Part shown: piece by piece, positions 1 to 64,000 of the stretch | Layout: the number at the start of each line of letters is the position of its first letter | Numbering within the stretch: position 1 is the stretch's first letter | From: Acinetobacter sp. HR7 | GTDB lineage: Bacteria > Pseudomonadota > Gammaproteobacteria > Pseudomonadales > Moraxellaceae | Direction of reading: 5' to 3' | Length of the DNA: 64,000 nucleotides | NCBI RefSeq assembly: GCF_000773685.1 | Contig: NZ_JPQO01000215.1 | Location: forward strand, 1 to 64,000 | Notes under the pieces: generated by a model | What the model saw: only the letters and a program-made list of their open reading frames with translations | Told to the model about the DNA's origin: nothing | Databases searched by the model: none | Translations under genes and position numbers: made by a program

Positions 1-126
1 CTTAACTGACTGGCATTACCCATCGGGGGCTTTTTTCAATTTTAGACAAAATAAACTGATGAGAATAAAAACAAATCCCTCTTTATTCGGCATAATAAGT
101 GAAAACGAATTGAAGTGAGCTCCATC

Positions 127-672
127 ATGTTAACTGCGCAACAACAACTTTTTGTGCAAGCCCTAGAAGAACTGAATCTGGAACTGGTGAAAAAGCTCCT
201 GGCAGATGGACTCAATCCGAATTTTATTGATATGGAAAAAGGTCCAGCAATTTCAGTCTGGTCTGATGGCTTGTTTAAATGGTGGGAAGAAGTCTGTGAG
301 GCTTATGAAGCTGGACAGGCACTTTCTAGCGAAGAAAAACAGCAAAAACTGCAGGTGCATCTGGATATTCTGGATGCCCTGATCAAAGCTAAGGTCAATC
401 TGCATCTGTGGGATGCTGAAGAAATGTATGGCCCGCTTTGGGATGCCGCTAGCGCCGCCTGTGTACCTGCCGTGCAGCGACTGCTGGATGAAAAGGTCGA
501 TCCAAATACCAAAGATGAAGATGGTCTGACCATCCTGTCCTCGATCTGTGACCTGTTCTTTGATTGCGACTTTGATGAAGTGAACTGGGCCGAAGCGCTG
601 GAAGAGGAAAAACAGACTTTAGAATTGCTACGTAGCCGTGGCGCGAAAATGTCCAAGGAACTTGGAAAATAG
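127..672 (+). CDS. ankyrin-repeat-type protein
   Basis: A soluble protein of 181 residues with no signal peptide or membrane segment. Two stretches fit the ankyrin repeat pattern: an early one ending LLADGLNPNFID and a later one running from the alanine-rich DAASAACVPAVQRLLDEKV into DPNTKDEDG. Ankyrin repeats bind other proteins, but no partner can be named. The reading frame is also open from a GTG at 115. I prefer the ATG at 127 because GAAGTGAG lies seven bases before it. The gene is followed closely by an outer-membrane protein gene and dsbD on the same strand. The ankyrin call is firm at family level; function is unknown. Confidence 0.75.
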   Translation: MLTAQQQLFVQALEELNLELVKKLLADGLNPNFIDMEKGPAISVWSDGLFKWWEEVCEAYEAGQALSSEEKQQKLQVHLDILDALIKAKVNLHLWDAEEMYGPLWDAASAACVPAVQRLLDEKVDPNTKDEDGLTILSSICDLFFDCDFDEVNWAEALEEEKQTLELLRSRGAKMSKELGK

Positions 673-698
673 GCTAGGAATATAAAGAGTACGTATTT

Positions 699-1454
699 AT
701 GACAACATTGAAGACATTGGGTTTAGTGATGCTCGCGGGAGCAAGCATGCAGGCATTTGCAGCTGATTTTGCCTTTGACCGTCCGGGTACCGGTTTTAGT
801 ACCACAACCACTCCGGTAGGCCAACTGGCCTGGGAACAAGGATTGCCTTCTGCGACCTATCGTGAATCAGGTGACGTACATACCACTACACTTAATGCCG
901 ATATGTTGTTGCGTACTGGTTTAACCGACAGCTTGGAATTACAAATGGGCTGGGATGGTCCAAGCTGGGCTAAAGTCCGTGAGCATGGCGTAAAAGTTGA
1001 AGATGATGGTCTAGGCGATGTCAGCATTGGTCTGAAAAAAGCCATCAATCTGGATGATGAAAAACTGTCGATGGCTGTGCTGGCAGAAGCCGTGATTGCA
1101 ACCGGAAACCAGGGCTTTAGCAACGATGAAGATATCTACAGTCTGAGTTCAGCCGTAGCCTATCAGTACAGTGATTTGATCAATACATCCATTACCATGC
1201 GTTATGAATGGCAGGATGATCAATGGGCAGTGCAGGCTGTTCCAACCTTGGAATATAAAATTACCGATAAGCTCTCTGGTTTCTCGGAATTTGTCTATCG
1301 CAAGGCAGAAAGCCAGGACTATGAATATGGACTCGGTTCAGGTGTGATGTATGCACTAAATGACCGCGTGCAGCTGGATGCCAGTGTCGATGTTGACCTG
1401 AATGGTTCAGACAAGAGCTACAAGTCAGGACTGGGTGTTTCCTTCCTTTTCTAA
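699..1454 (+). CDS. outer-membrane beta-barrel protein, phenol MetA-pathway transporter-like
   Basis: A 251-residue protein with a clear Sec signal peptide: a positive start, a hydrophobic core LGLVMLAGASMQ and an AFA-ADF cleavage site near residue 21. The mature part is rich in alternating hydrophobic/polar strands and ends in phenylalanine (VSFLF), the usual C-terminal signal of Gram-negative beta-barrels. The overall look matches the family annotated as putative MetA-pathway of phenol degradation, whose substrate is rarely known. It is 26 bp after the ankyrin gene and 18 bp before dsbD, so the three may be cotranscribed. Family membership is by recall; a transport role for any particular compound is not supported. 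Confidence 0.6.
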   Translation: MTTLKTLGLVMLAGASMQAFAADFAFDRPGTGFSTTTTPVGQLAWEQGLPSATYRESGDVHTTTLNADMLLRTGLTDSLELQMGWDGPSWAKVREHGVKVEDDGLGDVSIGLKKAINLDDEKLSMAVLAEAVIATGNQGFSNDEDIYSLSSAVAYQYSDLINTSITMRYEWQDDQWAVQAVPTLEYKITDKLSGFSEFVYRKAESQDYEYGLGSGVMYALNDRVQLDASVDVDLNGSDKSYKSGLGVSFLF

Positions 1455-1472
1455 GGACAGCAAGCCATTACC

Positions 1473-3299
1473 ATGGATGTGAGCAAACTGAAAAGCTGGT
1501 TTCATTCTGGCTGCCGGATTTTATTCAGCGGCCTGCTGCTGAGTACTATAGTACAGGCAGAAGCATCGTTGCTATCTCCGGAGCAAGCTTTCCCATTCAC
1601 GGTGATTTCTACCAGTGCGCAGCAGGCGGAACTAAGCTGGGATATTCCTGATAATTATTACCTCTATCAGCATAAGGTTGAAGTCCAGCAGGGTGGTCAG
1701 ACCCTGCGGTTAAACCTGCCACCTGCTGAGGACCTGCATGATGATAATTACGGCCAAACCAAGGTTTATTATCAGCAACTCAAATTCACTATTCCAACCG
1801 AGGCTTCGCAAAGCTATCGGGTCAGCTGGCAAGGCTGTGCTAAAGATCGTCTCTGCTATCCACCACAAAGCATCGAGTTTAAAACTGATTTGTCCGGCCT
1901 GGTGCAATATCTACCCGCCGAGACAACACAAAAACGCTTACTGGATTTCAACAGTTCAGCAGTTGAGCAAAATACCCTTCTTGACAGTACTGAAGCAGAA
2001 CGTACGGATCAGCCTCTCAGCAGTAATCTCAATGACACGGATGCAGTCGCCAAGGATCAGAAATGGTCAGCACGTCTGGCGGAAAACTCGCTGGCATATA
2101 GCCTGTTGTTATTCTTTGGTTTAGGCATGTTGCTGGCCTTTACCCCATGTTCCCTGCCAATGATTCCAATCTTGACCTCATTGATTGTGAGGGATCGACG
2201 TGGTTTACAGGCCTGGATGATTGCCTTGAGTTTTGTCATCAGCATGGCGCTGGTTTATGCGGTATTGGGCCTGATCGCGTCATCTGCCGGACTGAATTTT
2301 CAGCGCTGGTTACAGCAGCCGGCAACTTTAATTGCTTTTAGTTTGCTATTTGTGGTGTTTGCTCTGAACCTGTTTGGCCTGTTTGAAATCAAGCTGCCAC
2401 AGCGACTGGTGCATCAACTGGATCGGGTACAGGCGATGCAGCAGGGTGGCACCTTGGTGAGTGCCAGTATCATGGGGATGGTATCAGCACTTCTGGTCGG
2501 GCCATGTATGACCGCACCATTGGCAGGTGCTTTGTTATTTATTTCCCAGACCCAGAGTCAATGGCAGGGAGCTTTGCTATTGTTTACTTTGGGTTTTGGC
2601 ATGGGTACGCCGTTGCTGCTAGCCAGTGTTTTAGGTTCACGTATTTTGCCACGAGCTGGACACTGGATGAATCAGATCAAGGTGCTATTTGCTTTTATCA
2701 TGCTGGCACTGGCGCTGTATTTTATCCGTCCGCTGATTTCTGAAGCGGCTTTGCAATGGCTGTCACTCGGGCTAGGCTTAAGCTTTGTGGCTTATCTGTT
2801 GGCATGCCTGTTTTGGAAAAATACCGGACTGCGATGGCTGTATATCATTAGTCTCGTGATTGCTGTGCCTTATATTGGCTATAGCCAGTATCAGCACAGC
2901 CAGCGATTTTTTGTCGAGACCAGTCCGCAGCAGGCCAACTGGCATATTGCCCAGACTGGGGCAGAATTTGAAAAGTTACTGGATGCTGTACCAAAAGGGC
3001 AAAAAGTTATTATTGATGTCTATGCCGACTGGTGTGTGGCCTGCCAGCCGATTGAACAGCGTATTTTAAAATCTAATAATGTGCAGGCGGCTTTGGCACC
3101 GTATTTCCTGATCAAGCTGGATCTCAGCCATTATGATGCAACCCATCAATCACTATTAAACCAATGGGAAATTTTAGGGCCACCAACGTATTTATTCTTA
3201 AATACGGAACAGCAGGAAGTGCGTAACCTGCGTTTGACCGGAGCATTTACTGAAAAAGAATTGCTGGCCCAGCTACAGCGTTTTGAACAGTCAAATTAA
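1473..3299 (+). CDS. dsbD: thiol:disulfide interchange protein DsbD
   Basis: Moves reducing power from cytoplasmic thioredoxin across the inner membrane to periplasmic thiol proteins such as DsbC. All three modules are visible in 608 residues. The N-terminal periplasmic domain follows a signal peptide and has the cysteine pair C122/C128 (CAKDRLC). The central membrane domain has about eight helices and the exchange cysteines C226 (FTPCSLP) and C345 (GPCMTAP). The C-terminal thioredoxin-like domain has C521/C524 in WCVAC. It is a little longer than the E. coli protein (about 565), mainly through a linker after the first domain. All six redox cysteines are present, so it should be functional. 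An AAGGA lies about 13 bases before the chosen ATG. Confidence 0.95.
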   Translation: MDVSKLKSWFHSGCRILFSGLLLSTIVQAEASLLSPEQAFPFTVISTSAQQAELSWDIPDNYYLYQHKVEVQQGGQTLRLNLPPAEDLHDDNYGQTKVYYQQLKFTIPTEASQSYRVSWQGCAKDRLCYPPQSIEFKTDLSGLVQYLPAETTQKRLLDFNSSAVEQNTLLDSTEAERTDQPLSSNLNDTDAVAKDQKWSARLAENSLAYSLLLFFGLGMLLAFTPCSLPMIPILTSLIVRDRRGLQAWMIALSFVISMALVYAVLGLIASSAGLNFQRWLQQPATLIAFSLLFVVFALNLFGLFEIKLPQRLVHQLDRVQAMQQGGTLVSASIMGMVSALLVGPCMTAPLAGALLFISQTQSQWQGALLLFTLGFGMGTPLLLASVLGSRILPRAGHWMNQIKVLFAFIMLALALYFIRPLISEAALQWLSLGLGLSFVAYLLACLFWKNTGLRWLYIISLVIAVPYIGYSQYQHSQRFFVETSPQQANWHIAQTGAEFEKLLDAVPKGQKVIIDVYADWCVACQPIEQRILKSNNVQAALAPYFLIKLDLSHYDATHQSLLNQWEILGPPTYLFLNTEQQEVRNLRLTGAFTEKELLAQLQRFEQSN

Positions 3300-3329
3300 G
3301 CTTAGAGATAACCGTAAAGCCTAAAAAAC

Positions 3330-4538
3330 TTAAGCGGAATCAGGATGTAATTGAGTGCTGTTTTCAAAGGACTGGTTATATGCTTTGACCAGATTTCGAC
3401 CACAGGCTTTGGCCTGATACAAGGCCTTGTCTGCTTGACTCAGCAGCTGTTGAGGACGTAGATTCGGACTGGAGAGAGCAATCCCAAAACTTGCTGTCAC
3501 CGGAATACGTTCGCCTTCATCGCTAAAGATTTCAATCTGCTGGATCGCAGCACGGCAGCGTTCTGCCACCTGACGGGCTTTTTCCAGATTGGAGTTTTTC
3601 AGCACCAGAATAAATTCTTCTCCACCAAAACGCCCGACCACATCACTTTCACGCAGCAATTGAGTCAGTACATGACTGACCCGAATCAGGGTTTCATCAC
3701 CTTTGTCATGACCATAGTGGTCATTAATTTTCTTGAAATGATCCAGATCCAGTAACACCAGTGCATAGCTTTCCGGTGTTTGATTATTTAGTGCATCCAG
3801 ACACTGGTTGATGCTGCGGCGGTTAAACAGGTTGGTCAACGGATCAATCTGGCTCAGGTGCTGGATCAGTTTTTCGCGATGCCGCCATTGACTGAGCAGA
3901 ATTTCAAATAGCACCAGACAGATGGCAAGAATTGGCAGAATAAAATAAAACATGGATGCCAGCCAGAAACCATTAAAAAAGAGTTTCTCTTCAATGGTAA
4001 ACACAGGGGCATAAGCCAGCTGATTGGTATAACTTAAATAACCACAGACTGTCAGAAAAATAGAGGCCGGAATCAGCATGCTATAGACCAGCACACGAGG
4101 GAAGAGGACCAAACCTACAGTGACCAGACTAACATAAGCAATCATGGAAACCGGACTCACCACCCCGACCACATAGGCATCACGGCAGAGAGAAAAGACA
4201 AATATTCCAATCGCAAAGAAGGGCAGATAGCGCTCAACCTGAAGGTTGTTGCGGAACTTATAGCAAGGATAGATCAGGAAAATCAGAATCAGCAGAAAGA
4301 TGCTATTGGTACTGACCTGTTGTCGCACGATACTGGTATCGACATATTGCCAGTATTGTGGATTCAGTAGAACAAAGATATCCCAGATAAGCCAGCTCAC
4401 ATGAATGCCACAACCGAGCGCTAGCATGAGGATGCATTTTTTTAAAACTCCCCAATTCATCACCACTTCATCTTCGACCAGATACTTGGTGATTTTGTGC
4501 TTAAAAATAGCCTGCGTGGCGGGTGAAACGGGCTTCAT
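3330..4538 (-). CDS. membrane-bound diguanylate cyclase (GGDEF domain)
   Basis: Predicted to make the second messenger cyclic di-GMP from two GTP at the inner membrane. The first 230 residues hold about six hydrophobic helices forming a membrane sensor region of no family I can name with confidence. The C-terminal 165 residues are a GGDEF domain with the active-site motif GRFGGEEF and, five residues before GGEEF, the RESD sequence that fits the RxxD product-inhibition site. Catalysis and feedback inhibition both look intact. It converges on dsbD with 30 bp between the stops. A later in-frame Met at residue 27 (codon at 4460) is an alternative start. No EAL domain is present. Confidence 0.88.
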   Translation of the reverse strand: MKPVSPATQAIFKHKITKYLVEDEVVMNWGVLKKCILMLALGCGIHVSWLIWDIFVLLNPQYWQYVDTSIVRQQVSTNSIFLLILIFLIYPCYKFRNNLQVERYLPFFAIGIFVFSLCRDAYVVGVVSPVSMIAYVSLVTVGLVLFPRVLVYSMLIPASIFLTVCGYLSYTNQLAYAPVFTIEEKLFFNGFWLASMFYFILPILAICLVLFEILLSQWRHREKLIQHLSQIDPLTNLFNRRSINQCLDALNNQTPESYALVLLDLDHFKKINDHYGHDKGDETLIRVSHVLTQLLRESDVVGRFGGEEFILVLKNSNLEKARQVAERCRAAIQQIEIFSDEGERIPVTASFGIALSSPNLRPQQLLSQADKALYQAKACGRNLVKAYNQSFENSTQLHPDSA

Positions 4539-4814
4539 ACAAAGCGGATTCCCACAATAACCCAGTATGAAAATAACTGGCTAGAATTATGAATATGTTT
4601 TTATATCTGATAGTTAAGATAACAGGATTATGGTAAAAAGAGAATGTGTGAATTTTGTCCACAAGGGTCATTTTTCGCTTGTATGTAACCTAAAATGATA
4701 GGTGAATGCTAAGCCTGTAACAGGATAGAAAGCAGTTTGTAATATTTTTAGCGTTTTCTGAAATTTGCCGAATGGAAAATTTTTTCTATCCTGAAGATGG
4801 AGCGGGTAAACAAA

Positions 4815-5726
4815 TCAGTCTTGATCGAGACGATGGGCAAAGTCGGCAAGCTCAGCTAAGGCTTGGCGTGCCTCCTCAAACCAGGCGCTAAACATCTGGA
4901 AGTTATGCCACATGCCGGTATAGAGTTTGAATTCGACATGCACGCCCGCTTCCTCAGCCTTGTCACGTAGGCGCTGGGCATCATCCATCAGGATTTCCTT
5001 GGAACCAACCTGAATCAGCATCGGCGGCAAACCGCTTAAGTCAGCAAAATAGGGGGAAACTTCCGGATCACTCGGATCGACTGAAGATGGTAGGTAATAC
5101 CCAATTCCGGTTTCTAGTGCATCGATCGAGAGTAGGGCATCATGAACCTGGTTATAACGCAGGGATTCACTGGTCAGGGTCAGATCAACAAAGGGTGACA
5201 TCAGGATTAGCCCGCTCGGCAATGGTAACCCCAGATCTTTGAGCTTTAAGGCCAAGGTAAGAGCCAGATTGGCACCACAGGAATCTCCAGACAGAATGAT
5301 GTCTTTGGCCTGAATGCCCTGATCAAGGAGTTCCGTATACACCTGAAAGAGGGCATCCGATGCTGCCGGATAAGGCGCTTCCGGCGCCAGTGGGTAATCG
5401 ACATGCAGCACCTGCATCTGAGTACGGGCTGCAATCTGGGTCATAAAAGCACGATGGGTATTCAGCGAACCAGCAAAGAAAGCTCCCCCATGGATATGAA
5501 AAATTAGCTGGGTCGCCTCACTTTGCGGTTTGATTTCTTCAGCATTTAAACCCGCCAGTTTCAGAGAACGGATCTGAACATTTTTGTCCTGTGGAAACAG
5601 TTTGCACAGTTGTTCCAGGGCTTTGCGCTGGGTGGTAGGTGGGAGATTAAACTGGCTCGGTTTGCGAATTGTAGTTTTAAGAAAAGCTTCTGTAATCAAT
5701 TGTTTCGTAAGGGGGCTCATCTTCAT
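4815..5726 (-). CDS. alpha/beta hydrolase, hormone-sensitive-lipase family esterase
   Basis: A 303-residue carboxylesterase-type enzyme of the HSL family, probably cytoplasmic since no signal peptide is seen. The oxyanion-hole motif HGGAFFAGS and nucleophile elbow GDSCGANLA are present. The likely catalytic Asp lies in SKEILMDDAQ and the catalytic His in MWHNFQMF. These enzymes hydrolyse short to medium acyl esters; the actual substrate is not shown. The gene stands alone, with a 276-bp gap to the cyclase gene on the same strand and a divergent DUF2147 gene on the other side. Two starts are possible, ATG at 5726 or the third codon at 5720; GGAAAG lies just before them. Confidence 0.87.
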   Translation of the reverse strand: MKMSPLTKQLITEAFLKTTIRKPSQFNLPPTTQRKALEQLCKLFPQDKNVQIRSLKLAGLNAEEIKPQSEATQLIFHIHGGAFFAGSLNTHRAFMTQIAARTQMQVLHVDYPLAPEAPYPAASDALFQVYTELLDQGIQAKDIILSGDSCGANLALTLALKLKDLGLPLPSGLILMSPFVDLTLTSESLRYNQVHDALLSIDALETGIGYYLPSSVDPSDPEVSPYFADLSGLPPMLIQVGSKEILMDDAQRLRDKAEEAGVHVEFKLYTGMWHNFQMFSAWFEEARQALAELADFAHRLDQD

Positions 5727-5883
5727 TTTCTTTCCATCTTTTTATGTTTCCATTGGTCTTGTGAGTTATTTACCAACAATATTTACAAGGTTACACTAAA
5801 CGGTCACGTGCAAAAATTGATAAATTGTTGTGACTTAATTAATACTACAACAGTCTAATCACAGACTAGGGAAAGAAACAAAA

Positions 5884-6321
5884 ATGAAAAAGATAGCGCT
5901 TGTGTTAGGATTACTGGGTTTAAGTGCATTGGCGAATGCTGCAGATCCATTAAATGGAACACTCTGGAAAACGATTGATGACAAAACCAAACAGCCAAAA
6001 GCGATTGTGAAATTTACCGAGCAAAGCAACGGTACTTTAAGTGCGAGCATCCAGAAAGTGTTAACGAAAGGTGAGGAAAATGCCTGCACCACTTGTGAAG
6101 GCCCATACCATAACAAATCGCTGAAAGGTTTAACAATTGTAAAAGGCCTGAAAAATGTTGGCGGTACAGAATATGACAGCGGTTCGATTCTGGATCCAAA
6201 AACAGGCAAGACTTATAAACTAAAAGGTCAACTGACAGATGGTGGCAAGAAGCTTGAATTACGTGGCTTCATCGGTGTAGCTGCACTAGGCCGTAACCAG
6301 ACCTGGATTCGCGCGAACTAA
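5884..6321 (+). CDS. DUF2147 family secreted protein
   Basis: A small exported protein of 145 residues. Signal peptide MKKIALVLGLLGLSALANA is followed by a predicted cleavage before ADP. The mature part begins with LNGTLWKTIDDKTKQPKAIV, the typical opening of DUF2147 proteins, and holds two cysteines in ACTTCEGP. The family is common in Proteobacteria and has a lipocalin-like small barrel; its role is not established. The gene is monocistronic, bounded by a divergent esterase gene and a bidirectional terminator. The start is supported by GGGAAAG about ten bases upstream. Confidence 0.82.
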   Translation: MKKIALVLGLLGLSALANAADPLNGTLWKTIDDKTKQPKAIVKFTEQSNGTLSASIQKVLTKGEENACTTCEGPYHNKSLKGLTIVKGLKNVGGTEYDSGSILDPKTGKTYKLKGQLTDGGKKLELRGFIGVAALGRNQTWIRAN

Positions 6322-6341
6322 TCTTTTGCTAGCATTCATTT

Positions 6342-6370
6342 AAAAGCCTGACATCGATCAGGCTTTTTTT
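6342..6370. terminator. bidirectional intrinsic terminator between DUF2147 and ArsC-like genes
   Basis: A perfect 10-bp stem (AAAAGCCTGA / TCAGGCTTTT) with loop CATCGA is followed by a T run, and preceded by A residues that serve the other strand. It sits between two convergent stop codons. Confidence 0.9.
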
Positions 6371-6390
6371 ATTTTTCAAATTTGAATTTT

Positions 6391-6741
6391 TTATTTTTTC
6401 AGCGCCTGATAGGCGGCTTCATCAAAGCCGGCAATATAAGCTGCACCTGTATTGAGGATTGGACGTTTGATCAGACTGGTATGGGTGGTGAGTGCCTGAA
6501 TCAGATTCTCTTCACTAGCTAAGGCAGTTTGTTGTTCTTCTTCGCTGAGTTTGTGCCAGGTCGTGCCTTTTTTATTCAGTACCACATCCTGACCTAAGGC
6601 ATCTAGCCAGGTTTTTACGGTTTCAGCATCAATACCTTGTTTTTTATAGTCATGGAATTCATAGCTCAGACCGAGTTCAGTCAGCAGGTCAAAGGCTTTT
6701 TTCATGGAGTTGCAGTTTTTAATACCATAAATTTTTAACAT
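6391..6741 (-). CDS. ArsC/Spx/YffB family thioredoxin-fold protein
   Basis: A 116-residue thioredoxin-fold protein like E. coli YffB and the ArsC/Spx family. It starts MLKIYGIKNCNSMKKA, where the single Cys (C10) is the position of the arsenate-reductase active Cys. Further family traits are the YEFHDYKKQGID segment and the C-terminal LIKRPILNTG, with the conserved RP. YffB-type proteins bind glutathione and may be thiol-dependent reductases; arsenate reduction is not implied. The frame extends to a GTG at 6750, but AGGTGA is correctly placed five bases before the ATG at 6741. No ars genes are nearby. Confidence 0.85.
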   Translation of the reverse strand: MLKIYGIKNCNSMKKAFDLLTELGLSYEFHDYKKQGIDAETVKTWLDALGQDVVLNKKGTTWHKLSEEEQQTALASEENLIQALTTHTSLIKRPILNTGAAYIAGFDEAAYQALKK

Positions 6742-6944
6742 CTTGATCACCTATCGTTTCTCTGCCGATAGCTTAGCGAAATTTGTTAAACAGGCATATG
6801 ACTGTGAATTTAGAGATATAAAAATTTACCTGAAAAAAGAGCAGAGGAGCGCGCTGTCATCAGACTGACACCTTGATCAAGCAAAATAGCGATAAGAGTA
6901 AAGAAGTTGAATCAAACAATGGGAAAAAATTTCAGGTACCACAA

Positions 6945-7094
6945 TGAGAAAACCCGCATCCAATCTTCCTGATTATGCGGGTCTCATCTTAACGTCCGTT
7001 GTCACATCCATGAAAACAAGCTATATCTAGTTTGTTTTTTAATTCTTCCTACGGCGTCCTGTCCTTTTGTTGTCATCCTGACATGTCCCTGTGC
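6945..7094 (-). ncRNA. candidate small RNA downstream of crc
   Basis: Inference from signals only. On the minus strand a promoter-like pair (see 7101-7128) is followed about 115 bases later by an 8-bp hairpin (ACCCGCAT at 6952-6959 with ATGCGGGT at 6975-6982). On the minus strand this hairpin runs into TTTTCTC. The implied transcript of about 150 nt carries no convincing reading frame. It has A- and CA-rich stretches (GACAACAAAAGG, AAAAAACAAAC) that could be single-stranded Hfq-type sites. The same hairpin could instead simply terminate crc read-through. The terminator U-tract is short, so the call is tentative. Confidence 0.33.
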
Positions 7095-7100
7095 CGTGTG

Positions 7101-7128
7101 ACTATAATGCTATGGATGCGATTGTAAA
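7101..7128 (-). promoter_or_regulatory. candidate sigma70 promoter for the small RNA
   Basis: On the minus strand TTTACA (7123-7128) and TATAGT (7101-7106) are separated by 16 bases, each matching the consensus at five of six positions. A perfect TATAAT (7103-7108) also reads on the plus strand, with CTGACA 19 bases before it, so the site could fire either way. Confidence 0.4.
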
Positions 7129-7155
7129 AATAGCTGGAAATACCGTATTGTTTTG

Positions 7156-7193
7156 TAAGTCATCATGACTTATTGAGTGAACGATTGTTCACT
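7156..7193. repeat. two tandem perfect palindromes
   Basis: TAAGTCATCATGACTTA (7156-7172) is an 8+1+8 palindrome. Three bases on, AGTGAAC and GTTCACT (7176-7182 and 7187-7193) flank GATT. Neither is followed by a T run on either strand, so they look more like protein-binding operators than terminators. The second resembles TetR-family operators in size and symmetry. No regulator gene adjoins them; crc ends 15 bp away. Confidence 0.55.
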
Positions 7194-7207
7194 AAGTGTA
7201 AAGCGTG

Positions 7208-8029
7208 TTAATCTAGCTTATAGTCAATAATCACTGGAGCATGGTCGCTAAACCATTCATCTTTATAGACCCAAGCATTCACCGTACGTACTTTCCAGTC
7301 TGGCGAGCAGGCTTGATAGTCAATTCGCCAGCCTACGTTTTTAGCCCGAGCCTGACCACGGTTCGACCACCATGAATATAGCTCTGCTTCCTTACGCACC
7401 TCACGGAAAGTATCGACATAACCTAATTCGTAATAAATATGATCCAGCCAGGCACGTTCATGTGGTAAGCAGCCGGAAGCTTTCTGGTTGCCTGACCAGT
7501 TTTTAATGTCGATACGTTTATGCACGATGTTGTAGTCACCGCAGACAATGATAGATTTATCTTCATCCCGCCACTGTTTCAGGATCTTTTTATATTCTTC
7601 CAGAAAGTGGTCTTTGCGCGCCTGAGCCTCTTCACCCGATGAACCGGAGGGTAGGTATAAAGAACAGATATAGGCAGGTTTATCCAGGCCCAGATCAAAT
7701 TCTGCCGAGATAAAGCGGCCTTGAGAATCTGCCAGTTCAAAACCCAGACCATCGGTAATGGAAACAAAAGGCAGGCGGCTATAAATCGCTGTACCGGCAT
7801 AGCCAGGACGCTCTGCCGGGAACAGGTGTGTATACCAGCCTTCAGGCTTGAATTTATCGGTCCACTGCGCATGGGTAATTCGGCTTTCTTGCATGCAAAT
7901 CACGTCAGCATCCGATTTTTCCATCCATTCCAGCAGGCCTTTGGTCACGGATGAACGTAAGCCGTTGACATTAATTGAAACGACACGAAGAATTTTTTGA
8001 TCACCTGGATAGCTACTCTTTGGTATCAT
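7208..8029 (-). CDS. crc: Crc / exonuclease III family protein (catabolite repression control homologue)
   Basis: A 273-residue protein of the exonuclease-endonuclease-phosphatase fold. Its place divergent from pyrE is the position of crc in Pseudomonas, where Crc works with Hfq to block translation of catabolic mRNAs. Unlike Pseudomonas Crc as I recall it, this protein keeps the exonuclease III active-site set: Asn in SINVNGL, Glu in MQESRI, Asp and Asn in GDYNIVH, Asp in WRIDYQ and the Asp-His pair in FSDHAP. It may therefore be an active AP endonuclease/exonuclease, a Crc, or both. The frame extends to a TTG at 8035 with AAGG six bases before it; I chose the ATG at 8029. The intergenic space to pyrE is only about 40 bp. 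Confidence 0.72.
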   Translation of the reverse strand: MIPKSSYPGDQKILRVVSINVNGLRSSVTKGLLEWMEKSDADVICMQESRITHAQWTDKFKPEGWYTHLFPAERPGYAGTAIYSRLPFVSITDGLGFELADSQGRFISAEFDLGLDKPAYICSLYLPSGSSGEEAQARKDHFLEEYKKILKQWRDEDKSIIVCGDYNIVHKRIDIKNWSGNQKASGCLPHERAWLDHIYYELGYVDTFREVRKEAELYSWWSNRGQARAKNVGWRIDYQACSPDWKVRTVNAWVYKDEWFSDHAPVIIDYKLD

Positions 8030-8069
8030 GCGCAAGTCTTACCTTAATTAATGGATTTAGGAGCACCTC

Positions 8070-8720
8070 ATGTCAACGCCAGCTCAGTTTAACCCGCAAG
8101 CTTTTATCGAACTCGCATTATCACGCGGTGTGCTTAAATTTGGTGAGTTTACTTTAAAATCAGGTCGTGTGAGTCCTTATTTTTTTAATGCGGGTTTGTT
8201 GAATGATGGTGAAGCCTTGTCGCTACTGGCTTCTGGCTATGCAGCAAAATTGGTGGAATGTGACAATGTCGAAGTGATCTTTGGCCCTGCATATAAAGGC
8301 ATTCCATTTGTTGCAGCAACTGCTGTGGCATTATCACAAAATCATGGCGTGAGTGTGCCATGGGGGTTTAACCGTAAAGAAGCCAAAGATCATGGTGAAG
8401 GCGGCGTGTTGGTCGGTGCTGCGGTACAAGGTAAAAAAGTCTGGATCATTGATGATGTGATTACTGCAGGTACTGCGATTCGTGAAGTGGTAACCATCCT
8501 GAAAAATGCTGGTGCGCAAATTGCGGGTGTACTGGTAGCACTAGACCGTCAGGAAAAAGGCCAAGGTGAACTGTCTGCAATTCAGGAAGTGCAAAAAGAA
8601 CTGGAAATTCCAGTGCATGCACTGATCACAATGAAAGACCTGATGGATTATCTAGATGCGAAAGACGATAAAGAAGCGCTGGCAAAAATGGAAGCATACC
8701 GTGTGAAATATGGTATCTAA
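8070..8720 (+). CDS. pyrE: orotate phosphoribosyltransferase
   Basis: Joins orotate to PRPP to give orotidine 5'-monophosphate, the fifth step of UMP synthesis, in the cytoplasm. It has 216 residues, the normal length. The PRPP-binding loop is [13 protein letters not shown] (about residues 128-140). The N-terminal [19 protein letters not shown] is typical of the family. AGGAGCAC lies a few bases before the ATG. The gene is monocistronic, ending at a strong terminator, and diverges from the Crc-like gene. Confidence 0.97.
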
Positions 8721-8747
8721 GATTTCTTAGTTCTTAGAGAGTCATAG

Positions 8748-8773
8748 AAAGGAAGCGAAAGCTTCCTTTTTTT
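8748..8773 (+). terminator. intrinsic terminator of pyrE
   Basis: The stem AAAGGAAGC / GCTTCCTTT has a GAAA tetraloop and is followed by a run of T. The A run on its left also lets it act for the converging DUF3565 gene. Confidence 0.9.
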
Positions 8774-8783
8774 GTTTTTAATT

Positions 8784-9008
8784 TCATTTTAAGGAACACG
8801 AGGGATTAACTTCAGAGTTCTTTTCTTCCTCACATTTCTTGCAGTCCAATTTCATCCCTAACTTTTCCTTACGACCCGCTTCAGTCATGACCCAAGGGCG
8901 GTTTTGCCAAGGCGGATCATGCCGTACATGCTGGTCATGTCCACAGACAAGCTCAGCGACCCAATGATTTTCCTCATCTAAATGAAAACCGACAATGGCT
9001 TGCAGCAT
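8784..9008 (-). CDS. DUF3565 small protein
   Basis: A 74-residue cytoplasmic protein beginning MLQAIVGFHLDEENHWVAEL. It has the segment CGHDQHVRHDPPW and a Cys pair (CKKC) near the end that, with the earlier Cys/His residues, could bind a metal. This pattern matches DUF3565, whose function is unknown. The frame opens one ATG earlier (9014), but GAGGA is positioned for the ATG at 9008 and would overlap the first. The gene converges on pyrE and is divergent from gshB. Confidence 0.82.
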   Translation of the reverse strand: MLQAIVGFHLDEENHWVAELVCGHDQHVRHDPPWQNRPWVMTEAGRKEKLGMKLDCKKCEEEKNSEVNPSCSLK

Positions 9009-9124
9009 TTTCATTCCTCTTTAAACACATGAATGCATACATACTCATGCAAAATCTGAATAAACAAAAGAATAATCTCGGCTATACTCATTGCCAAATT
9101 CATTTTTAGAAAAGAGCCAAAGAT

Positions 9125-10069
9125 ATGCGCGTACTTGTTGTGATGGATCCCATCGAAAATGTAAACCTGAAAAAAGATTCAACCATGGCGATGCTATGGG
9201 CAGCCGCACGCCGTGGCCATGAATTGGGTTATGCATTACAGCAAGATTTGTATATTGATCAGGGCAAGGCCTTTGGTCTGATTGCACCATTACAGGTGTT
9301 TGAAGATTATGAGCATTACTATGAATTGGGTGAAAAGCGAAAGGAATCTATTGCAGCCTATGATGTGGTGCTGATGCGTAAAGATCCACCTTTCGACATG
9401 AATTTTGTTTACACCACCTATATTCTGGAACAGGCGGAACGTGAGGGTGCGTGGATTATTAACAAGCCGCAAAGCCTGCGCGACTGTAATGAAAAACTGT
9501 TTGCGACCCAATTCCCGGAATTGCAGGTCCCAACACTGGTGACTTCACAGGAAAGCCTGATCCGTGAATTCCTGAAAGAGCATGGCGATGTGATCGTGAA
9601 ACCACTCGATGGCATGGGTGGTATGGGGATTTTTCGTCTGTTTCAGGATGGTGTAAATATTGGTTCAACCATCGAGATTCTGACCAATAACGGAACCCAG
9701 CCTATCATGGCACAGCGTTATATCCCGGAAATTGTGGAAGGAGATAAACGTATCCTGATGGTCAATGGTGAGCCGGTACCTTACTGCCTAGCACGTATCC
9801 CGCAAAATGGTGAAGTACGCGGTAACCTGGCCGCTGGTGGTCTGGGAAAGGCACGTCCTTTAAGTGAAAATGACAAACTGATTGCTGCGAAAGTTGGTCC
9901 ATTCCTGCGTGAAAAAGGTCTGGTTTTTGTGGGTCTGGATGTGATTGGTAACTACGTGACAGAAATCAATGTCACCAGCCCAACCTGTATCCGTGAAATT
10001 GATACCCAGTTTGGTACTTCAATTGCAGATGATCTGTTTGATGTACTGGAAGCAGGTATTAAAAAATAA
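9125..10069 (+). CDS. gshB: glutathione synthetase
   Basis: ATP-grasp enzyme that joins glycine to gamma-glutamylcysteine, the last step of glutathione synthesis. It has 314 residues, as in E. coli. Characteristic parts are the N-terminal VVMDPIENVNLKKDSTMAML, the ATP-grasp segment VKPLDGMGGMGIFR, the RYIPEIVEGDKRIL stretch and the metal-binding EINVTSPTCIREID near the C-terminus. A phytanoyl-CoA dioxygenase-like gene follows after 21 bp and is probably cotranscribed. Confidence 0.97.
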   Translation: MRVLVVMDPIENVNLKKDSTMAMLWAAARRGHELGYALQQDLYIDQGKAFGLIAPLQVFEDYEHYYELGEKRKESIAAYDVVLMRKDPPFDMNFVYTTYILEQAEREGAWIINKPQSLRDCNEKLFATQFPELQVPTLVTSQESLIREFLKEHGDVIVKPLDGMGGMGIFRLFQDGVNIGSTIEILTNNGTQPIMAQRYIPEIVEGDKRILMVNGEPVPYCLARIPQNGEVRGNLAAGGLGKARPLSENDKLIAAKVGPFLREKGLVFVGLDVIGNYVTEINVTSPTCIREIDTQFGTSIADDLFDVLEAGIKK

Positions 10070-10090
10070 TAACTAAACCGAGAGTTTATT

Positions 10091-11203
10091 GTGTTTTCAT
10101 CTATTCAACGCATCTGGGGGAATGCACAGTTCCAAACTGTCGTCCAGGAGCTGAAAAAAGTGGCTCAAGCCAATCCGAAAAAGTTTGCAGCAGATGCTGT
10201 GACACTTTTCGGTACAGCTAAAAGCTTTGAATCTCATTCCATTATTGGCAATAAAACTCTAAATACCTTGGGGTTGCACCGTTTCCGGGTGAAGCAGGCA
10301 GCAAAACTCGCTGAATCCCGTCGGGAAAAGTTGGCGAAATACCTCGGCACAGATGAAGTTGAGTTCTTTCAGCAAAATGGTTTTATTTTAAAAGAGAATT
10401 TTTTGCCTGAAGATGAGTTTGAAGCTTTATCTAAAGAGTTATTGGAAACGGCTTTGGATACCCGTGAAACTTTGCAGGGTGATACGGTAACACGCCGGAT
10501 GGCACTGGATGGTCAGGCACTTAAGCAACTACCGCATACCAAGCGCTTGCTTGAAAGTAAGCATTGGCGTGCACTTTTAAACTATGTGAACAGTTCCAAA
10601 GTACAGCCCATGTATTACGTGCAAGTGATTATTTCCCATGTACGTAAAGGCCGTCCTGATCCTCAAACCAATCTGCACAGTGATACCTTTCATTCAAATA
10701 TGAAAGCTTGGCTATTTTTAACAGATGTGGCTGAAGATGAGGGACCATTTGTGTATGTACCTGGTTCGCACATCTTGAATGAAAAGCGCTTAGCATGGGA
10801 ATATCAGCGTTCGATTGCTGTTAATCCAAAGACTGATGCCATGAGCCGCCGCGGTTCTTTGCGTATTCAACCCAATGAGTTGGCTGAACTCGGTTATGGT
10901 CAGCCTCAGGCTTTTGCAGTCAAGAAAAATACTCTGGTGATTGCAGATACTTACGGTTTTCATGCACGCGGGCCGAGTGTACGACCATCGACACGGATAG
11001 AGCTTTGGGCATATGGACGCCGTAGTCCATTCTTACCTTGGATTGGTCTACATCCACTGGCACTGCCAGTAATCAAAGACCGTTTAATTCCTTGGTATTG
11101 GAAAGGTTTGGATTATCTGGAACAGAAATACCAGCGTAAAAACCCATGGCGTAAAGTCGGTAAGCTGCTAGCAACCGATGAAGCTGTGGTAAAAACCAAA
11201 TAA
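10091..11203 (+). CDS. phytanoyl-CoA dioxygenase (PhyH) family protein
   Basis: Predicted non-haem Fe(II)/2-oxoglutarate-dependent oxygenase of 370 residues. The iron-binding facial triad is readable: H and D in LHSDTFHSNMKAW and the distal His in DTYGFHARGPS, followed by the Arg expected to hold 2-oxoglutarate. The segment EFFQQNGFILKENFLP is the usual start of the PhyH fold; about 90 residues before it have no assigned domain. The substrate is unknown. The start is a GTG with a weak GAG-type ribosome site. Lying 21 bp behind gshB suggests an operon but not a glutathione role. Confidence 0.82.
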   Translation: MFSSIQRIWGNAQFQTVVQELKKVAQANPKKFAADAVTLFGTAKSFESHSIIGNKTLNTLGLHRFRVKQAAKLAESRREKLAKYLGTDEVEFFQQNGFILKENFLPEDEFEALSKELLETALDTRETLQGDTVTRRMALDGQALKQLPHTKRLLESKHWRALLNYVNSSKVQPMYYVQVIISHVRKGRPDPQTNLHSDTFHSNMKAWLFLTDVAEDEGPFVYVPGSHILNEKRLAWEYQRSIAVNPKTDAMSRRGSLRIQPNELAELGYGQPQAFAVKKNTLVIADTYGFHARGPSVRPSTRIELWAYGRRSPFLPWIGLHPLALPVIKDRLIPWYWKGLDYLEQKYQRKNPWRKVGKLLATDEAVVKTK

Positions 11204-11230
11204 ATTTTTTATCCATTAAAAGCAAAAATA

Positions 11231-11256
11231 AAAAGAGCCTCAATCGAGGCTCTTTT
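11231..11256. terminator. bidirectional intrinsic terminator
   Basis: AAAAGAGCCTC and GAGGCTCTTTT pair perfectly around loop AATC, with T runs on both strands. It lies between the dioxygenase gene and the converging MFS gene, whose stop codon directly abuts it. Confidence 0.93.
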
Positions 11257-12453
11257 TTATGCAGTTTGCCGTCTAAACAGATAACCGCTCATCAGCAAAC
11301 CGAGAACTGAAAGACAGGTAGTGACCAAGGCGATATTGCTCCATTGCCCGGTGGCTGAAACTAGCGATGCGCTGAGTGGCGGGATAAAAAACTGGGCACA
11401 GGCGGAGACTTGAATCACCAGTCCTACGCTCGCCGCGGCAGCATTGGACCGAGGTGCATATTTTAGAGTAATGGCAAATACGGTAGTGGGAATGATCCCG
11501 CCAACCAGAGAAAATAGGATGGCACTCAGTACCTGTAATTCCAGCATCAACCACGAACGTGCAGCAAAGGCCAGAAAACTGGTCAGCATCATGGTGATAA
11601 AGCCGGTCCAGAGCAGGGTTTTCGGCTGCCAGCCACGTTGCAGTAACATGCCGGCACCAAAGGTTCCACCAAGATTAGAAAGTACGACCAAAGAAGCCAG
11701 CATGCCGGCAATTTTCAGATCAATCCGGTCTGCCACATACATACTTGGCAAGAAGCCGGTGACGGTTAGCCACTGGCTGGTATAGCAGGCAAAAATCACC
11801 GCCAGACACAGAATCGGTGGATGAGTAATGGTGACACGGACAATTTCCCAAAAGGAAGAAGTCGTTGCAGGTGTAGCAGCTTGAGTTGCGGGAGTTTGTA
11901 ATTCAAGATGTAGATAACGCTGTACCATCAGGGCAATCAGCAGGCATAATCCACCCAGTAAAGCCCAGATAGTCTGCCAGTTTAGCCACTCCAATAGTAC
12001 CGGAATACACAGCACTGCCAGACTGACCCCGACGCCCATATAGGAGCTCCACAATCCCATCTTGAAATTCAGATGCTCTGGTCGGCTGATCCGTTTCAGA
12101 ATCGCTGGGGCACAGAGGGAAATGGTCAGAAAACCGATGCCTTCAGTAAAACGGAAGAAATATAGTGCAGCGACATGCTGAATCCAGAGTCCGGCCATAC
12201 TACTAAAGCCTAAAATCAGTAACGCGAGAATCAGGCAGCGTTTCAGCCCAAATCTTTCCGAAAAGGCGCCAATACTGAGGGCAAAGAGCATGCCAGCCCC
12301 TTGGACCAGAGACAGAGAAAAACCGGCTTGGGTAAAGCTGAGTCCCAAGTCTTGTTGCAGGATCGGAATCACGGCAGAAAGCTTGCCTGCATGAATCGCT
12401 GCCAAATAGCCAGCCAGGATTACCGAGCTGTCGTGCACTGAAATTCTGGACAT
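11257..12453 (-). CDS. MFS transporter
   Basis: A 398-residue inner-membrane protein with about twelve hydrophobic helices in two halves. The loop between helices 2 and 3 has the major facilitator motif GAFSERFGLKR. The central loop is short (around LQTPATQAATPATTS). The length and the N-terminal VILAGYLAAIHAGKLSAVIPIL resemble the cyanate/nitroimidazole-type and related MFS subgroups, but no substrate can be assigned. The gene stands alone, facing the dioxygenase gene. Confidence 0.85.
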   Translation of the reverse strand: MSRISVHDSSVILAGYLAAIHAGKLSAVIPILQQDLGLSFTQAGFSLSLVQGAGMLFALSIGAFSERFGLKRCLILALLILGFSSMAGLWIQHVAALYFFRFTEGIGFLTISLCAPAILKRISRPEHLNFKMGLWSSYMGVGVSLAVLCIPVLLEWLNWQTIWALLGGLCLLIALMVQRYLHLELQTPATQAATPATTSSFWEIVRVTITHPPILCLAVIFACYTSQWLTVTGFLPSMYVADRIDLKIAGMLASLVVLSNLGGTFGAGMLLQRGWQPKTLLWTGFITMMLTSFLAFAARSWLMLELQVLSAILFSLVGGIIPTTVFAITLKYAPRSNAAAASVGLVIQVSACAQFFIPPLSASLVSATGQWSNIALVTTCLSVLGLLMSGYLFRRQTA

Positions 12454-12850
12454 AAGTCAGGTTTAATCCATAAAATCAATCTGTTCAGATATTTGTGTAA
12501 ATTAAGAAAATGCATAAATAGCATACAACTTCATTATTTTTCATATGATTTAGTTATAAGTTGATACTTAAAATTAATGGATATACTGAGTAATTTAAGC
12601 GGTGAGATGTTAACTGAAACAGGCAGGGAAAATAGAGAAAAGCCGAAGCAAAAAAAGGTTTTTCAATAAAAATTGATGAAAAATGCAGACCTGATGACAA
12701 ATACAGTTTAAACTTCAAAAACGCGTGAAAAAAAACAATGAAGTGCTTCGTGAAATAAAGTAAATAAACTTTCATGCCTAGGCGTTTGTGATTACAATTG
12801 ACGACTTAAATCCTATTCCCCATTTTATTTTAGAATTGAAGAATTAGACC
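12454..12850. other. AT-rich intergenic region upstream of murG
   Basis: This 397-bp gap separates the MFS gene from the divergent dcw cluster. It is AT-rich and has no convincing gene. TTGACG at 12798-12803 is a possible -35 element for murG, but the matching -10 is poor. The expected upstream dcw genes (mraY, murD, ftsW) are absent here, so the cluster starts at murG. Confidence 0.5.
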
Positions 12851-13948
12851 GTGACCGACGCTCCGCAAAAACAGCCTAAACATGTCATGATGATGGCCGC
12901 AGGTACCGGTGGACATGTATTTCCAGCTTTAGCTGTTGCAAAAGATTTACAACAACAAGGGATCGAAGTGTCCTGGTTAGCGACTCCGGCGGGCATGGAA
13001 AACCGATTATTAAAAAATCACAATATTCCAATTTATCAGATTGATATCCAGGGAGTGCGCGGTAATGGCATCGTACGCAAACTGGCTGCACCGTTCAAGA
13101 TTCTGAAAGCGACACTCAGCGCCATGAAATACATGAAGCAGCTGAACGTGGATGCCGTTGCCGGCTTTGGTGGCTATGTCGCAGGTCCGGGTGGTCTGGC
13201 AGCGCGTATGCTGGGTATTCCCGTGATTATTCATGAGCAAAATGCGGTCGCCGGTTTTACCAATACCCAGCTATCACGTATCGCCAAAACGGTGTGCCAG
13301 GCATTTCCTAATACTTTTCCAGCACAGGATAAGGTGGTCACTACGGGAAATCCGGTACGCAAGGAAATCACCCAAATTCTGAATCCATCTTGGCGTTATC
13401 AGGAACGTGAAAAAGCCGGTGAACCATTACGTATTTTAATCGTGGGTGGTTCACTAGGGGCACAGGCACTGAATGAACGTGTGCCTGAAGCCTTAAAACA
13501 GCTGAATATTCCACTGAATGTTTATCATCAGTGTGGTCAAAATCATGCCGATGCCACCCGTGCACGTTATGTGGATAAGCCGGATACGTTGCAGGTCGAA
13601 GTGCAGCCGTTTATTGAAGATATGGCCCAAGCCTATAGCGATGCCGATCTAATCATTTGCCGTGCCGGTGCATTGACCGTCACCGAAATTGCCACAGCCG
13701 GTGTAGCGGCGATTTTTGTGCCGCTACCAAGTGCGGTGGACGATCACCAGACTGCAAATGCAAAGTTTCTGGCCGACCTGGGTGCAGCAAAAATCTGCCC
13801 GCAGGCGACTATGACCCCAGACAGTTTAAAAGCGCTGCTCGAACCGATGCTCAATCGCCAGCTCCTGATGGAAATGGCTGTGAAAGCACGTCGTCAGGCT
13901 CAACCCGATGCAACCCAACATGTGGTTCGTTTAATTCAAGAATTGTAA
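12851..13948 (+). CDS. murG: UDP-N-acetylglucosamine--lipid I N-acetylglucosaminyltransferase
   Basis: Transfers GlcNAc to lipid I to form lipid II, the peptidoglycan precursor, at the inner face of the membrane. It has 365 residues. The glycine-rich GTGGHVFPA (residues 18-26) and a second glycine-rich loop VGGSLGAQALNE mark the two Rossmann halves. The UDP-GlcNAc-binding signature reads CRAGALTVTEIA, then PLPSAVDDHQTANA. The start is GTG, with GAAG about ten bases before it. murC follows after 12 bp, in one cotranscribed dcw cluster. Confidence 0.97.
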   Translation: MTDAPQKQPKHVMMMAAGTGGHVFPALAVAKDLQQQGIEVSWLATPAGMENRLLKNHNIPIYQIDIQGVRGNGIVRKLAAPFKILKATLSAMKYMKQLNVDAVAGFGGYVAGPGGLAARMLGIPVIIHEQNAVAGFTNTQLSRIAKTVCQAFPNTFPAQDKVVTTGNPVRKEITQILNPSWRYQEREKAGEPLRILIVGGSLGAQALNERVPEALKQLNIPLNVYHQCGQNHADATRARYVDKPDTLQVEVQPFIEDMAQAYSDADLIICRAGALTVTEIATAGVAAIFVPLPSAVDDHQTANAKFLADLGAAKICPQATMTPDSLKALLEPMLNRQLLMEMAVKARRQAQPDATQHVVRLIQEL

Positions 13949-13960
13949 ACCGAGTAAATT

Positions 13961-15409
13961 ATGTCTCCATCAACCCCAGCTGACCAAGCGAAAAAGTTAA
14001 TTAAAGTGCCAGAAATGCGCCGTATCAAACACATTCACTTTGTGGGGATTGGTGGTGCAGGGATGTGCGGTATTGCCGAAGTATTGCAAAACCAGGGCTA
14101 CAAAGTTTCTGGTTCGGATATCAAGGCCTCGAAGACCACAGCACAACTCGAAGAAAATGGTATCAAGGTCTATATCGGTCATGCTGCGGAAAATATTCAG
14201 GGCGCGAATGTAATCGTCGTGTCGACTGCGATTGACCCTGAAAACCCGGAAATCAAGGCTGCAGTAGAAAAACGTATTCCGGTAGTGCGCCGTGCGGAAA
14301 TGCTTGGTGAACTCATGCGTTACCGTCACGGCATCGCCGTTGCAGGTACACATGGTAAAACTACTACCACAAGTCTAGTGACTTGTATGCTGGCGGAAGA
14401 AAATCTTGACCCAACCTATGTGATCGGTGGTTTGCTGAACCGTACAGGTGTCAATGCTGCACTGGGTGCCAGTCGTTATATTGTGGCAGAGGCGGATGAG
14501 TCTGATGCTTCTTTCCTGTATCTGCAACCAATGGCTGCGATTGTGACCAATATCGATGCTGACCATATGGATACTTATGGTGGTAGCTTCGATGTACTGA
14601 AAGATACTTTCGTACAGTTTCTGCAAAAACTGCCGTTCTACGGTCTGGCAGTGGTATGTGGCGATGATGCCAATATCCGTGAAATCATGCCGCGTATTGG
14701 CCGTCCAGTGGTGACTTACGGTTTTAATGAAGATAACGACATCCGTGCAGTGGATATTGAACAGGATGGTATGTGTTCACACTTTACGGTGTTGCGTAAA
14801 GACCGTGAACCACTCCGTGTTACCATCAATATGCCAGGTGCACATAACATCCTGAATTCATTGGCAGCGATTGGCATTGCAACGGATGAAGGTGTATCCG
14901 ATGGTGCCATCTGTCGTGCATTGGAAGGCTTTAGCGGTGTCGGCCGTCGCTTCCAGGTACAAGGTCAGTTCGAAATAGAAGGCGGGGATGTGAAGCTGGT
15001 GGATGACTATGGTCACCATCCGAAAGAAGTAGAAGCCACCATTAAAGCAGCACGTGCCAGCCACCCGGACCGCCGTCTGGTAATGATGTTCCAGCCACAC
15101 CGTTTTACCCGTACCCGTGACTGTTTTGAAGACTTTGTGGAAGTGCTTTCTCAAGTTGATCAGTTGTTGTTACTGGAAGTATATCCAGCAGGGGAGAAGC
15201 CAATTGTTGGTGCGGACAGTCGTGCCTTGGCACGTAGTATCCGTTTGCGTGGGGAAGTGGAGCCAATCCTGATTGATCCAGTCGAAGGAAACCTGAGCAA
15301 CGTCATGAAAAATGTGCTAAAAGCAAATGATCTGTTGCTGACCCAAGGTGCTGGTAATGTCGGTGCAATTTCAATTGAACTTGCACAGAATAATTTATAC
15401 ATCAAATAG
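13961..15409 (+). CDS. murC: UDP-N-acetylmuramate--L-alanine ligase
   Basis: Cytoplasmic ATP-dependent ligase that adds L-Ala to UDP-MurNAc, starting the stem peptide. It has 482 residues. The N-terminal Rossmann motif is [14 protein letters not shown]. The ATP loop is [13 protein letters not shown], and the C-terminal domain has [13 protein letters not shown] and [12 protein letters not shown]. All are standard for MurC. It lies between murG and ddl in the usual order. The first 16 residues ahead of the MRRIKHIHF segment are somewhat variable, so a later start is possible. Confidence 0.97.
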
Positions 15410-15467
15410 TCGCTTAATGTGGCTTAAAATAGAATTGACCTGATTTAAAAAGTTTAAGGATATAAAC

Positions 15468-16397
15468 GTGTCAAATGCTTCAAAATTCGGAAAAGTTGCC
15501 GTATTGCTAGGTGGAAAATCTGCAGAGCGTGAGGTTTCGCTGGACAGTGGTATGGCGGTACTTGAGGCATTGGTGCGTTCGGGGGTGAACGCAGAAGGCT
15601 TCGATCCACAGGAACGTAGTATCACTGAACTGTCGGGTTATGACCGTGCCTTTATCGTGCTGCATGGCCGTGGTGGTGAAGATGGCCAGATTCAGGGCGC
15701 ACTGGAATGGTTGAATATTCCTTATACCGGTACAGGCGTACAGGGTTCAGCGATTGGCATGGACAAGGTCAAGACCAAGCAGGTATGGCAAGGTTCTGAA
15801 CTGCCAACCGCACCCTATCGCATTGTGACCAAAGACTCCAATGCGGAAGAAATTGTTGCGGCATTGGGCCTGCCACTAATCATCAAGCCGGTACATGAAG
15901 GTTCAAGTATCGGCATGAGCAAAGTGGAAAAAATTGAAGACTTTGCCACTGCGATTGCCAAAGCGACTGAACATGATGCTGTAGTGATGGCAGAAAAATG
16001 GATTACCGGTCGTGAATTTACCATTGTGCTGTTGAATGGTCAGGCACTGCCAGTGATTCGCCTGCAGCCACCGGAAGATGTCGCATTCTACGACTACGAA
16101 GCCAAATACAACCGTAATGATGTGCAGTATGGTATTCCATGTGGTCTGAGCGAATCTGAAGAAAAAGCCTTGCAAGCACTGGCTTTACGTGCTTTCCAGG
16201 CAGTAGGGGCTAGCGGCTGGGGCCGTATTGATGCGATGCAGGATCAGGATGGCAATTTTTGGTTACTAGAAGTCAATACTGTACCGGGCATGACCAGCCA
16301 CTCGCTGGTGCCGAAAGCCGCCGCTGCGGTGGGTTACAGTTTCGATGAGCTGTGTATGGCGATTCTGGAACAAACTCTGAACGGTGTGGCTCGCTAA
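15468..16397 (+). CDS. ddl: D-alanine--D-alanine ligase
   Basis: ATP-grasp ligase producing D-Ala-D-Ala for the peptidoglycan stem. Its 309 residues match DdlB. Motifs are LLGGKSAEREVSLDSG near the start, HGRGGEDGQIQGALE, KPVHEGSSIGMSKV (ATP-grasp) and EVNTVPGMTSHSLVPKAA at the metal and substrate site. The start is GTG, with AAGGA about seven bases upstream. ftsQ begins 3 bp after the stop, so the two are likely translationally coupled. Confidence 0.96.
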   Translation: MSNASKFGKVAVLLGGKSAEREVSLDSGMAVLEALVRSGVNAEGFDPQERSITELSGYDRAFIVLHGRGGEDGQIQGALEWLNIPYTGTGVQGSAIGMDKVKTKQVWQGSELPTAPYRIVTKDSNAEEIVAALGLPLIIKPVHEGSSIGMSKVEKIEDFATAIAKATEHDAVVMAEKWITGREFTIVLLNGQALPVIRLQPPEDVAFYDYEAKYNRNDVQYGIPCGLSESEEKALQALALRAFQAVGASGWGRIDAMQDQDGNFWLLEVNTVPGMTSHSLVPKAAAAVGYSFDELCMAILEQTLNGVAR

Positions 16398-16400
16398 GCT

Positions 16401-17255
16401 ATGGCACAACTTCCTGCATCCATGCGCCGTAAACGTGCTGCGATTACCTCAATTCACGATAAGCCACCAAGCAAAAAGGAAAAGCTGGCCAACTTTGGTG
16501 GCTGGCTATTGCTGCTGGTCGCAATCGTGGTACTGGCTGCAGGAATCCTAGGTTTTTACCGGGTCATGACCGATGCCCAGGTGGCAGAGCTGGATGTGAT
16601 TGGTACGCGATCGGCTGCAGAACAGCGTCAGGTGATACAGCATGTTTCCCCGATTATTACCGACAATTACTTTACTTCGGATTTAAGATCGATTCGTGAC
16701 AAGACATTGGAATTGTCTTGGGTTGATCGTGTGGTGGTATCGCGTGCCTGGCCAAATGCGATTCGTGTGCGGATCATGCCGCATCATGCCATTGCCCGTT
16801 GGGGTACAGGTCGCTTGCTAAGTGACAGCGGACAAATCTTTGCGGAAGTGACGCCAAAGAACTATCCGGAACTGCCGTTATTACATGGTCCGGCCAGTCA
16901 GGCTAAAAACATGATGCGACGTTATAATGAAATCAATCAGTTGTTCGCACCACATGGGATTCGCCTGAAAGAGCTTTATCTGACAGAACGCATGACCTGG
17001 TTTATGCAGTTTGATTCAGGGCTGCGTGTGATCGTGGATCAGGATCAGACCATGAGTAAACTGCAGCGCTTAAGCCATCTGTCCTATAGCGATTTGAAGC
17101 CAGTTTGGTCTAGAATCTCGTCAATTGATTTACGCTATAGAAATGGATTAGCAATTCAGTGGAAAAATGCCGTTCCACCAAAGATACAAAATGGCCACTT
17201 TATTGTAACTAATAATGACACCGACGTTGAGAACGGGGTTACAGTGAAGCCATAA
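16401..17255 (+). CDS. ftsQ: cell division protein FtsQ
   Basis: Bitopic divisome protein that links FtsB/FtsL to the early division proteins. A basic cytoplasmic tail of about 30 residues is followed by one membrane helix (GGWLLLLVAIVVLAAGILGF). The periplasmic POTRA domain starts at VAELDVIGTRSAAEQRQV, and an FtsQ beta-domain follows (SWVDRVVVSRAWPNAIRVRI and onward). Its 284 residues are normal. It sits between ddl and ftsA in the canonical order. Confidence 0.95.
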   Translation: MAQLPASMRRKRAAITSIHDKPPSKKEKLANFGGWLLLLVAIVVLAAGILGFYRVMTDAQVAELDVIGTRSAAEQRQVIQHVSPIITDNYFTSDLRSIRDKTLELSWVDRVVVSRAWPNAIRVRIMPHHAIARWGTGRLLSDSGQIFAEVTPKNYPELPLLHGPASQAKNMMRRYNEINQLFAPHGIRLKELYLTERMTWFMQFDSGLRVIVDQDQTMSKLQRLSHLSYSDLKPVWSRISSIDLRYRNGLAIQWKNAVPPKIQNGHFIVTNNDTDVENGVTVKP

Positions 17256-17327
17256 TGTTCGGCTTTAAAAAATCAAGAGGCAATTAAAGCCATAAATTAA
17301 ACACATAGGTAATGGTAGTAGCAAATA

Positions 17328-18590
17328 ATGAATGAAGCTGTTCCCTCAGTTGTTGCGATTGACATTGGGACGCACAAAGTTTCAGTTTTGATTGGTAAGG
17401 TACATGCGCCAGACAATATCCAGGTCATCGGGATGGCGACTGCTCGTAACCGAGGCATGAATAAAGGGAAAATTGTAAGTCTCGACAAAGTCATTACCGC
17501 AATAAAAAATGCCGTTCAGGAAGCGGAAGATATGGCGGAATGCCGTGTCCACTCTGCCTGGATTTCAATTCCAAGTGCGGAGTTGAAAAGCTTCTATGCT
17601 TCTGGTCGTACCACGATTGAAAATGCTGAGCATACAATTACAACAAGCGAAGTCGTACGTGCACTGGAACTGGCGAAAGCGAGCCATTTGTCCCCGGACC
17701 ATTATATGGTAAGTGCTGTACCACTCGGTTTTGAGCTGGATGATGCGCCAGAATGGGTGCTGAACCCGATCCGTATGTCGGCGCACAGCATGACCGGACA
17801 TTACCATCTCATGATGTTACCGATCAGTACCATGCAGAACATCGACCGTGCCTTGAAAGGCGCGAATATCGGTGTGGAAAAAATGGTGGTGTCTAGCCTC
17901 GCAACCGCTGAAGCAAGCCTACTCAAAGATGAAAAAGAATATGGCGTTTGCTTGCTGGATATCGGTGCGGGTACGACGGATATCGCAGTTTACTTGGATG
18001 GTCGTTTAGCTCTCACTCATACTATTCAGCGTGGTGGGGAACATGTGACACGTGATATCGCAGCCGTGTTGCAAACCACCACTGAAGAAGCAGAACGTAT
18101 CAAGTTGCTTTATGGTTGTGTCGATTTAAAAGTAGTGAAACCGGATCACATGATTCAGTTCCAGGGAATTGATGGTCCGCAAACCATTAGCCGGATTGAG
18201 CTGACCGAAATCATCATTGCACGTTATAGCGAGATTCTGGGTCTGGTTCGTGAAGAACTGGAAAATAGTGGCGCGATGCAAGGCCTGTATCACGGTGTAG
18301 TCTTGACTGGTGATGCCAGCCAGATCGAAGGTATGGTCAGCTATGTCCGTCGTACCTTAGGGGTTTCAGCCCACTTGGGCAATGCGCCAAGTCAGGTGCA
18401 TGCCGATGAAGCGCATCAGGCCGCACTGCGCCGTTCCCAGTATGCAACTGCTGCCGGTTTGCTGATGTTTAGCCAGAGCGATGCACAGGAAACCATCGTG
18501 GAATCGGAAGATACTGAAAGACTATCAATGGGTCAGCGCATTAAGCGTGCCTTTTCAGGTTTTAATGAAACATTGAAATCGCTGTTTTAG
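17328..18590 (+). CDS. ftsA: cell division protein FtsA
   Basis: Actin-like ATPase that anchors FtsZ to the membrane and recruits later divisome proteins. It has 420 residues. The phosphate-1 motif is VVAIDIGTHKVSVLIG, the 1C subdomain follows, and the phosphate-2 region is LLDIGAGTTDIAVY. The C-terminus MGQRIKRAFSGFNETLKSLF is the amphipathic membrane-targeting helix. The 72-bp space after ftsQ shows no strong promoter. Confidence 0.97.
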   Translation: MNEAVPSVVAIDIGTHKVSVLIGKVHAPDNIQVIGMATARNRGMNKGKIVSLDKVITAIKNAVQEAEDMAECRVHSAWISIPSAELKSFYASGRTTIENAEHTITTSEVVRALELAKASHLSPDHYMVSAVPLGFELDDAPEWVLNPIRMSAHSMTGHYHLMMLPISTMQNIDRALKGANIGVEKMVVSSLATAEASLLKDEKEYGVCLLDIGAGTTDIAVYLDGRLALTHTIQRGGEHVTRDIAAVLQTTTEEAERIKLLYGCVDLKVVKPDHMIQFQGIDGPQTISRIELTEIIIARYSEILGLVREELENSGAMQGLYHGVVLTGDASQIEGMVSYVRRTLGVSAHLGNAPSQVHADEAHQAALRRSQYATAAGLLMFSQSDAQETIVESEDTERLSMGQRIKRAFSGFNETLKSLF

Positions 18591-18642
18591 TCGAATTTTA
18601 TTGTGAATATTGTTGAGAAGTTGTACTAAAAAATGCCTGCAC

Positions 18643-18671
18643 TTGACAACTCAGTTCTTGAGCAGCATTCT
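18643..18671 (+). promoter_or_regulatory. possible ftsZ promoter
   Basis: A perfect TTGACA (18643-18648) stands 17 bases before CATTCT, a poor -10. The 160-bp ftsA-ftsZ gap is the longest inside the cluster, and internal ftsZ promoters are common in other bacteria. The weak -10 keeps this tentative. Confidence 0.35.
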
Positions 18672-18750
18672 TAAAAACAATTTTTTATTAAGATCAGGGC
18701 AGTATACGGGCTTAGTGACTGCCAGTATTAAATTAGGAATTTTATAGGTC

Positions 18751-19938
18751 ATGGCCTCATTTGAATTTTTTGAAGACGATCAAGACGATAGCATTGGTCA
18801 AGCCCGTTTCACTGTATTTGGTGTAGGGGGTGCGGGTGGTAACGCAGTTCAGCATATGCTGCAATCCGACATCAAAGGCGTGAAGTTTGTCTGTGCTAAT
18901 ACAGATAAACAGGCGCTGGACCGTATGGAAGCGGAATTTAAGATCCAGTTGGGTGAACAATGCACACGTGGTCTGGGCGCTGGTGCAAATCCGCAAGTGG
19001 GTCAGGCCGCTGCAGAAGAAAGCCGTGAATTTATCCGCGCACATCTGGAAGGCACCGATATGGTGTTCGTCACTGCGGGTATGGGCGGTGGTACAGGTAC
19101 CGGTGCTGCACCAGTGGTTGCAGAAATTGCCAAAGAAATGGGCATCCTGACCGTAGGTGTAGTGACTACACCATTTAACTTCGAAGGAAAACGCCGTCTG
19201 CAATCTGCTGAAAAAGGCATTGAAGCACTGGAACAGCACGTTGACTCGCTGATCATTATTCCGAACCAGCGTCTGCTTAAAGTCTTCCGTGACATCTCCA
19301 TGAAAGATGCTTACAAGAAAGCAGATGATGTCTTGCTAAATGCGGTACGCAGTATCTTTGATCTTGTGGTACGCCCAGGTCACATTAACCTTGACTTCGC
19401 CGATCTGAAAACTGCGATGAGTACCCGTGGTTATGCCATGATGGGTGTGGGCTTAGGCCGTGGTGAAAACCGTGCGCGTCAAGCTGCTGAACAGGCAATC
19501 CGTAGTCCATTACTGGATAACGTGACTATCATGAATGCCAAGGGCATTCTGATTAACGTAACGGGTGGCGACGACGTTACTTTTGGTGAAATTGAAGAAA
19601 TCACTGATGTGGTGAACCAGATCGTAGACTTGGACGAAGGTCAAGTGTTCTACGGTACGGTATTTGATCCAGATGCACGTGATGAAATCAGTGTGACTGT
19701 GATTGCGACTGGTCTGACTCGTAACTCGGCGGATGCAGTAGAACCTGCAAAACGTACCAATGTACAGCAGTCACGTCCTGCAACAGCACCAACTGCTGTG
19801 GATGAAGATGATGTGCCAGCGATTCAGCGTCAACAGGCGGGTACAACTGCAGCGCCTACACCGGCAGCTTCGGTTTCCAGCCCTCGTCCAACGCCAATGA
19901 GCATTCAGGATTATCTTAAAAATCAACAACGTAAATAA
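18751..19938 (+). CDS. ftsZ: cell division protein FtsZ
   Basis: Tubulin-like GTPase that forms the cytokinetic ring. It has 395 residues. The GTP-binding parts are GVGGAGGNAV, NTDKQAL and the tubulin signature GGGTGTGAAPVVAEIAK, followed by the T7 loop NLDFADLKTAM. After a variable linker comes a DDVPAIQRQQAG segment resembling the conserved C-terminal peptide that binds FtsA and ZipA. About 30 further residues then end in SIQDYLKNQQRK, so the terminus is longer than in E. coli. A terminator follows, closing the dcw cluster proper. Confidence 0.97.
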   Translation: MASFEFFEDDQDDSIGQARFTVFGVGGAGGNAVQHMLQSDIKGVKFVCANTDKQALDRMEAEFKIQLGEQCTRGLGAGANPQVGQAAAEESREFIRAHLEGTDMVFVTAGMGGGTGTGAAPVVAEIAKEMGILTVGVVTTPFNFEGKRRLQSAEKGIEALEQHVDSLIIIPNQRLLKVFRDISMKDAYKKADDVLLNAVRSIFDLVVRPGHINLDFADLKTAMSTRGYAMMGVGLGRGENRARQAAEQAIRSPLLDNVTIMNAKGILINVTGGDDVTFGEIEEITDVVNQIVDLDEGQVFYGTVFDPDARDEISVTVIATGLTRNSADAVEPAKRTNVQQSRPATAPTAVDEDDVPAIQRQQAGTTAAPTPAASVSSPRPTPMSIQDYLKNQQRK

Positions 19939-19972
19939 TATGTAACAAGATATGTTTACGATGAACCAACAG

Positions 19973-19998
19973 AAAAGGTGGCTGTAGAGCCACCTTTT
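19973..19998 (+). terminator. intrinsic terminator after ftsZ
   Basis: The 11-bp stem AAAAGGTGGCT / AGCCACCTTTT with loop GTAG is followed by T-rich sequence. Confidence 0.92.
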
Positions 19999-20064
19999 TA
20001 TTTTTTATCAATGGCTAAATATGCTAACGTATAGCGGTTTTATTGGTGAACAGATGATAAAAGC

Positions 20065-20967
20065 ATGTTGAAACAACGTACCCTGAAACGTGTCGTGAAA
20101 GCGAGCGGGATCGGTCTTCATAGTGGGCAGAAAGTGCTGATTAACTTCGTGCCACACCACGCCGATGGGGGAATTGTGTTTCGACGCATCGACTTGGACC
20201 CACCTGTGGACATTCAAGCCAATGCCATGTTGATCCAGGAAGCCTTTATGTGCTCGAACCTGGTACAGGAAAATGCCAAGGTTGGCACCATTGAGCACGT
20301 GATGAGTGCCATCGCAGGTCTGGGCATCGATAACCTGATTATTGAAGTGTCTGCTTCTGAAGTGCCAATCATGGATGGTAGTGCTGGTCCATTCATTTAC
20401 CTACTCATGCAGGGCGGACTGCAGGAACTGGATGCACCAAAAAAATTCATCAAGATCCTCAAACCGGTCGAAGCCTTGATTGATGACAAACGCGCCGCGT
20501 TTACTCCGCATGAAGGATTTCAGCTCAATTTTACCATCGACTTCGACCATCCTGCATTTAAAAAAGAATACCAGTCTGCGACGATCGATTTCTCAACTGA
20601 AACCTTTGTCTATGAAGTCAGTGAAGCGCGTACTTTCGGTTTTATGAAAGATCTGGATTATCTGAAAGCCAATAATCTGGCGCTCGGTGCAAGCCTGGAA
20701 AATGCGATTGGTGTAGATGATACCGGGGTCGTGAATGAAGAGGGACTACGTTTCTCGGATGAGTTTGTCCGTCACAAGATTCTGGATGCGGTTGGAGATT
20801 TGTATCTGATGGGGCATCAGATTATTGCCAAATTTGACGGTTACAAGTCCGGTCATGCCTTGAATAACCAGCTATTACGCAATGTCAGTACCGATCCAAG
20901 TAGTTATGAAATTGTAACATTTGATGACATAGATCAATGCCCGATCAGTTATGTGAGTGTGACATAA
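20065..20967 (+). CDS. lpxC: UDP-3-O-acyl-N-acetylglucosamine deacetylase
   Basis: Zinc enzyme carrying out the committed step of lipid A synthesis. It has 300 residues. Zinc ligands are the His in GTIEHVMSA and the His/Asp pair in [12 protein letters not shown]. The catalytic His is in [10 protein letters not shown]. This is the standard LpxC layout. It lies after ftsZ but behind a terminator, so it has its own promoter. The enzyme is the target of LpxC inhibitors, and its loss is known to remove LOS in Acinetobacter. Confidence 0.97.
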
Positions 20968-21007
20968 GTCATTGTCTTTTAGATGTTCGTTACATTATAA
21001 CATTGTA

Positions 21008-21029
21008 AAGTGAGACTCAGGTCTTACTT
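21008..21029. terminator. hairpin between lpxC and dciA
   Basis: AAGTGAGAC pairs with GTCTTACTT (one G-T pair) around loop TCAG, between two convergent genes. The T tract after it is interrupted, so the strength is uncertain. Confidence 0.5.
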
Positions 21030-21064
21030 ATTGTATTGTAAATCAAGATTATTTGATTAATATG

Positions 21065-21505
21065 TTATTTTTTATTACTTGCCAAACGCAGTAAAGCTTG
21101 GCTAAGCTTAGGGTCATTAATAAAGTCAGCAGCACTGCGAAGCATCTCGCGTGTTTCTGGACTTAATACTCTTTCGGACTTTTCTGTAACCAAGGGTGTT
21201 TTGGAAGGATTTCGTAAACATACTTGGATTTTGGTCAGGTTCTTTAATTCATGAATTTGAGAGAGTTGTGAAACGTATTGCTTTTGTAAATATGCCAGTT
21301 GAGAAATCATGGCCTGATTTTCACCAGTAATCGTTAACACACCGTTTTGATAACAGACCACCTGCCATTGCTCCGGTTGGGGCAGCAACGGTTGGATGAG
21401 TTTTGTAAGTTTCTGCCACGCAGCAACTTGTGATGAGAGAAACGAGAAGTTTCCTGTTTTTATGTGTTTTCTTGTTTGTTGAAAAACGTTGACAGGTTCA
21501 GACAT
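21065..21505 (-). CDS. dciA: DciA family (DUF721) replicative helicase loader
   Basis: A 146-residue DUF721 protein. DciA loads the replicative helicase DnaB in bacteria that lack DnaC, and is the ancestral loader. The DUF721 part covers roughly residues 20-95, including the QVVCYQNGVLTITGENQAMISQLAYL stretch with its typical beta-hairpin followed by a helix. The tail of about 50 residues is unlike the core. Position is further support: in Pseudomonas this family lies between lpxC and an M23 peptidase gene, as here, though on this chromosome it points back towards lpxC. Confidence 0.85.
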   Translation of the reverse strand: MSEPVNVFQQTRKHIKTGNFSFLSSQVAAWQKLTKLIQPLLPQPEQWQVVCYQNGVLTITGENQAMISQLAYLQKQYVSQLSQIHELKNLTKIQVCLRNPSKTPLVTEKSERVLSPETREMLRSAADFINDPKLSQALLRLASNKK

Positions 21506-21613
21506 ACATCATTCCTTCATGATTATGCCTTAATCTTATGCGCTCTTTTCGGTAGATATCAAGGAAGAGATCACCAAGGAACTCGATTAAGAACAGTTTT
21601 GGAGAGGTTTTTT

Positions 21614-22315
21614 ATGCATTTTCGACGTATTTTATTGGCATTTTCCCTGTCAGTGTCCGCAGCTTCGGTCGCGTTTGCCGACCTAGTGGAGTTAGGTCCG
21701 GAAAATGGTTCAGTTGATCGTCTAGAGCAGCTGACACGGACTTTGGCGCAGGGCTCTTATACGAATTCAGACGATATTTATATCCCTGCCGAGACGAAGC
21801 TTAATGTCCAGCTTCGTGAAAAGCCCATTGAGCTGAATAATGCAACGATCGAAAAAAAATACGGCTCTTCAAAATCTACCTCTTATAAGTCTTCTTCCAG
21901 TTTCTCTTCTTCTCCATACTCTTGGTTAGTTGCTCATCCCCTTCCAGATATGAAACGTGTCAGCTCTAACTACGGTGGCCGTACCATGAATGGTCGTGCT
22001 GAGAACCATTCTGGCCTGGATTTGTCTGCACCAAGTGGTACACCGATTTATGCAACTGGCCCAGGGATCGTGACCAAATCTGGCTGGGGCACAGGTTATG
22101 GCCAATATATCGAAATTAATCACGGTAATGGTTACCTGACCCGCTATGCACATGCTTCACGTCTGATTGCCCGTGTCGGCGATCGTGTAGAAGCAGGTGA
22201 ACACATTGCCAATGTGGGTTGTACTGGTCGTTGTACTGGTCCACACTTGCATTACGAAGTAGTAAAAGACGGTCAACGTAAAAATCCATCAACTTATCTA
22301 GCAATGTTGCCTTAA
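21614..22315 (+). CDS. M23 family metallopeptidase (LytM-type)
   Basis: A 233-residue exported peptidase or divisome regulator of the LytM family. The signal peptide (HFRRILLAFSLSVSAASVAFA) is followed by a serine-rich linker and the M23 domain. Zinc ligands are visible as HSGLDLSAPSGTPI (HxxxD) and the GPHLHYEV motif, with TRYAHASRL between. Intact ligands suggest an active peptidoglycan endopeptidase rather than a degenerate activator. The frame stays open upstream to 21464, but GGAGAGG seven bases before the ATG at 21614 and the signal peptide fix the start. Confidence 0.9.
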   Translation: MHFRRILLAFSLSVSAASVAFADLVELGPENGSVDRLEQLTRTLAQGSYTNSDDIYIPAETKLNVQLREKPIELNNATIEKKYGSSKSTSYKSSSSFSSSPYSWLVAHPLPDMKRVSSNYGGRTMNGRAENHSGLDLSAPSGTPIYATGPGIVTKSGWGTGYGQYIEINHGNGYLTRYAHASRLIARVGDRVEAGEHIANVGCTGRCTGPHLHYEVVKDGQRKNPSTYLAMLP

Positions 22316-22643
22316 TATGGAATCAATATAGCCTAGCTATTTACAGTCTTGTGTAGCAGCTCTGCATATAAAACGTATCTATATTTAAAAGCAATGAATC
22401 CCTTGTTTGAATAAAAACAAGGGATTTGTCATTTTAGAGATTTCTTCCATTAACAAAAAATAAGAAAATATATAACTTTATGGCTGGATTGGCAGTTTTT
22501 TGTATTTTTGTGTAATAAATAATCAATAGGTATTTAGTTATTAAATACTGTATCCAATTCGCATTCAGCCCCAGCCATACCTGTGCCTCTCCCAAATGTG
22601 ATACATATAAACGATTAGTGTAAGTCTTTAGGAATAGTAGATT
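22316..22643. other. intergenic region upstream of aceE
   Basis: 328 bp holding a hairpin after the M23 gene (22397-22426) and the presumed aceE promoter region. A GAATAGTAG sequence precedes the aceE ATG, with only a weak ribosome site. No operator could be recognised. Confidence 0.4.
22397..22426 (+). terminator. hairpin after M23 peptidase gene
   Basis: A perfect 12-bp stem, AATCCCTTGTTT / AAACAAGGGATT, with a 6-base loop. The T run is broken (TTGTCATTTT), so termination strength is uncertain. Confidence 0.65.
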
Positions 22644-25346
22644 ATGGCGTTTTATGGTGATACAGACGCGCAAGAAACTCAGGAATGGCAGGACGCATTT
22701 GACTCAGTTTTGCAGCATATGGGCACAGAGCGTGCGGCTTTTTTATTGGAAAAACTTTATCAGCGTGCAATTGCTAAGCATGTTCCCATTCAGCGTTTAA
22801 ATACTCCTTACTTAAATACGATTTCTGTTGAAGAGCAACCGCCAATGCCAGGTGACCAGGATATGGAGCGCCGTATTCGCGCCCTGATCCGCTGGAATGC
22901 CTTGGCGATGGTGCTACGTGCCAACAAGACTGGCGATGACTTGGGTGGTCACTTGGCCAGCTTCGCATCTTCAGCAACCCTATATGACGTGGGCTTTAAC
23001 CATTTCTTCCGTGCTAATAATGAAAACTTTGGCGGTGACCTGATTTATTACCAAGGTCACTGTGCACCGGGAATCTATGCCCGTTCTTTCCTGGAAGGTC
23101 GTTTGACCGAAGAGCACCTGAATAACTTCCGTCGTGAAGTCGGTGGCAAAGGTCTGCCTTCCTATCCACACCCATACTTGATGCCGGACTACTGGCAGTT
23201 CCCGACCGTCTCCATGGGTCTGGGACCAATCATGTCGATTTATCAAGCCCACATCCAGAAATACCTGATGAACCGTGGCTTGATCAAAGAAGAAGACCGT
23301 AAAGTCTGGGCTTACCTCGGTGATGGTGAGATGGACGAGCCGGAAAGCTTGGGAGCAATCTCTCTTGCTGGTCGTGAAAAACTGGATAATCTGATCTGGG
23401 TGGTGAACTGTAACCTGCAACGTCTGGACGGTCCGGTACGTGGTAACGGCAAAATCATTCAGGAACTTGAATCGCTATTCCGTGGTGCAGGCTGGCGCGT
23501 GATTAAAGTGATCTGGGGCCGTCATTGGGATCCACTTTTGGCTAAAGACGAATCCGGCGCTTTAAAAGCCGTGATGGAAGAAGCGGTGGATGGTGATTAC
23601 CAGCGTTATCAAGTGAAAGGTGGTGCTTATGCACGTGCGCACTTCTTCGGTAAATACCCAGAAGCGGAAGCCTTGGTGAAAGACCTGAGCGACGAAGATA
23701 TTGATAACCTGAACCGTGGTGGTCACGACCCGTATAAAGTCTTTGCAGCTTATGCGGAAGCAACTAAAGCCAATGGTCAGCCAACTGTAATCCTGGCAAA
23801 AACCGTAAAAGGTTATGGTTTGTCTGATGAGATTGAAGCGGTCAACAAAACCCACCAGATCAAGAAAATGCAGCTGGAATCGCTAAAATACGTACGTAAC
23901 CGTTTCAATCTGCCATTTACCGATGAGCAGCTGGAAGAAATTCCATTCTACCGCCCAAGCGAAAACTCGCCTGAAATTAAATATATGAAGGCACGTCGTG
24001 AAGCACTGGGTGGTTACCTGCCAGCACGCCGTAAAGAAAGCGAAGCATTGCCGATCCCAGAGCTGTCTATTTTTGACAGCGTACTGAAAGGTTCCAATGG
24101 TAAAGAGCAATCGACCACTATGGTGATGGTGCGTCTGATCTCAGCCTTGCTGAAAGAAAAAGCCATCAAGGATCGCGTAGTACCAATTGTACCGGATGAA
24201 GCGCGTACTTTCGGTTTGGAAGGCATGTTCCGCCAGCTGGGCATTTATGCCGCACACGGTCAGAAATATACCCCTGAAGACCAGGAACAGCTGATGCATT
24301 ACCGTGAAGCCAAAGATGGTCACATGCTGCAGGAAGGGATTAACGAAGCGGGTGCGATGAGTGCCTGGGCGGCGTTGGGTACCAGTTATTCAACCAATAA
24401 TCTGCCAATGATCCCGATGTACATGTACTACTCGATGTTCGGCTTCCAGCGTATTGGTGATATCGCATGGGCTGCGGGTGATGCACAGGCGCAAGGTTTC
24501 TTACTGGGTGCAACCGCTGGTCGTACTACCCTTAACGGTGAAGGTTTACAGCACCAAGATGGTCATTCACATATCTTGGCAAATACCATTCCAAACTGTG
24601 TGTCTTATGACCCATGCTTTGGTTACGAACTAGCAGTGATCGTACATGATGGTCTGAAACGCATGTATGTCGATCAGGAACGCGTGTTCTATTACCTGAC
24701 CCTGATGAATGAAAACTATGAGCATCCAGCAATGCCACAAGGCGTTGAGGAAGGCATCAAGCGTGGTATGTACCTGCTGGAAGAAGATGAAAAGGCAACT
24801 GTTCAGCTACTGGGTTCAGGTGTGATTCTGCGTGAAGTGATCAAGGCAGCGAAAATCCTGCGTGAAGAGTATCAAATCCACGCCAACGTCTTCAGCGTCA
24901 CCAGCTTCAACGAACTGGCGCGTGACGGTATGGCATGTGAAGAATACAACCGACTGCATCCATTGGCTGAAGAAACTAAAGAGCCATGGGTATCGCAACA
25001 GTTACGCGGTAAAGAAGGGATTGTAGTATCAGCTACTGATCACATACGCGCTTATAGCGAACAGATTCGTGCTTACCTACCAGACAGTCGTCCATTCGTC
25101 GCGCTGGGTACTGACGGTTATGGCCGTTCCGATACCCGTGCTAACCTGCGTAGCTACTTCGGTGTTGATGCAGCACATATCGTAGTAGCAACCCTGAAGA
25201 AACTGGCAGACGAAGGCGAAGTAGATCCACGTTTGGTTAAAGATGCGATCTCTAGCTTCGAGCTGGATACTGACCGCCCAGTGGCATGGGCACCACAGGC
25301 AACACCAGAACTGCACGCTGTTGCTGACTACAAGGAGGAGAACTAA
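22644..25346 (+). CDS. aceE: pyruvate dehydrogenase E1 component (homodimeric)
   Basis: Thiamine-diphosphate enzyme that decarboxylates pyruvate and passes the acetyl group to lipoyl-E2. It has 900 residues, as expected for the single-chain proteobacterial E1. The N-terminal half has RIRALIRWNALAMVLRANK and YYQGHCAPGIYARSF. The ThDP/Mg motif is GDGEMDEPESLGAIS to VVNCNLQRLDGP, and the C-terminal transketolase-like half includes TAGRTTLNGEGLQHQDGHS. aceF starts 3 bp after its stop. No lpd gene follows, so E3 must be encoded elsewhere. Confidence 0.98.
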   Translation: MAFYGDTDAQETQEWQDAFDSVLQHMGTERAAFLLEKLYQRAIAKHVPIQRLNTPYLNTISVEEQPPMPGDQDMERRIRALIRWNALAMVLRANKTGDDLGGHLASFASSATLYDVGFNHFFRANNENFGGDLIYYQGHCAPGIYARSFLEGRLTEEHLNNFRREVGGKGLPSYPHPYLMPDYWQFPTVSMGLGPIMSIYQAHIQKYLMNRGLIKEEDRKVWAYLGDGEMDEPESLGAISLAGREKLDNLIWVVNCNLQRLDGPVRGNGKIIQELESLFRGAGWRVIKVIWGRHWDPLLAKDESGALKAVMEEAVDGDYQRYQVKGGAYARAHFFGKYPEAEALVKDLSDEDIDNLNRGGHDPYKVFAAYAEATKANGQPTVILAKTVKGYGLSDEIEAVNKTHQIKKMQLESLKYVRNRFNLPFTDEQLEEIPFYRPSENSPEIKYMKARREALGGYLPARRKESEALPIPELSIFDSVLKGSNGKEQSTTMVMVRLISALLKEKAIKDRVVPIVPDEARTFGLEGMFRQLGIYAAHGQKYTPEDQEQLMHYREAKDGHMLQEGINEAGAMSAWAALGTSYSTNNLPMIPMYMYYSMFGFQRIGDIAWAAGDAQAQGFLLGATAGRTTLNGEGLQHQDGHSHILANTIPNCVSYDPCFGYELAVIVHDGLKRMYVDQERVFYYLTLMNENYEHPAMPQGVEEGIKRGMYLLEEDEKATVQLLGSGVILREVIKAAKILREEYQIHANVFSVTSFNELARDGMACEEYNRLHPLAEETKEPWVSQQLRGKEGIVVSATDHIRAYSEQIRAYLPDSRPFVALGTDGYGRSDTRANLRSYFGVDAAHIVVATLKKLADEGEVDPRLVKDAISSFELDTDRPVAWAPQATPELHAVADYKEEN

Positions 25347-25348
25347 TC

Positions 25349-27376
25349 ATGCAAATTACGACTCCTGATATTGGTGTAGATAAGGCCACTGTTGCTGAAA
25401 TTCTGGTCAACGTGGGGGATATCATCGCGGTGGATGATAGCATCGTGCTGCTGGAATCGGACAAAGCCTCTGTTGAAGTGCCAAGCACTTCAGCAGGTGT
25501 GGTAAAAAGTATCCTGATCAATCAGGGTGATGAAGTGTCTGAAGGAACAGTGCTGATTGAACTACAGGCTGAGGATGATGCTAATGCAGTAGAAACCCAG
25601 CAAGCCGGTGCGGCTGACAAGACTTCTGAAAATACCCCAACTTCGCTGCCAGATGATGAAATCCTAGAAGAAGTGGCTTCACATCAGCCAGGTGCTACTG
25701 CTTCACAAAGCTCGGTACCTACTGCTAACGGCGGTGCAGCTGCAACTGTTGAAGTGCAAGTGCCAGACATTGGTGTAGAAAAAGCACTGGTGGGTGAAAT
25801 TCTAGTACAGGTGGGCGATGAAATCGAAGTCGACCAAAGCATCGTGGTGGTGGAATCGGATAAAGCGACTGTTGAAGTGCCAAGCACTGTTGCGGGTACG
25901 GTTGAAGCGATCCAGATTAAAGAAGGCGATACTGTCAAAGAAGGCGTGGTCCTGCTAACTGTAAAAACTGCCGGTGCTGCACCAGCGGCTCAGCCGGCTG
26001 CAGCGCCTCAGACTGAACAGGTATCTGCACCAGCTGCTCCTGAAGCCAAAGCTGAAACTGCAGCGCCAGCACCGTCTGCTCCAGCCAGTGATATGGAAGT
26101 GAAAGTGCCAGACCTGGGCGTGGACAAAGCCGCGGTTGCTGAAATTCTGGTTCAGGTCGGTGACAAGGTCGAAAAAGACCAGAGTATCATCGTGGTGGAA
26201 TCAGACAAAGCAACGGTTGAAGTGCCAAGTACAGTTGCAGGTACCATCAAAGAGATTCATGTTGAGCTGGGGCAAAGCGTGTCTGAAGGCATAGCTCTTA
26301 TTACGGTTGAGGCTGAAGGCCAAGCTGCTTCCGCTCCGACTCTAGCAGCCAAGGCAGAAGCGCCTAAAGCGGCACCTGTACCTGCGGCAGCACCGAAAGT
26401 AGAAGCAGCAGTGGTGCCTGCAGTTCATAGTGCAGACAAGCTGACCAAAGAACAAAATGCCGCCAATGCTAAAGTGTATGCCGGCCCGGCAGTGCGCAAG
26501 CTGGCACGTGAACTTGGAGTAGTACTGTCAGATGTGAAAGCATCGGGTCCACATGCACGTTTGATGAAAGAAGACTTGTTTGCCTATGTGAAGAACCGCT
26601 TAACTGCACCGCAAGCGGCACCTGCACCAGCAGCGCTGGCTGCACCAGCAGGCCTGCCAAAATTGCCAAGCTTCGATGCCTTTGGTGGTGTCGAAGAGAA
26701 AGCACTGAGCCGTCTGCAACAGGTTTCTATTCCGCAGTTGTCTTTAAATAACTACATTCCACAAGTGACCCAGTTTGATGCTGCAGACATCACTGAACTG
26801 GAAGCATGGCGTAATGAGCTGAAAGGCAACTTTAAGAAAGAAGGCATTAGCCTGACCATTATGGCCTTCATCATCAAGGCGGTCGCTAATCTGTTAAAAG
26901 AAGAGCGCGAGTTTGCCGGCCACCTGGCAGATGATGGTAAATCGGTACTGCTGCGCAAAGAAATCCATATGGGCATCGCAGTCGCAACGCCGGATGGCTT
27001 AACCGTGCCGGTACTACGTAATCCAGACCAGAAATCGATCAAGCAGATCGCGGTTGAACTGGGTGAACTGGGCCAGAAAGCGCGTGACAAGAAACTGACA
27101 CCGAAAGACCTGCAAGGTGCCAACTTCACCATTTCCAGCCTGGGTGCGATTGGCGGTACTGCCTTTACGCCGTTAGTCAACTGGCCGCAAGTGGCGATCC
27201 TCGGTATTTCTCCAGCCACTATGCAGCCGGTATGGAATGGTGAAAGCTTTGATCCACGCCTGATGTTGCCGTTGTCGCTATCTTATGACCACCGTGTAAT
27301 TAATGGTGCCGATGCAGCACGTTTCACCAATAAGCTGACCAAGCTGTTGAAAGACATCCGTACTTTATTGATCTGA
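25349..27376 (+). CDS. aceF: dihydrolipoyllysine acetyltransferase (PDH E2), three lipoyl domains
   Basis: Core of the pyruvate dehydrogenase complex; transfers acetyl from lipoamide to CoA. The 675 residues contain three lipoyl domains with attachment lysines K39, K172 and K287, each inside ESDKA[S/T]VEVPS. Linkers between them are rich in Ala and Pro. A peripheral subunit-binding domain follows (AGPAVRKLARELGV to GPHARLMKEDL), then the catalytic domain ending with LSYDHRVINGADAARF, which holds the active-site His. Lipoyl domains 2 and 3 are nearly identical over their core, a sign of duplication. Confidence 0.98.
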   Translation: MQITTPDIGVDKATVAEILVNVGDIIAVDDSIVLLESDKASVEVPSTSAGVVKSILINQGDEVSEGTVLIELQAEDDANAVETQQAGAADKTSENTPTSLPDDEILEEVASHQPGATASQSSVPTANGGAAATVEVQVPDIGVEKALVGEILVQVGDEIEVDQSIVVVESDKATVEVPSTVAGTVEAIQIKEGDTVKEGVVLLTVKTAGAAPAAQPAAAPQTEQVSAPAAPEAKAETAAPAPSAPASDMEVKVPDLGVDKAAVAEILVQVGDKVEKDQSIIVVESDKATVEVPSTVAGTIKEIHVELGQSVSEGIALITVEAEGQAASAPTLAAKAEAPKAAPVPAAAPKVEAAVVPAVHSADKLTKEQNAANAKVYAGPAVRKLARELGVVLSDVKASGPHARLMKEDLFAYVKNRLTAPQAAPAPAALAAPAGLPKLPSFDAFGGVEEKALSRLQQVSIPQLSLNNYIPQVTQFDAADITELEAWRNELKGNFKKEGISLTIMAFIIKAVANLLKEEREFAGHLADDGKSVLLRKEIHMGIAVATPDGLTVPVLRNPDQKSIKQIAVELGELGQKARDKKLTPKDLQGANFTISSLGAIGGTAFTPLVNWPQVAILGISPATMQPVWNGESFDPRLMLPLSLSYDHRVINGADAARFTNKLTKLLKDIRTLLI

Positions 27377-27398
27377 TTGATATAAGTGCAAAAATAAG

Positions 27399-27420
27399 AC
27401 CCTGCTTTGGCAGGGTTTTT
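27399..27420 (+). terminator. intrinsic terminator of aceEF
   Basis: The stem ACCCTGC / GCAGGGT, with loop TTTG, is followed directly by a run of T. Confidence 0.93.
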
Positions 27421-27433
27421 TATATGTGATTAT

Positions 27434-27462
27434 TTGTAAATGTATTCACGCTTGGCTATAAT
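27434..27462 (+). promoter_or_regulatory. promoter of the riboswitch-controlled exporter gene
   Basis: A consensus TATAAT (27457-27462) stands 17 bases after TTGTAA (27434-27439). Transcription would begin near 27469, immediately before the riboswitch aptamer. Confidence 0.75.
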
Positions 27463-27468
27463 GAAGCC

Positions 27469-27610
27469 ACTTCATTGGGGAGTAGCCGCCTTTTGCGCAA
27501 AGCGAAAGGGTGATGGTCAACATAATTGTCCTGAACCGGACATGGTCATCATAGCAAAGAACCGAATGAGCTTCTCGAAGCTTTCTTTTGTTGGCAAGAC
27601 CTTTGATTTA
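27469..27610 (+). promoter_or_regulatory. yybP-ykoY type Mn2+ riboswitch
   Basis: The leader carries the signature loop GGGGAGTAGCC (27477-27487) and the 3' conserved GGCAAGACC (27593-27601) of the yybP-ykoY family. Between them lie several short hairpins, such as GAGCTTCTCGAAGCTTTC. TCATTGG (27472-27478) can pair with CCTTTGA (27600-27606) to close the outer stem, apart from two U-U pairs. This class senses Mn2+ and typically controls manganese exporters, including the E. coli mntP gene. The next gene encodes a GDT1-type exporter, which agrees. Confidence 0.85.
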
Positions 27611-27624
27611 CCATTCTGCAGATT

Positions 27625-27673
27625 TTTGGCTGGCAGGAAGGGTAAGTCATGGGTATCGCACATGCCAGCCAGA
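27625..27673 (+). promoter_or_regulatory. hairpin enclosing the ribosome site: likely riboswitch expression platform
   Basis: TGGCTGGCA (27627-27635) and TGCCAGCCA (27663-27671) form a perfect 9-bp stem, extendable by two pairs. Its 27-base loop contains GGAAGGG and the ATG at 27649. Switching between this hairpin and another fold would control translation start. Confidence 0.55.
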
Positions 27674-28260
27674 GAAAGACACACATGTACGAATTCCTGC
27701 TTTCCACGTCTATCGTTGCCCTGGCTGAAATGGGGGATAAAACCCAGCTTCTGGCTTTGCTGTTGGCTGCACGTTTTAGAAAACCTGTTCCGATTCTGGT
27801 TGCGATCCTGTTAGCCACCATCATTAACCATGGTTTGTCTGCAGCTTTGGGTCAATGGATCACGACGGTTATCAGCCCGGATATTCTGTTGTGGGTGGTA
27901 TCGATCGGCTTTATTGCCATGGCGATCTGGATGCTGATTCCGGATGAACTGGGTGATGAATCATCAAGCATCAATAAATGGCAGAAACTCGGTGTATTTG
28001 GTGCGACTTTCATTCTGTTCTTCCTGGCGGAAATCGGGGATAAAACCCAGATCGCAACCGTGGCATTAGCGGCGCGTTTTGACAGTGTACTCTGGGTGAT
28101 GATGGGAACTACGGTCGGCATGATGATTGCCAATGCTCCTGCGGTATTTATTGGTGACAAGCTGGCAAATCGTCTGCCAATTTCCTTGATTCATAAAATT
28201 GGTGCGCTGATCTTCCTGCTGATTGGTGTGGGTACATTGCTAAAACATTATTATTTCTAA
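27649..28260 (+). CDS. GDT1/TMEM165 (UPF0016) family manganese exporter
   Basis: A 203-residue inner-membrane protein with about six helices in two repeats. Each repeat has the family motif of acidic and lysine residues, E-x-G-D-K-T: AEMGDKTQ in the first half and AEIGDKTQ in the second. Members related to Vibrio MneA export Mn2+, and the upstream Mn2+ riboswitch supports that role here. Two starts are possible: ATG at 27649, behind a strong GGAAGGG, or ATG at 27685, where the family homology begins (MYEFLLSTS). The first lies inside the regulatory hairpin. Confidence 0.88.
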   Translation: MGIAHASQRKTHMYEFLLSTSIVALAEMGDKTQLLALLLAARFRKPVPILVAILLATIINHGLSAALGQWITTVISPDILLWVVSIGFIAMAIWMLIPDELGDESSSINKWQKLGVFGATFILFFLAEIGDKTQIATVALAARFDSVLWVMMGTTVGMMIANAPAVFIGDKLANRLPISLIHKIGALIFLLIGVGTLLKHYYF

Positions 28261-28278
28261 TTCATCGGAATAATAACA

Positions 28279-28309
28279 AAAATCCTGAGCTAAAAACTCA
28301 GGATTTTTT
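28279..28309 (+). terminator. intrinsic terminator of the exporter gene
   Basis: AAAATCCTGAG pairs with CTCAGGATTTT around a 7-base A-rich loop, followed by T residues. Confidence 0.9.
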
Positions 28310-28441
28310 ATTGTGAAACGGGTCTCAAAATATTGATAAGTAAAGCTATATATTCATTTTTAATTATTGTAAGTTTCTCTAAATACTTATATGTTAACAA
28401 CAACACAAAAATCATTTTTAAATGAAAAATTGGGGAAGTTT

Positions 28442-29239
28442 ATGGCTTTTGAACGCACCACATCACAAGTTTTATTTGATGATGGCACACATAAATGCAT
28501 CAGTTTTACCAGTCTGGTAAAAGGCGAAGGCGTTCAGGCCAACCAGTTTCTGATTCTGGATAATAACCGTGCAGCAGTACTGGATCCGGGTGGTGACTTG
28601 ACCTATGTGCCGCTGACCATGGAGCTGAACAAATATACACGTCTGGCCAATCTAGACTATGTCATGGCTTCACATCAGGACCCAGACATTATCACTTCGA
28701 TGCCACGCTGGTTGGTCTATACCGATGCCAAAGTGGTGGCTTCCAAGCTGTGGGCGCGCTTCCTGCCACACCTCAATTCAGCTTTCATGAGTGACCGGAT
28801 GAAGGGCAACTGGCTGGACCGTCTGGTGGAGCTGCCAGACCATGGCCAGATCATCAAGCTGGGTAATTCCGACATCATCGCGATACCAGCGCACTTCCTG
28901 CACTCTGTGGGTAACTTCCAGTTCTACGATCCGATCGCCAAAATCCTGTTCTCAGGCGATATGGGCGCGTCTATGGTCGAAGATGCCTCACGTCCACTAG
29001 AAAACTTTGCTGCACATATTCCAAAGATGAAAGCATTCCACCAGCGCTATATGTGCAATAACAAGGTAATTCGCCTGTGGGTGCAGATGGTACGTACCAT
29101 GGATGTTGAAATGATCGTGCCACAGCACGGTACGCCGTTTGTGGGCAAGGAGCAGATTGACCAGTTCCTGGACTGGATTGAAACGCTGGAATGCGGTACT
29201 GACCTGATGGATGAAACCATCTTTACCTGCCCAGAATAA
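28442..29239 (+). CDS. metallo-beta-lactamase-fold di-iron protein (ODP-like), paralogue 1
   Basis: A 265-residue stand-alone MBL-fold protein. Its metal motif SHQDPD (H-x-D-x-D), then AHFLHS, SGDMG and PQHGTPF, supply the six ligands of the di-iron site of flavodiiron proteins. There is no C-terminal flavodoxin domain. Such free domains are known as oxygen-binding di-iron proteins in some bacteria; an O2, NO or redox-sensing role is inference. By eye, about two thirds of residues match the protein at 29951. The frame is open from 28391, but GGGGAAG just before 28442 and the length of the paralogue support this start. Confidence 0.72.
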   Translation: MAFERTTSQVLFDDGTHKCISFTSLVKGEGVQANQFLILDNNRAAVLDPGGDLTYVPLTMELNKYTRLANLDYVMASHQDPDIITSMPRWLVYTDAKVVASKLWARFLPHLNSAFMSDRMKGNWLDRLVELPDHGQIIKLGNSDIIAIPAHFLHSVGNFQFYDPIAKILFSGDMGASMVEDASRPLENFAAHIPKMKAFHQRYMCNNKVIRLWVQMVRTMDVEMIVPQHGTPFVGKEQIDQFLDWIETLECGTDLMDETIFTCPE

Positions 29240-29336
29240 CTGGAAAAATCAAAAAAAATTCTTGAGTGAAAAAACAACATTTTTTATATTTTTCGTTTTT
29301 CAAAAAACTTTATTTGATGACGAGAATCTATAAGAA

Positions 29337-29702
29337 ATGTTGTCTCAAGTTCCAACACAGGATGCATGTTTAAGTTGTGGTGCATGTTGCGCCTATTTCC
29401 GGGTTTCGTTCTATTGGGCAGAGGGAATTCCCATGCCAGAAAACTATACCGAACCACTCACCCCGGTCTATTCATGCATGGCAGGTACCAACCAGAAAAA
29501 TCCGCGTTGTATTGCCCTGCAAGGAACCATTGGGGAACAGGTCAGTTGCGGCATGTATGAGCTACGCAGCTCATCCTGCAAGGAAGTGCAGATCGCGGAT
29601 GCGCAGTGTAACAAGGCGCGTATGGCTCACAATATGGTGCCATTTATCCAGATTGAAGCTGATGAAGCAGAAAATGACGATAACTTTGAACGCGTCAGCT
29701 AG
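29337..29702 (+). CDS. YkgJ family cysteine-cluster protein
   Basis: A 121-residue protein with the N-terminal signature CLSCGACC (C-x2-C-x2-CC) and further cysteines in YSCMA, NPRCIA, VSCGMYELRSSSCKEV and AQCNKARM. This is the YkgJ/UPF0153 cluster thought to bind zinc or an iron-sulfur centre. Function is unknown. It lies between two di-iron MBL paralogues, which hints at a shared metal or redox role but does not prove it. A terminator follows. Confidence 0.88.
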   Translation: MLSQVPTQDACLSCGACCAYFRVSFYWAEGIPMPENYTEPLTPVYSCMAGTNQKNPRCIALQGTIGEQVSCGMYELRSSSCKEVQIADAQCNKARMAHNMVPFIQIEADEAENDDNFERVS

Positions 29703-29723
29703 GTAAAAAATTTCAAATGATCA

Positions 29724-29750
29724 AAGCAGGGCTCAGGCTCTGCTTTTTTT
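29724..29750 (+). terminator. intrinsic terminator after ykgJ-like gene
   Basis: AAGCAGGGC / GCTCTGCTT with one G-T pair and loop TCAG, followed by a long T run. Confidence 0.88.
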
Positions 29751-29950
29751 ATGGGTAAAAATCAATGAAAATGCTTGGATTTAGTTGTGACTTCCGTAAC
29801 AGAAAAATCAAAATTGAACAATAAAAAAGCGATTTATTATAGATAATTAAGTACAAAACCATAATTTTATTATGGATTAATTTGGTTATAATTTGATCAG
29901 AATAACAACAGTAATAATCAGTAAACGACAACAACGAGAAGGAAACAAAA

Positions 29951-30763
29951 ATGGATAATAAGACCAGTTCCTATATTTTATTTGATAACGGTGAACATAA
30001 GTGCATTGTCTTTACCAGTCTGGTTAAAGGCGAGGGCATTCAGGCCAATCAGTTTCTGATTATTAACGACCGTGAAGGTGCAGTGATTGATCCGGGCGGT
30101 GATCTGACCTATTCACCGCTGACCTTTGAACTGCTGAAATATATTCCTTTGAATCGGATTCGCTATGTGTTTGGTTCGCATCAGGATCCTGACATTATCA
30201 CTTCGATGCCACGCTGGCTGATGCATACTCAGGCCAGCATCGTGGCATCCAAACTTTGGGCGCGTTTCCTGCCGCATCTAAACTCGGCTTTTACCAGTGG
30301 AAAAATGACTGGGAACTGGGAAGACAGGCTGATTGAACTGCCAGATGAAGGCATGAGTGTGCCGATTGGCCAGTCAGAACTATGTTGTATCCCAGCGCAT
30401 TTCCTTCATTCAGTCGGTAATTTCCAGTTTTATGATCCAATTTCCAAAGTCCTGTTTTCTGGTGACCTCGGTGCATCCGTCGTAGGTGACCCACAGACGC
30501 CGGTGACGGATATGGAGGCACATTTACGCAGTATGCGTGGTTTTCATCAACGCTATATGTGCTCGAATCGCATCTTGAGATATTGGGTGGAAATGGTTCG
30601 GGAAATGGATATCGACATGATCGTTCCGCAGCATGGCGCACCATTTGTCGGGCGTGAGCCGATTGAGCAGTTCCTGGACTGGCTCTGGCATCTGGAATGT
30701 GGTGTCGACCTGATTGAGCCGCGGATTTATCGTTGTCCGAAAACCAGGTTGGCTGTGGCTTAA
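29951..30763 (+). CDS. metallo-beta-lactamase-fold di-iron protein (ODP-like), paralogue 2
   Basis: A 270-residue paralogue of the protein at 28442. Predicted iron ligands are H77, D79 and D81 (SHQDPD), H150, D172 (SGD) and H228 (PQHGAPF). Their spacing resembles that of flavodiiron proteins. It has no other domain and no signal peptide. A good AGAAGGAA precedes the ATG, and the gene has its own upstream region of about 200 bp that is very AT-rich. The substrate or ligand is unknown; ordinary hydrolase activity cannot be excluded, but the Asp in place of the usual second His argues against a zinc beta-lactamase. Confidence 0.75.
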   Translation: MDNKTSSYILFDNGEHKCIVFTSLVKGEGIQANQFLIINDREGAVIDPGGDLTYSPLTFELLKYIPLNRIRYVFGSHQDPDIITSMPRWLMHTQASIVASKLWARFLPHLNSAFTSGKMTGNWEDRLIELPDEGMSVPIGQSELCCIPAHFLHSVGNFQFYDPISKVLFSGDLGASVVGDPQTPVTDMEAHLRSMRGFHQRYMCSNRILRYWVEMVREMDIDMIVPQHGAPFVGREPIEQFLDWLWHLECGVDLIEPRIYRCPKTRLAVA

Positions 30764-30969
30764 GCTAAGTGCCTGATTTGCAGTAATCGCTAAAATAGGA
30801 CAGCATGATTTTCTATACAAAAAATACAGGGTAGGCTGGATAAAATTTATTCGATTAACTCAGGATATAAATCAATGCCTTAGCGAAGGAAAATAAAAAT
30901 AAGTGCAGATTTGGCAAAAATAAATTTTGCAATTGCAATGAAATTTTAAGCCAAATTTGTTTATAATAG

Positions 30970-32463
<1,494 letters not shown>

Positions 32464-32487
32464 TTCCTAAAACAAATTGTTCGTATG

Positions 32488-32519
32488 AAAAAAGCCGTCA
32501 TGCAAATGACGGCTTTTTT
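32488..32519 (+). terminator. intrinsic terminator of guaB
   Basis: A perfect 14-bp stem, AAAAAAGCCGTCAT / ATGACGGCTTTTTT, with loop GCAA. Confidence 0.95.
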
Positions 32520-32589
32520 GTTTTGGTGTAAAGTGTGACTCATTGTAAAAATGGATGATGCAAATCACCCCATAAGAAGTGAGACAATG

Positions 32590-33924
32590 ATGAGTTATTT
32601 TGGCACCGATGGTATTCGTGGCAAGTTTGGTGAGTTGCCGATTACGCCTGAGTTTGCATTGAAACTGGGCTTTGCCACAGGAAAGGTTCTCAAGCGCAAT
32701 AGTAAGAAGAATAAACCGCTGGTAGTGATGGGCAAAGACACACGTTTGTCCGGTTATATTCTGGAATCTGCTTTACAGGCGGGGTTGAATGCGGCGGGTG
32801 TCTATGTGCACTTATTAGGTCCATTACCTACACCTGCGATTGCTCATTTAACTCGTGCCCTACATGCCAATTTGGGAATCGTGATTTCAGCATCGCATAA
32901 TCCGTACTTTGATAACGGGATTAAATTCTTTTCGAGTGAAGGCAAAAAGGTATCAGACGAGTTGCAGGATGAAATCAATGCCGAACTTGAAAAAGAGCTG
33001 GTGATTGAAGATACCGCGAACCTGGGTAAAAGCTTCCGAGTGAAGGATGCCAACGGCCGTTATATCGAATTCTGTAAATCAACTTTCCCGTATCATCTGG
33101 ACCTTAATGATCTGAAAATTGTGGTGGACTGTGCCAATGGTGCGGCTTATAACGTTGGTCCGGCGGTATTCCGTGAACTCGGTGCCAAAGTGATTGCGCT
33201 GTATGATGAGCCTGATGGTCTGAATATCAATAAAAACTGTGGTTCAACCCATCCGGAAAACCTGCAAAAAGCAGTAGTAGAACATGGTGCTGACCTTGGT
33301 ATTGCCTTTGACGGTGATGCTGACCGCGTGATTATGGTCGATAAAAATGGTGAGCTGATTACCGGTGACCATATCCTGTATATCCTAGCGACACAGAGCA
33401 GTAAAAAACCAGCAGGTATTGTTGGTACGTTGATGAGCAATATGGCACTGGAACTGGCTTTACAAAAAGCAGGTGTTGAACTGCTGCGTGCCAAAGTCGG
33501 GGACCGCTATGTATTACAAGGTCTGGAAGAAAAAGGTTGGGTGATTGGCGGCGAACCATCGGGTCATATCCTGACTTTGGACAAGAGTACTACCGGTGAT
33601 GCTATCATCTCTGCACTGCAAGTCCTGACTGTGATGGTCGAGCAGCAAAAAGCCCTACATGAACTGGTCGCAGATTTCCATTTATTGCCAAATGTGCTGG
33701 TCAATGTGCGTCTGGAAGCCATGTTTGACCCGTATTCAGTGCCTGCATTAGCCGTTGAATTTGCCAAAGCTGAAGAACAGCTGAAAGGTCGTGGCCGCCT
33801 ATTGATCCGTAAATCCGGTACAGAACCAGTAATTCGTGTCATGGTGGAAGGCGAAGACCTGGAAGAAGTCAATGCACTGGCACATTCACTGGCAGATGCA
33901 GTACGTGCCAACGCAGCTGCCTAA
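32590..33924 (+). CDS. glmM: phosphoglucosamine mutase
   Basis: Converts glucosamine-6-phosphate to glucosamine-1-phosphate for UDP-GlcNAc synthesis. It has 444 residues. The N-terminus is [14 protein letters not shown]. The phosphoserine is S102 in SASHNP, the metal loop is FDGDADRV, and the sugar and phosphate motifs are GGEPSGH and [11 protein letters not shown]. The frame is open from 32551, and a second ATG lies at 32587; GAAGTGAG fits either of the two adjacent ATGs. pdxH follows 26 bp later. Confidence 0.96.
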
Positions 33925-33950
33925 ATTTATCTTCTGACGAGAAAGATATA

Positions 33951-34607
33951 ATGACTGATTTAATTAAGGATCTGAGTGAACTTCGTCTGAATTATCAGAA
34001 AGGGGAGTTGCATGAAGAGCAGGTCAATCCGAATCCGCATGAACAGTTTTTGCTCTGGTTTAACCATGCGCTAGAAGCACGCTTGCATGAACCCTATGCG
34101 ATGTCATTGGCTACGGCTAATGCAGAGGGACGTCCACATGTGCGTACCGTATTGTTGCGTGGTGCCACCGAAGAAGGTTATGACTTCTATACCAATTATG
34201 ACAGCCAGAAGGGCATAGACTTAGCGAACAACCCTTATGCAGAGCTATTGTTTTACTGGCAGGAGCAGGAACGTCAGATCCGTATCTCTGGTCGTGTAGT
34301 CAAAATCTCTGAAGAAGAATCGACTGATTATTATCACAAGCGTCCACGTGACAGTCAGATTGCAGCATATGTTAGCACTCCGCAAAGTGGGGTAATTTCT
34401 AGCCGTGAAGAGCTGCAGCAACGTTTCTGGGATTTGCATGACCGTGTTGCCAATCAGGAGCAACTGGACAAGCCGGCATTCTGGGGCGGCTACCGTCTGG
34501 TACCGGATTATTATGAATTCTGGCAGGGACGTCCGAACCGCCTACATGACCGTCTCAGCTATACCAAGACCGATGGTCAGTGGACTTTACAGCGACTGAT
34601 GCCATAA
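33951..34607 (+). CDS. pdxH: pyridoxamine 5'-phosphate oxidase
   Basis: FMN enzyme that oxidises pyridoxine/pyridoxamine 5'-phosphate to pyridoxal phosphate. Its 218 residues are standard. Family segments include EPYAMSLATANAEGRPHVRTVLLRG, YTNYDSQKG, QERQIRISGRV and the C-terminal FWQGRPNRLHDR. Its stop abuts the recJ start (TAAATG), indicating translational coupling. Confidence 0.96.
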   Translation: MTDLIKDLSELRLNYQKGELHEEQVNPNPHEQFLLWFNHALEARLHEPYAMSLATANAEGRPHVRTVLLRGATEEGYDFYTNYDSQKGIDLANNPYAELLFYWQEQERQIRISGRVVKISEEESTDYYHKRPRDSQIAAYVSTPQSGVISSREELQQRFWDLHDRVANQEQLDKPAFWGGYRLVPDYYEFWQGRPNRLHDRLSYTKTDGQWTLQRLMP

Positions 34608-36311
34608 ATGTCAAAACTTGAAATCAGACAGCGACCCTTTCTAACCTGTCCTGAAGCATTTCAGGGTGTGCCGCCTTTTGTTGCTGAAATTTTGGCACGT
34701 CGTGGTGTGGAATCTCAGCAAGAGCTTGAGCTGAAACTCAAGCATCTGCTGGCACCCACCATGAAAGGCTTGCCTGAAGCAATCCAGTTGATGGATGCTG
34801 CCATTGATGCAGGTCAGAAGATCGTGATTGTCGGGGACTATGATGCTGATGGTGCGACCAGTACAGCACTCATGATGCTGGCGCTACGGGATATGGGAGC
34901 TAATGTCGAGTATCTGGTACCGGATCGTTTCAAGTATGGCTATGGCCTGACCCCGGCGATTGCCGATCTGGCTTTTACTCGGTTTACGCCTGATTTGTTG
35001 ATTACCGTGGATAATGGTATTTCCAGTCATGATGGGGTTAAGCAAGCCCAGGATCATGGCATGCAAGTGATCATCACCGATCACCACTTAACCACCAAGC
35101 CGACGCCTGCCGCAGAGGCTGTGGTCAATCCAAACCAGTTAGGTTGCGAGTTTCCAAGCAAGGCACTGGCTGGTGTGGGGGTGGCCTTTTATGTCTTGGC
35201 GAATCTGTCGACACATCGTAAAAAGCTGGGTAAATCTTTTACTAACATTACCAATTATCTGGATCTGGTGGCGCTCGGGACTTATGCTGATGTCGCCAGT
35301 CTAGACTATAACAACCGTATTCTGATTGATGCTGGTCTAAAGCGGATTCAGCAGCATTTATGCCGTCCGGGGATTAGTGCCTTGCTGGAGATTGCGGGTC
35401 GGGATGCCGCGACTTTAAAAGCACAGGATTTGGGTTTTGTTCTCGGCCCAAGGATCAATGCTGCGGGTCGTATGGAAACCATGGATATTGGTATTGAATG
35501 TCTGCTGGCTCAGGATTTGGCAACGGCTTATCCACTGGCAGAACAGCTGAACCAGCTCAATGTTGAACGCCGTCAGGTGGAAGGCAAGATCAAGCAGGAA
35601 GCCCTGGCTGAACTGGAAAAAATCCAGCTGGATGAAGCAGAGTTACCGGCTGCTTTGATCATGTTTGAACAGCACTGGCATCAGGGTGTGATTGGTATTG
35701 TGGCTGGCCGTTTAAAAGAGCAGTTCCACCGTCCAAGTATCGTCTTTGCTGCGGATGAAGATGGCGTGCATATCAAAGGTTCGGCACGTTCGATAGAAGG
35801 CATTCATATTCGCGATGCGATTGAATTGGTGGCAGAACAGCATCCGCATATCGTCAGTCACTTTGGTGGGCATGCAGCAGCAGCGGGGTTGACCATCAAA
35901 CGCGAACACTTTGCCGAGTTTAAGCAGACCTTTGAACAGCTGATTGGTAGTATGGATGAGAGTCTGTTTACCGCGACGTTATGGACCGATGGTGAGTTGC
36001 CAGCTTCAGCTTTCCAGATTAATACTGTTGATTTACTGCATAACTTAAGTCCGTGGGGACAGAAATTTCCACAGCCGATATTTGAAGGTATCTTTAAGGT
36101 GCTGGATTACCGCTGGTTGAAGGATGTACATCTAAAACTACGTGTAGCTTTGGAAAATGGTCAAGTCGTGGATGCGATTGCTTTTAATGCAGCCAGCAAA
36201 TATCAGTTTGATCCGATGCAGGACAGTGTGCGTCTGGTCTATGAGCTGGATAAAAATGTCTTTAATGGCAATATCAGCCTACAAATGCGGATTGCCCATC
36301 TGGAACAGTAA
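34608..36311 (+). CDS. recJ: single-stranded-DNA-specific exonuclease RecJ
   Basis: 5'-3' exonuclease of recombination and mismatch repair, of the DHH family. It has 567 residues. The DHH-family motifs are VGDYDADGATSTALM, TVDNGIS, TDHHLTT and GTYADVASLD. DHHA1 follows, with HFGGHAAAAGLTI, then the OB-fold domain. All metal ligands look present. A terminator begins directly after the stop codon. Confidence 0.97.
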   Translation: MSKLEIRQRPFLTCPEAFQGVPPFVAEILARRGVESQQELELKLKHLLAPTMKGLPEAIQLMDAAIDAGQKIVIVGDYDADGATSTALMMLALRDMGANVEYLVPDRFKYGYGLTPAIADLAFTRFTPDLLITVDNGISSHDGVKQAQDHGMQVIITDHHLTTKPTPAAEAVVNPNQLGCEFPSKALAGVGVAFYVLANLSTHRKKLGKSFTNITNYLDLVALGTYADVASLDYNNRILIDAGLKRIQQHLCRPGISALLEIAGRDAATLKAQDLGFVLGPRINAAGRMETMDIGIECLLAQDLATAYPLAEQLNQLNVERRQVEGKIKQEALAELEKIQLDEAELPAALIMFEQHWHQGVIGIVAGRLKEQFHRPSIVFAADEDGVHIKGSARSIEGIHIRDAIELVAEQHPHIVSHFGGHAAAAGLTIKREHFAEFKQTFEQLIGSMDESLFTATLWTDGELPASAFQINTVDLLHNLSPWGQKFPQPIFEGIFKVLDYRWLKDVHLKLRVALENGQVVDAIAFNAASKYQFDPMQDSVRLVYELDKNVFNGNISLQMRIAHLEQ

Positions 36312-36338
36312 AAAAACCGCTCCGTTGAGCGGTTTTTT
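36311..36338. terminator. bidirectional intrinsic terminator after recJ
   Basis: A perfect 12-bp stem, AAAAAACCGCTC / GAGCGGTTTTTT, with loop CGTT, between convergent genes. Confidence 0.95.
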
Positions 36339-36356
36339 ATTATTTGCTTAGGGGGA

Positions 36357-37094
36357 TTAGAAGCGGTAAGCGCCGCGTACACCAAAGATATCTGCATCAT
36401 CACCAAAAGCAATAGCACCTTCTAAGCTGAATTGCTGAGTAAAGAATTTCTTGGCACGGATAGTAAATACATCAGTACCGTCTAAGTCAGAATCAGAGAA
36501 TCCAAGACCGACACTGAAAGTTTTATCCAGATATAAATCTGCACCTAAGTTATAAGCATCGATATCGCCAAAACTGGCACCTGCTTCAAAATTCATATCA
36601 TAAGCGCTAACCTGAGTTACATATTTTGCACGTAAGGTCGGGTCAATTTCATCATCTGCATCATCTTCTGAAATACCGATAAGACCAAGCGCGACTAATA
36701 GTCCTGGAACTGGAAGATAACCTACTTCCGCAGCATAACTGGTTAAATCTCCAAGATCATTGTCAAAATGCGAAATACTGCCATTCAAATAAAAATCTGA
36801 ATTTGGAACAAAGTATTCGATACCTGCATGAATGCCGAAAGTGTCGGAGTCATCAATATAACTTAGAGCACCATTTACATTGCTCGCACGGTTCAAGAAA
36901 GCAGCTTCATTTAAAGGCGAGTTTTTAATTTGAACTGGGTTGAAGTAATAAGTGCCATCAATCGCAAATCCTACATCTGAGCCCCCACGATCTCGGTCTA
37001 GAATCTCAATAGTGCCGCCTACTTCAGTTTGATAAGCATGAGCGGTTCCCAGGCTGGCAAGAAGTGCAGTTGTAAGAGCAATTTTTTTTATCAT
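36357..37094 (-). CDS. putative outer-membrane porin, tandem copy 1
   Basis: A 245-residue exported beta-barrel protein. The signal peptide MIKKIALTTALLASLGTAHA is followed by YQTEVGGTIEI, and the protein ends in GAYRF with the terminal Phe typical of barrel proteins. The mature part is acidic, rich in Asp, with alternating strands. The pattern matches small putative porins of Acinetobacter (Porin_7-like). It is clearly paralogous to the gene at 37254, sharing the FNPVQ[IT][KR]NSPL[NA]EAAFL block and the LPVPGLL-type segment. The substrate is unknown. Confidence 0.72.
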   Translation of the reverse strand: MIKKIALTTALLASLGTAHAYQTEVGGTIEILDRDRGGSDVGFAIDGTYYFNPVQIKNSPLNEAAFLNRASNVNGALSYIDDSDTFGIHAGIEYFVPNSDFYLNGSISHFDNDLGDLTSYAAEVGYLPVPGLLVALGLIGISEDDADDEIDPTLRAKYVTQVSAYDMNFEAGASFGDIDAYNLGADLYLDKTFSVGLGFSDSDLDGTDVFTIRAKKFFTQQFSLEGAIAFGDDADIFGVRGAYRF

Positions 37095-37202
37095 TTCAAA
37101 ATCTCGGTTATTAGAAGGTTAAATCTGTCAGATTACAGATGTAACAAATAGTATGTTTTTTATTCTTTTGATCAATACCACTTGTCTTATTTTGGTGCAA
37201 TA

Positions 37203-37228
37203 AAAAGCCTCTCCAGAGAGAGGCTTTT
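37203..37228 (-). terminator. terminator between the two porin genes
   Basis: AAAAGCCTCTC and GAGAGGCTTTT form a stem with loop CAGA; on the minus strand a T run follows. It separates the two copies, so each is transcribed on its own. Confidence 0.88.
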
Positions 37229-37253
37229 CTTTTCAACGTGTAAGGCTAGATGA

Positions 37254-38033
37254 TTAGAAGCGGTATTTTGCAGCTACACCAAATTTGTTGTAGTCGTTAT
37301 TACCGACTTCACCGAAACCTACACGACCTTCAAGGCTGACTTGAGGGGTAAAGAATTTACGGGCACTTACACCAAACTCGCTGCGGTCTGTAATATCATT
37401 GCTTTGATAATCAGCACCAACGCTTAAAGTTTTGTCGATGAAGTAGTCAGCTTTCACGTTGTACTCATCAAGGTCACCAAAAGCGGCACCGGCTTCAAGG
37501 TTAATGTCTTTACCATTTGCTAATGTAGTCACATATTTGGCACGAAGGGTAGGGTCTACACCGTCATCACGGTCATTATCCCAACCTTTCACACCAGCAG
37601 CGATTAATAAGCCAGGAGCTGGCAGATAACCTACTTCTGCTGCATAGGTAGTCAGGTCGTTATCTAACTCATTATTATCCTGGAAATCGTGGCCGCTGAC
37701 TTTACCACTCAAGTAGAAATCAGAATTTGGTACGAAAACTTCTGCACCTACACCATAACGATGTGCTTCAGAATCACCAACTTCTTGATATTCATATTCA
37801 GCTTTTACGTTACTTGCACGATCTAGGAACGCTGCTTCTGCAAGAGGGGAGTTACGGGTTTGAACCGGGTTAAAGTAATAAGTACCCTCGACACCGAAAG
37901 AGCCGCTTGAGCTACCGTTATCCGGATCGACTAAGCCTGCTGATGCACCAACTTCAGCTTGGTATGCATGTGCTGCTGTGCCTGTAAGTGCGACTGCTGA
38001 AAGTAGTGCTGAAGCGATTGCTAATTTTTTCAT
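37254..38033 (-). CDS. putative outer-membrane porin, tandem copy 2
   Basis: A 259-residue paralogue of the gene at 36357. It has the signal peptide MKKLAIASALLSAVALTGTAAHA, mature start YQAEVGASAG and C-terminus AAKYRF. It shares with its neighbour the blocks EGTYYFNPVQ, NSDFYL, AAEVGYLP and DPTLRAKYVT. The upstream 490 bp are long and AT-rich, which suits a regulated outer-membrane protein gene. It may be an abundant porin, but nothing in the sequence shows selectivity. Confidence 0.74.
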   Translation of the reverse strand: MKKLAIASALLSAVALTGTAAHAYQAEVGASAGLVDPDNGSSSGSFGVEGTYYFNPVQTRNSPLAEAAFLDRASNVKAEYEYQEVGDSEAHRYGVGAEVFVPNSDFYLSGKVSGHDFQDNNELDNDLTTYAAEVGYLPAPGLLIAAGVKGWDNDRDDGVDPTLRAKYVTTLANGKDINLEAGAAFGDLDEYNVKADYFIDKTLSVGADYQSNDITDRSEFGVSARKFFTPQVSLEGRVGFGEVGNNDYNKFGVAAKYRF

Positions 38034-38524
38034 GCGGATTCTCCCCTCTGAAAGTTTGGCTGGGATTAATACATTTTTTGTTACAGTTTCAGTCTAGCGC
38101 AACTAAAAATTGGGTCAATCAAGAGAAAGTTGCAGTAATGTGAAGATAGTAATTTTTTGTAATTTTTTAATTTTAAATATTTGAAATATAATAATAAAAA
38201 TGAAATGTTTTGTTTTATTAAAACTGTGTAATAATTGTGGATTTTAAGGATTTTGATTAAAAAATAGGCTAAATGTTGTCATTTTATAATTCTATTTAAG
38301 AAGTGAAAAATCGGGAAATTCTTTTATAAAAAGAGGGGGATTTGAGGAATGCTTTTAGCTCTTTAAATATCTAAAATGAAACATAATCGAGTTGTATTTT
38401 TGCTTGGAACTGGATCATGATTTAAAAGAAAAAATCATATAACTGTAGCGCTAAAATTGCAGGAAAGGTCTGTGATATAATGGCCTGCTAAAAATTTATG
38501 CCTTATTGATTGAGAGAAATTCAC
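38034..38524. other. AT-rich intergenic region between porin and prfB
   Basis: A 491-bp divergent gap. It holds an extended -10 element TGATATAAT (38473-38481) for prfB with no good -35. I recognise no gene, tRNA or operator in the remaining AT-rich stretch. Confidence 0.5.
38473..38481 (+). promoter_or_regulatory. extended -10 promoter element for prfB
   Basis: TGATATAAT fits the TGnTATAAT extended -10 exactly, 44 bp before the GTG start. Such promoters can work without a -35 box. Confidence 0.55.
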
Positions 38525-39620
38525 GTGGAAATTAATCCTTATCTACTCCAGCTGAAAGACTTAAACGAACGTGGTCAAACACTACGGGGGTATCTTTGAC
38601 TACGATCTAAAAAAAGAGCGTTTAGAAGAGGTTCTCCGTGAATTAGAAGACCCGGCAATTTGGAATGACCAGAACCGTGCTCAAGCCATGGCCAAAGAAA
38701 AAGGTGAGCTTGAAAACGTGATCAATGTGCTGGATGGTCTTTCTACCCAATTAGAAGATGTGCAGGCGATGCTGGATCTGGCAGTTGAAGCCGATGATGA
38801 AAGCATGCTGGCAGATGTACAGGCTGAGCTGGATGCTGCAGAAGCGGAGCTGGCGAAACTGGAATTCCGCCGTATGTTCAGTAATCCGATGGATCCAAAT
38901 CCATGCTATGTGGATATTCAGGCGGGTTCAGGTGGTACCGAGGCACAGGACTGGGCATCGATGCTGCTACGTATGTACCTGCGCTGGATCGAACGTCATG
39001 GCTTTAAAGCTGATGTGATGGAAGTGTCTGATGGTGATGTCGCAGGTATTAAATCGGCAACCATCCGTGTAGAAGGTGAGTATGCCTATGGCTGGCTGCG
39101 TACTGAATCTGGTGTGCACCGTCTAGTTCGTAAATCGCCATTTGACTCAGGTAACCGCCGTCATACTTCATTCTCTGCTGTATTCGTATCACCTGAAGTC
39201 GATGACAATATTGAAATTGAAATCAATCCTTCAGATGTTCGTACCGATACTTACCGTGCATCTGGTGCAGGTGGTCAGCACATTAACAAAACTGACTCTG
39301 CGGTACGTCTGACTCACATTCCGACCGGTATCGTGGTCGCGTGTCAGAACCAGCGTTCACAACATGCCAACCGTGACCATGCCTGGAAGCAGTTACGTGC
39401 AAAACTCTATGAACTGGAGATGAGCAAACGTAATGAAGCGGCTCAAGCGCTGGAAGACTCCAAGTCTGACATCGGTTGGGGTAGCCAGATCCGTTCTTAT
39501 GTTCTGGATGACTCACGTATCAAAGACTTGCGTACTGGTGTAGAAAACTCCAACACTGGCGCTGTTCTGGATGGTGATCTGGACAAATTTATTGAAGCAA
39601 GCTTGAAACAAGGTCTGTAA
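38525..39620 (+). CDS. prfB: peptide chain release factor 2, with programmed +1 frameshift
   Basis: Recognises UGA and UAA stop codons and releases the finished peptide. The gene is in two frames. A first 24-codon part starts at GTG 38525, behind GAGAGAAA, and runs to an in-frame TGA at 38597-38599. The sequence CGGGGGTATCTTTGAC is the classic RF2 shift site: an internal Shine-Dalgarno-like GGGGG, then CTT TGA. Skipping one base continues as DYDLKK. The full product is 364 residues, matching RF2. The tripeptide anticodon SPF (RKSPFDSG) and the GGQ motif ([12 protein letters not shown]) are present. Low RF2 favours the shift, so the gene regulates itself. Confidence 0.96.
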
Positions 39621-39682
39621 GCAGGCCTTTCTAAATCCCTGCATAACAAAGTTGATACAGCCTAGAATATGTATATCTAAAA

Positions 39683-39713
39683 ATATCGATATATAAATCG
39701 AAAAAATACGATA
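39683..39713. promoter_or_regulatory. palindromic sites upstream of arsR-like gene
   Basis: ATATCGATAT (39683-39692) is a perfect palindrome. Next to it ATCG and CGAT frame an 8-base A-rich spacer. Together they lie about 60 bp before the ArsR-type gene, where an autoregulatory operator would be expected. Confidence 0.4.
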
Positions 39714-39765
39714 TACTGAAACAAATGCTGATTCAGCTTTGTTGCGCATGACATGTGATGTGACT

Positions 39766-40065
39766 ATGGATCTTGATCTGATTTTCAAAGCCTTGGCAAA
39801 TCCGACTCGCCGGCAAATTCTGCAATGGTTGAAAACACCAGAGCAGTATCTGTCTGCGGAAGAATGTGGTGGCTTTCAGCGTGGTGTATGCGCCGGGCAG
39901 ATTGAAAAACTTGGTCAGGTTTCCCAGTCCACCATGTCCAACCATCTGTCCGTGTTACAGCAGGCGGGTCTAATTACTGCCACCAAACACGGGCAATGGT
40001 CCTATTTCTCCCGCAATGAAGCCCTGATTCAGCAATATATCGAACATCTACAACAACACCTCTGA
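39766..40065 (+). CDS. ArsR-family transcriptional regulator
   Basis: A 99-residue winged-helix repressor. It opens MDLDLIFKALANPTRRQILQWL, the ArsR dimer and helix segment, and its recognition helix is in VSQSTMSNHLSVLQQAGLI. It lacks the ELCVCDL metal site of ArsR proper but carries C34 and C42 (EECGGFQRGVCAG), possibly sensing electrophiles or oxidants. The frame is open from 39739; the ATG at 39766 fits the family start. The flavin ene-reductase gene follows after 25 bp, so the pair is likely an operon repressed by this protein. Confidence 0.82.
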   Translation: MDLDLIFKALANPTRRQILQWLKTPEQYLSAEECGGFQRGVCAGQIEKLGQVSQSTMSNHLSVLQQAGLITATKHGQWSYFSRNEALIQQYIEHLQQHL

Positions 40066-40090
40066 GTCAAAACTCGAGGTCGGAGTCCGA

Positions 40091-41149
40091 ATGGCTGAAT
40101 TGAATTCTCCTCTCAAGCTCGGTGCGCTTGAGCTGAAAAACCGTGTCGTGATGGCACCGCTCACTCGCAGTCGTGCAACCGATGACCGTGTTCCAACGCC
40201 AATGATGGCAGAATACTATGCCCAGCGCGCCAGTGCCGGTCTGATCATTTCCGAAGCAACCGTGATTTCTGAAGAAGCCAATGGTTATCTGAATACTCCG
40301 GGACTGTTTACCGATGCGCAGGTCGAAGGTTGGAAGCTAGTAACTAAAGCCGTGCATGAGAAGGGCGGTTTGATCGTTGCCCAATTATGGCATGTGGGTC
40401 GTGTGTCGCATCCAGATTTGTTAAATGGAGAAATACCGGTATCAGCAAGTGCGGTACAACAGGCGGGGCATGTCAGCTTGCTACGTCCTAAGCGCCCTTA
40501 TGTCTTGCCACGTCCACTGGAAATTGCGGAAATTCATGCGATCACCGAGCAATACAGACAGGCAGCGATTCGTGCCAAAGAAGCTGGCTTTGATGGGGTA
40601 GAGTTGCATGCAGCCAATGGTTATCTGATTGACCAGTTCCTGCAAAGCAAAACCAACAAGCGTGAAGATGAGTACGGTGGTTCAGTTGAAAACCGTGCCC
40701 GTTTCCTGCTGGAAGTGATGGATGCGCTAATTGAAGTCTGGGGTGCCGATCGTGTTGGTGTACATCTAGCACCACGTGGTGATGAGCATGATATGGGTGA
40801 TAATGATCCACGTGAAACATTCGGCTATGTCATGGAGCAACTAGGTAAACGCAAGATTGCCTTCTTTTTTACTCGTGAATATCTAGCGGAAGACAGTATT
40901 TCTGAATACATGAAACAGCGTTCAGGCGGCGTACCCTATATTGCCAATATGCGTTTAAGTCGTGAGGATGCGATTGAACTATTAGCCTCTGGCAAGGCGG
41001 ATGCAGTCTCTTTTGGTAAGGCTTATATTGCTAACCCGGATTTGTATGAGCGCCTGCTGCAGAATGCGCCATTAAATGAGCTGAAAATGGAAAATATGAT
41101 CGGCAGTCAGACGGCTGAAGGTTATATTGATTACCCGGCTTTAGCTTAG
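40091..41149 (+). CDS. old yellow enzyme family ene-reductase (NemA-like)
   Basis: FMN-dependent NAD(P)H oxidoreductase of 352 residues. It has the OYE features LKNRVVMAPLTRSRA, the substrate-binding pair His/Asn in ELHAANGYLIDQF, and the R-x-D-x-YGGS loop in KREDEYGGSVENR. Such enzymes reduce activated alkenes, quinones, N-ethylmaleimide or nitrate esters. In E. coli nemA is controlled by the TetR-type NemR; here the neighbour is an ArsR-type regulator instead. A 9-bp inverted repeat shortly downstream probably ends the transcript. Confidence 0.9.
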   Translation: MAELNSPLKLGALELKNRVVMAPLTRSRATDDRVPTPMMAEYYAQRASAGLIISEATVISEEANGYLNTPGLFTDAQVEGWKLVTKAVHEKGGLIVAQLWHVGRVSHPDLLNGEIPVSASAVQQAGHVSLLRPKRPYVLPRPLEIAEIHAITEQYRQAAIRAKEAGFDGVELHAANGYLIDQFLQSKTNKREDEYGGSVENRARFLLEVMDALIEVWGADRVGVHLAPRGDEHDMGDNDPRETFGYVMEQLGKRKIAFFFTREYLAEDSISEYMKQRSGGVPYIANMRLSREDAIELLASGKADAVSFGKAYIANPDLYERLLQNAPLNELKMENMIGSQTAEGYIDYPALA

Positions 41150-41176
41150 TTAATTTTTCCGTTTAAAAATAATCCT

Positions 41177-41208
41177 GAGCCACAGTGATTAACATGTTGC
41201 TGTGGCTC
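41177..41208 (+). terminator. inverted repeat between the ene-reductase gene and waaA
   Basis: GAGCCACAG and CTGTGGCTC pair perfectly around a 14-base loop. The following TGTTATATT is a weak T tract. The repeat overlaps the longest possible waaA reading frame, which bears on the waaA start. Confidence 0.55.
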
Positions 41209-41247
41209 TGTTATATTCAGCCGATTGAAAGGAATTCGGTAAAGCAT

Positions 41248-42528
41248 TTGGCAACTCCATTTTGGTATAACGCAGCACTGGCACTCATCAAGCCTTTATA
41301 TCAGTCACGTATTCGCAAGCGTGCGGAAAGTCCTGAACAACTGCAACAGGAACTGCTTGAGCGTTTTGGTCCGTTTCAAACACCAAAAAATCAACATGCC
41401 ATCTGGTTTCATGTGGTCTCGGTTGGAGAGACCAATGCTGCGCAGCCCTTGATTGAACATTATTTAAAAGCCGGTTATCCGGTACTGGTCACCAATACCA
41501 CCAAAACCGGTCAGGCTCGTGCAAAATCATTATTTTTAAAAGAGCCTTATTTAAATCTTTTTCAGGCAGTGTATTTACCTGCCGATCAAAAAACTCTGAT
41601 CCGAGATTTTTATCAGAAATATCAGCCGAAATTACTGCTGCTGATGGAAACTGAACTGTGGCCGAATTTGATTGATCAAGCGCAGAATTTTAACGTCCCA
41701 TGTTTGTTACTCAATGCCCGTCTTTCAGAAAAATCTGCCAAGGGCTATGGCAAGGTCAAAGGCCTGACACGTGGTATGCTCAGTTCAATGCGACAGTTAT
41801 TGGCCCAAGATATTGCAACTCAACAGCGTTATATTACTCTAGGGATGTCCCCTGAAAAAACGCAGGTGTTGGGGAACATCAAGTTTGATATTACTGCACC
41901 AGAGCAGTTTATTGAGCGTGCTGAACAGTTAAAACAGGATTGGGGATTACAGGGCCGTAAAATTATTACTCTGGCCAGTACCCATGTACCTGAAGAACAG
42001 CAGCTGATGGTTGAATTGAAAGCAGCTTTAGATGCTGATTCAAGCTTACTGTGTATTGTTGTGCCAAGACATCCAGAGCGTTTTGAGGAAGTGTTTCAGG
42101 CAGCGCAGGCTTTAAATTTACGTACCCAGCGCCGTAGCTTAGGACAGACAGTTGAAGTGGATACTCAGATTTATCTGGCAGATTCGATGGGCGAGATGTG
42201 GCTGTGGTATGCCTTAAGCCAGGCTTGTTATGTTGGTGGTTCTTTAAATGAGCCAGGTGGTGGGCATAATATTCTGGAGCCGATTGCACTAAATGTGCCG
42301 ACGATTTTGGGCAAGAATTATTTTAATTTCCAGACTATTGTTGATGAGTTTGTGGCAGCCCAAGCGGTGGAAGTAGTGGAGGACGCCAAGCAGGCTGCTG
42401 AGACCTTACTGAAAATTTTAAACAGTTCAGTAAAAGCAGAAAGTTTGAATGCTGCTGCACAAAAGATTATGCAGCAGAATCGAGGTTCATTGGCAAAGCA
42501 TATTCAGGTGATTGATCAATATCTTTAA
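41248..42528 (+). CDS. waaA: 3-deoxy-D-manno-octulosonic acid (Kdo) transferase
   Basis: Adds Kdo to lipid A precursor at the inner membrane. The GT-B fold shows NAAQPLIEHYLKAGYPVLVTNTTKTG and LLMETELWPNLI in the first half. The C-terminal donor site has YVGGSLNEPGGGHNILEP. The frame is open from 41185, with an ATG at 41194, but that ATG lies inside an inverted repeat. Homology seems to begin near ATPFWYNAALALIKPLY, so a TTG at 41248 is my choice, with only a distant AAGGA. The start is uncertain; the product is not. Confidence 0.9.
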   Translation: MATPFWYNAALALIKPLYQSRIRKRAESPEQLQQELLERFGPFQTPKNQHAIWFHVVSVGETNAAQPLIEHYLKAGYPVLVTNTTKTGQARAKSLFLKEPYLNLFQAVYLPADQKTLIRDFYQKYQPKLLLLMETELWPNLIDQAQNFNVPCLLLNARLSEKSAKGYGKVKGLTRGMLSSMRQLLAQDIATQQRYITLGMSPEKTQVLGNIKFDITAPEQFIERAEQLKQDWGLQGRKIITLASTHVPEEQQLMVELKAALDADSSLLCIVVPRHPERFEEVFQAAQALNLRTQRRSLGQTVEVDTQIYLADSMGEMWLWYALSQACYVGGSLNEPGGGHNILEPIALNVPTILGKNYFNFQTIVDEFVAAQAVEVVEDAKQAAETLLKILNSSVKAESLNAAAQKIMQQNRGSLAKHIQVIDQYL

Positions 42529-42900
42529 AAATTAAAGTTGCATCGTAGAACAATCTTTTTGTGGGAACGGTTGAGTTGCGATTTTTAATTATTTAAGTTG
42601 CATTATACCCTAATTTTACAGGATAAGTTCTTCAATCATTTGTCGGAATTCTCTACTTTTCAGAGATGAAAAGTAGCAAAAATCTTTTGCAGCACTGAAG
42701 GTACTTCCTGAGTATTTTTTAAAGCACTGCTTTTAAAAAATACGCTAGCCAGCACCGCGGGCGACATCCCTGTCGCCGATCTGGTAGCAAATGTTTAATT
42801 GAATTCGTATTTATAAGAATCTAGTGGTTCGCTTTGCCTATAATCTTAGTTTTATGATTCAGAAACTTAACCTTCTTTCTATTTTGGTTTTAATTCCTTT
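42529..42900. other. intergenic region with modular hairpin element
   Basis: A 372-bp gap between two plus-strand genes. It contains the hairpin cluster described at 42653-42777 and otherwise no gene I can support. Confidence 0.5.
42653..42777. repeat. intergenic modular hairpin element, copy A
   Basis: Successive inverted repeats: CTACTTTTC / GAAAAGTAG with a 6-base loop (42653-42676), GCAAAAATCTTTTGC, a longer AT-rich repeat (42712-42743) and GGCGACA-TCCC-TGTCGCC (42760-42777). The order and sizes parallel the element at 48891, although stem sequences differ. No coding role is seen. Confidence 0.6.
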
Positions 42901-43614
42901 ATGAATATCGTCCTTCTTGATCCCCGCCAAACTGAATCTGAGCTGTGGTCAATCAGTTCCAAGCGGCAATTGGAGCATCTACAACAGCATCTGGAGATTC
43001 AAGTGGGGGATACACTGAAAGTCGGGATTCGGGAGGGAAAACGTTATCTCACAGAAATTGTCGAGATCACCGAAAAAGTAGTTCGGTTAAAACCCTTGCA
43101 GGAAGAGCGAGTTCCAGCCAAATTGCCAGTAACTTTAATTGTGGCTTTACCACGGCCTAAAGTGCTACGCCGTTTGATTATGGATGCTGTGACATTAGGG
43201 GTAGAAAAGATCATCTTGCTGCATAGCTATCGGGTGGATAAAAGTTACTGGCAGACGCCATTTTTGCAGCAGTTGGATCATTATGTACAACTCGGGCTGG
43301 AACAGGCAGGGGACACTATTGCCCCACAGATTGAGTTGTATAAACGCTTTAAACCTTTTGTCGAAGATGTGCTGCCTACCTTGATCAGTACCGAGCGACC
43401 TGCCTATGTCGCGCATCCTTATACCGACAATAAAATGCCCTATGCGATTGAGCATCCGTGTACGGTAGTGATTGGTCCAGAGGGTGGTTTTATTCCGTAT
43501 GAGGTGGATCTGCTCATAAAAAACGGCTGCCAGGCAGTGAGCCTTGGCAACCGTATTATCCGTACTGAAACGGTAATTCCTTATGTCTTAGGTCGTATGT
43601 TTAGCACGTGCTGA
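42901..43614 (+). CDS. rsmE: 16S rRNA (uracil-1498-N3)-methyltransferase
   Basis: SPOUT-fold methyltransferase that modifies U1498 of 16S rRNA using S-adenosylmethionine. It has 237 residues. The C-terminal knot motifs are VIGPEGGFIPYE and SLGNRIIRTETVIPYVL. The N-terminal PUA-like domain is present. Its last 27 bases overlap the end of the convergent MscS gene. Confidence 0.94.
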   Translation: MNIVLLDPRQTESELWSISSKRQLEHLQQHLEIQVGDTLKVGIREGKRYLTEIVEITEKVVRLKPLQEERVPAKLPVTLIVALPRPKVLRRLIMDAVTLGVEKIILLHSYRVDKSYWQTPFLQQLDHYVQLGLEQAGDTIAPQIELYKRFKPFVEDVLPTLISTERPAYVAHPYTDNKMPYAIEHPCTVVIGPEGGFIPYEVDLLIKNGCQAVSLGNRIIRTETVIPYVLGRMFSTC

Positions 43615-44565
43615 GACATCTTCGCCGCCACCACGATAGACTTTCACTTCCTGTACCGGATATGGAATGGAAATGTCATGTTCAGCAAAGGCTTGGATGA
43701 TATGTTCCTGAACGGTACTGACCGAATTACCGATAGTCGATTCATCCGTATTTACCCACCAAGTCACGGTCAGATTAATGGAGAAGTCAGCCAGTTCAGT
43801 CACATTCACACTAAACGCGGGTTGGCTAAGAATAGTCTGATCTTTATCCAGAATCGCCATGATGATGTCTTTGGCTTTTTGTACATCATCTTCATAACCA
43901 ATACCGACCACAAACTGGCAACGGCGGTGTGGATAGGCAGTATTCACGGTTACTGCGCTAGTATACACAGTTGCATTTGGAATCACGATACGGCGACCAT
44001 CGGGTGAGCGTAAGAACGTTGCACGGATCTGAATGTCTTCCACGGTACCTTCCATGCCGGAAACAATAATGCTATCGCCGATTTTGAACGGTTCACCGAG
44101 CAGGATCAGTACCCCAGAAAGCAGGTTCTGGAAAATGTCCTTGAAGGCAAAACCGATTGCCACCGAACCAATCCCCAAGGCACTCATCAGCTGGCCTGGC
44201 GTAAAGCCAGGAATGGCGATAACCATGGCAATCAGGAAGCCGATAAAAATAATTGCGGAGCTACCGACACGGTTCAGGACCAGTACCAGATTCTGTTTAC
44301 TGTAACTGCGCTCACTAATGGCTTTGCGCACAAATAGTTTAAACAGTTTCGACAGCAGATAAAAAATGCTGAACATCACCAGAGCGATACAGATATAAGG
44401 CAGGCGCTCCCAGAATGCCTCAATAAATTTATCGACGGTTGAGTACGCATCGTTATATTTTGCCGTGTGCTCAATGACGGTCTGAGCGGTTTTTTCCGTT
44501 GCCTGTTGCAACAGTTCAGTTGTCCCTTCAGTCACCTGGTTTAGAGCATTTTCTTTTTCAGCCAC
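43588..44565 (-). CDS. MscS-family mechanosensitive channel
   Basis: Small-conductance channel of 325 residues that opens under membrane tension in osmotic downshock. A soluble N-terminal helix of about 50 residues precedes three membrane helices. The pore helix contains ALGIGSVAIGFAFKDIFQNLLSG, then the beta domain GEPFKIGDSI and IPNATVYTS, both standard. The start is GTG with GGGA upstream. Its 3' end overlaps the rsmE 3' end by 27 bp on the other strand. Confidence 0.92.
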   Translation of the reverse strand: MAEKENALNQVTEGTTELLQQATEKTAQTVIEHTAKYNDAYSTVDKFIEAFWERLPYICIALVMFSIFYLLSKLFKLFVRKAISERSYSKQNLVLVLNRVGSSAIIFIGFLIAMVIAIPGFTPGQLMSALGIGSVAIGFAFKDIFQNLLSGVLILLGEPFKIGDSIIVSGMEGTVEDIQIRATFLRSPDGRRIVIPNATVYTSAVTVNTAYPHRRCQFVVGIGYEDDVQKAKDIIMAILDKDQTILSQPAFSVNVTELADFSINLTVTWWVNTDESTIGNSVSTVQEHIIQAFAEHDISIPYPVQEVKVYRGGGEDVSARAKHTT

Positions 44566-44671
44566 GAGTATCCCGATTTTAAAAAATTCGCGTTATTTTG
44601 CTTGATTTTTACAGTGAACTTAATAGAAAGTTGCACAGCCCTTGCGGGTGGTAGCAAAACTTAACATAAGT

Positions 44672-45256
44672 TTAAAAATATTCTGTGCCTTTCTGGATCA
44701 CTTCCTGCGGGCTTTCCAGCTCACCGCTGCCCATCATAAAGGACACCACACTGCTGGCCGCAAACAGGCTGAGTACAGTGAGCAGAATCATCAGCCAGGC
44801 CAAGATTTTTTCCCAGACCGCAGCCGGACGTGGTAGCCCAAAACGGTTATGTCCCGGTGTACCAGCCGCCAGTAGTAGATAAAAAATAAAGAAAATATTT
44901 ACTACTGGAATCAATATTAGCAACATCAGCCAGCCGGATTTATCTAAGTCATGCAGGCGGCGTGCCACCACAACAATATAAAAATAGATATAGAACACCA
45001 CCAGCAACAGGTACCCCAGACCTCCTAGACCGGTCACGGCATTTACGACCTGCTGATTATCTAGCGACAAGGTGGTCAGGCTGAACATACCGCTAACCAG
45101 GCTTAAGGCAATCGAAGCAAAAAAGAAAATGATATTTAGGAAAGCGTACCAGCCGATAAAGCTGAGACGGCCAAAGCGGCCTTCCAGTGACAGCGGATTG
45201 TCATTGGCGGACGCCGGAGGGCGGGAGAAAAAGGGCGAAGTATCTTTAGAGTTCAT
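44672..45256 (-). CDS. DUF805 membrane protein
   Basis: A 194-residue inner-membrane protein with about four helices. It opens with LSLEGRFGRLSFIGWYAFLNI, the characteristic start of DUF805 proteins, and has the RRLHDLDKSGWLML segment between helices 2 and 3. Function is unknown for the family. A short tail after the last helix reaches EVIQKGTEYF. It precedes the MscS gene on the same strand by 106 bp. Confidence 0.88.
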   Translation of the reverse strand: MNSKDTSPFFSRPPASANDNPLSLEGRFGRLSFIGWYAFLNIIFFFASIALSLVSGMFSLTTLSLDNQQVVNAVTGLGGLGYLLLVVFYIYFYIVVVARRLHDLDKSGWLMLLILIPVVNIFFIFYLLLAAGTPGHNRFGLPRPAAVWEKILAWLMILLTVLSLFAASSVVSFMMGSGELESPQEVIQKGTEYF

Positions 45257-45414
45257 GGGCTGAGCCAGTAGTAATCCAGTCGGAACAGGCAGGCATTTTT
45301 GTCTGCATGAAAGTATAAAAATTCAGCACTATTATAGAATTAAATCGGACTATGAGATACGAAAATTAGACAGGAATATGTTGGATTCGCCTGTAAAGCT
45401 ATGTTTTAAATGGA

Positions 45415-45435
45415 TTGATCAGAATACGACCAAAG
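45415..45435 (+). promoter_or_regulatory. candidate CrbR binding site upstream of acs
   Basis: TTGATCA (45415-45421) and ACGACCAAAG (45426-45435) both recur before the actP operon. A promoter follows 14 bp later: TTGAAA (45450-45455), 17 bases, then GATTAT (45473-45478). The site would sit about 50-60 bp before the transcription start, a usual place for an activator. Confidence 0.55.
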
Positions 45436-45549
45436 CATGATTGTCCAACTTGAAATAAGCAGTTCATACTGCGATTATGCATAAAAAACAATCAATAAAG
45501 TGGCATGAACCTCTCGTGATGAGATGGAAGAAGATCAAGGAAGTAAAGA

Positions 45550-47493
45550 ATGAAAGAGATCTATCCTGTACCAGAAGAATTCAAGAAAACCGCACGGACC
45601 ACCGAGGCTGAATATTTTGAACGTTATAAACGTTCTATTGAAGAGCCGGATGTGTTCTGGACCGAACAGGCTCAGCGCCTCGACTGGATCAAGCCATTTA
45701 GCAAAGTCAAAGATACCAGTTTTGATAAAGACAATTTCAAGATCGAGTGGTTTGCTGATGGTCAGCTGAATGTGAGTGCCAACTGTCTGGATCGACATCT
45801 GAAAGAACATCCGTATAAGCCGGCGATTATCTGGGAAGGCGACCATCCCTCCCGTCACAAGATTATTTCCTTTCATGAGCTATATGATGAAACCTGCCGC
45901 TTTGCCAATGTACTGAAAAAGAACGGGATTAAAAAAGGTGATCGCGTCGTATTGTATATGCCAATGGTCTCTGAAGCGGCGATAGCCATGCTGGCCTGTG
46001 CCCGTATTGGTGCGGTGCACTGTGTCGTGTTCGGTGGTTTCTCTCCAGACTCATTGGCCAGCCGAATTGAAGACAGTCAGGCGAAAATGGTGATTACTGC
46101 AGACTCGGGTATGCGCGGCGGCAAGCAGATTCCACTGAAAGCCAATGTGGACGAAGCACTGAAATTGCCAGGAACTGAGTCGGTACAGAACGTGATCGTG
46201 GTCCACCGGACTGGTAACCCGATTGAAATGAAGGAAGGTCGTGACCTGTGGTATCACATGGAAATCATGACCGTGAATGAAATCTGCCCGCCAGAGCCGA
46301 TGAATGCGGAAGATCCGCTGTTTATCCTGTATACCTCAGGTTCAACAGGGAAACCGAAAGGGGTGCTGCATACCACCGGTGGTTATCTCACTTATGTAAA
46401 CTGCAGTTTCCGTGAAGTCTTTGATATTAAACAGGATGATGTGTTCTGGTGTACTGCCGATGTGGGCTGGATTACTGGGCATTCTTATGTGCTCTATGGT
46501 CCACTGTCTAATGGTACCACTACCCTGATGTTTGAAGGTGTGCCGCAATATCCGACCTGGGCACGTACCGGGCATATCGTCGACAAGCACAATGTCACTA
46601 TTCTCTATACCGCGCCAACTGCGATTCGCGCCATGATGCGTGAAGGCGATGCTTTCGTGCGTGAAAGTGACCGCAGCAGTCTGCGTCTACTCGGTTCGGT
46701 GGGTGAGCCGATCAATCCAGAAGCTTGGAACTGGTACTACAGTGTTGTAGGCGAAAGCCGCTGTCCGATCGTGGATACCTGGTGGCAGACCGAAACCGGT
46801 GGTTTCATGATCACACCATTGCCGGGTGCAACGGATCTGAAACCCGGTTCAGCGACACGACCATTCTTTGGGGTTCAGCCTGCGATTGTGGATGCTGAAG
46901 GCAAGGAGTTGGAAGGTGCAGCCGAAGGCAATCTGGTGATCAAGGATTCCTGGCCAGGTCAGATGCGCACCATCTGGGGGGATCCAGAACGCTTTATTGA
47001 GGCCTATTTCTCGACTTATCCGGGGACTTATTTTACCGGTGACGGCGCGCGCCGTGATGAAGATGGTTATTACTGGATTACCGGCCGTGTTGATGACGTG
47101 CTGAATGTATCCGGACACCGTCTGGGTACGGCGGAAATTGAAAGTGCACTGGTGGCACATGAAGCGGTTGCTGAAGCGGCTGTAGTCGGTATGCCGCACG
47201 ACATCAAAGGACAGGGCATTTGTGCTTTTGTGACGCTGCAGGCTGGTACGGAAAGCGCAGAGGAGTTGCGTGCTGAGCTGGTGGCCTGGGTACGTAAGAT
47301 ACTTGGACCGGTCGCGACCCCGGATGCTCTGCACTGGGCACCGGCATTACCGAAGACCCGTTCTGGCAAAATCATGCGCCGGATTTTGAGAAAAATAGCG
47401 GCGAATGAGTTGGATAGCCTTGGCGATACCTCGACTTTAGCCGAACCACAGGTAGTCGATAACCTGATTGCTGAAGTGCAAAGAAAAGCTTAA
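45550..47493 (+). CDS. acs: acetyl-CoA synthetase (AMP-forming)
   Basis: Activates acetate to acetyl-CoA through acetyl-AMP. It has 647 residues. The AMP-binding loop is [14 protein letters not shown], the hinge region includes [21 protein letters not shown], and [14 protein letters not shown] carries the lysine that is regulated by acetylation in related enzymes. GGAAG is placed for the ATG. The upstream motif shared with actP, together with crbS/crbR 6-13 kb away, points to acetate-switch control. Confidence 0.97.
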
Positions 47494-47510
47494 ATATTTT
47501 AAATTCAATT

Positions 47511-47541
47511 AAATACCGGCTACGATCAGCCGGTATTTTTA
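47511..47541 (+). terminator. intrinsic terminator of acs
   Basis: AAATACCGGCT / AGCCGGTATTT is a perfect 11-bp stem with loop ACGATC, followed by T residues. Confidence 0.93.
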
Positions 47542-47638
47542 TATCATTAATAAGCTCTGCATGCTTTCGGATATAGCCTGGAAGTTTGATCTGTTAAGCT
47601 TCTGACATGCTGTAGAGAGCTGAAATGAGTACACAATA

Positions 47639-48820
47639 ATGAATGCGCGACAACAATACCTGGATCAATCTCCGCTGGATATTGCCCAATCCCTGGCAGA
47701 TCAGTTTGCCCTGACCGCGGCTGAACGTGACAAACAGGGCGGCAATCCTAAGCAGCAACGCGATCTGATTCGTCAGAGCGGATTGCTGGGACTGTCGATT
47801 CCCAAGGAATATGGCGGGCAGGGTGCAGACTGGGAGACGATTTATCAGACTATCCAGATTATTGCACGCGTCGACAGTTCACTGGCGCATGTCTATGGCT
47901 TCCATCATCTGCTGATCGCGACAGTCGAGCTGTTTTCTCAACCAGAACAATATGGCAAATGGTTTGAGCACACTGCTCGAGAAAATCTATTCTGGGGCAA
48001 CACCCTGAATCCGCTGGATCGCCGCACTACAGCGACAAAGATTTCTGAGAAAGAATATATTTTCCATGGGGACAAAAGCTTCTGCTCCGGCTCAATGGAT
48101 TCCGATATTTTGCTCTGTTCCGGCTATAACGACGAAGGCAAGCTGTTGATTGGCGTAATTCCAACCCAGCGTAAAGGAGTGAGTTTCCTCGGTGACTGGA
48201 ACAATATGGGGCAACGCCAGACCGATAGCGGTACCAGCCATTTTGAACAGGTGAAAATCCATGAAGATGAATTGTTGCTGAATCCAGGTCCACTGAGTAC
48301 CCCGTATTCCAGCTTACGTCCATTGATTGCCCAACTGATCTTTGTACATATGTTCCTGGGTGTAGCTGAAGGAGCTTTTGAAGTCGCGAAACAGACCGTA
48401 CAAACCCAGAAAGCCTGGTCGAAGTCATTGGTCGAAAATGCAGCCAATGATCCATTTATCCAAAAGCATTTCGCCGAATTCTATGTGCAGCTAGAAGGCG
48501 TTCGCCTTCTGGCTAATAAAGCGATTCAGACTTTGCAAAAAGCGTGGGAGGTTGGTCCTGATTTGAATGCCGAACAGCGTGGTGAAGTATCGATTGCGAT
48601 TGCGACTGCTAAAATCGCCGCAACCAATACCTCACTATATATTACCCAAAATATCTTCCAGGTGATGGGTGCACGTGCCACCACAGCCAAGCTGAATCTG
48701 GACCGTTTCTGGCGCAATGTGCGCACCCAGACTCTGCATGATCCGGTGGATTATAAATATCAGGAAGTGGGGGAATGGGTGCTGACCGGTAAAGTACCTG
48801 ATCCAAGTTTTTATTCTTAA
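47639..48820 (+). CDS. acyl-CoA dehydrogenase-fold flavoprotein, DszC/SfnB-like
   Basis: A 393-residue protein of the acyl-CoA dehydrogenase fold. The pattern (LGLSIPKEYGGQGADW, VYGFHHLLIATVELF, HGDKSFCSGS and the C-terminal VMGARATT to FWRNVRTQTLHDPVDYK) fits the DszC/SfnB branch, which uses reduced flavin and O2 on sulfur or nitrogen compounds, better than beta-oxidation enzymes. Nearby msuE and sfnG, which handle FMNH2 and dimethyl sulfone, support a sulfur role, but they lie 2.5 kb or more away. A four-codon frame (ATG at 47625, stop overlapping this ATG) sits behind the best ribosome site. Confidence 0.72.
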   Translation: MNARQQYLDQSPLDIAQSLADQFALTAAERDKQGGNPKQQRDLIRQSGLLGLSIPKEYGGQGADWETIYQTIQIIARVDSSLAHVYGFHHLLIATVELFSQPEQYGKWFEHTARENLFWGNTLNPLDRRTTATKISEKEYIFHGDKSFCSGSMDSDILLCSGYNDEGKLLIGVIPTQRKGVSFLGDWNNMGQRQTDSGTSHFEQVKIHEDELLLNPGPLSTPYSSLRPLIAQLIFVHMFLGVAEGAFEVAKQTVQTQKAWSKSLVENAANDPFIQKHFAEFYVQLEGVRLLANKAIQTLQKAWEVGPDLNAEQRGEVSIAIATAKIAATNTSLYITQNIFQVMGARATTAKLNLDRFWRNVRTQTLHDPVDYKYQEVGEWVLTGKVPDPSFYS

Positions 48821-48890
48821 ACAACCATTTGAATGATAGCACAGCCTCACATACCGTTATTCATCAAATAACTGTTGTTTAGGCAGTGTC

Positions 48891-48981
48891 CTGCTTTTGA
48901 CGGGCCAAAAGCAGCAAAAGCCCTTTGTTTCCCATACATGACATCCATGTCATGATGGGAAACGGTGGCATCCATGCCACC
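48891..48981. repeat. intergenic modular hairpin element, copy B
   Basis: Three adjoining inverted repeats. CTGCTTTTG / CAAAAGCAG has a 6-base loop (48891-48914). A 17-bp stem with one bulge runs from GTTTCCCAT to ATGGGAAAC with CATGACATCCATGTCATG at its tip (48927-48963). GGTGGCATCCATGCCACC is at 48964-48981. The last two share the tip CATCCATG. It lies between convergent genes and resembles copy A at 42653 in layout. Confidence 0.65.
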
Positions 48982-49024
48982 TCTTTCATTCCAATATTCT
49001 TTTATGATTTAACTCAAAATTAGA

Positions 49025-50440
49025 TTACAGATTTTTAAAGGCTTCAATGGCCCGGGTTCGGGACTGCTTTAAATCGACAATTGGCTTTGGATAATTCAGC
49101 TCTAAGTCTGGATTTTTGGCATAAGGTTCATGAATACTTTTACTGTCCAGATGCGCTAGTTCCGGTACCCATTTGCGGATATAGCCCCCGTGAGGATCAA
49201 ACTTCTGGGACTGGCTGACGGGATTAAAAATCCGGAAATAGGGTGCAGAATCCATGCCGGTGGAAGCACACCATTGCCAGCCACCATTATTAGCAGCAAG
49301 GTCACCATCAATCAGGTGTTGCATAAACCAAGCTTCACCCAGTCGCCAGTCGATCAGCAGGTTCTTAGTGTGGAACATGGCGGTGATCATACGCACCCGA
49401 TTATGCATCCAGCCAGTTGCCAACAGCTGGCGCATCCCGGCATCGACAATGGGAATACCGGTCTTTCCATATTTCCATACTTCTAAATCTTCAGGTGCCT
49501 CTCGCCACGCGATGGCTTTGGTATTGTCTTTAAAGGGCTGATGTTTGGATACTTTGGGAAAGTCATGCAGGGTATGCTGATAAAACTCGCGCCAGAGTAG
49601 TTCATCCAGCCAGGTCTGCTGGCCTTCATTTTTAAGCTGAAAATAACCTTGAGAAGAAGCGAATAAAGCCTGGACACATTCCCGGATCGAAAGGATACCG
49701 ATATTTAAATAGGGTGATAACTGGCTGGTACCATCCACGGCTGGAAAGTCGCGATCAGTTTTATAGAGCTCTAGCCGATCATCTATAAATTCGTTCAGTA
49801 GCTCAAAAGCATGCTGATCTTCAACCGGCCAATATTGGCTGGTAGCTTCTTGCCGATAATTTTGCGCAAAAGCATCTAAGTCAAAATCAAAGTTAGAAAA
49901 ATCGAATTGTAACTTGGACTGGGCTTCAATCTTTGGAAAGCAGGAAGGCACATCGATAATCAGTCGTTCATAGCATTTCTTTTTAAACGCGGTAAACACC
50001 TGATAAGGCTGCTGACTCTGATTGCGGATCGAGCCTAAAGGAAACAGGGTGCGGTCTTCATAACTTTCAAAATTAATCTGATGCTGTTGCAACAATTGTT
50101 CAACTGCTTGATCACGCTGCTGTTCATTGACACCGGTTTCTATATTGCAATGCAGGGCAGTGATCTGCAGCTGTTGGCAAAGATTTAAAAGCTGTTCTGG
50201 AATATTTTCCCAGCGTGAAATTTTCAGAATCAGAAGGGGAATATTATATTCTTCAAGTTGCTGTTTCAGGATTTTGAGTCGGCGCAGATAGAAGTCAATC
50301 TTGATCGGTGCATCCTGATGCAGCTGCCATTGCTCAGGCGACAGGATGACCAGCGCCAAACATTGTCTGCTTTGCGTAGCATGCCACAGGGCAGCATGGT
50401 CATGCAGGCGTAAGTCGTTCCGGAACCAGATCAGATACAT
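49025..50440 (-). CDS. phrB: deoxyribodipyrimidine photolyase
   Basis: Light-driven repair of cyclobutane pyrimidine dimers. It has 471 residues. The N-terminal antenna-binding domain begins LIWFRNDLRLHDHAAL. The FAD-binding domain has LLWREFYQHTLHDFP, GIPIVDAGMRQL, TGWMHNRVRMITAMF and NGGWQWCASTGMDSAPYFRIFNP, the class I CPD photolyase pattern. It is a single gene facing the flavoprotein gene, with hairpin element B between. Confidence 0.96.
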   Translation of the reverse strand: MYLIWFRNDLRLHDHAALWHATQSRQCLALVILSPEQWQLHQDAPIKIDFYLRRLKILKQQLEEYNIPLLILKISRWENIPEQLLNLCQQLQITALHCNIETGVNEQQRDQAVEQLLQQHQINFESYEDRTLFPLGSIRNQSQQPYQVFTAFKKKCYERLIIDVPSCFPKIEAQSKLQFDFSNFDFDLDAFAQNYRQEATSQYWPVEDQHAFELLNEFIDDRLELYKTDRDFPAVDGTSQLSPYLNIGILSIRECVQALFASSQGYFQLKNEGQQTWLDELLWREFYQHTLHDFPKVSKHQPFKDNTKAIAWREAPEDLEVWKYGKTGIPIVDAGMRQLLATGWMHNRVRMITAMFHTKNLLIDWRLGEAWFMQHLIDGDLAANNGGWQWCASTGMDSAPYFRIFNPVSQSQKFDPHGGYIRKWVPELAHLDSKSIHEPYAKNPDLELNYPKPIVDLKQSRTRAIEAFKNL

Positions 50441-50558
50441 GGCATTTTTCTAAAGAAAATACGATGCCAAGCATTCTAGGCAATCTGGCAGGATAGAAAT
50501 AGTAGAGAAGTATTAACGAGATAGAGACCGAGCATTCTCTTACTCGGCCTTTAAGAAA

Positions 50559-51179
50559 TCAGCCTTTGGCTAAATGGATATTTTCCAGCGTATCCACCAG
50601 GGTACGGGTCATCTGGTCAATTTCATAATTGACTTCATCGCCGACCTGAACGGATTTCCAGGTGGTCAGGCGCAAGGTTTCTGGAATCAGGTCAATCGAA
50701 ATCTCGTTTTTGGCACGGTCAACCCGGTTCACGGTCAGGCTGCAGCCATTCAGCCCAATAAAGCCTTTCAGGAAGAAGTATTTGATATTGCCATCTGGAA
50801 TTTTCAGGTCGATATGCAGGGTTTCTCCACGATGCTCGATCTGGGTGACTTTGGCCATCCCTTCAATATGCCCATACAGGTTATGGCCGCCATTTTCCGC
50901 ACCAACCTTGGCTGAGCGTTCAATATTGACGTCATCACCAACTTGCAGGGATTTCAGCGTGGTCAGGCTGAGGGTGACATCAGACACATCAAAATGAATC
51001 TGCTGGTTTTCACGGTCAATGGTGGTCACAGTCAGGCACACGCCATTCACCGCGACACTGGCGCCGATAAACACATCATCAAAGAAGCCTTGCTGGTCAC
51101 TGACGATGATGGTGATAAAACCATCGCCTTTACGAATTTCTACGACCTTTTCCAGGCCTTGGACAATACCGGTATACAT
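50559..51179 (-). CDS. ribE: riboflavin synthase alpha subunit
   Basis: Dismutates two 6,7-dimethyl-8-ribityllumazine molecules to riboflavin. It has 206 residues with two lumazine-binding repeats. The first starts MYTGIVQGLEKVVEI and contains GVCLTV; the second starts GHIEGMAKVTQIEHRG and contains LNGCSLTVNRV. No FMN riboswitch is visible upstream and no other rib genes adjoin. Confidence 0.95.
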   Translation of the reverse strand: MYTGIVQGLEKVVEIRKGDGFITIIVSDQQGFFDDVFIGASVAVNGVCLTVTTIDRENQQIHFDVSDVTLSLTTLKSLQVGDDVNIERSAKVGAENGGHNLYGHIEGMAKVTQIEHRGETLHIDLKIPDGNIKYFFLKGFIGLNGCSLTVNRVDRAKNEISIDLIPETLRLTTWKSVQVGDEVNYEIDQMTRTLVDTLENIHLAKG

Positions 51180-51272
51180 GGTTCAAAGTTCTATTCTTGC
51201 AGTTGCATCACATTGTAGGTGGGAAAGTAGCATCCGGCTAGGGTTCTACTGGTTCGGTTGATTTTCCAATAA

Positions 51273-51301
51273 AAAAATCCCCTAAGCCGAGCCTTAGGGG
51301 A
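51273..51301 (-). terminator. intrinsic terminator of msuE-sfnG
   Basis: On the minus strand CCCCTAAG / CTTAGGGG with a 6-base loop is followed by a seven-T run. Confidence 0.92.
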
Positions 51302-51334
51302 GTGAATGGAGTCCGCTGAGAATTATTGGAATCG

Positions 51335-52444
51335 TTATACGAGCTCAGCTTCTTGTTGCACCGCCGTTGCCTGCTGTGCTTCAAGTTCACGGACCAGCGG
51401 TAGCACCTTCTGGCCAAAATATTCCACTTCTTCAATAAAGTGCAGGAAGCCAGACAGTACCAGATCAACCCCGATTTTTTTCAGTTCAACGATACGTTCT
51501 GCGATCTGCTGTGGCGTGCCAATCAGGTTGGTACGGAAACCATCGTTGTACTGTACCAGATCCTCAAAAGTGGACTTAGCCCAGTTGCCTTCACCTTCCG
51601 CCGTTGCTGCACCGGCTTCACGGGTCGCGTCACTGAAAGATTTCACCGCCTGCACATTGGCTTTGGCAATAATCTCTTGAAGAACCGCTTGCGCCTCTTC
51701 TTCGGTATCGCGGGCGATGATGAAGGCATTCACACCGATTTTCACTATGTGATTGTTGGCTTTGGCCTTTTCACGAATGTCATCGATCTGCTTTTTCAGC
51801 TCTGCTGGGGTATTGCCATTGGTGAAGTACCAGTCCGATACGCGTGATGCCATGTCGCGCGCCGCGCGGGAACTGCCGCCCTGGAAGATTTCAATATGCG
51901 GCTTTTGTACTGGTTTTGGACTCAAGGTGTAGTCCTTGAACTGGTAGTACTTGCCGTCAAAACTGAAATTGTTTTGCGTCCAGATACCTTTCAGGCTGCG
52001 AATGAACTCTTCAGAACGCGCATAACGTTCATCATGCTCAGGCCATTCTTCACCAATCGCATCAAACTCACCACGAAACCAGCCACTGACAACATTAATT
52101 GCGATACGGCCATTGGTTAAATGGTCAATGGTTGCCAGCTGTTTCGCTGCTAGTGCCGGTTTCCAAGGACCCGGTAGAATCGCAGCAATGACTTTCAGTC
52201 GTTCAGTTTTCGCCAGAATACCGTGACTGAAGCTCACTGATTCATGCTGGTTTTCTGCGTTATAGCCCGCGGTAAAACGGATTTGGGTCAGGGCATAGTC
52301 AAAGCCTGCCTTTTCCGCCGTTTGTGCCAGACGCACGTTATAGTCGTAGCTCCAGTCGGTACGCTGCTCGATGTCACTGACGACTAAACCGCCGCTGACG
52401 TTTGGAACCCAATATGCAAATGTAATATTGTTGTTATTTGACAT
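51335..52444 (-). CDS. sfnG: FMNH2-dependent dimethyl sulfone monooxygenase
   Basis: Luciferase-like (SsuD family) flavin monooxygenase of 369 residues. SfnG cleaves dimethyl sulfone to methanesulfinate with FMNH2 and O2. Recognisable parts are FAYWVPNVSGGLVVSDIEQRTDW, DYALTQIRFTAGY, NVVSGWFRGEFDAIGEEW and EIFQGGSSRAARDMA. It lies 31 bp behind msuE and shares a terminator-bounded operon with it. AGGGTGAAG is a good ribosome site. Other SsuD-type substrates cannot be excluded. Confidence 0.88.
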   Translation of the reverse strand: MSNNNNITFAYWVPNVSGGLVVSDIEQRTDWSYDYNVRLAQTAEKAGFDYALTQIRFTAGYNAENQHESVSFSHGILAKTERLKVIAAILPGPWKPALAAKQLATIDHLTNGRIAINVVSGWFRGEFDAIGEEWPEHDERYARSEEFIRSLKGIWTQNNFSFDGKYYQFKDYTLSPKPVQKPHIEIFQGGSSRAARDMASRVSDWYFTNGNTPAELKKQIDDIREKAKANNHIVKIGVNAFIIARDTEEEAQAVLQEIIAKANVQAVKSFSDATREAGAATAEGEGNWAKSTFEDLVQYNDGFRTNLIGTPQQIAERIVELKKIGVDLVLSGFLHFIEEVEYFGQKVLPLVRELEAQQATAVQQEAELV

Positions 52445-52475
52445 TCTTCTTCACCCTCTAGAAGAAGTGGCCTTA

Positions 52476-53210
52476 TTAAGCCACTTGAGTTTTTGGCGCT
52501 TTGTTACCGTGTAAACGAGACTCTGCTGCATCCAGGCTCGGTACTGCTGCTGAAGGCAATACTTCTTCCTGCTCGATCTGTTTATTAATGCCCAAGTTCT
52601 GGTTGGCCTGTTCTGACTTTTCCTTGATCACTTCAGCGCGTTTGCCTTTAGCTGGTGCCCATTCCAGGATTGGTAATGCACGTGCGACAGCCAGTGTGAT
52701 ACGAGCGCGTAATAATTCGCTGTGAATCGTGTATTCAGGGGTGAAGTCACGATCGGTTGCATATACACCGATTGGCAGTGTTTGCGCCTGGAAGAAGCTG
52801 AACAATGGACGTAATTGATGTTCAAGCACTAGTGCATGACGGTCACTACCACCAGAAGCGGCTAACAGTACAGGCACATCCACCAGCGCAGTTTGTTCTA
52901 CGAAGTCGAAGAAATGCTTGAACAGACCAGTGAAGGATGCGCGGTAAACAGGAGTACCCACGATCAGCGCATCAGCAGCTTCCACAGCTGCCAGGTCGTC
53001 CTGAACGCGTTGTGGCAACTGGTTGCGGTAGATTGCGCCACCCAGTAGGTGAGCAATTTCACTGAATTTAATGAAATGAACATTGATTGGAGTTGCTTCA
53101 CCCAGCTCATCAATAATGGCTTGAACCAGTGCTTCAGTTTTAGATGGATTATTTAAACCACCAGAAACGGCAACGATATTCAGTGGTTTTTGTAGATCTT
53201 GATTTGACAT
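52476..53210 (-). CDS. msuE: NADH-dependent FMN reductase
   Basis: Flavodoxin-like reductase of 244 residues that supplies FMNH2 to alkanesulfonate and sulfone monooxygenases. The N-terminus IVAVSGGLNNPSKTEALV holds the phosphate-binding loop. VGTPVYRASFTGLFKHFFDF and LLAASGGSDRHALVLEHQLRPLF are typical of the MsuE/SsuE family. The extra C-terminal 50 residues are charged and variable. First gene of the msuE-sfnG operon, divergent from crbR. Confidence 0.9.
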   Translation of the reverse strand: MSNQDLQKPLNIVAVSGGLNNPSKTEALVQAIIDELGEATPINVHFIKFSEIAHLLGGAIYRNQLPQRVQDDLAAVEAADALIVGTPVYRASFTGLFKHFFDFVEQTALVDVPVLLAASGGSDRHALVLEHQLRPLFSFFQAQTLPIGVYATDRDFTPEYTIHSELLRARITLAVARALPILEWAPAKGKRAEVIKEKSEQANQNLGINKQIEQEEVLPSAAVPSLDAAESRLHGNKAPKTQVA

Positions 53211-53583
53211 TTTGGAACCTAAAAATTCGGTTGGTCTCGGAATGAGCCTATTAATCCAAAATGGGCTTAGCAGTGTAAAATAAGGAAAATCAGAAAAGTT
53301 ATCTCATTTTTATATATAAGTAATTTGCTTGGTTCTTGTCAGGATACAAGTTGCTAATATTTTGATATTTCAACTTATATTCAATATTAATAAGCTTTTC
53401 TAGCAGTAGATAAACCATATATAAAAAAATGCTGAGAATTCAAGAATTACTGAAATAGGGAAATTTTGGCTTTTATGTAGCAAAACTGGGCATTATTTTT
53501 AAAAATTGTACAGTCTTGCATATCCCAAAAGTGTCGAGTGTGGTTAGAATAGAGTCACCGTGCACAAGATCTCCTCAGGTCCT
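53211..53583. other. divergent regulatory region between msuE and crbR
   Basis: 373 bp, strongly AT-rich. It contains a short inverted repeat CTTGTCAGGATACAAG and several AT-rich direct similarities. I found no convincing sigma54 -24/-12 pair for msuE. The crbR promoter could not be fixed either. Confidence 0.4.
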
Positions 53584-54237
53584 ATGAATATTTTAATCGT
53601 TGATGATCATCCCCTGTTTCGTCATGCTTTAATTCAAGCCGTTCGTTATAGCTTGCCGCAAGCTCAAATCCATGAGACTGCTGCCGTCAATGAATTCTAT
53701 GAACGCCTCGAGAATGGCCCTGAACCTGATCTTGTGCTACTCGACCTGAACCTGCCAGGGGCTTCTGGTTTCTCTGCTCTGGTTCACGTGCGTGCCCAAT
53801 ATCCTTCGATTCCAATTATTGTGGTATCGGCACACGAAGAAGTCAGCATTATCCAGCGTGCGATTGCACACGGTGCAATGGGCTATATTCCAAAATCAGC
53901 ACATCCAAGCCATATTGGTGAAGCGATTCGTGAAGTGCTGGAAGGCGAAATCTGGTTACCACCAAATCTGCCGGTTGCCAACATGAACTTTGACCCGCGT
54001 GCTGCGGATGAAACGGCACTGGCTGAGCGAATCCAGTCTTTAACACCGCAACAGTTCCGTGTACTGATGATGGTGGCTGAAGGTTTGCTGAATAAACAGA
54101 TTGCCTATGAACTGGATGTGTCTGAAGCAACTATTAAGGCACACGTTACGGCAATCTTCCGTAAACTGGGTGTACAGAACCGTACCCAGGCGGTACTGGC
54201 GATCAATGCATTGAATATTGAAGAAAAGAAAATCTGA
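53584..54237 (+). CDS. crbR: NarL/LuxR-family response regulator, CrbR/ErdR-like
   Basis: A 217-residue response regulator. The receiver domain has the acidic pair in ILIVDDHPLF, the phospho-accepting Asp in LVLLDLNLPGASG and the Lys in YIPKSAHPSH. The C-terminal LuxR-type HTH is LTPQQFRVLMMVAEG to VSEATIKAHVTAIFRKLGVQNR. The partner kinase is CrbS at 55478, and acs and actP are likely targets. The frame is open from a GTG at 53560; the ATG at 53584, directly before the first beta strand, fits better. Confidence 0.85.
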   Translation: MNILIVDDHPLFRHALIQAVRYSLPQAQIHETAAVNEFYERLENGPEPDLVLLDLNLPGASGFSALVHVRAQYPSIPIIVVSAHEEVSIIQRAIAHGAMGYIPKSAHPSHIGEAIREVLEGEIWLPPNLPVANMNFDPRAADETALAERIQSLTPQQFRVLMMVAEGLLNKQIAYELDVSEATIKAHVTAIFRKLGVQNRTQAVLAINALNIEEKKI

Positions 54238-54252
54238 GCTTTCTCAAGCGAC

Positions 54253-54281
54253 AAAAAAAGACCTCAAGCGAGGTCTTTTTT
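54253..54281. terminator. bidirectional intrinsic terminator after crbR
   Basis: A-run plus GACCTC / GAGGTC plus T-run, loop AAGC, between convergent genes. Confidence 0.93.
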
Positions 54282-54300
54282 ATTGCCTATATAGAAGTGA

Positions 54301-55062
54301 TTAGGCAATGCAATCCTGTTTAGGTGTCAGATCCGCACAGAACAATGGATTTAGCGCGCATTGCAATTCATCAATCTGTTCTTGGGTGACATAACCTTTA
54401 TCGATTAAGTATTCTGCCACGCGGTCATCACGCAGACTCAGGAAAGCGGCATCATATACACCCAGATCAACAAACAGCGCTGCGGTTTCCAGACTGTTGA
54501 AGCGGTCCAGATATACGTCATTGCCATACATCAGGAACACATGGTCATAGTCCGCCATTGGTTCCACACGCAGGCGTTCTGCCAGTTCGTGTGGTGAAGT
54601 CTTAATGAAGAGCAATTCTGACAGCTCATCAAAATGGTTGGTATCCAGCTGGTCTTCACCGGTTTTGACTTTGCCCAGCCAAGCTTTGAATACCAGTACC
54701 GCACCGCCACGCAGCAACATACTCCAGATTTGGTGACGAGTGTGTTCACTCAGTTCAACTGATGCTTCTTCTAAAGACTGGATCAGTTTGTCTTCCTGTT
54801 CGGCCAGACGTTCGAACAGACCCAAGCCCTGTGGCTTATAGGCATGTGGTTCAAATACATCAAAATGCAGTTCATCAAACACCTGCAGGGCGAGGGGAAC
54901 AGCACACTGATATAAGGTTTCCAGCGCTTCGACCTGAGCTTCATTCAGCTTGCTGTATTTAAACAGCTGGATCCAGTTGATTTCAGGCAGCATGGCATTG
55001 GCACCATACTGACGGTGAAACTGTCGGCTCTGATTGATGTCAGGGATAATATCTAAGCTCAT
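54301..55062 (-). CDS. uncharacterised protein between crbR and crbS
   Basis: A 253-residue soluble, acidic, mostly helical protein with no signal peptide or membrane segment. I do not recognise the family. It is rich in Leu and Glu; notable parts are NWIQLFKYSKLNEAQVEALETLYQCAV, a DYDHVFLMYGNDVYLDRFNSLETAALF stretch and a C-terminus with three cysteines (CALNPLFCADLTPKQDC). A good AAGGATG precedes the ATG. It lies between the sensor kinase and regulator genes, and an acs/actP-like motif stands 125-150 bp upstream. It may belong to the acetate regulon, perhaps as a modulator; this is inference. Confidence 0.6.
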   Translation of the reverse strand: MSLDIIPDINQSRQFHRQYGANAMLPEINWIQLFKYSKLNEAQVEALETLYQCAVPLALQVFDELHFDVFEPHAYKPQGLGLFERLAEQEDKLIQSLEEASVELSEHTRHQIWSMLLRGGAVLVFKAWLGKVKTGEDQLDTNHFDELSELLFIKTSPHELAERLRVEPMADYDHVFLMYGNDVYLDRFNSLETAALFVDLGVYDAAFLSLRDDRVAEYLIDKGYVTQEQIDELQCALNPLFCADLTPKQDCIA

Positions 55063-55186
55063 AATTCGTCATCCTTTATGCAGTAATAACTGATCAGCTG
55101 CCATGGGGGATGAGGGTGATCGACATGGTTGAAACTGATCGTTTCTTAATTCCTATTTTCAGGGTTAAAACCTGGGTTAGGAAAGT

Positions 55187-55210
55187 ACGACTAAAGTTCA
55201 AATTATGACC
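55187..55210 (+). promoter_or_regulatory. candidate CrbR-type motif
   Basis: ACGACTAAAG followed by TTC, AAATTA and TGACC. Over 24 bases it differs from the actP-operon site (59045-59068) at only five positions. It lies on the strand opposite to the gene it would control (54301-55062). Confidence 0.45.
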
Positions 55211-55429
55211 TTAAGATATTATTAGTTTATTAAAAATAACAACTTACAAAATTTTAACCAAGCTTACACACGTTGACAGCAACAATGGTGAGGTTTTGCC
55301 ATAGTGATTTTTAAAATGATATTTTTAGCCAATCCATAGCCGGATTTTTAGTCTGATTTTGATGCTTTTGGCCTATAACTTTGAAAATTAGGCAAATATT
55401 GAAATTTTTTGTGACAATTGCAATAAAAA

Positions 55430-55458
55430 TGCCTGTTTTACACTAGGTAAAACAGGCA
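55430..55458 (-). terminator. intrinsic terminator of crbS
   Basis: A perfect 12-bp stem, TGCCTGTTTTAC / GTAAAACAGGCA, with loop ACTAG; on the minus strand it is followed by TTTTTA. Confidence 0.92.
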
Positions 55459-55477
55459 ATCCACAGTATCAATAATC

Positions 55478-58400
55478 TTAGCGATCTGAAATTTTTAAAC
55501 CGGATAACCAAGAACGTAGAGAGGCTGGTTTCAGCGGCTTTTTCAGCAGCACGATATTTAAATCTTTTAGTTGTTGTGGCAGTTCCGGATCAGAATCGGC
55601 AGTAATCAAGGCGACTGGCACATCATTTTGGCGATTGGCCATAATGAAGTCCAGACCACGCTTGTCATTATTCAAGTGTTGATCGACTAACCAGACCTGA
55701 ATATTTTCCTGCTCGATTAGCTGTTGTGCCTGTTCTGGCTCAGTCGCTTTAAATACCTCATAGCCCCATTTGGTCAGCAGGGTCGACATGCCTTCCAGAA
55801 TGGTTTCATCATTGTCCAGACACAGGACTTTAAAGGCTTTGGATTTCAGCGGAACCGCCTGTACCGGTGCTGGTACGACTTTTGGAGCCTCGGTCAGCGG
55901 TACGTCAATCATGAAGCAGGAACCTTTGCCGAGTTCAGAATAGACATGTACCGGATAGTCCAGCATGCTGGTCATACGCTGTACGATGGCCAGACCCAAG
56001 CCCAAACCCTGTTCACCCCAAGGTGAGGTATGACCACAGCGCTCGAATTCCTGGAACAGCTTGATGCGCTGTTCTTCGGCAATACCCGGACCAGTATCCC
56101 AGACCCCGATACGGATATGATTCGGTCGGTTACTTGAACGCAGCACGCCGACCACGACTTTACCGCGTGCGGTATAACGCAGGGCATTGCTGACGAAGTT
56201 CTGGATAATCCGGCGAATCCACTGTGGATCGGTATCAATCCAGAACTGGGCATCATGTACGCTCAGTTTGATGCCACGTTGGGCTGCAATCGATTTGAAT
56301 TGCAGTTCCAGATCGCTGAGCAGGTCATGCAATGGATAGGCCTGACGTTTCGGCTGAATGGTACCGCCTTCCAGACGCGCAATATCCAGCAGGGCAGAGA
56401 GCATGCTTTCTGCGCCATGCAGCGCACGATCCAGTTGCTGCAAGGTTTTGCGGTCTTCTTCACTTTGCACACTTTGTTCCAGAGCGGTACTAAATAGACG
56501 CGCGGCATGCATTGGCTGTAACAGGTCATGACTGGCGGCGGCAATAAATCGGCTTTTGGACATATTGGCTTTGTCCGCTTGTTCACGTGCCAGTTGCTGT
56601 TCCGATAAAGCATCAGCCAGCTGCTGGGTACGTTCACGCACGCGAGCTTCCAGCACTGCTTCATTTTCACGGAAAGCGGTAATATCGGCAAAGGTGGTCA
56701 CGAAACCACCACCTTCAATTGGGTTCCCGCGCATCTGGATCACACGGCCATCTTTACGGATCCGCTCGAATTCATGCGCACTACCGACCTGCATCCAGTG
56801 AATCCGTTTACGCACGTGTTCTTCCACTGAACCTGGACCACATTCACCACGTTCAGCGTTATAACGGATCAGATCTGCGATCGGACAACCAACATAAACA
56901 ATATCTTTTGGATAATCGAACAGCTTCAGGTACTGGTTGTTCCAGGCCACCAGACACATGTTTTCATCGACGACGCTGACCCCTTGGGTCATGTGGTCGA
57001 TCATGGTCATGATCAGGTTCTGGTTAAAACGCTGCCATTGAGAAGCTTGGTCAAGAATGTTGGCGACCTGGCCGAGTGCCAGACCATTATTCACCATCGC
57101 GGTCGTTAGCAGAGTACGAGCGGAAGCGGCGCCAATGGTTCCCGCCAGATACTGTTCGGTAAAACGCCACCACATGCCATTGGCACTACTGCTTTCATTT
57201 AGCTCGACACTATTTTGATTACAGAACTGCTGGAATGCGCGCATGGTTGGTTCTTCACCGGTAATGCGTTTGGCCAGGGTAATCAGGTCACCGACTTTAA
57301 GACGCGCGACATCCTGATGGGAATAGCTGACATCAGTGCTTGGACTCTGCGATGGCAATGGCTTAGTTTCATAATAGAAAAAACTTTCTGCCTGAATCTG
57401 TTCCGCCACGCTTGGACGGAAAATTCGTGACACCCAGACATACAGTAGCAAATTCAGGCCCAGCGACCAGACCACGCCATGGGTCAGGGAGTTGAAAGAT
57501 TCAAAGCCAATCAGGGCTTCTGGACGTAGCCAGTTCCAGCCGAATGGACCGAAGTTCAGAAAATCCTGACTAAACTGCTGGAATGGTTCCGGTAGGCTAC
57601 GCAGAATGGTCGGCAACAGCAGGGTATAGGCCCATAGTGCGAAACCAGTCAGTAGACCAGCATAAACCCCCTGTTTACTGCCACCACGCCAGTACAGTCC
57701 ACCAATCAGGGCAGGGGCGAATTGCGCTACCGCACTGAAGGCCAGTAAACCGAATACGGACAGCTGGTCGATATCATTAAAGAAATTATAGAACAGAAAG
57801 CCCAACAGCATTACGGCCAGAATACAGACACGGCGAGTGAATTTCAGTACCAGTGGTAGACGTTTGTCATGCCGTGAAATCAGGTTTGTACGCCAGAGTG
57901 CCGGCATGATCAGGTCATTACTGAGCATGATCGACAGCGCCACAGAAGACACTAGTAACATACCGGTGGATGCCGAGAAACCGCCAAGGAAGGCCAGTAA
58001 TGTGAGCCAGTCCTGGTTATAGCTGAGCGGCAATGACAGTACAGCCACATCCGGAATCGCCAGATAATGTGGGGCAGCATGTAGTGCCCAGCTGGCAATT
58101 GGAACGATCGCGATGGTGGTCAAAATCAGATAGATAGCAAACCAGCGACGCGCACCACGGATATGTTTTTCATCACGGAGTTCGACTACAGCCACGTGAA
58201 ACTGGCGTGGCAAACAGATAATTGCCAAAGCAGCCAGCAGGGTTTGTACCCAGAAACTTTCCGGTACCCCAAACATTTGCACATCGTGGAAAGTGCTACG
58301 GATGTCAGTGCTGATCTGGGTAATATTGCTCGGTTCAGCAAAGACAAAAAAGCCCGCGACGGCTAGTAAGGCAAATAGCTTAACGAAAGATTCAAAAGCC

Positions 58401-58969
58401 ACCGCCAGCATCAGACCGCCATGCTGCTCGGTATTGGCAATCTGCCGGGTACCGAAAATCATCGCTAGAATCGCCAGTACACCAGTCAGGAACAGCACGC
58501 TGTTGGTCGTGCTGGCAATCCCACCGGTAGGTTCTAAAATCACGGAGGCACTTAAGGCAATGGCACGTAACTGCAAGGCCAGGTAAGGAATAATCGCAAT
58601 GACGGCCAGAATCGTGACCAGCGAAGCGAGCGGGCCACTCTTGCCATAACGTGCAGCGACGAAGTCGGCGATGGAGGAAATCGCATGGTGCTGACGAACC
58701 CGTCCCAGACGTCGCCAGATATCATAACCGATGGCAACAAACAGTAATGGACCCAAGTATATTGGCAGAAAAATGATGCCTTCACGGACCGCTGCTCCAG
58801 TCGCGCCGTAGAAGGTCCAAGACGAGCAGTAAACCCCTAAAGTTAAGCTAAACAATAACATGCGCCCACGAGTACTCAAGCGACTCGCGTGTTTTTCTCC
58901 GAAGAAAGCGCAGATAAAGAGTAATGCGATATAGAGGGTGAGGACCCCGATGATGAGCCAACTATTCAT
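55478..58969 (-). CDS. crbS: SSS-family transporter-fused hybrid sensor histidine kinase, CrbS-like
   Basis: A 1163-residue membrane kinase. Residues 1 to about 500 form a sodium:solute symporter domain of about 13 helices. A linker (about 545-650) resembles the STAC domain of such kinases. A PAS domain follows (about 660-775, VSVVDENMCLVAWNNQYLKLF). HisKA has its phospho-acceptor at H814 (AASHDLLQP), then comes an ATPase domain (DTGPGIA, GLGLGLAIVQRM) and a receiver domain with D1096 (WLVDQHL). This architecture is that of CrbS/MxtR, which with CrbR controls acetate use. crbR, actP and acs are all nearby. Confidence 0.9.
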   Translation of the reverse strand: MNSWLIIGVLTLYIALLFICAFFGEKHASRLSTRGRMLLFSLTLGVYCSSWTFYGATGAAVREGIIFLPIYLGPLLFVAIGYDIWRRLGRVRQHHAISSIADFVAARYGKSGPLASLVTILAVIAIIPYLALQLRAIALSASVILEPTGGIASTTNSVLFLTGVLAILAMIFGTRQIANTEQHGGLMLAVAFESFVKLFALLAVAGFFVFAEPSNITQISTDIRSTFHDVQMFGVPESFWVQTLLAALAIICLPRQFHVAVVELRDEKHIRGARRWFAIYLILTTIAIVPIASWALHAAPHYLAIPDVAVLSLPLSYNQDWLTLLAFLGGFSASTGMLLVSSVALSIMLSNDLIMPALWRTNLISRHDKRLPLVLKFTRRVCILAVMLLGFLFYNFFNDIDQLSVFGLLAFSAVAQFAPALIGGLYWRGGSKQGVYAGLLTGFALWAYTLLLPTILRSLPEPFQQFSQDFLNFGPFGWNWLRPEALIGFESFNSLTHGVVWSLGLNLLLYVWVSRIFRPSVAEQIQAESFFYYETKPLPSQSPSTDVSYSHQDVARLKVGDLITLAKRITGEEPTMRAFQQFCNQNSVELNESSSANGMWWRFTEQYLAGTIGAASARTLLTTAMVNNGLALGQVANILDQASQWQRFNQNLIMTMIDHMTQGVSVVDENMCLVAWNNQYLKLFDYPKDIVYVGCPIADLIRYNAERGECGPGSVEEHVRKRIHWMQVGSAHEFERIRKDGRVIQMRGNPIEGGGFVTTFADITAFRENEAVLEARVRERTQQLADALSEQQLAREQADKANMSKSRFIAAASHDLLQPMHAARLFSTALEQSVQSEEDRKTLQQLDRALHGAESMLSALLDIARLEGGTIQPKRQAYPLHDLLSDLELQFKSIAAQRGIKLSVHDAQFWIDTDPQWIRRIIQNFVSNALRYTARGKVVVGVLRSSNRPNHIRIGVWDTGPGIAEEQRIKLFQEFERCGHTSPWGEQGLGLGLAIVQRMTSMLDYPVHVYSELGKGSCFMIDVPLTEAPKVVPAPVQAVPLKSKAFKVLCLDNDETILEGMSTLLTKWGYEVFKATEPEQAQQLIEQENIQVWLVDQHLNNDKRGLDFIMANRQNDVPVALITADSDPELPQQLKDLNIVLLKKPLKPASLRSWLSGLKISDR

Positions 58970-59030
58970 ATAGCCTTAAATGTATCGAGCATGCCGCTAT
59001 GATACAGCATCATGCACTTCAGGGCTTACA

Positions 59031-59068
59031 TTGATCATTTTTTAACGACCAAAGTCTAAATTACAACC
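59031..59068 (+). promoter_or_regulatory. candidate CrbR binding site upstream of the DUF485-actP operon
   Basis: TTGATCA (59031-59037), then ACGACCAAAG (59045-59054), with a second ACAACC at 59063-59068. A GATAAT -10 lies at 59098-59103 with no clear -35, as expected of an activator-dependent promoter. The region also serves crbS on the other strand. Confidence 0.55.
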
Positions 59069-59151
59069 AGTGACCAAGCTTGCTAATTTGATGGGGTGAT
59101 AATTCGAATTAAAAAATAGCAGGCCCAAGGTTGGGCTACAGGAGTGTAATT

Positions 59152-59484
59152 ATGGATGAGGTGCAGGTAGAAAGAATTCTACAGAATCCCAAATTCAAAG
59201 AAATGGTGCGCAGAAAGCGTAACCTGAGCTGGACCTTAACAGCCATCATGTTGTTTGTCTATGTCGGCTTTATGTTGCTGGTAGGCTACAACAAAGAATT
59301 TCTATTGTCTTCCATTTCAGGCGGTGTGACCACGTGGGGGATCCCATTGGGTCTAGGCATTATTGTTCTGTCATTTGTTCTGTGCGGTGTGTATTCCTAT
59401 ATTGCCAATAACAGACTTGATCAATTGAACCAAGAAGCGGTGCGCGAAGTTGAAGCGATTGCTCATGAAAAAGGACCACACTAA
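59152..59484 (+). CDS. DUF485 membrane protein (YjcH-like)
   Basis: A 110-residue inner-membrane protein with two helices ([20 protein letters not shown] and a second near [20 protein letters not shown]). The N-terminal [20 protein letters not shown] is the DUF485 opening. E. coli YjcH lies between acs and actP in the same way. Its role is unknown, but it always accompanies SSS-type acetate carriers. The frame runs from a TTG at 59131; GGAG fits the ATG at 59152. actP begins 1 bp after its stop. Confidence 0.92.
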
Positions 59485-59485
59485 G

Positions 59486-61192
59486 ATGAAATGGAATTCT
59501 CTTATCGCCCTGGCTGCAGCGGCAGTCAGCTCAGGCATCGCAATGGCTGGCCCGGATCTGGGTGCAGCAGAACAGCAGGCGACCAACTGGAACGCGATTA
59601 TCATGTTTGTGATTTTCGTTGGTGCCACGTTATTTATTACCAAATGGGCTGCAAAGCAGACTACCAGTGCTAAAGACTTCTATACCGCCGGTGGTGGTAT
59701 TTCTGGCTTCCAGAATGGCCTGGCGATTGCGGGTGACTATATGTCCGCCGCATCCTTCCTTGGTATTTCCGCGATGGTATTCCTGTCCGGTTTCGATGGG
59801 TTGCTGTATTCCCTGGGCTTCATGGTAGGCTGGCCAATCGTATTGTTCCTGGTGGCAGAACGTCTGCGTAACCTAGGTAAATACAACCTGTCTGACGTAG
59901 TGTCTTTCCGCTTGCAGGAAAAACCGGTACGTACCCTGGCAGCACTAAGTTCATTAGTCGTGGTTGCCTTCTATCTGATCGCACAGATGGTCGGTGCAGG
60001 TCAGTTGATCAAGCTGCTCTTCGGTCTGAACTACAACATCGCTGTGGTGATTGTTGGCCTGCTAATGATGGCTTACGTAATCTTCGGTGGTATGTTGGCA
60101 ACGACCTGGGTACAGATCATTAAAGCAGTCATGCTGCTGTCTGGTGCAACGTTCATGGCATTTATGGTCATGAAAGGTGTAGGTTTCAGCTTCACTAACA
60201 TGTTTGAGCAGGCCATTGGCGTTTATTCAAAAGTGCATGACCTGAACCTGGCTGATGCAACCAAAATCATGGGTCCAGGTAGCCTAGCCTCTAACCCGGT
60301 CGATGCAATTTCTCTTGGTCTTGCTTTGATGTTCGGTACTGCCGGTCTGCCACACATCCTGATGCGTTTCTTTACCGTAAAAGATGCGAAAGAAGCACGC
60401 AAATCAGTTGTGGTTGCAACAGGCTTTATTGGTTACTTCTACCTGCTGACATTCATCATCGGTTTTGGTGCGATCCTGTACGTTGCGAATAACCCGCAAT
60501 TCCTGGATGTTGCAAAAATGGCACTTACAGGTAAGTTACAGCTTGTAGGTGGTAACAACATGGCGGCGGTTCACCTTGCAGATGCAGTGGGTGGTGACCT
60601 GTTTATGGGCTTTATTTCAGCAGTCGCATTCGCAACCATTCTTGCGGTTGTAGCGGGTCTGACCCTGTCAGGTGCTTCAGCAATTTCACATGACTTGTAC
60701 GCGAACGTATTCAAGAAAGGTCAAACCACGCCTGAATCTGAACTGCGTATGTCTAAGATCGCGACTCTTGGTCTTGCTATCTTCGCGATGATTCTGGGTA
60801 TCCTGTTCGAGAAACAGAACGTTGCTTTCATGGTAGGTCTGGCATTCTCGGTTGCAGCATGTGCAAACTTCCCGGTACTGGTTTTATCCATGTTCTGGAA
60901 AGGCTTAACAACGCGTGGTGCGGTGATTGGCGGTATCGTTGGTCTGGTGACTGCAGTCGTTCTGATCGTACTGTCTAAAGCAGTTTGGGTAGATACGCTG
61001 GGCATTGCTGAAACAGCAATCAACCCATTCAATGGTCCAGCCATCTTTGCAATGCCATTATCATTCTTCTGCTGCTGGTTGTTCTCAGTAACTGATAGCT
61101 CTGCAAGTGCGCAGGCTGAACGCAAAGCATTCGATGCACAGTTTGTACGCTCACAAACAGGTATTGGTATCTCAGGTGCATCTGATCACTAA
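59486..61192 (+). CDS. actP: cation/acetate symporter
   Basis: Sodium:solute symporter family carrier for acetate and similar small acids. It has 568 residues with about 13 helices. It begins [25 protein letters not shown], an apparent signal-like first helix. SSS motifs include [31 protein letters not shown] and [24 protein letters not shown]. The frame opens at 59450 inside the DUF485 gene; the ATG at 59486, with AAGGA about ten bases before it, is preferred. A strong terminator follows. Confidence 0.94.
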
Positions 61193-61206
61193 GATCGAGT
61201 TGCCCT

Positions 61207-61232
61207 AAAAAAGCCCCCTTAGGGGCTTTTTT
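61207..61232 (+). terminator. intrinsic terminator of actP
   Basis: AAAAAAGCCCC / GGGGCTTTTTT with loop CTTA. Confidence 0.93.
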
Positions 61233-61496
61233 TATTGTCCGATCATTAGATTTTCTTCCCTAGTTCAATCGTCTTTTTTCATCTCATTTTCAGTGCATTA
61301 TTATTCAAAAATTCTTTTTAGCTTGTTACGAGAAGGGAACAGGAATACAACCTAATGAACAATAACAATCACTTATCCTAGATTTCTAGTTTTGAAATGT
61401 ATTCAAACTGCGTTCTTTTTACCTATCTATTCTTGTGGGTAATGCCTTTCGGGCCGATGTGGTCTATCTATTAAAACAAGCAAAAATGGAGTGGAT
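61233..61496. other. upstream region of betT-like gene
   Basis: 264 bp, AT-rich, with no gene. I see no clear operator, and no betI gene adjoins, so control by choline or osmotic stress cannot be read from the sequence. Confidence 0.35.
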
Positions 61497-63458
61497 ATGT
61501 CTTCCAAACCCACATCCTGGTATTCCAATGTGAATCCACGTGTGTTTTTAACCACCGTCATCATCATTGGATTATTTCTTTCCATGGTGCTTCTGGTACC
61601 GGATTCCTTTGACCTGATGACCAAGCAGCTGAATCAGTGGGTGACGACGTCATTTAGCTGGTTCTATGTACTCTCTGTCGCGATTTTCCTGATACTGCTG
61701 GCTTATATTGCCCTGTCTGATATGGGCAAGATCAAACTGGGGCCGGATCATAGTAGTCCGGATTATAACAATGGCTCCTGGTTTGCTTTTCTGTTTACGG
61801 CCGGCATGGGGATTGGCCTGATGTTTTTTGGTGTGGCTGAACCGGTGATGCACTATGTCAACCCGCCATCTGGTGAGCCACAGACCATTGAGGCTGCACA
61901 GCAGGCCATGCGTGTGACTTTCTTTCACTGGGCACTGCATGGCTGGGGGATTTATGCACTGGTAGGTCTGGCGCTGGCTTATTTTTCCTACCGGCATGAA
62001 TTGCCCTTAAAAATCCGTTCCGCACTTTATCCTCTCATTGGTGAACGCATTCATGGCCCGCTTGGGGATAGTGTCGATATCTTTGCCACCATTGGTACAG
62101 TGTTTGGGGTCGCGACGACTTTGGGTTTTGGAGTGACACAAATTAACTCCGGTCTGAACTATCTGATTGGTCTTGAACAGAGCATTACCGTACAGGTCAT
62201 CCTGATTATTGTGGTCAGTATCCTGGCTTCCCTGTCCGTATTTTTTGGTCTGGATAAAGGCATCAAACGCTTGTCTGAACTGAATATTGTGCTGGCAGTG
62301 ATCTTGTTGCTGTTTGTATTTATTGCTGGGCCGACGATTTATCTGCTGCAGACCACAATTCAGAATATTGGGCAGTACATGTCAGCGCTGTTTAGTATGA
62401 CCTTTAATCTGCAGGCCTATCAGCCAACTGGCTGGATTGGGGGCTGGACCATCATGTACTGGGCTTGGTGGATTTCCTGGTCGCCATTTGTGGGAATGTT
62501 TATTGCCAGGGTGTCACGTGGTCGTACGATTCGAGAATTTATCGTTGGTGTTTTGCTGATTCCATCCGGTTTTACCGTGGTCTGGATGGGTTTTATGGGT
62601 AATGGTGCCTTATATAGCATTATCCATGAAGCCAATATTGGACTAATGCAGGCAGTACAGCGCGATTCATCCGTTGCATTATTCGAGTTTCTACATGGCA
62701 TGCCTTTCTCTTCTATCATGAGTGTTTTGGCAACCTTGCTGATCATGTTGTTCTTTGTCACTTCAGCCGATTCTGGCGCACTGGTCACTGATTATCTGAC
62801 TGCAAAATCGGATCAATCTCCAACCTGGCAGCGCCTGTTCTGGACGGTGCTTATGGCATTATTGGCAATTATCTTGCTGTATGCAGGTGGTTTGGCAGCT
62901 TTGCAATCCGCCACCATGCTGAGTGCCTTGCCCTTTACTTTGATTATGCTATTGATCAGTTGGGGCCTCATTAAAGCACTGCATCTGGAAGTGACCAAAA
63001 TGCAGGCCTTGCAGGTGGCACGAATTACCCCACGTGCGATTCATAATCCACGTAGCTGGCAACAACGTCTAGGCCTAATCATGCATTATCCGCATAGCGA
63101 GCAGGAGATTATCGACTATATCCAGTCTGATGTGCGGCAGGCATTTTTGAGTATCCAGAAAGAATTTCAGCACCGTCAGCATTCTGCTGTAATTGATGAA
63201 ATTGAAAATGGGCTGTCCATAAGGGTAGATCATCAGGATGAAGCCAATTTTGTCTATGCGGTGGTAGCACGCAAGACCTTGCCACCGAGCTTTATGCCAA
63301 CCCCGGAAGAGGAAGCCCCTCAGTATTATCAGGCTGAGGTATTTCTGAATGAAGGTGGTCAGAACTATGATGTGATGGATTGGACCCGCGAAGACCTGTT
63401 ACAGGATATTCTAGACCAGTACGAACGTCATCTGCATTTCCTGAGTATGGTGCGTTAA
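61497..63458 (+). CDS. betT: BCCT-family choline/betaine transporter (BetT-like)
   Basis: Secondary carrier of 653 residues with about 12 helices. The BCCT signature region reads MYWAWWISWSPFVGMFIARVSRGRTIREF. The C-terminal cytosolic domain (about 150 residues, including LPPSFMPTPEEEAPQYYQAEVFLNEGGQNYDVMDW) is that of BetT-type carriers and is thought to sense osmotic state. Choline is the probable substrate, but other betaines are possible. GGAG five bases before the ATG at 61497 favours it over the GTG at 61491. betA, betB and betI are not in the window. Confidence 0.88.
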   Translation: MSSKPTSWYSNVNPRVFLTTVIIIGLFLSMVLLVPDSFDLMTKQLNQWVTTSFSWFYVLSVAIFLILLAYIALSDMGKIKLGPDHSSPDYNNGSWFAFLFTAGMGIGLMFFGVAEPVMHYVNPPSGEPQTIEAAQQAMRVTFFHWALHGWGIYALVGLALAYFSYRHELPLKIRSALYPLIGERIHGPLGDSVDIFATIGTVFGVATTLGFGVTQINSGLNYLIGLEQSITVQVILIIVVSILASLSVFFGLDKGIKRLSELNIVLAVILLLFVFIAGPTIYLLQTTIQNIGQYMSALFSMTFNLQAYQPTGWIGGWTIMYWAWWISWSPFVGMFIARVSRGRTIREFIVGVLLIPSGFTVVWMGFMGNGALYSIIHEANIGLMQAVQRDSSVALFEFLHGMPFSSIMSVLATLLIMLFFVTSADSGALVTDYLTAKSDQSPTWQRLFWTVLMALLAIILLYAGGLAALQSATMLSALPFTLIMLLISWGLIKALHLEVTKMQALQVARITPRAIHNPRSWQQRLGLIMHYPHSEQEIIDYIQSDVRQAFLSIQKEFQHRQHSAVIDEIENGLSIRVDHQDEANFVYAVVARKTLPPSFMPTPEEEAPQYYQAEVFLNEGGQNYDVMDWTREDLLQDILDQYERHLHFLSMVR

Positions 63459-63484
63459 TTCTGTTGAGGAATTTACCGAAAGAG

Positions 63485-63508
63485 AAGGGACGTGAATACG
63501 TTCCTTTT
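63485..63508 (+). terminator. hairpin after betT
   Basis: AAGGGACGT / ACGTTCCTT with one G-T pair and loop GAAT, followed by a short T run. Confidence 0.5.
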
Positions 63509-63657
63509 CCCTGTGTAGCATGTGCATTAAGATGCTTTTTTGAGATATATCATTTTTATACAAGATCACTTTCACGACTTCTCCGATTGCATGCTAAGTT
63601 TATTGATACATAACAATAAAATGCCAATTAGGCAGGACAAACAATAAGAAGGACTGC

Positions 63658-64000
63658 ATGAAACGAACTCTGCTCATGTGCTGGAACACCTTTAAGCGCC
63701 TGCCTTCGGCATGGCTGCTGTGTCTGCAGTTTATCATTCTGGTGCTTTCAGTCCTATCTTATGAATATGCACCTTACCGGGCAGCAACTTGGGTATTGGG
63801 GGTACTGGCTTTACTAGTGATTGCCAAGGTCATCCGGCAGACTCCGGTATTTACCTTCTTAGGACTCAGCTTTGTTATGGGAGCCTTGTTTTTTTCATCA
63901 TTAGTATTGTTGGGTGTAAAACAGATTTGGGTGCTGATTACTGTCCATGCTTTTGAGGCAGGTGCTTATTTTAGTGCCTCTTATGGTCTATTACGTTATA
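63658..64000 (+). CDS. membrane protein, cut by the window end
   Basis: The first 114 codons of an open frame with no stop before the edge. AAGGA stands five bases before the ATG. The sequence MKRTLLMCWNTFKRLPSAW leads into about four hydrophobic helices (LLCLQFIILVLSVLSYEY; AATWVLGVLALLVIAKVI; FTFLGLSFVMGALFFSSLVLLG; and IWVLITVHAFEAGAYFSASY). I do not recognise the family from this part; a channel or small carrier is possible. Confidence 0.7.
   Translation, partial: MKRTLLMCWNTFKRLPSAWLLCLQFIILVLSVLSYEYAPYRAATWVLGVLALLVIAKVIRQTPVFTFLGLSFVMGALFFSSLVLLGVKQIWVLITVHAFEAGAYFSASYGLLRY

Follow-up and report, generated by a model that had tools for sequence, protein, structure and literature searches.

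A gene for a 253-residue protein at the acetate-switch locus of Acinetobacter sp. HR7 is, in our judgement, highly likely to be a lineage-specific addition to the acetate regulon of CrbS/CrbR (EmaS/EmaR), under the direct control of CrbR acting at an ACTU site. The gene, referred to below as the focal gene, lies in the window analysed here, a stretch of 64,000 nucleotides (contig NZ_JPQO01000215.1, positions 1 to 64,000). Its promoter carries a conserved copy of the DNA site of the switch, so its expression very probably rises along with that of the acetate-use genes. The best reading of the sequence comparisons is that it is a dispensable CrbR target, which would add to the Acinetobacter acetate/ethanol regulon a conserved gene that is undescribed in the open-access main texts searched.

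In the proposed mechanism, whose general steps are those of the published system, use of acetate (or ethanol) would lead to the activation of CrbS by acetate and to the phosphorylation of CrbR. We infer that phosphorylated CrbR would bind the ACTU site just upstream of the -35 position of the focal gene and activate the gene. RNA polymerase would then be recruited to a weak -35, and the focal gene would be induced together with actP and acs.

Locus organization

The plus-strand order at the locus is crbR (+), the focal gene (-), crbS (-) and yjcH-actP (+), in agreement with the first-pass annotation of this DNA, which had placed the gene between the kinase and its regulator. The focal gene (54301..55062, minus strand) is an open reading frame with homologues in 61 of the 71 genus genomes examined, and its start is backed by a conserved N-terminus and an AGGAG-like sequence in relatives. 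The emaR/erdR-like response regulator crbR (53584..54237, plus strand) contains the Pfam domains Response_reg and GerE; its best NCBIfam match is ErdR, with 252 bits, under the cut-off of 390. The hybrid kinase crbS (55478..58969, minus strand) is emaS/mxtR-like and matches PAS_7, HisKA, HATPase_c and Response_reg. Its N-terminus is called SLC5-like after the published family, as this part had no match in the Pfam search. The yjcH-actP operon begins at 59152 and acs occupies 45550-47493, both on the plus strand.

The focal gene lies downstream of crbS on the same strand, with 415 bases between them, and the ACTU site is inside this gap. A terminator-like hairpin after crbS (55430..55458, minus strand; 12 pairs, then TTTTTATT) separates the two genes. 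This hairpin is weak evidence on its own, because two such sites were found where 1.8 are expected in shuffled sequences.

Sequence and predicted structure of the protein

The protein is acidic, with 43 D+E against 20 K+R, and is 57-88% identical in 58 aligned relatives; two of the 60 loci, L040 and L046, were omitted from this alignment (no ATG by script). The reading frame of the L040 homologue (genome G033) appears shifted in its N-terminal part, either naturally or through a sequencing error. Among the best 80 of 111 loci, the closest named copy is that of Acinetobacter schindleri (87% identity). Conservation is highest at residues 113-133 (WSMLLRGGAVLVFKAWLGKVK) and 185-212.

A Pfam search with the protein gave no match at E≤1. 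Searches of Pfam, NCBIfam and PDB sequences with the family gave weak, scattered matches and no convincing family, and no known signalling domain was found in the family profile searches. The single NCBIfam match of the protein was to NF053729 (E 0.083, 12.7 bits versus a cut-off of 38). This MshE-type c-di-GMP-binding domain was rejected as an assignment: the match is a 16-residue C-terminal stretch below the cut-off, and one of 60 members matches. Nor do we assign the protein to the phasins (PF05597); 12 of 59 members match this family, with a best E of 0.023, and the protein of the window has no match. The description of the gene product as a 253-residue acidic protein of no known family is thus borne out.

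An AlphaFold model was computed from 60 sequences, namely the protein of the window and 59 of the 80 named loci (the best 80 of 111). It has a mean pLDDT of 82.5 and a pTM of 0.80. The model consists almost entirely of helices, apart from a small β hairpin at residues 177-184, and is of low confidence at both ends. Searched with Foldseek against the PDB and viral libraries, the whole model gave no match at E≤0.001, and the best VIA-align Z score of the whole model among 469 chains was 3.5. The C-terminal part modelled alone has a mean pLDDT of 75.1 and a pTM of 0.58, and had no Foldseek match in the PDB at E≤0.001, which is no proof of a new fold. Structure prediction, proposed earlier as a check, therefore gave a mostly helical model but no convincing fold match.

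The ACTU site and its conservation

Its sequence identifies the site at 55187-55210 as the ACTU motif, which is the published site of CrbR. On the minus strand it appears as the near-palindrome TTGAACTTTAGTCGTA (55186..55201), which resembles the published motif and contains the conserved core ACTTTAGTCGTA (55197-55186). Position by position, 55187-55210 is identical to the site of the actP operon (59045-59068) at 19 of 24 bases, exactly as first reported; the next-best place in the window reaches 16 of 24 and the best place in 60 simulated windows 18. A pattern built from these two sites finds exactly those two.

The intergenic region upstream of the focal gene was compared in 61 genomes of the genus, including that of the window, read on the strand of the gene. 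The core matches at 12 of 12 positions in 42 genomes, 11 in 12 and 10 in 7, so that every one of the 61 carries it at ≥10/12, between 79 and 196 bases upstream of the start of the gene. Two hundred permuted cores reached this threshold in a mean of 2.03 of the 61 regions (maximum 43, none ≥50). In named-genome loci (the best 80 of 111), the core was present at ≥10/12 in 80/80 and at 12/12 in 64; these loci share species with the 61 genomes and are not an independent sample.

The site extends to four loci of a sister genus (4/4), where GAYTTAAGTC is followed at the same offset by TATAAG (three loci) or GATAAG (one), with the forms GACTTAAGTC in three and GATTTAAGTC in one. The form GACTTAAGTC was missed by the scored scan and spotted by eye, and its spacing was then checked by script.

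The unit conserved on the gene strand is TANNACTTTAGTCGTATTC. The AAATTA and ACC blocks, which had been listed as shared with the actP site, do contribute to the 19/24 match in the window but are not conserved among relatives; they are on the far side of the motif from the focal gene, and in the intergenic comparison the closest relative has them only in part. The copy in the window is among the poorer ones, with a full 12-base core, the left half TTGAAC and the -10-like hexamer CTGAAA. A 19-base genus pattern (TACRACTTTAGTCGTATTC), searched with up to three mismatches, did not recover the window's own site.

Pattern scans discriminate poorly. The loose ACTU pattern has 11 matches in the window against 4.2 expected, and 260 in the whole genome of the strain against 684 for the reversed control; motif matching alone is therefore weak and cannot name a regulon, and conservation carries the argument instead. 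Twenty whole genomes together contain the exact 12-mer 17 times and its reversed control 56 times. Ten of the 17 occurrences are at the focal gene by coordinates and seven elsewhere, and the four gene-less genomes among the 20 contain none.

Distribution and linkage to the switch genes

The search that found the focal gene in 61 of the 71 genus genomes detected it in none of 44 others. In a family-wide draw it was detected in 81 of 249 genomes: 76 of at least 91 in the genus, four in one sister genus, and one short match with stops that was taken as spurious. A class-wide draw gave one match in 369 genomes, the genome of the strain itself. The sister genus shows the same layout in all four loci found (51-53% identity): crbS and crbR flank the gene, and yjcH-actP and acs are nearby.

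The gene stays with the kinase more faithfully than with the regulator. crbS is its direct neighbour in 60 of the 61 genomes, with about 2 kb between them in the last (L085, genome G027). The L085 locus has about 1.6 kb of extra DNA there, including a stretch weakly similar (37%) to the DNA-binding end of CrbR. Among the named loci (the best 80 of 111), crbS precedes the gene in 79 of 80, the remaining locus being cut off by the end of its contig; crbR falls within the examined stretch in 57. In the 61 genomes, crbR is within about 1.2 kb of the gene in 45 and about 2 kb away in one; in the other 15 it lies on a different contig or at a distance of 70 kb or more. Linkage to the two switch genes, the proposed check on the association, thus holds for crbS but not for crbR in 15/61. 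No orthologue in the genus was found away from crbS or without the motif.

Of the ten gene-less genomes of the genus, all have crbR and nine also have crbS, which carries an internal TGA in one of them (G020); the tenth, which is 65% complete, gave only weak kinase matches. In six of the nine with crbS, the crbS and crbR matches end at most 240 bases apart on opposite strands. A FastTree tree was built from 75 CrbS sequences, leaving out L217 (a duplicate of L090), G030 and G032 (neither represented by a locus). On it, absence of the gene requires four changes and relocation of crbR five, or four without unlabelled rows. The gene has apparently been lost about four times in the genus; losses are the simplest reading because the sister genus has the gene. 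Several gene-less loci (L214, L215, L216, L220, L127 and L128) have long CrbS end branches (0.08-0.23, versus a median of 0.025), those of the gene-less L124 and L221 not being long; the long branches may reflect general fast evolution or relaxed constraint.

The first-pass annotation had suggested that the gene encodes a component or a target of the acetate switch. Since crbS and crbR persist without it in several lineages, it is no obligatory component. The notion of a target is strongly supported by the site in 61/61 genomes, the promoter geometry, the neighbourhood of crbS and the sister genus, from which CrbR control of the gene is predicted.

A weaker version of the component idea would make the protein a third, auxiliary part of the switch that exerts feedback on signalling by binding to CrbS (or CrbR), the loop being closed by the ACTU promoter. 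We regard this as rather unlikely. It would account for the lasting association of the gene with crbS through four or five relocations of crbR on the CrbS tree, and it is compatible with putative regulation of the gene as a target through the conserved site; factors acting via the REC domain of EmaS have also been hypothesised (PMC10891947). Against it, the switch genes persist after the roughly four inferred losses, the protein has no known signalling domain, and its place beside crbS could be mere inertia. A more specific version, in which a CrbR-induced helical protein of new fold would act as a third element of the SLC5-STAC switch in Acinetobacter, setting the gain of acetate sensing through its binding to CrbS, is unlikely.

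Returning to the protein as the product of a dispensable CrbR target, our guess, which we hold with considerable doubt, is a soluble helical accessory that tunes CrbS or an acetate-assimilation protein by contacts and belongs to no known enzyme class.

Relation to known acetate-switch systems

In Pseudomonas fluorescens, the ACTU motif is required for CrbR-mediated activation, and the CrbR regulon genes reported with this motif are acs, actP, pflu0110 and pflu5625 (PMC5715377). One of the sites listed there, TACGACTAAAGTCTAAA, differs from that of the window at 2 of 17 positions. The CrbR regulon and the focal gene have in common a TACGAC-N4-GTC-type inverted repeat directly before the -35 position and the link to the acetate switch. 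They differ in that the annotated regulon genes of P. fluorescens are other kinds of protein, judged by their names only (PMC5715377), and in that, among the genomes searched, matches to the focal gene were confined to Acinetobacter and one sister genus.

The locus is of the same kind as the EmaSR locus of A. baumannii ATCC 19606 (emaS, DJ41_3172; emaR, DJ41_3170), which governs actP and the use of ethanol and acetate (PMC9603970; PMC10891947). Mutants in emaS or emaR fail to grow on either acetate or ethanol, and the double mutant expresses less actP on ethanol (PMC9603970; PMC10891947). Loss of the switch, reported to abolish growth on ethanol and acetate, is also reported to reduce virulence in a wax-moth model (PMC9603970). 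The focal gene presumably corresponds to DJ41_3171 in this strain, as indicated by the numbering and the conserved gene order rather than by the ATCC 19606 sequence; DJ41_3171 is not mentioned in the main texts of either report (PMC9603970; PMC10891947).

The site of the yjcH-actP operon itself (AACGACCAAAGTCTAAA; 59044..59060, plus strand) is conserved at ≥14/17 in 59 of 60 genomes, a count from which L085 is omitted as the start of its crbS lies outside the locus. An ACTU-like half site precedes acs (TACGACCAAAGCATGA; 45425..45440, plus strand), its GAC 123 bases before the acs start; it matches the actP site at 16 of 24 positions, tied with other places in the window. A near-identical half site, TACTACCAAAGCATGA, precedes acs in both sister-genus loci checked (L210 and L212).

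The published EmaR box, xCTTATxxxxAT(A)xAT (PMC9603970), is a different sequence from the conserved ACTU site. In its strict form it was found in none of the 61 intergenic regions of the focal gene and in three of the 60 crbS-actP regions; in a relaxed form it was found in two of 61 and, before actP, in one of 60. The box tested is that of the first paper; the second (PMC10891947) gives a longer consensus. Because ACTU is present in 61/61 and 59/60 of the respective regions versus 0/61 and 3/60 for the strict box, we think that the true site of EmaR/CrbR in Acinetobacter is ACTU. We accordingly propose it as a candidate EmaR binding site that is more conserved than the published box, and the motif described so far for EmaR may have to be revised.

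The palindrome might serve a LuxR-type regulator other than CrbR, as ACTU is a dyad of the LuxR family and the genome contains more GAC-N4-GTC palindromes. We consider this quite improbable, given that the site shares its locus with crbS and crbR and is close to the actP site and to the published CrbR motif in both sequence and geometry.

Near-perfect ACTU-like palindromes were also seen at L091 (contig C39 of the strain's own genome) and L104 (contig C167). These places are near a DctA-like symporter gene and between transporter-like and phosphoenolpyruvate carboxykinase-like genes (names assigned by eye), and are possible further targets.

Promoter geometry and orientation

Directly after the ACTU motif on the minus strand, a weak hexamer occupies the presumed -35 position (55180..55185; motif positions +12 to +17). 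The presumed -10 position (55157..55162; +35 to +40) reads CTGAAA in the window and CATAAA in the genus consensus. Its spacing from the motif is the same, within a base, as in the actP promoter. With the start of transcription placed seven bases after the -10, we infer that the ACTU motif lies near -51 to -35 of the focal gene. This geometry fits the mapped acs promoter of P. fluorescens, where the motif is at -52 to -36 (PMC5715377).

The near-palindrome leaves the direction of the promoter to be read from its flanks, and the conserved promoter elements are on the side of the focal gene, that is, on the minus strand. In 57 distinct sequences, five of the six -10 columns (+35, +36 and +38 to +40) are 81-95% conserved. 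TATTC at +10 to +14 is also conserved on the gene side, and the other side less so. In this AT-rich region, similarity to TATAAT is no guide to direction, the two sides of the palindrome scoring alike (mean 3.9 versus 3.7 of 6). The earlier statement that the motif lies upstream of the gene is thus upheld, but it had been read on the plus strand and the gene is on the minus strand. Because both sites had been read on the plus strand, where the window's copy resembles the actP site over 24 bases, we weighed an antisense or small RNA driven from this site towards the 3' end of crbS, with another promoter for the focal gene, and rejected it on conservation as highly improbable: relatives do not share the likeness outside the palindrome, and at the -10 position one gene-side column is conserved at up to 1.9 bits versus at most 0.55 on the mirror side.
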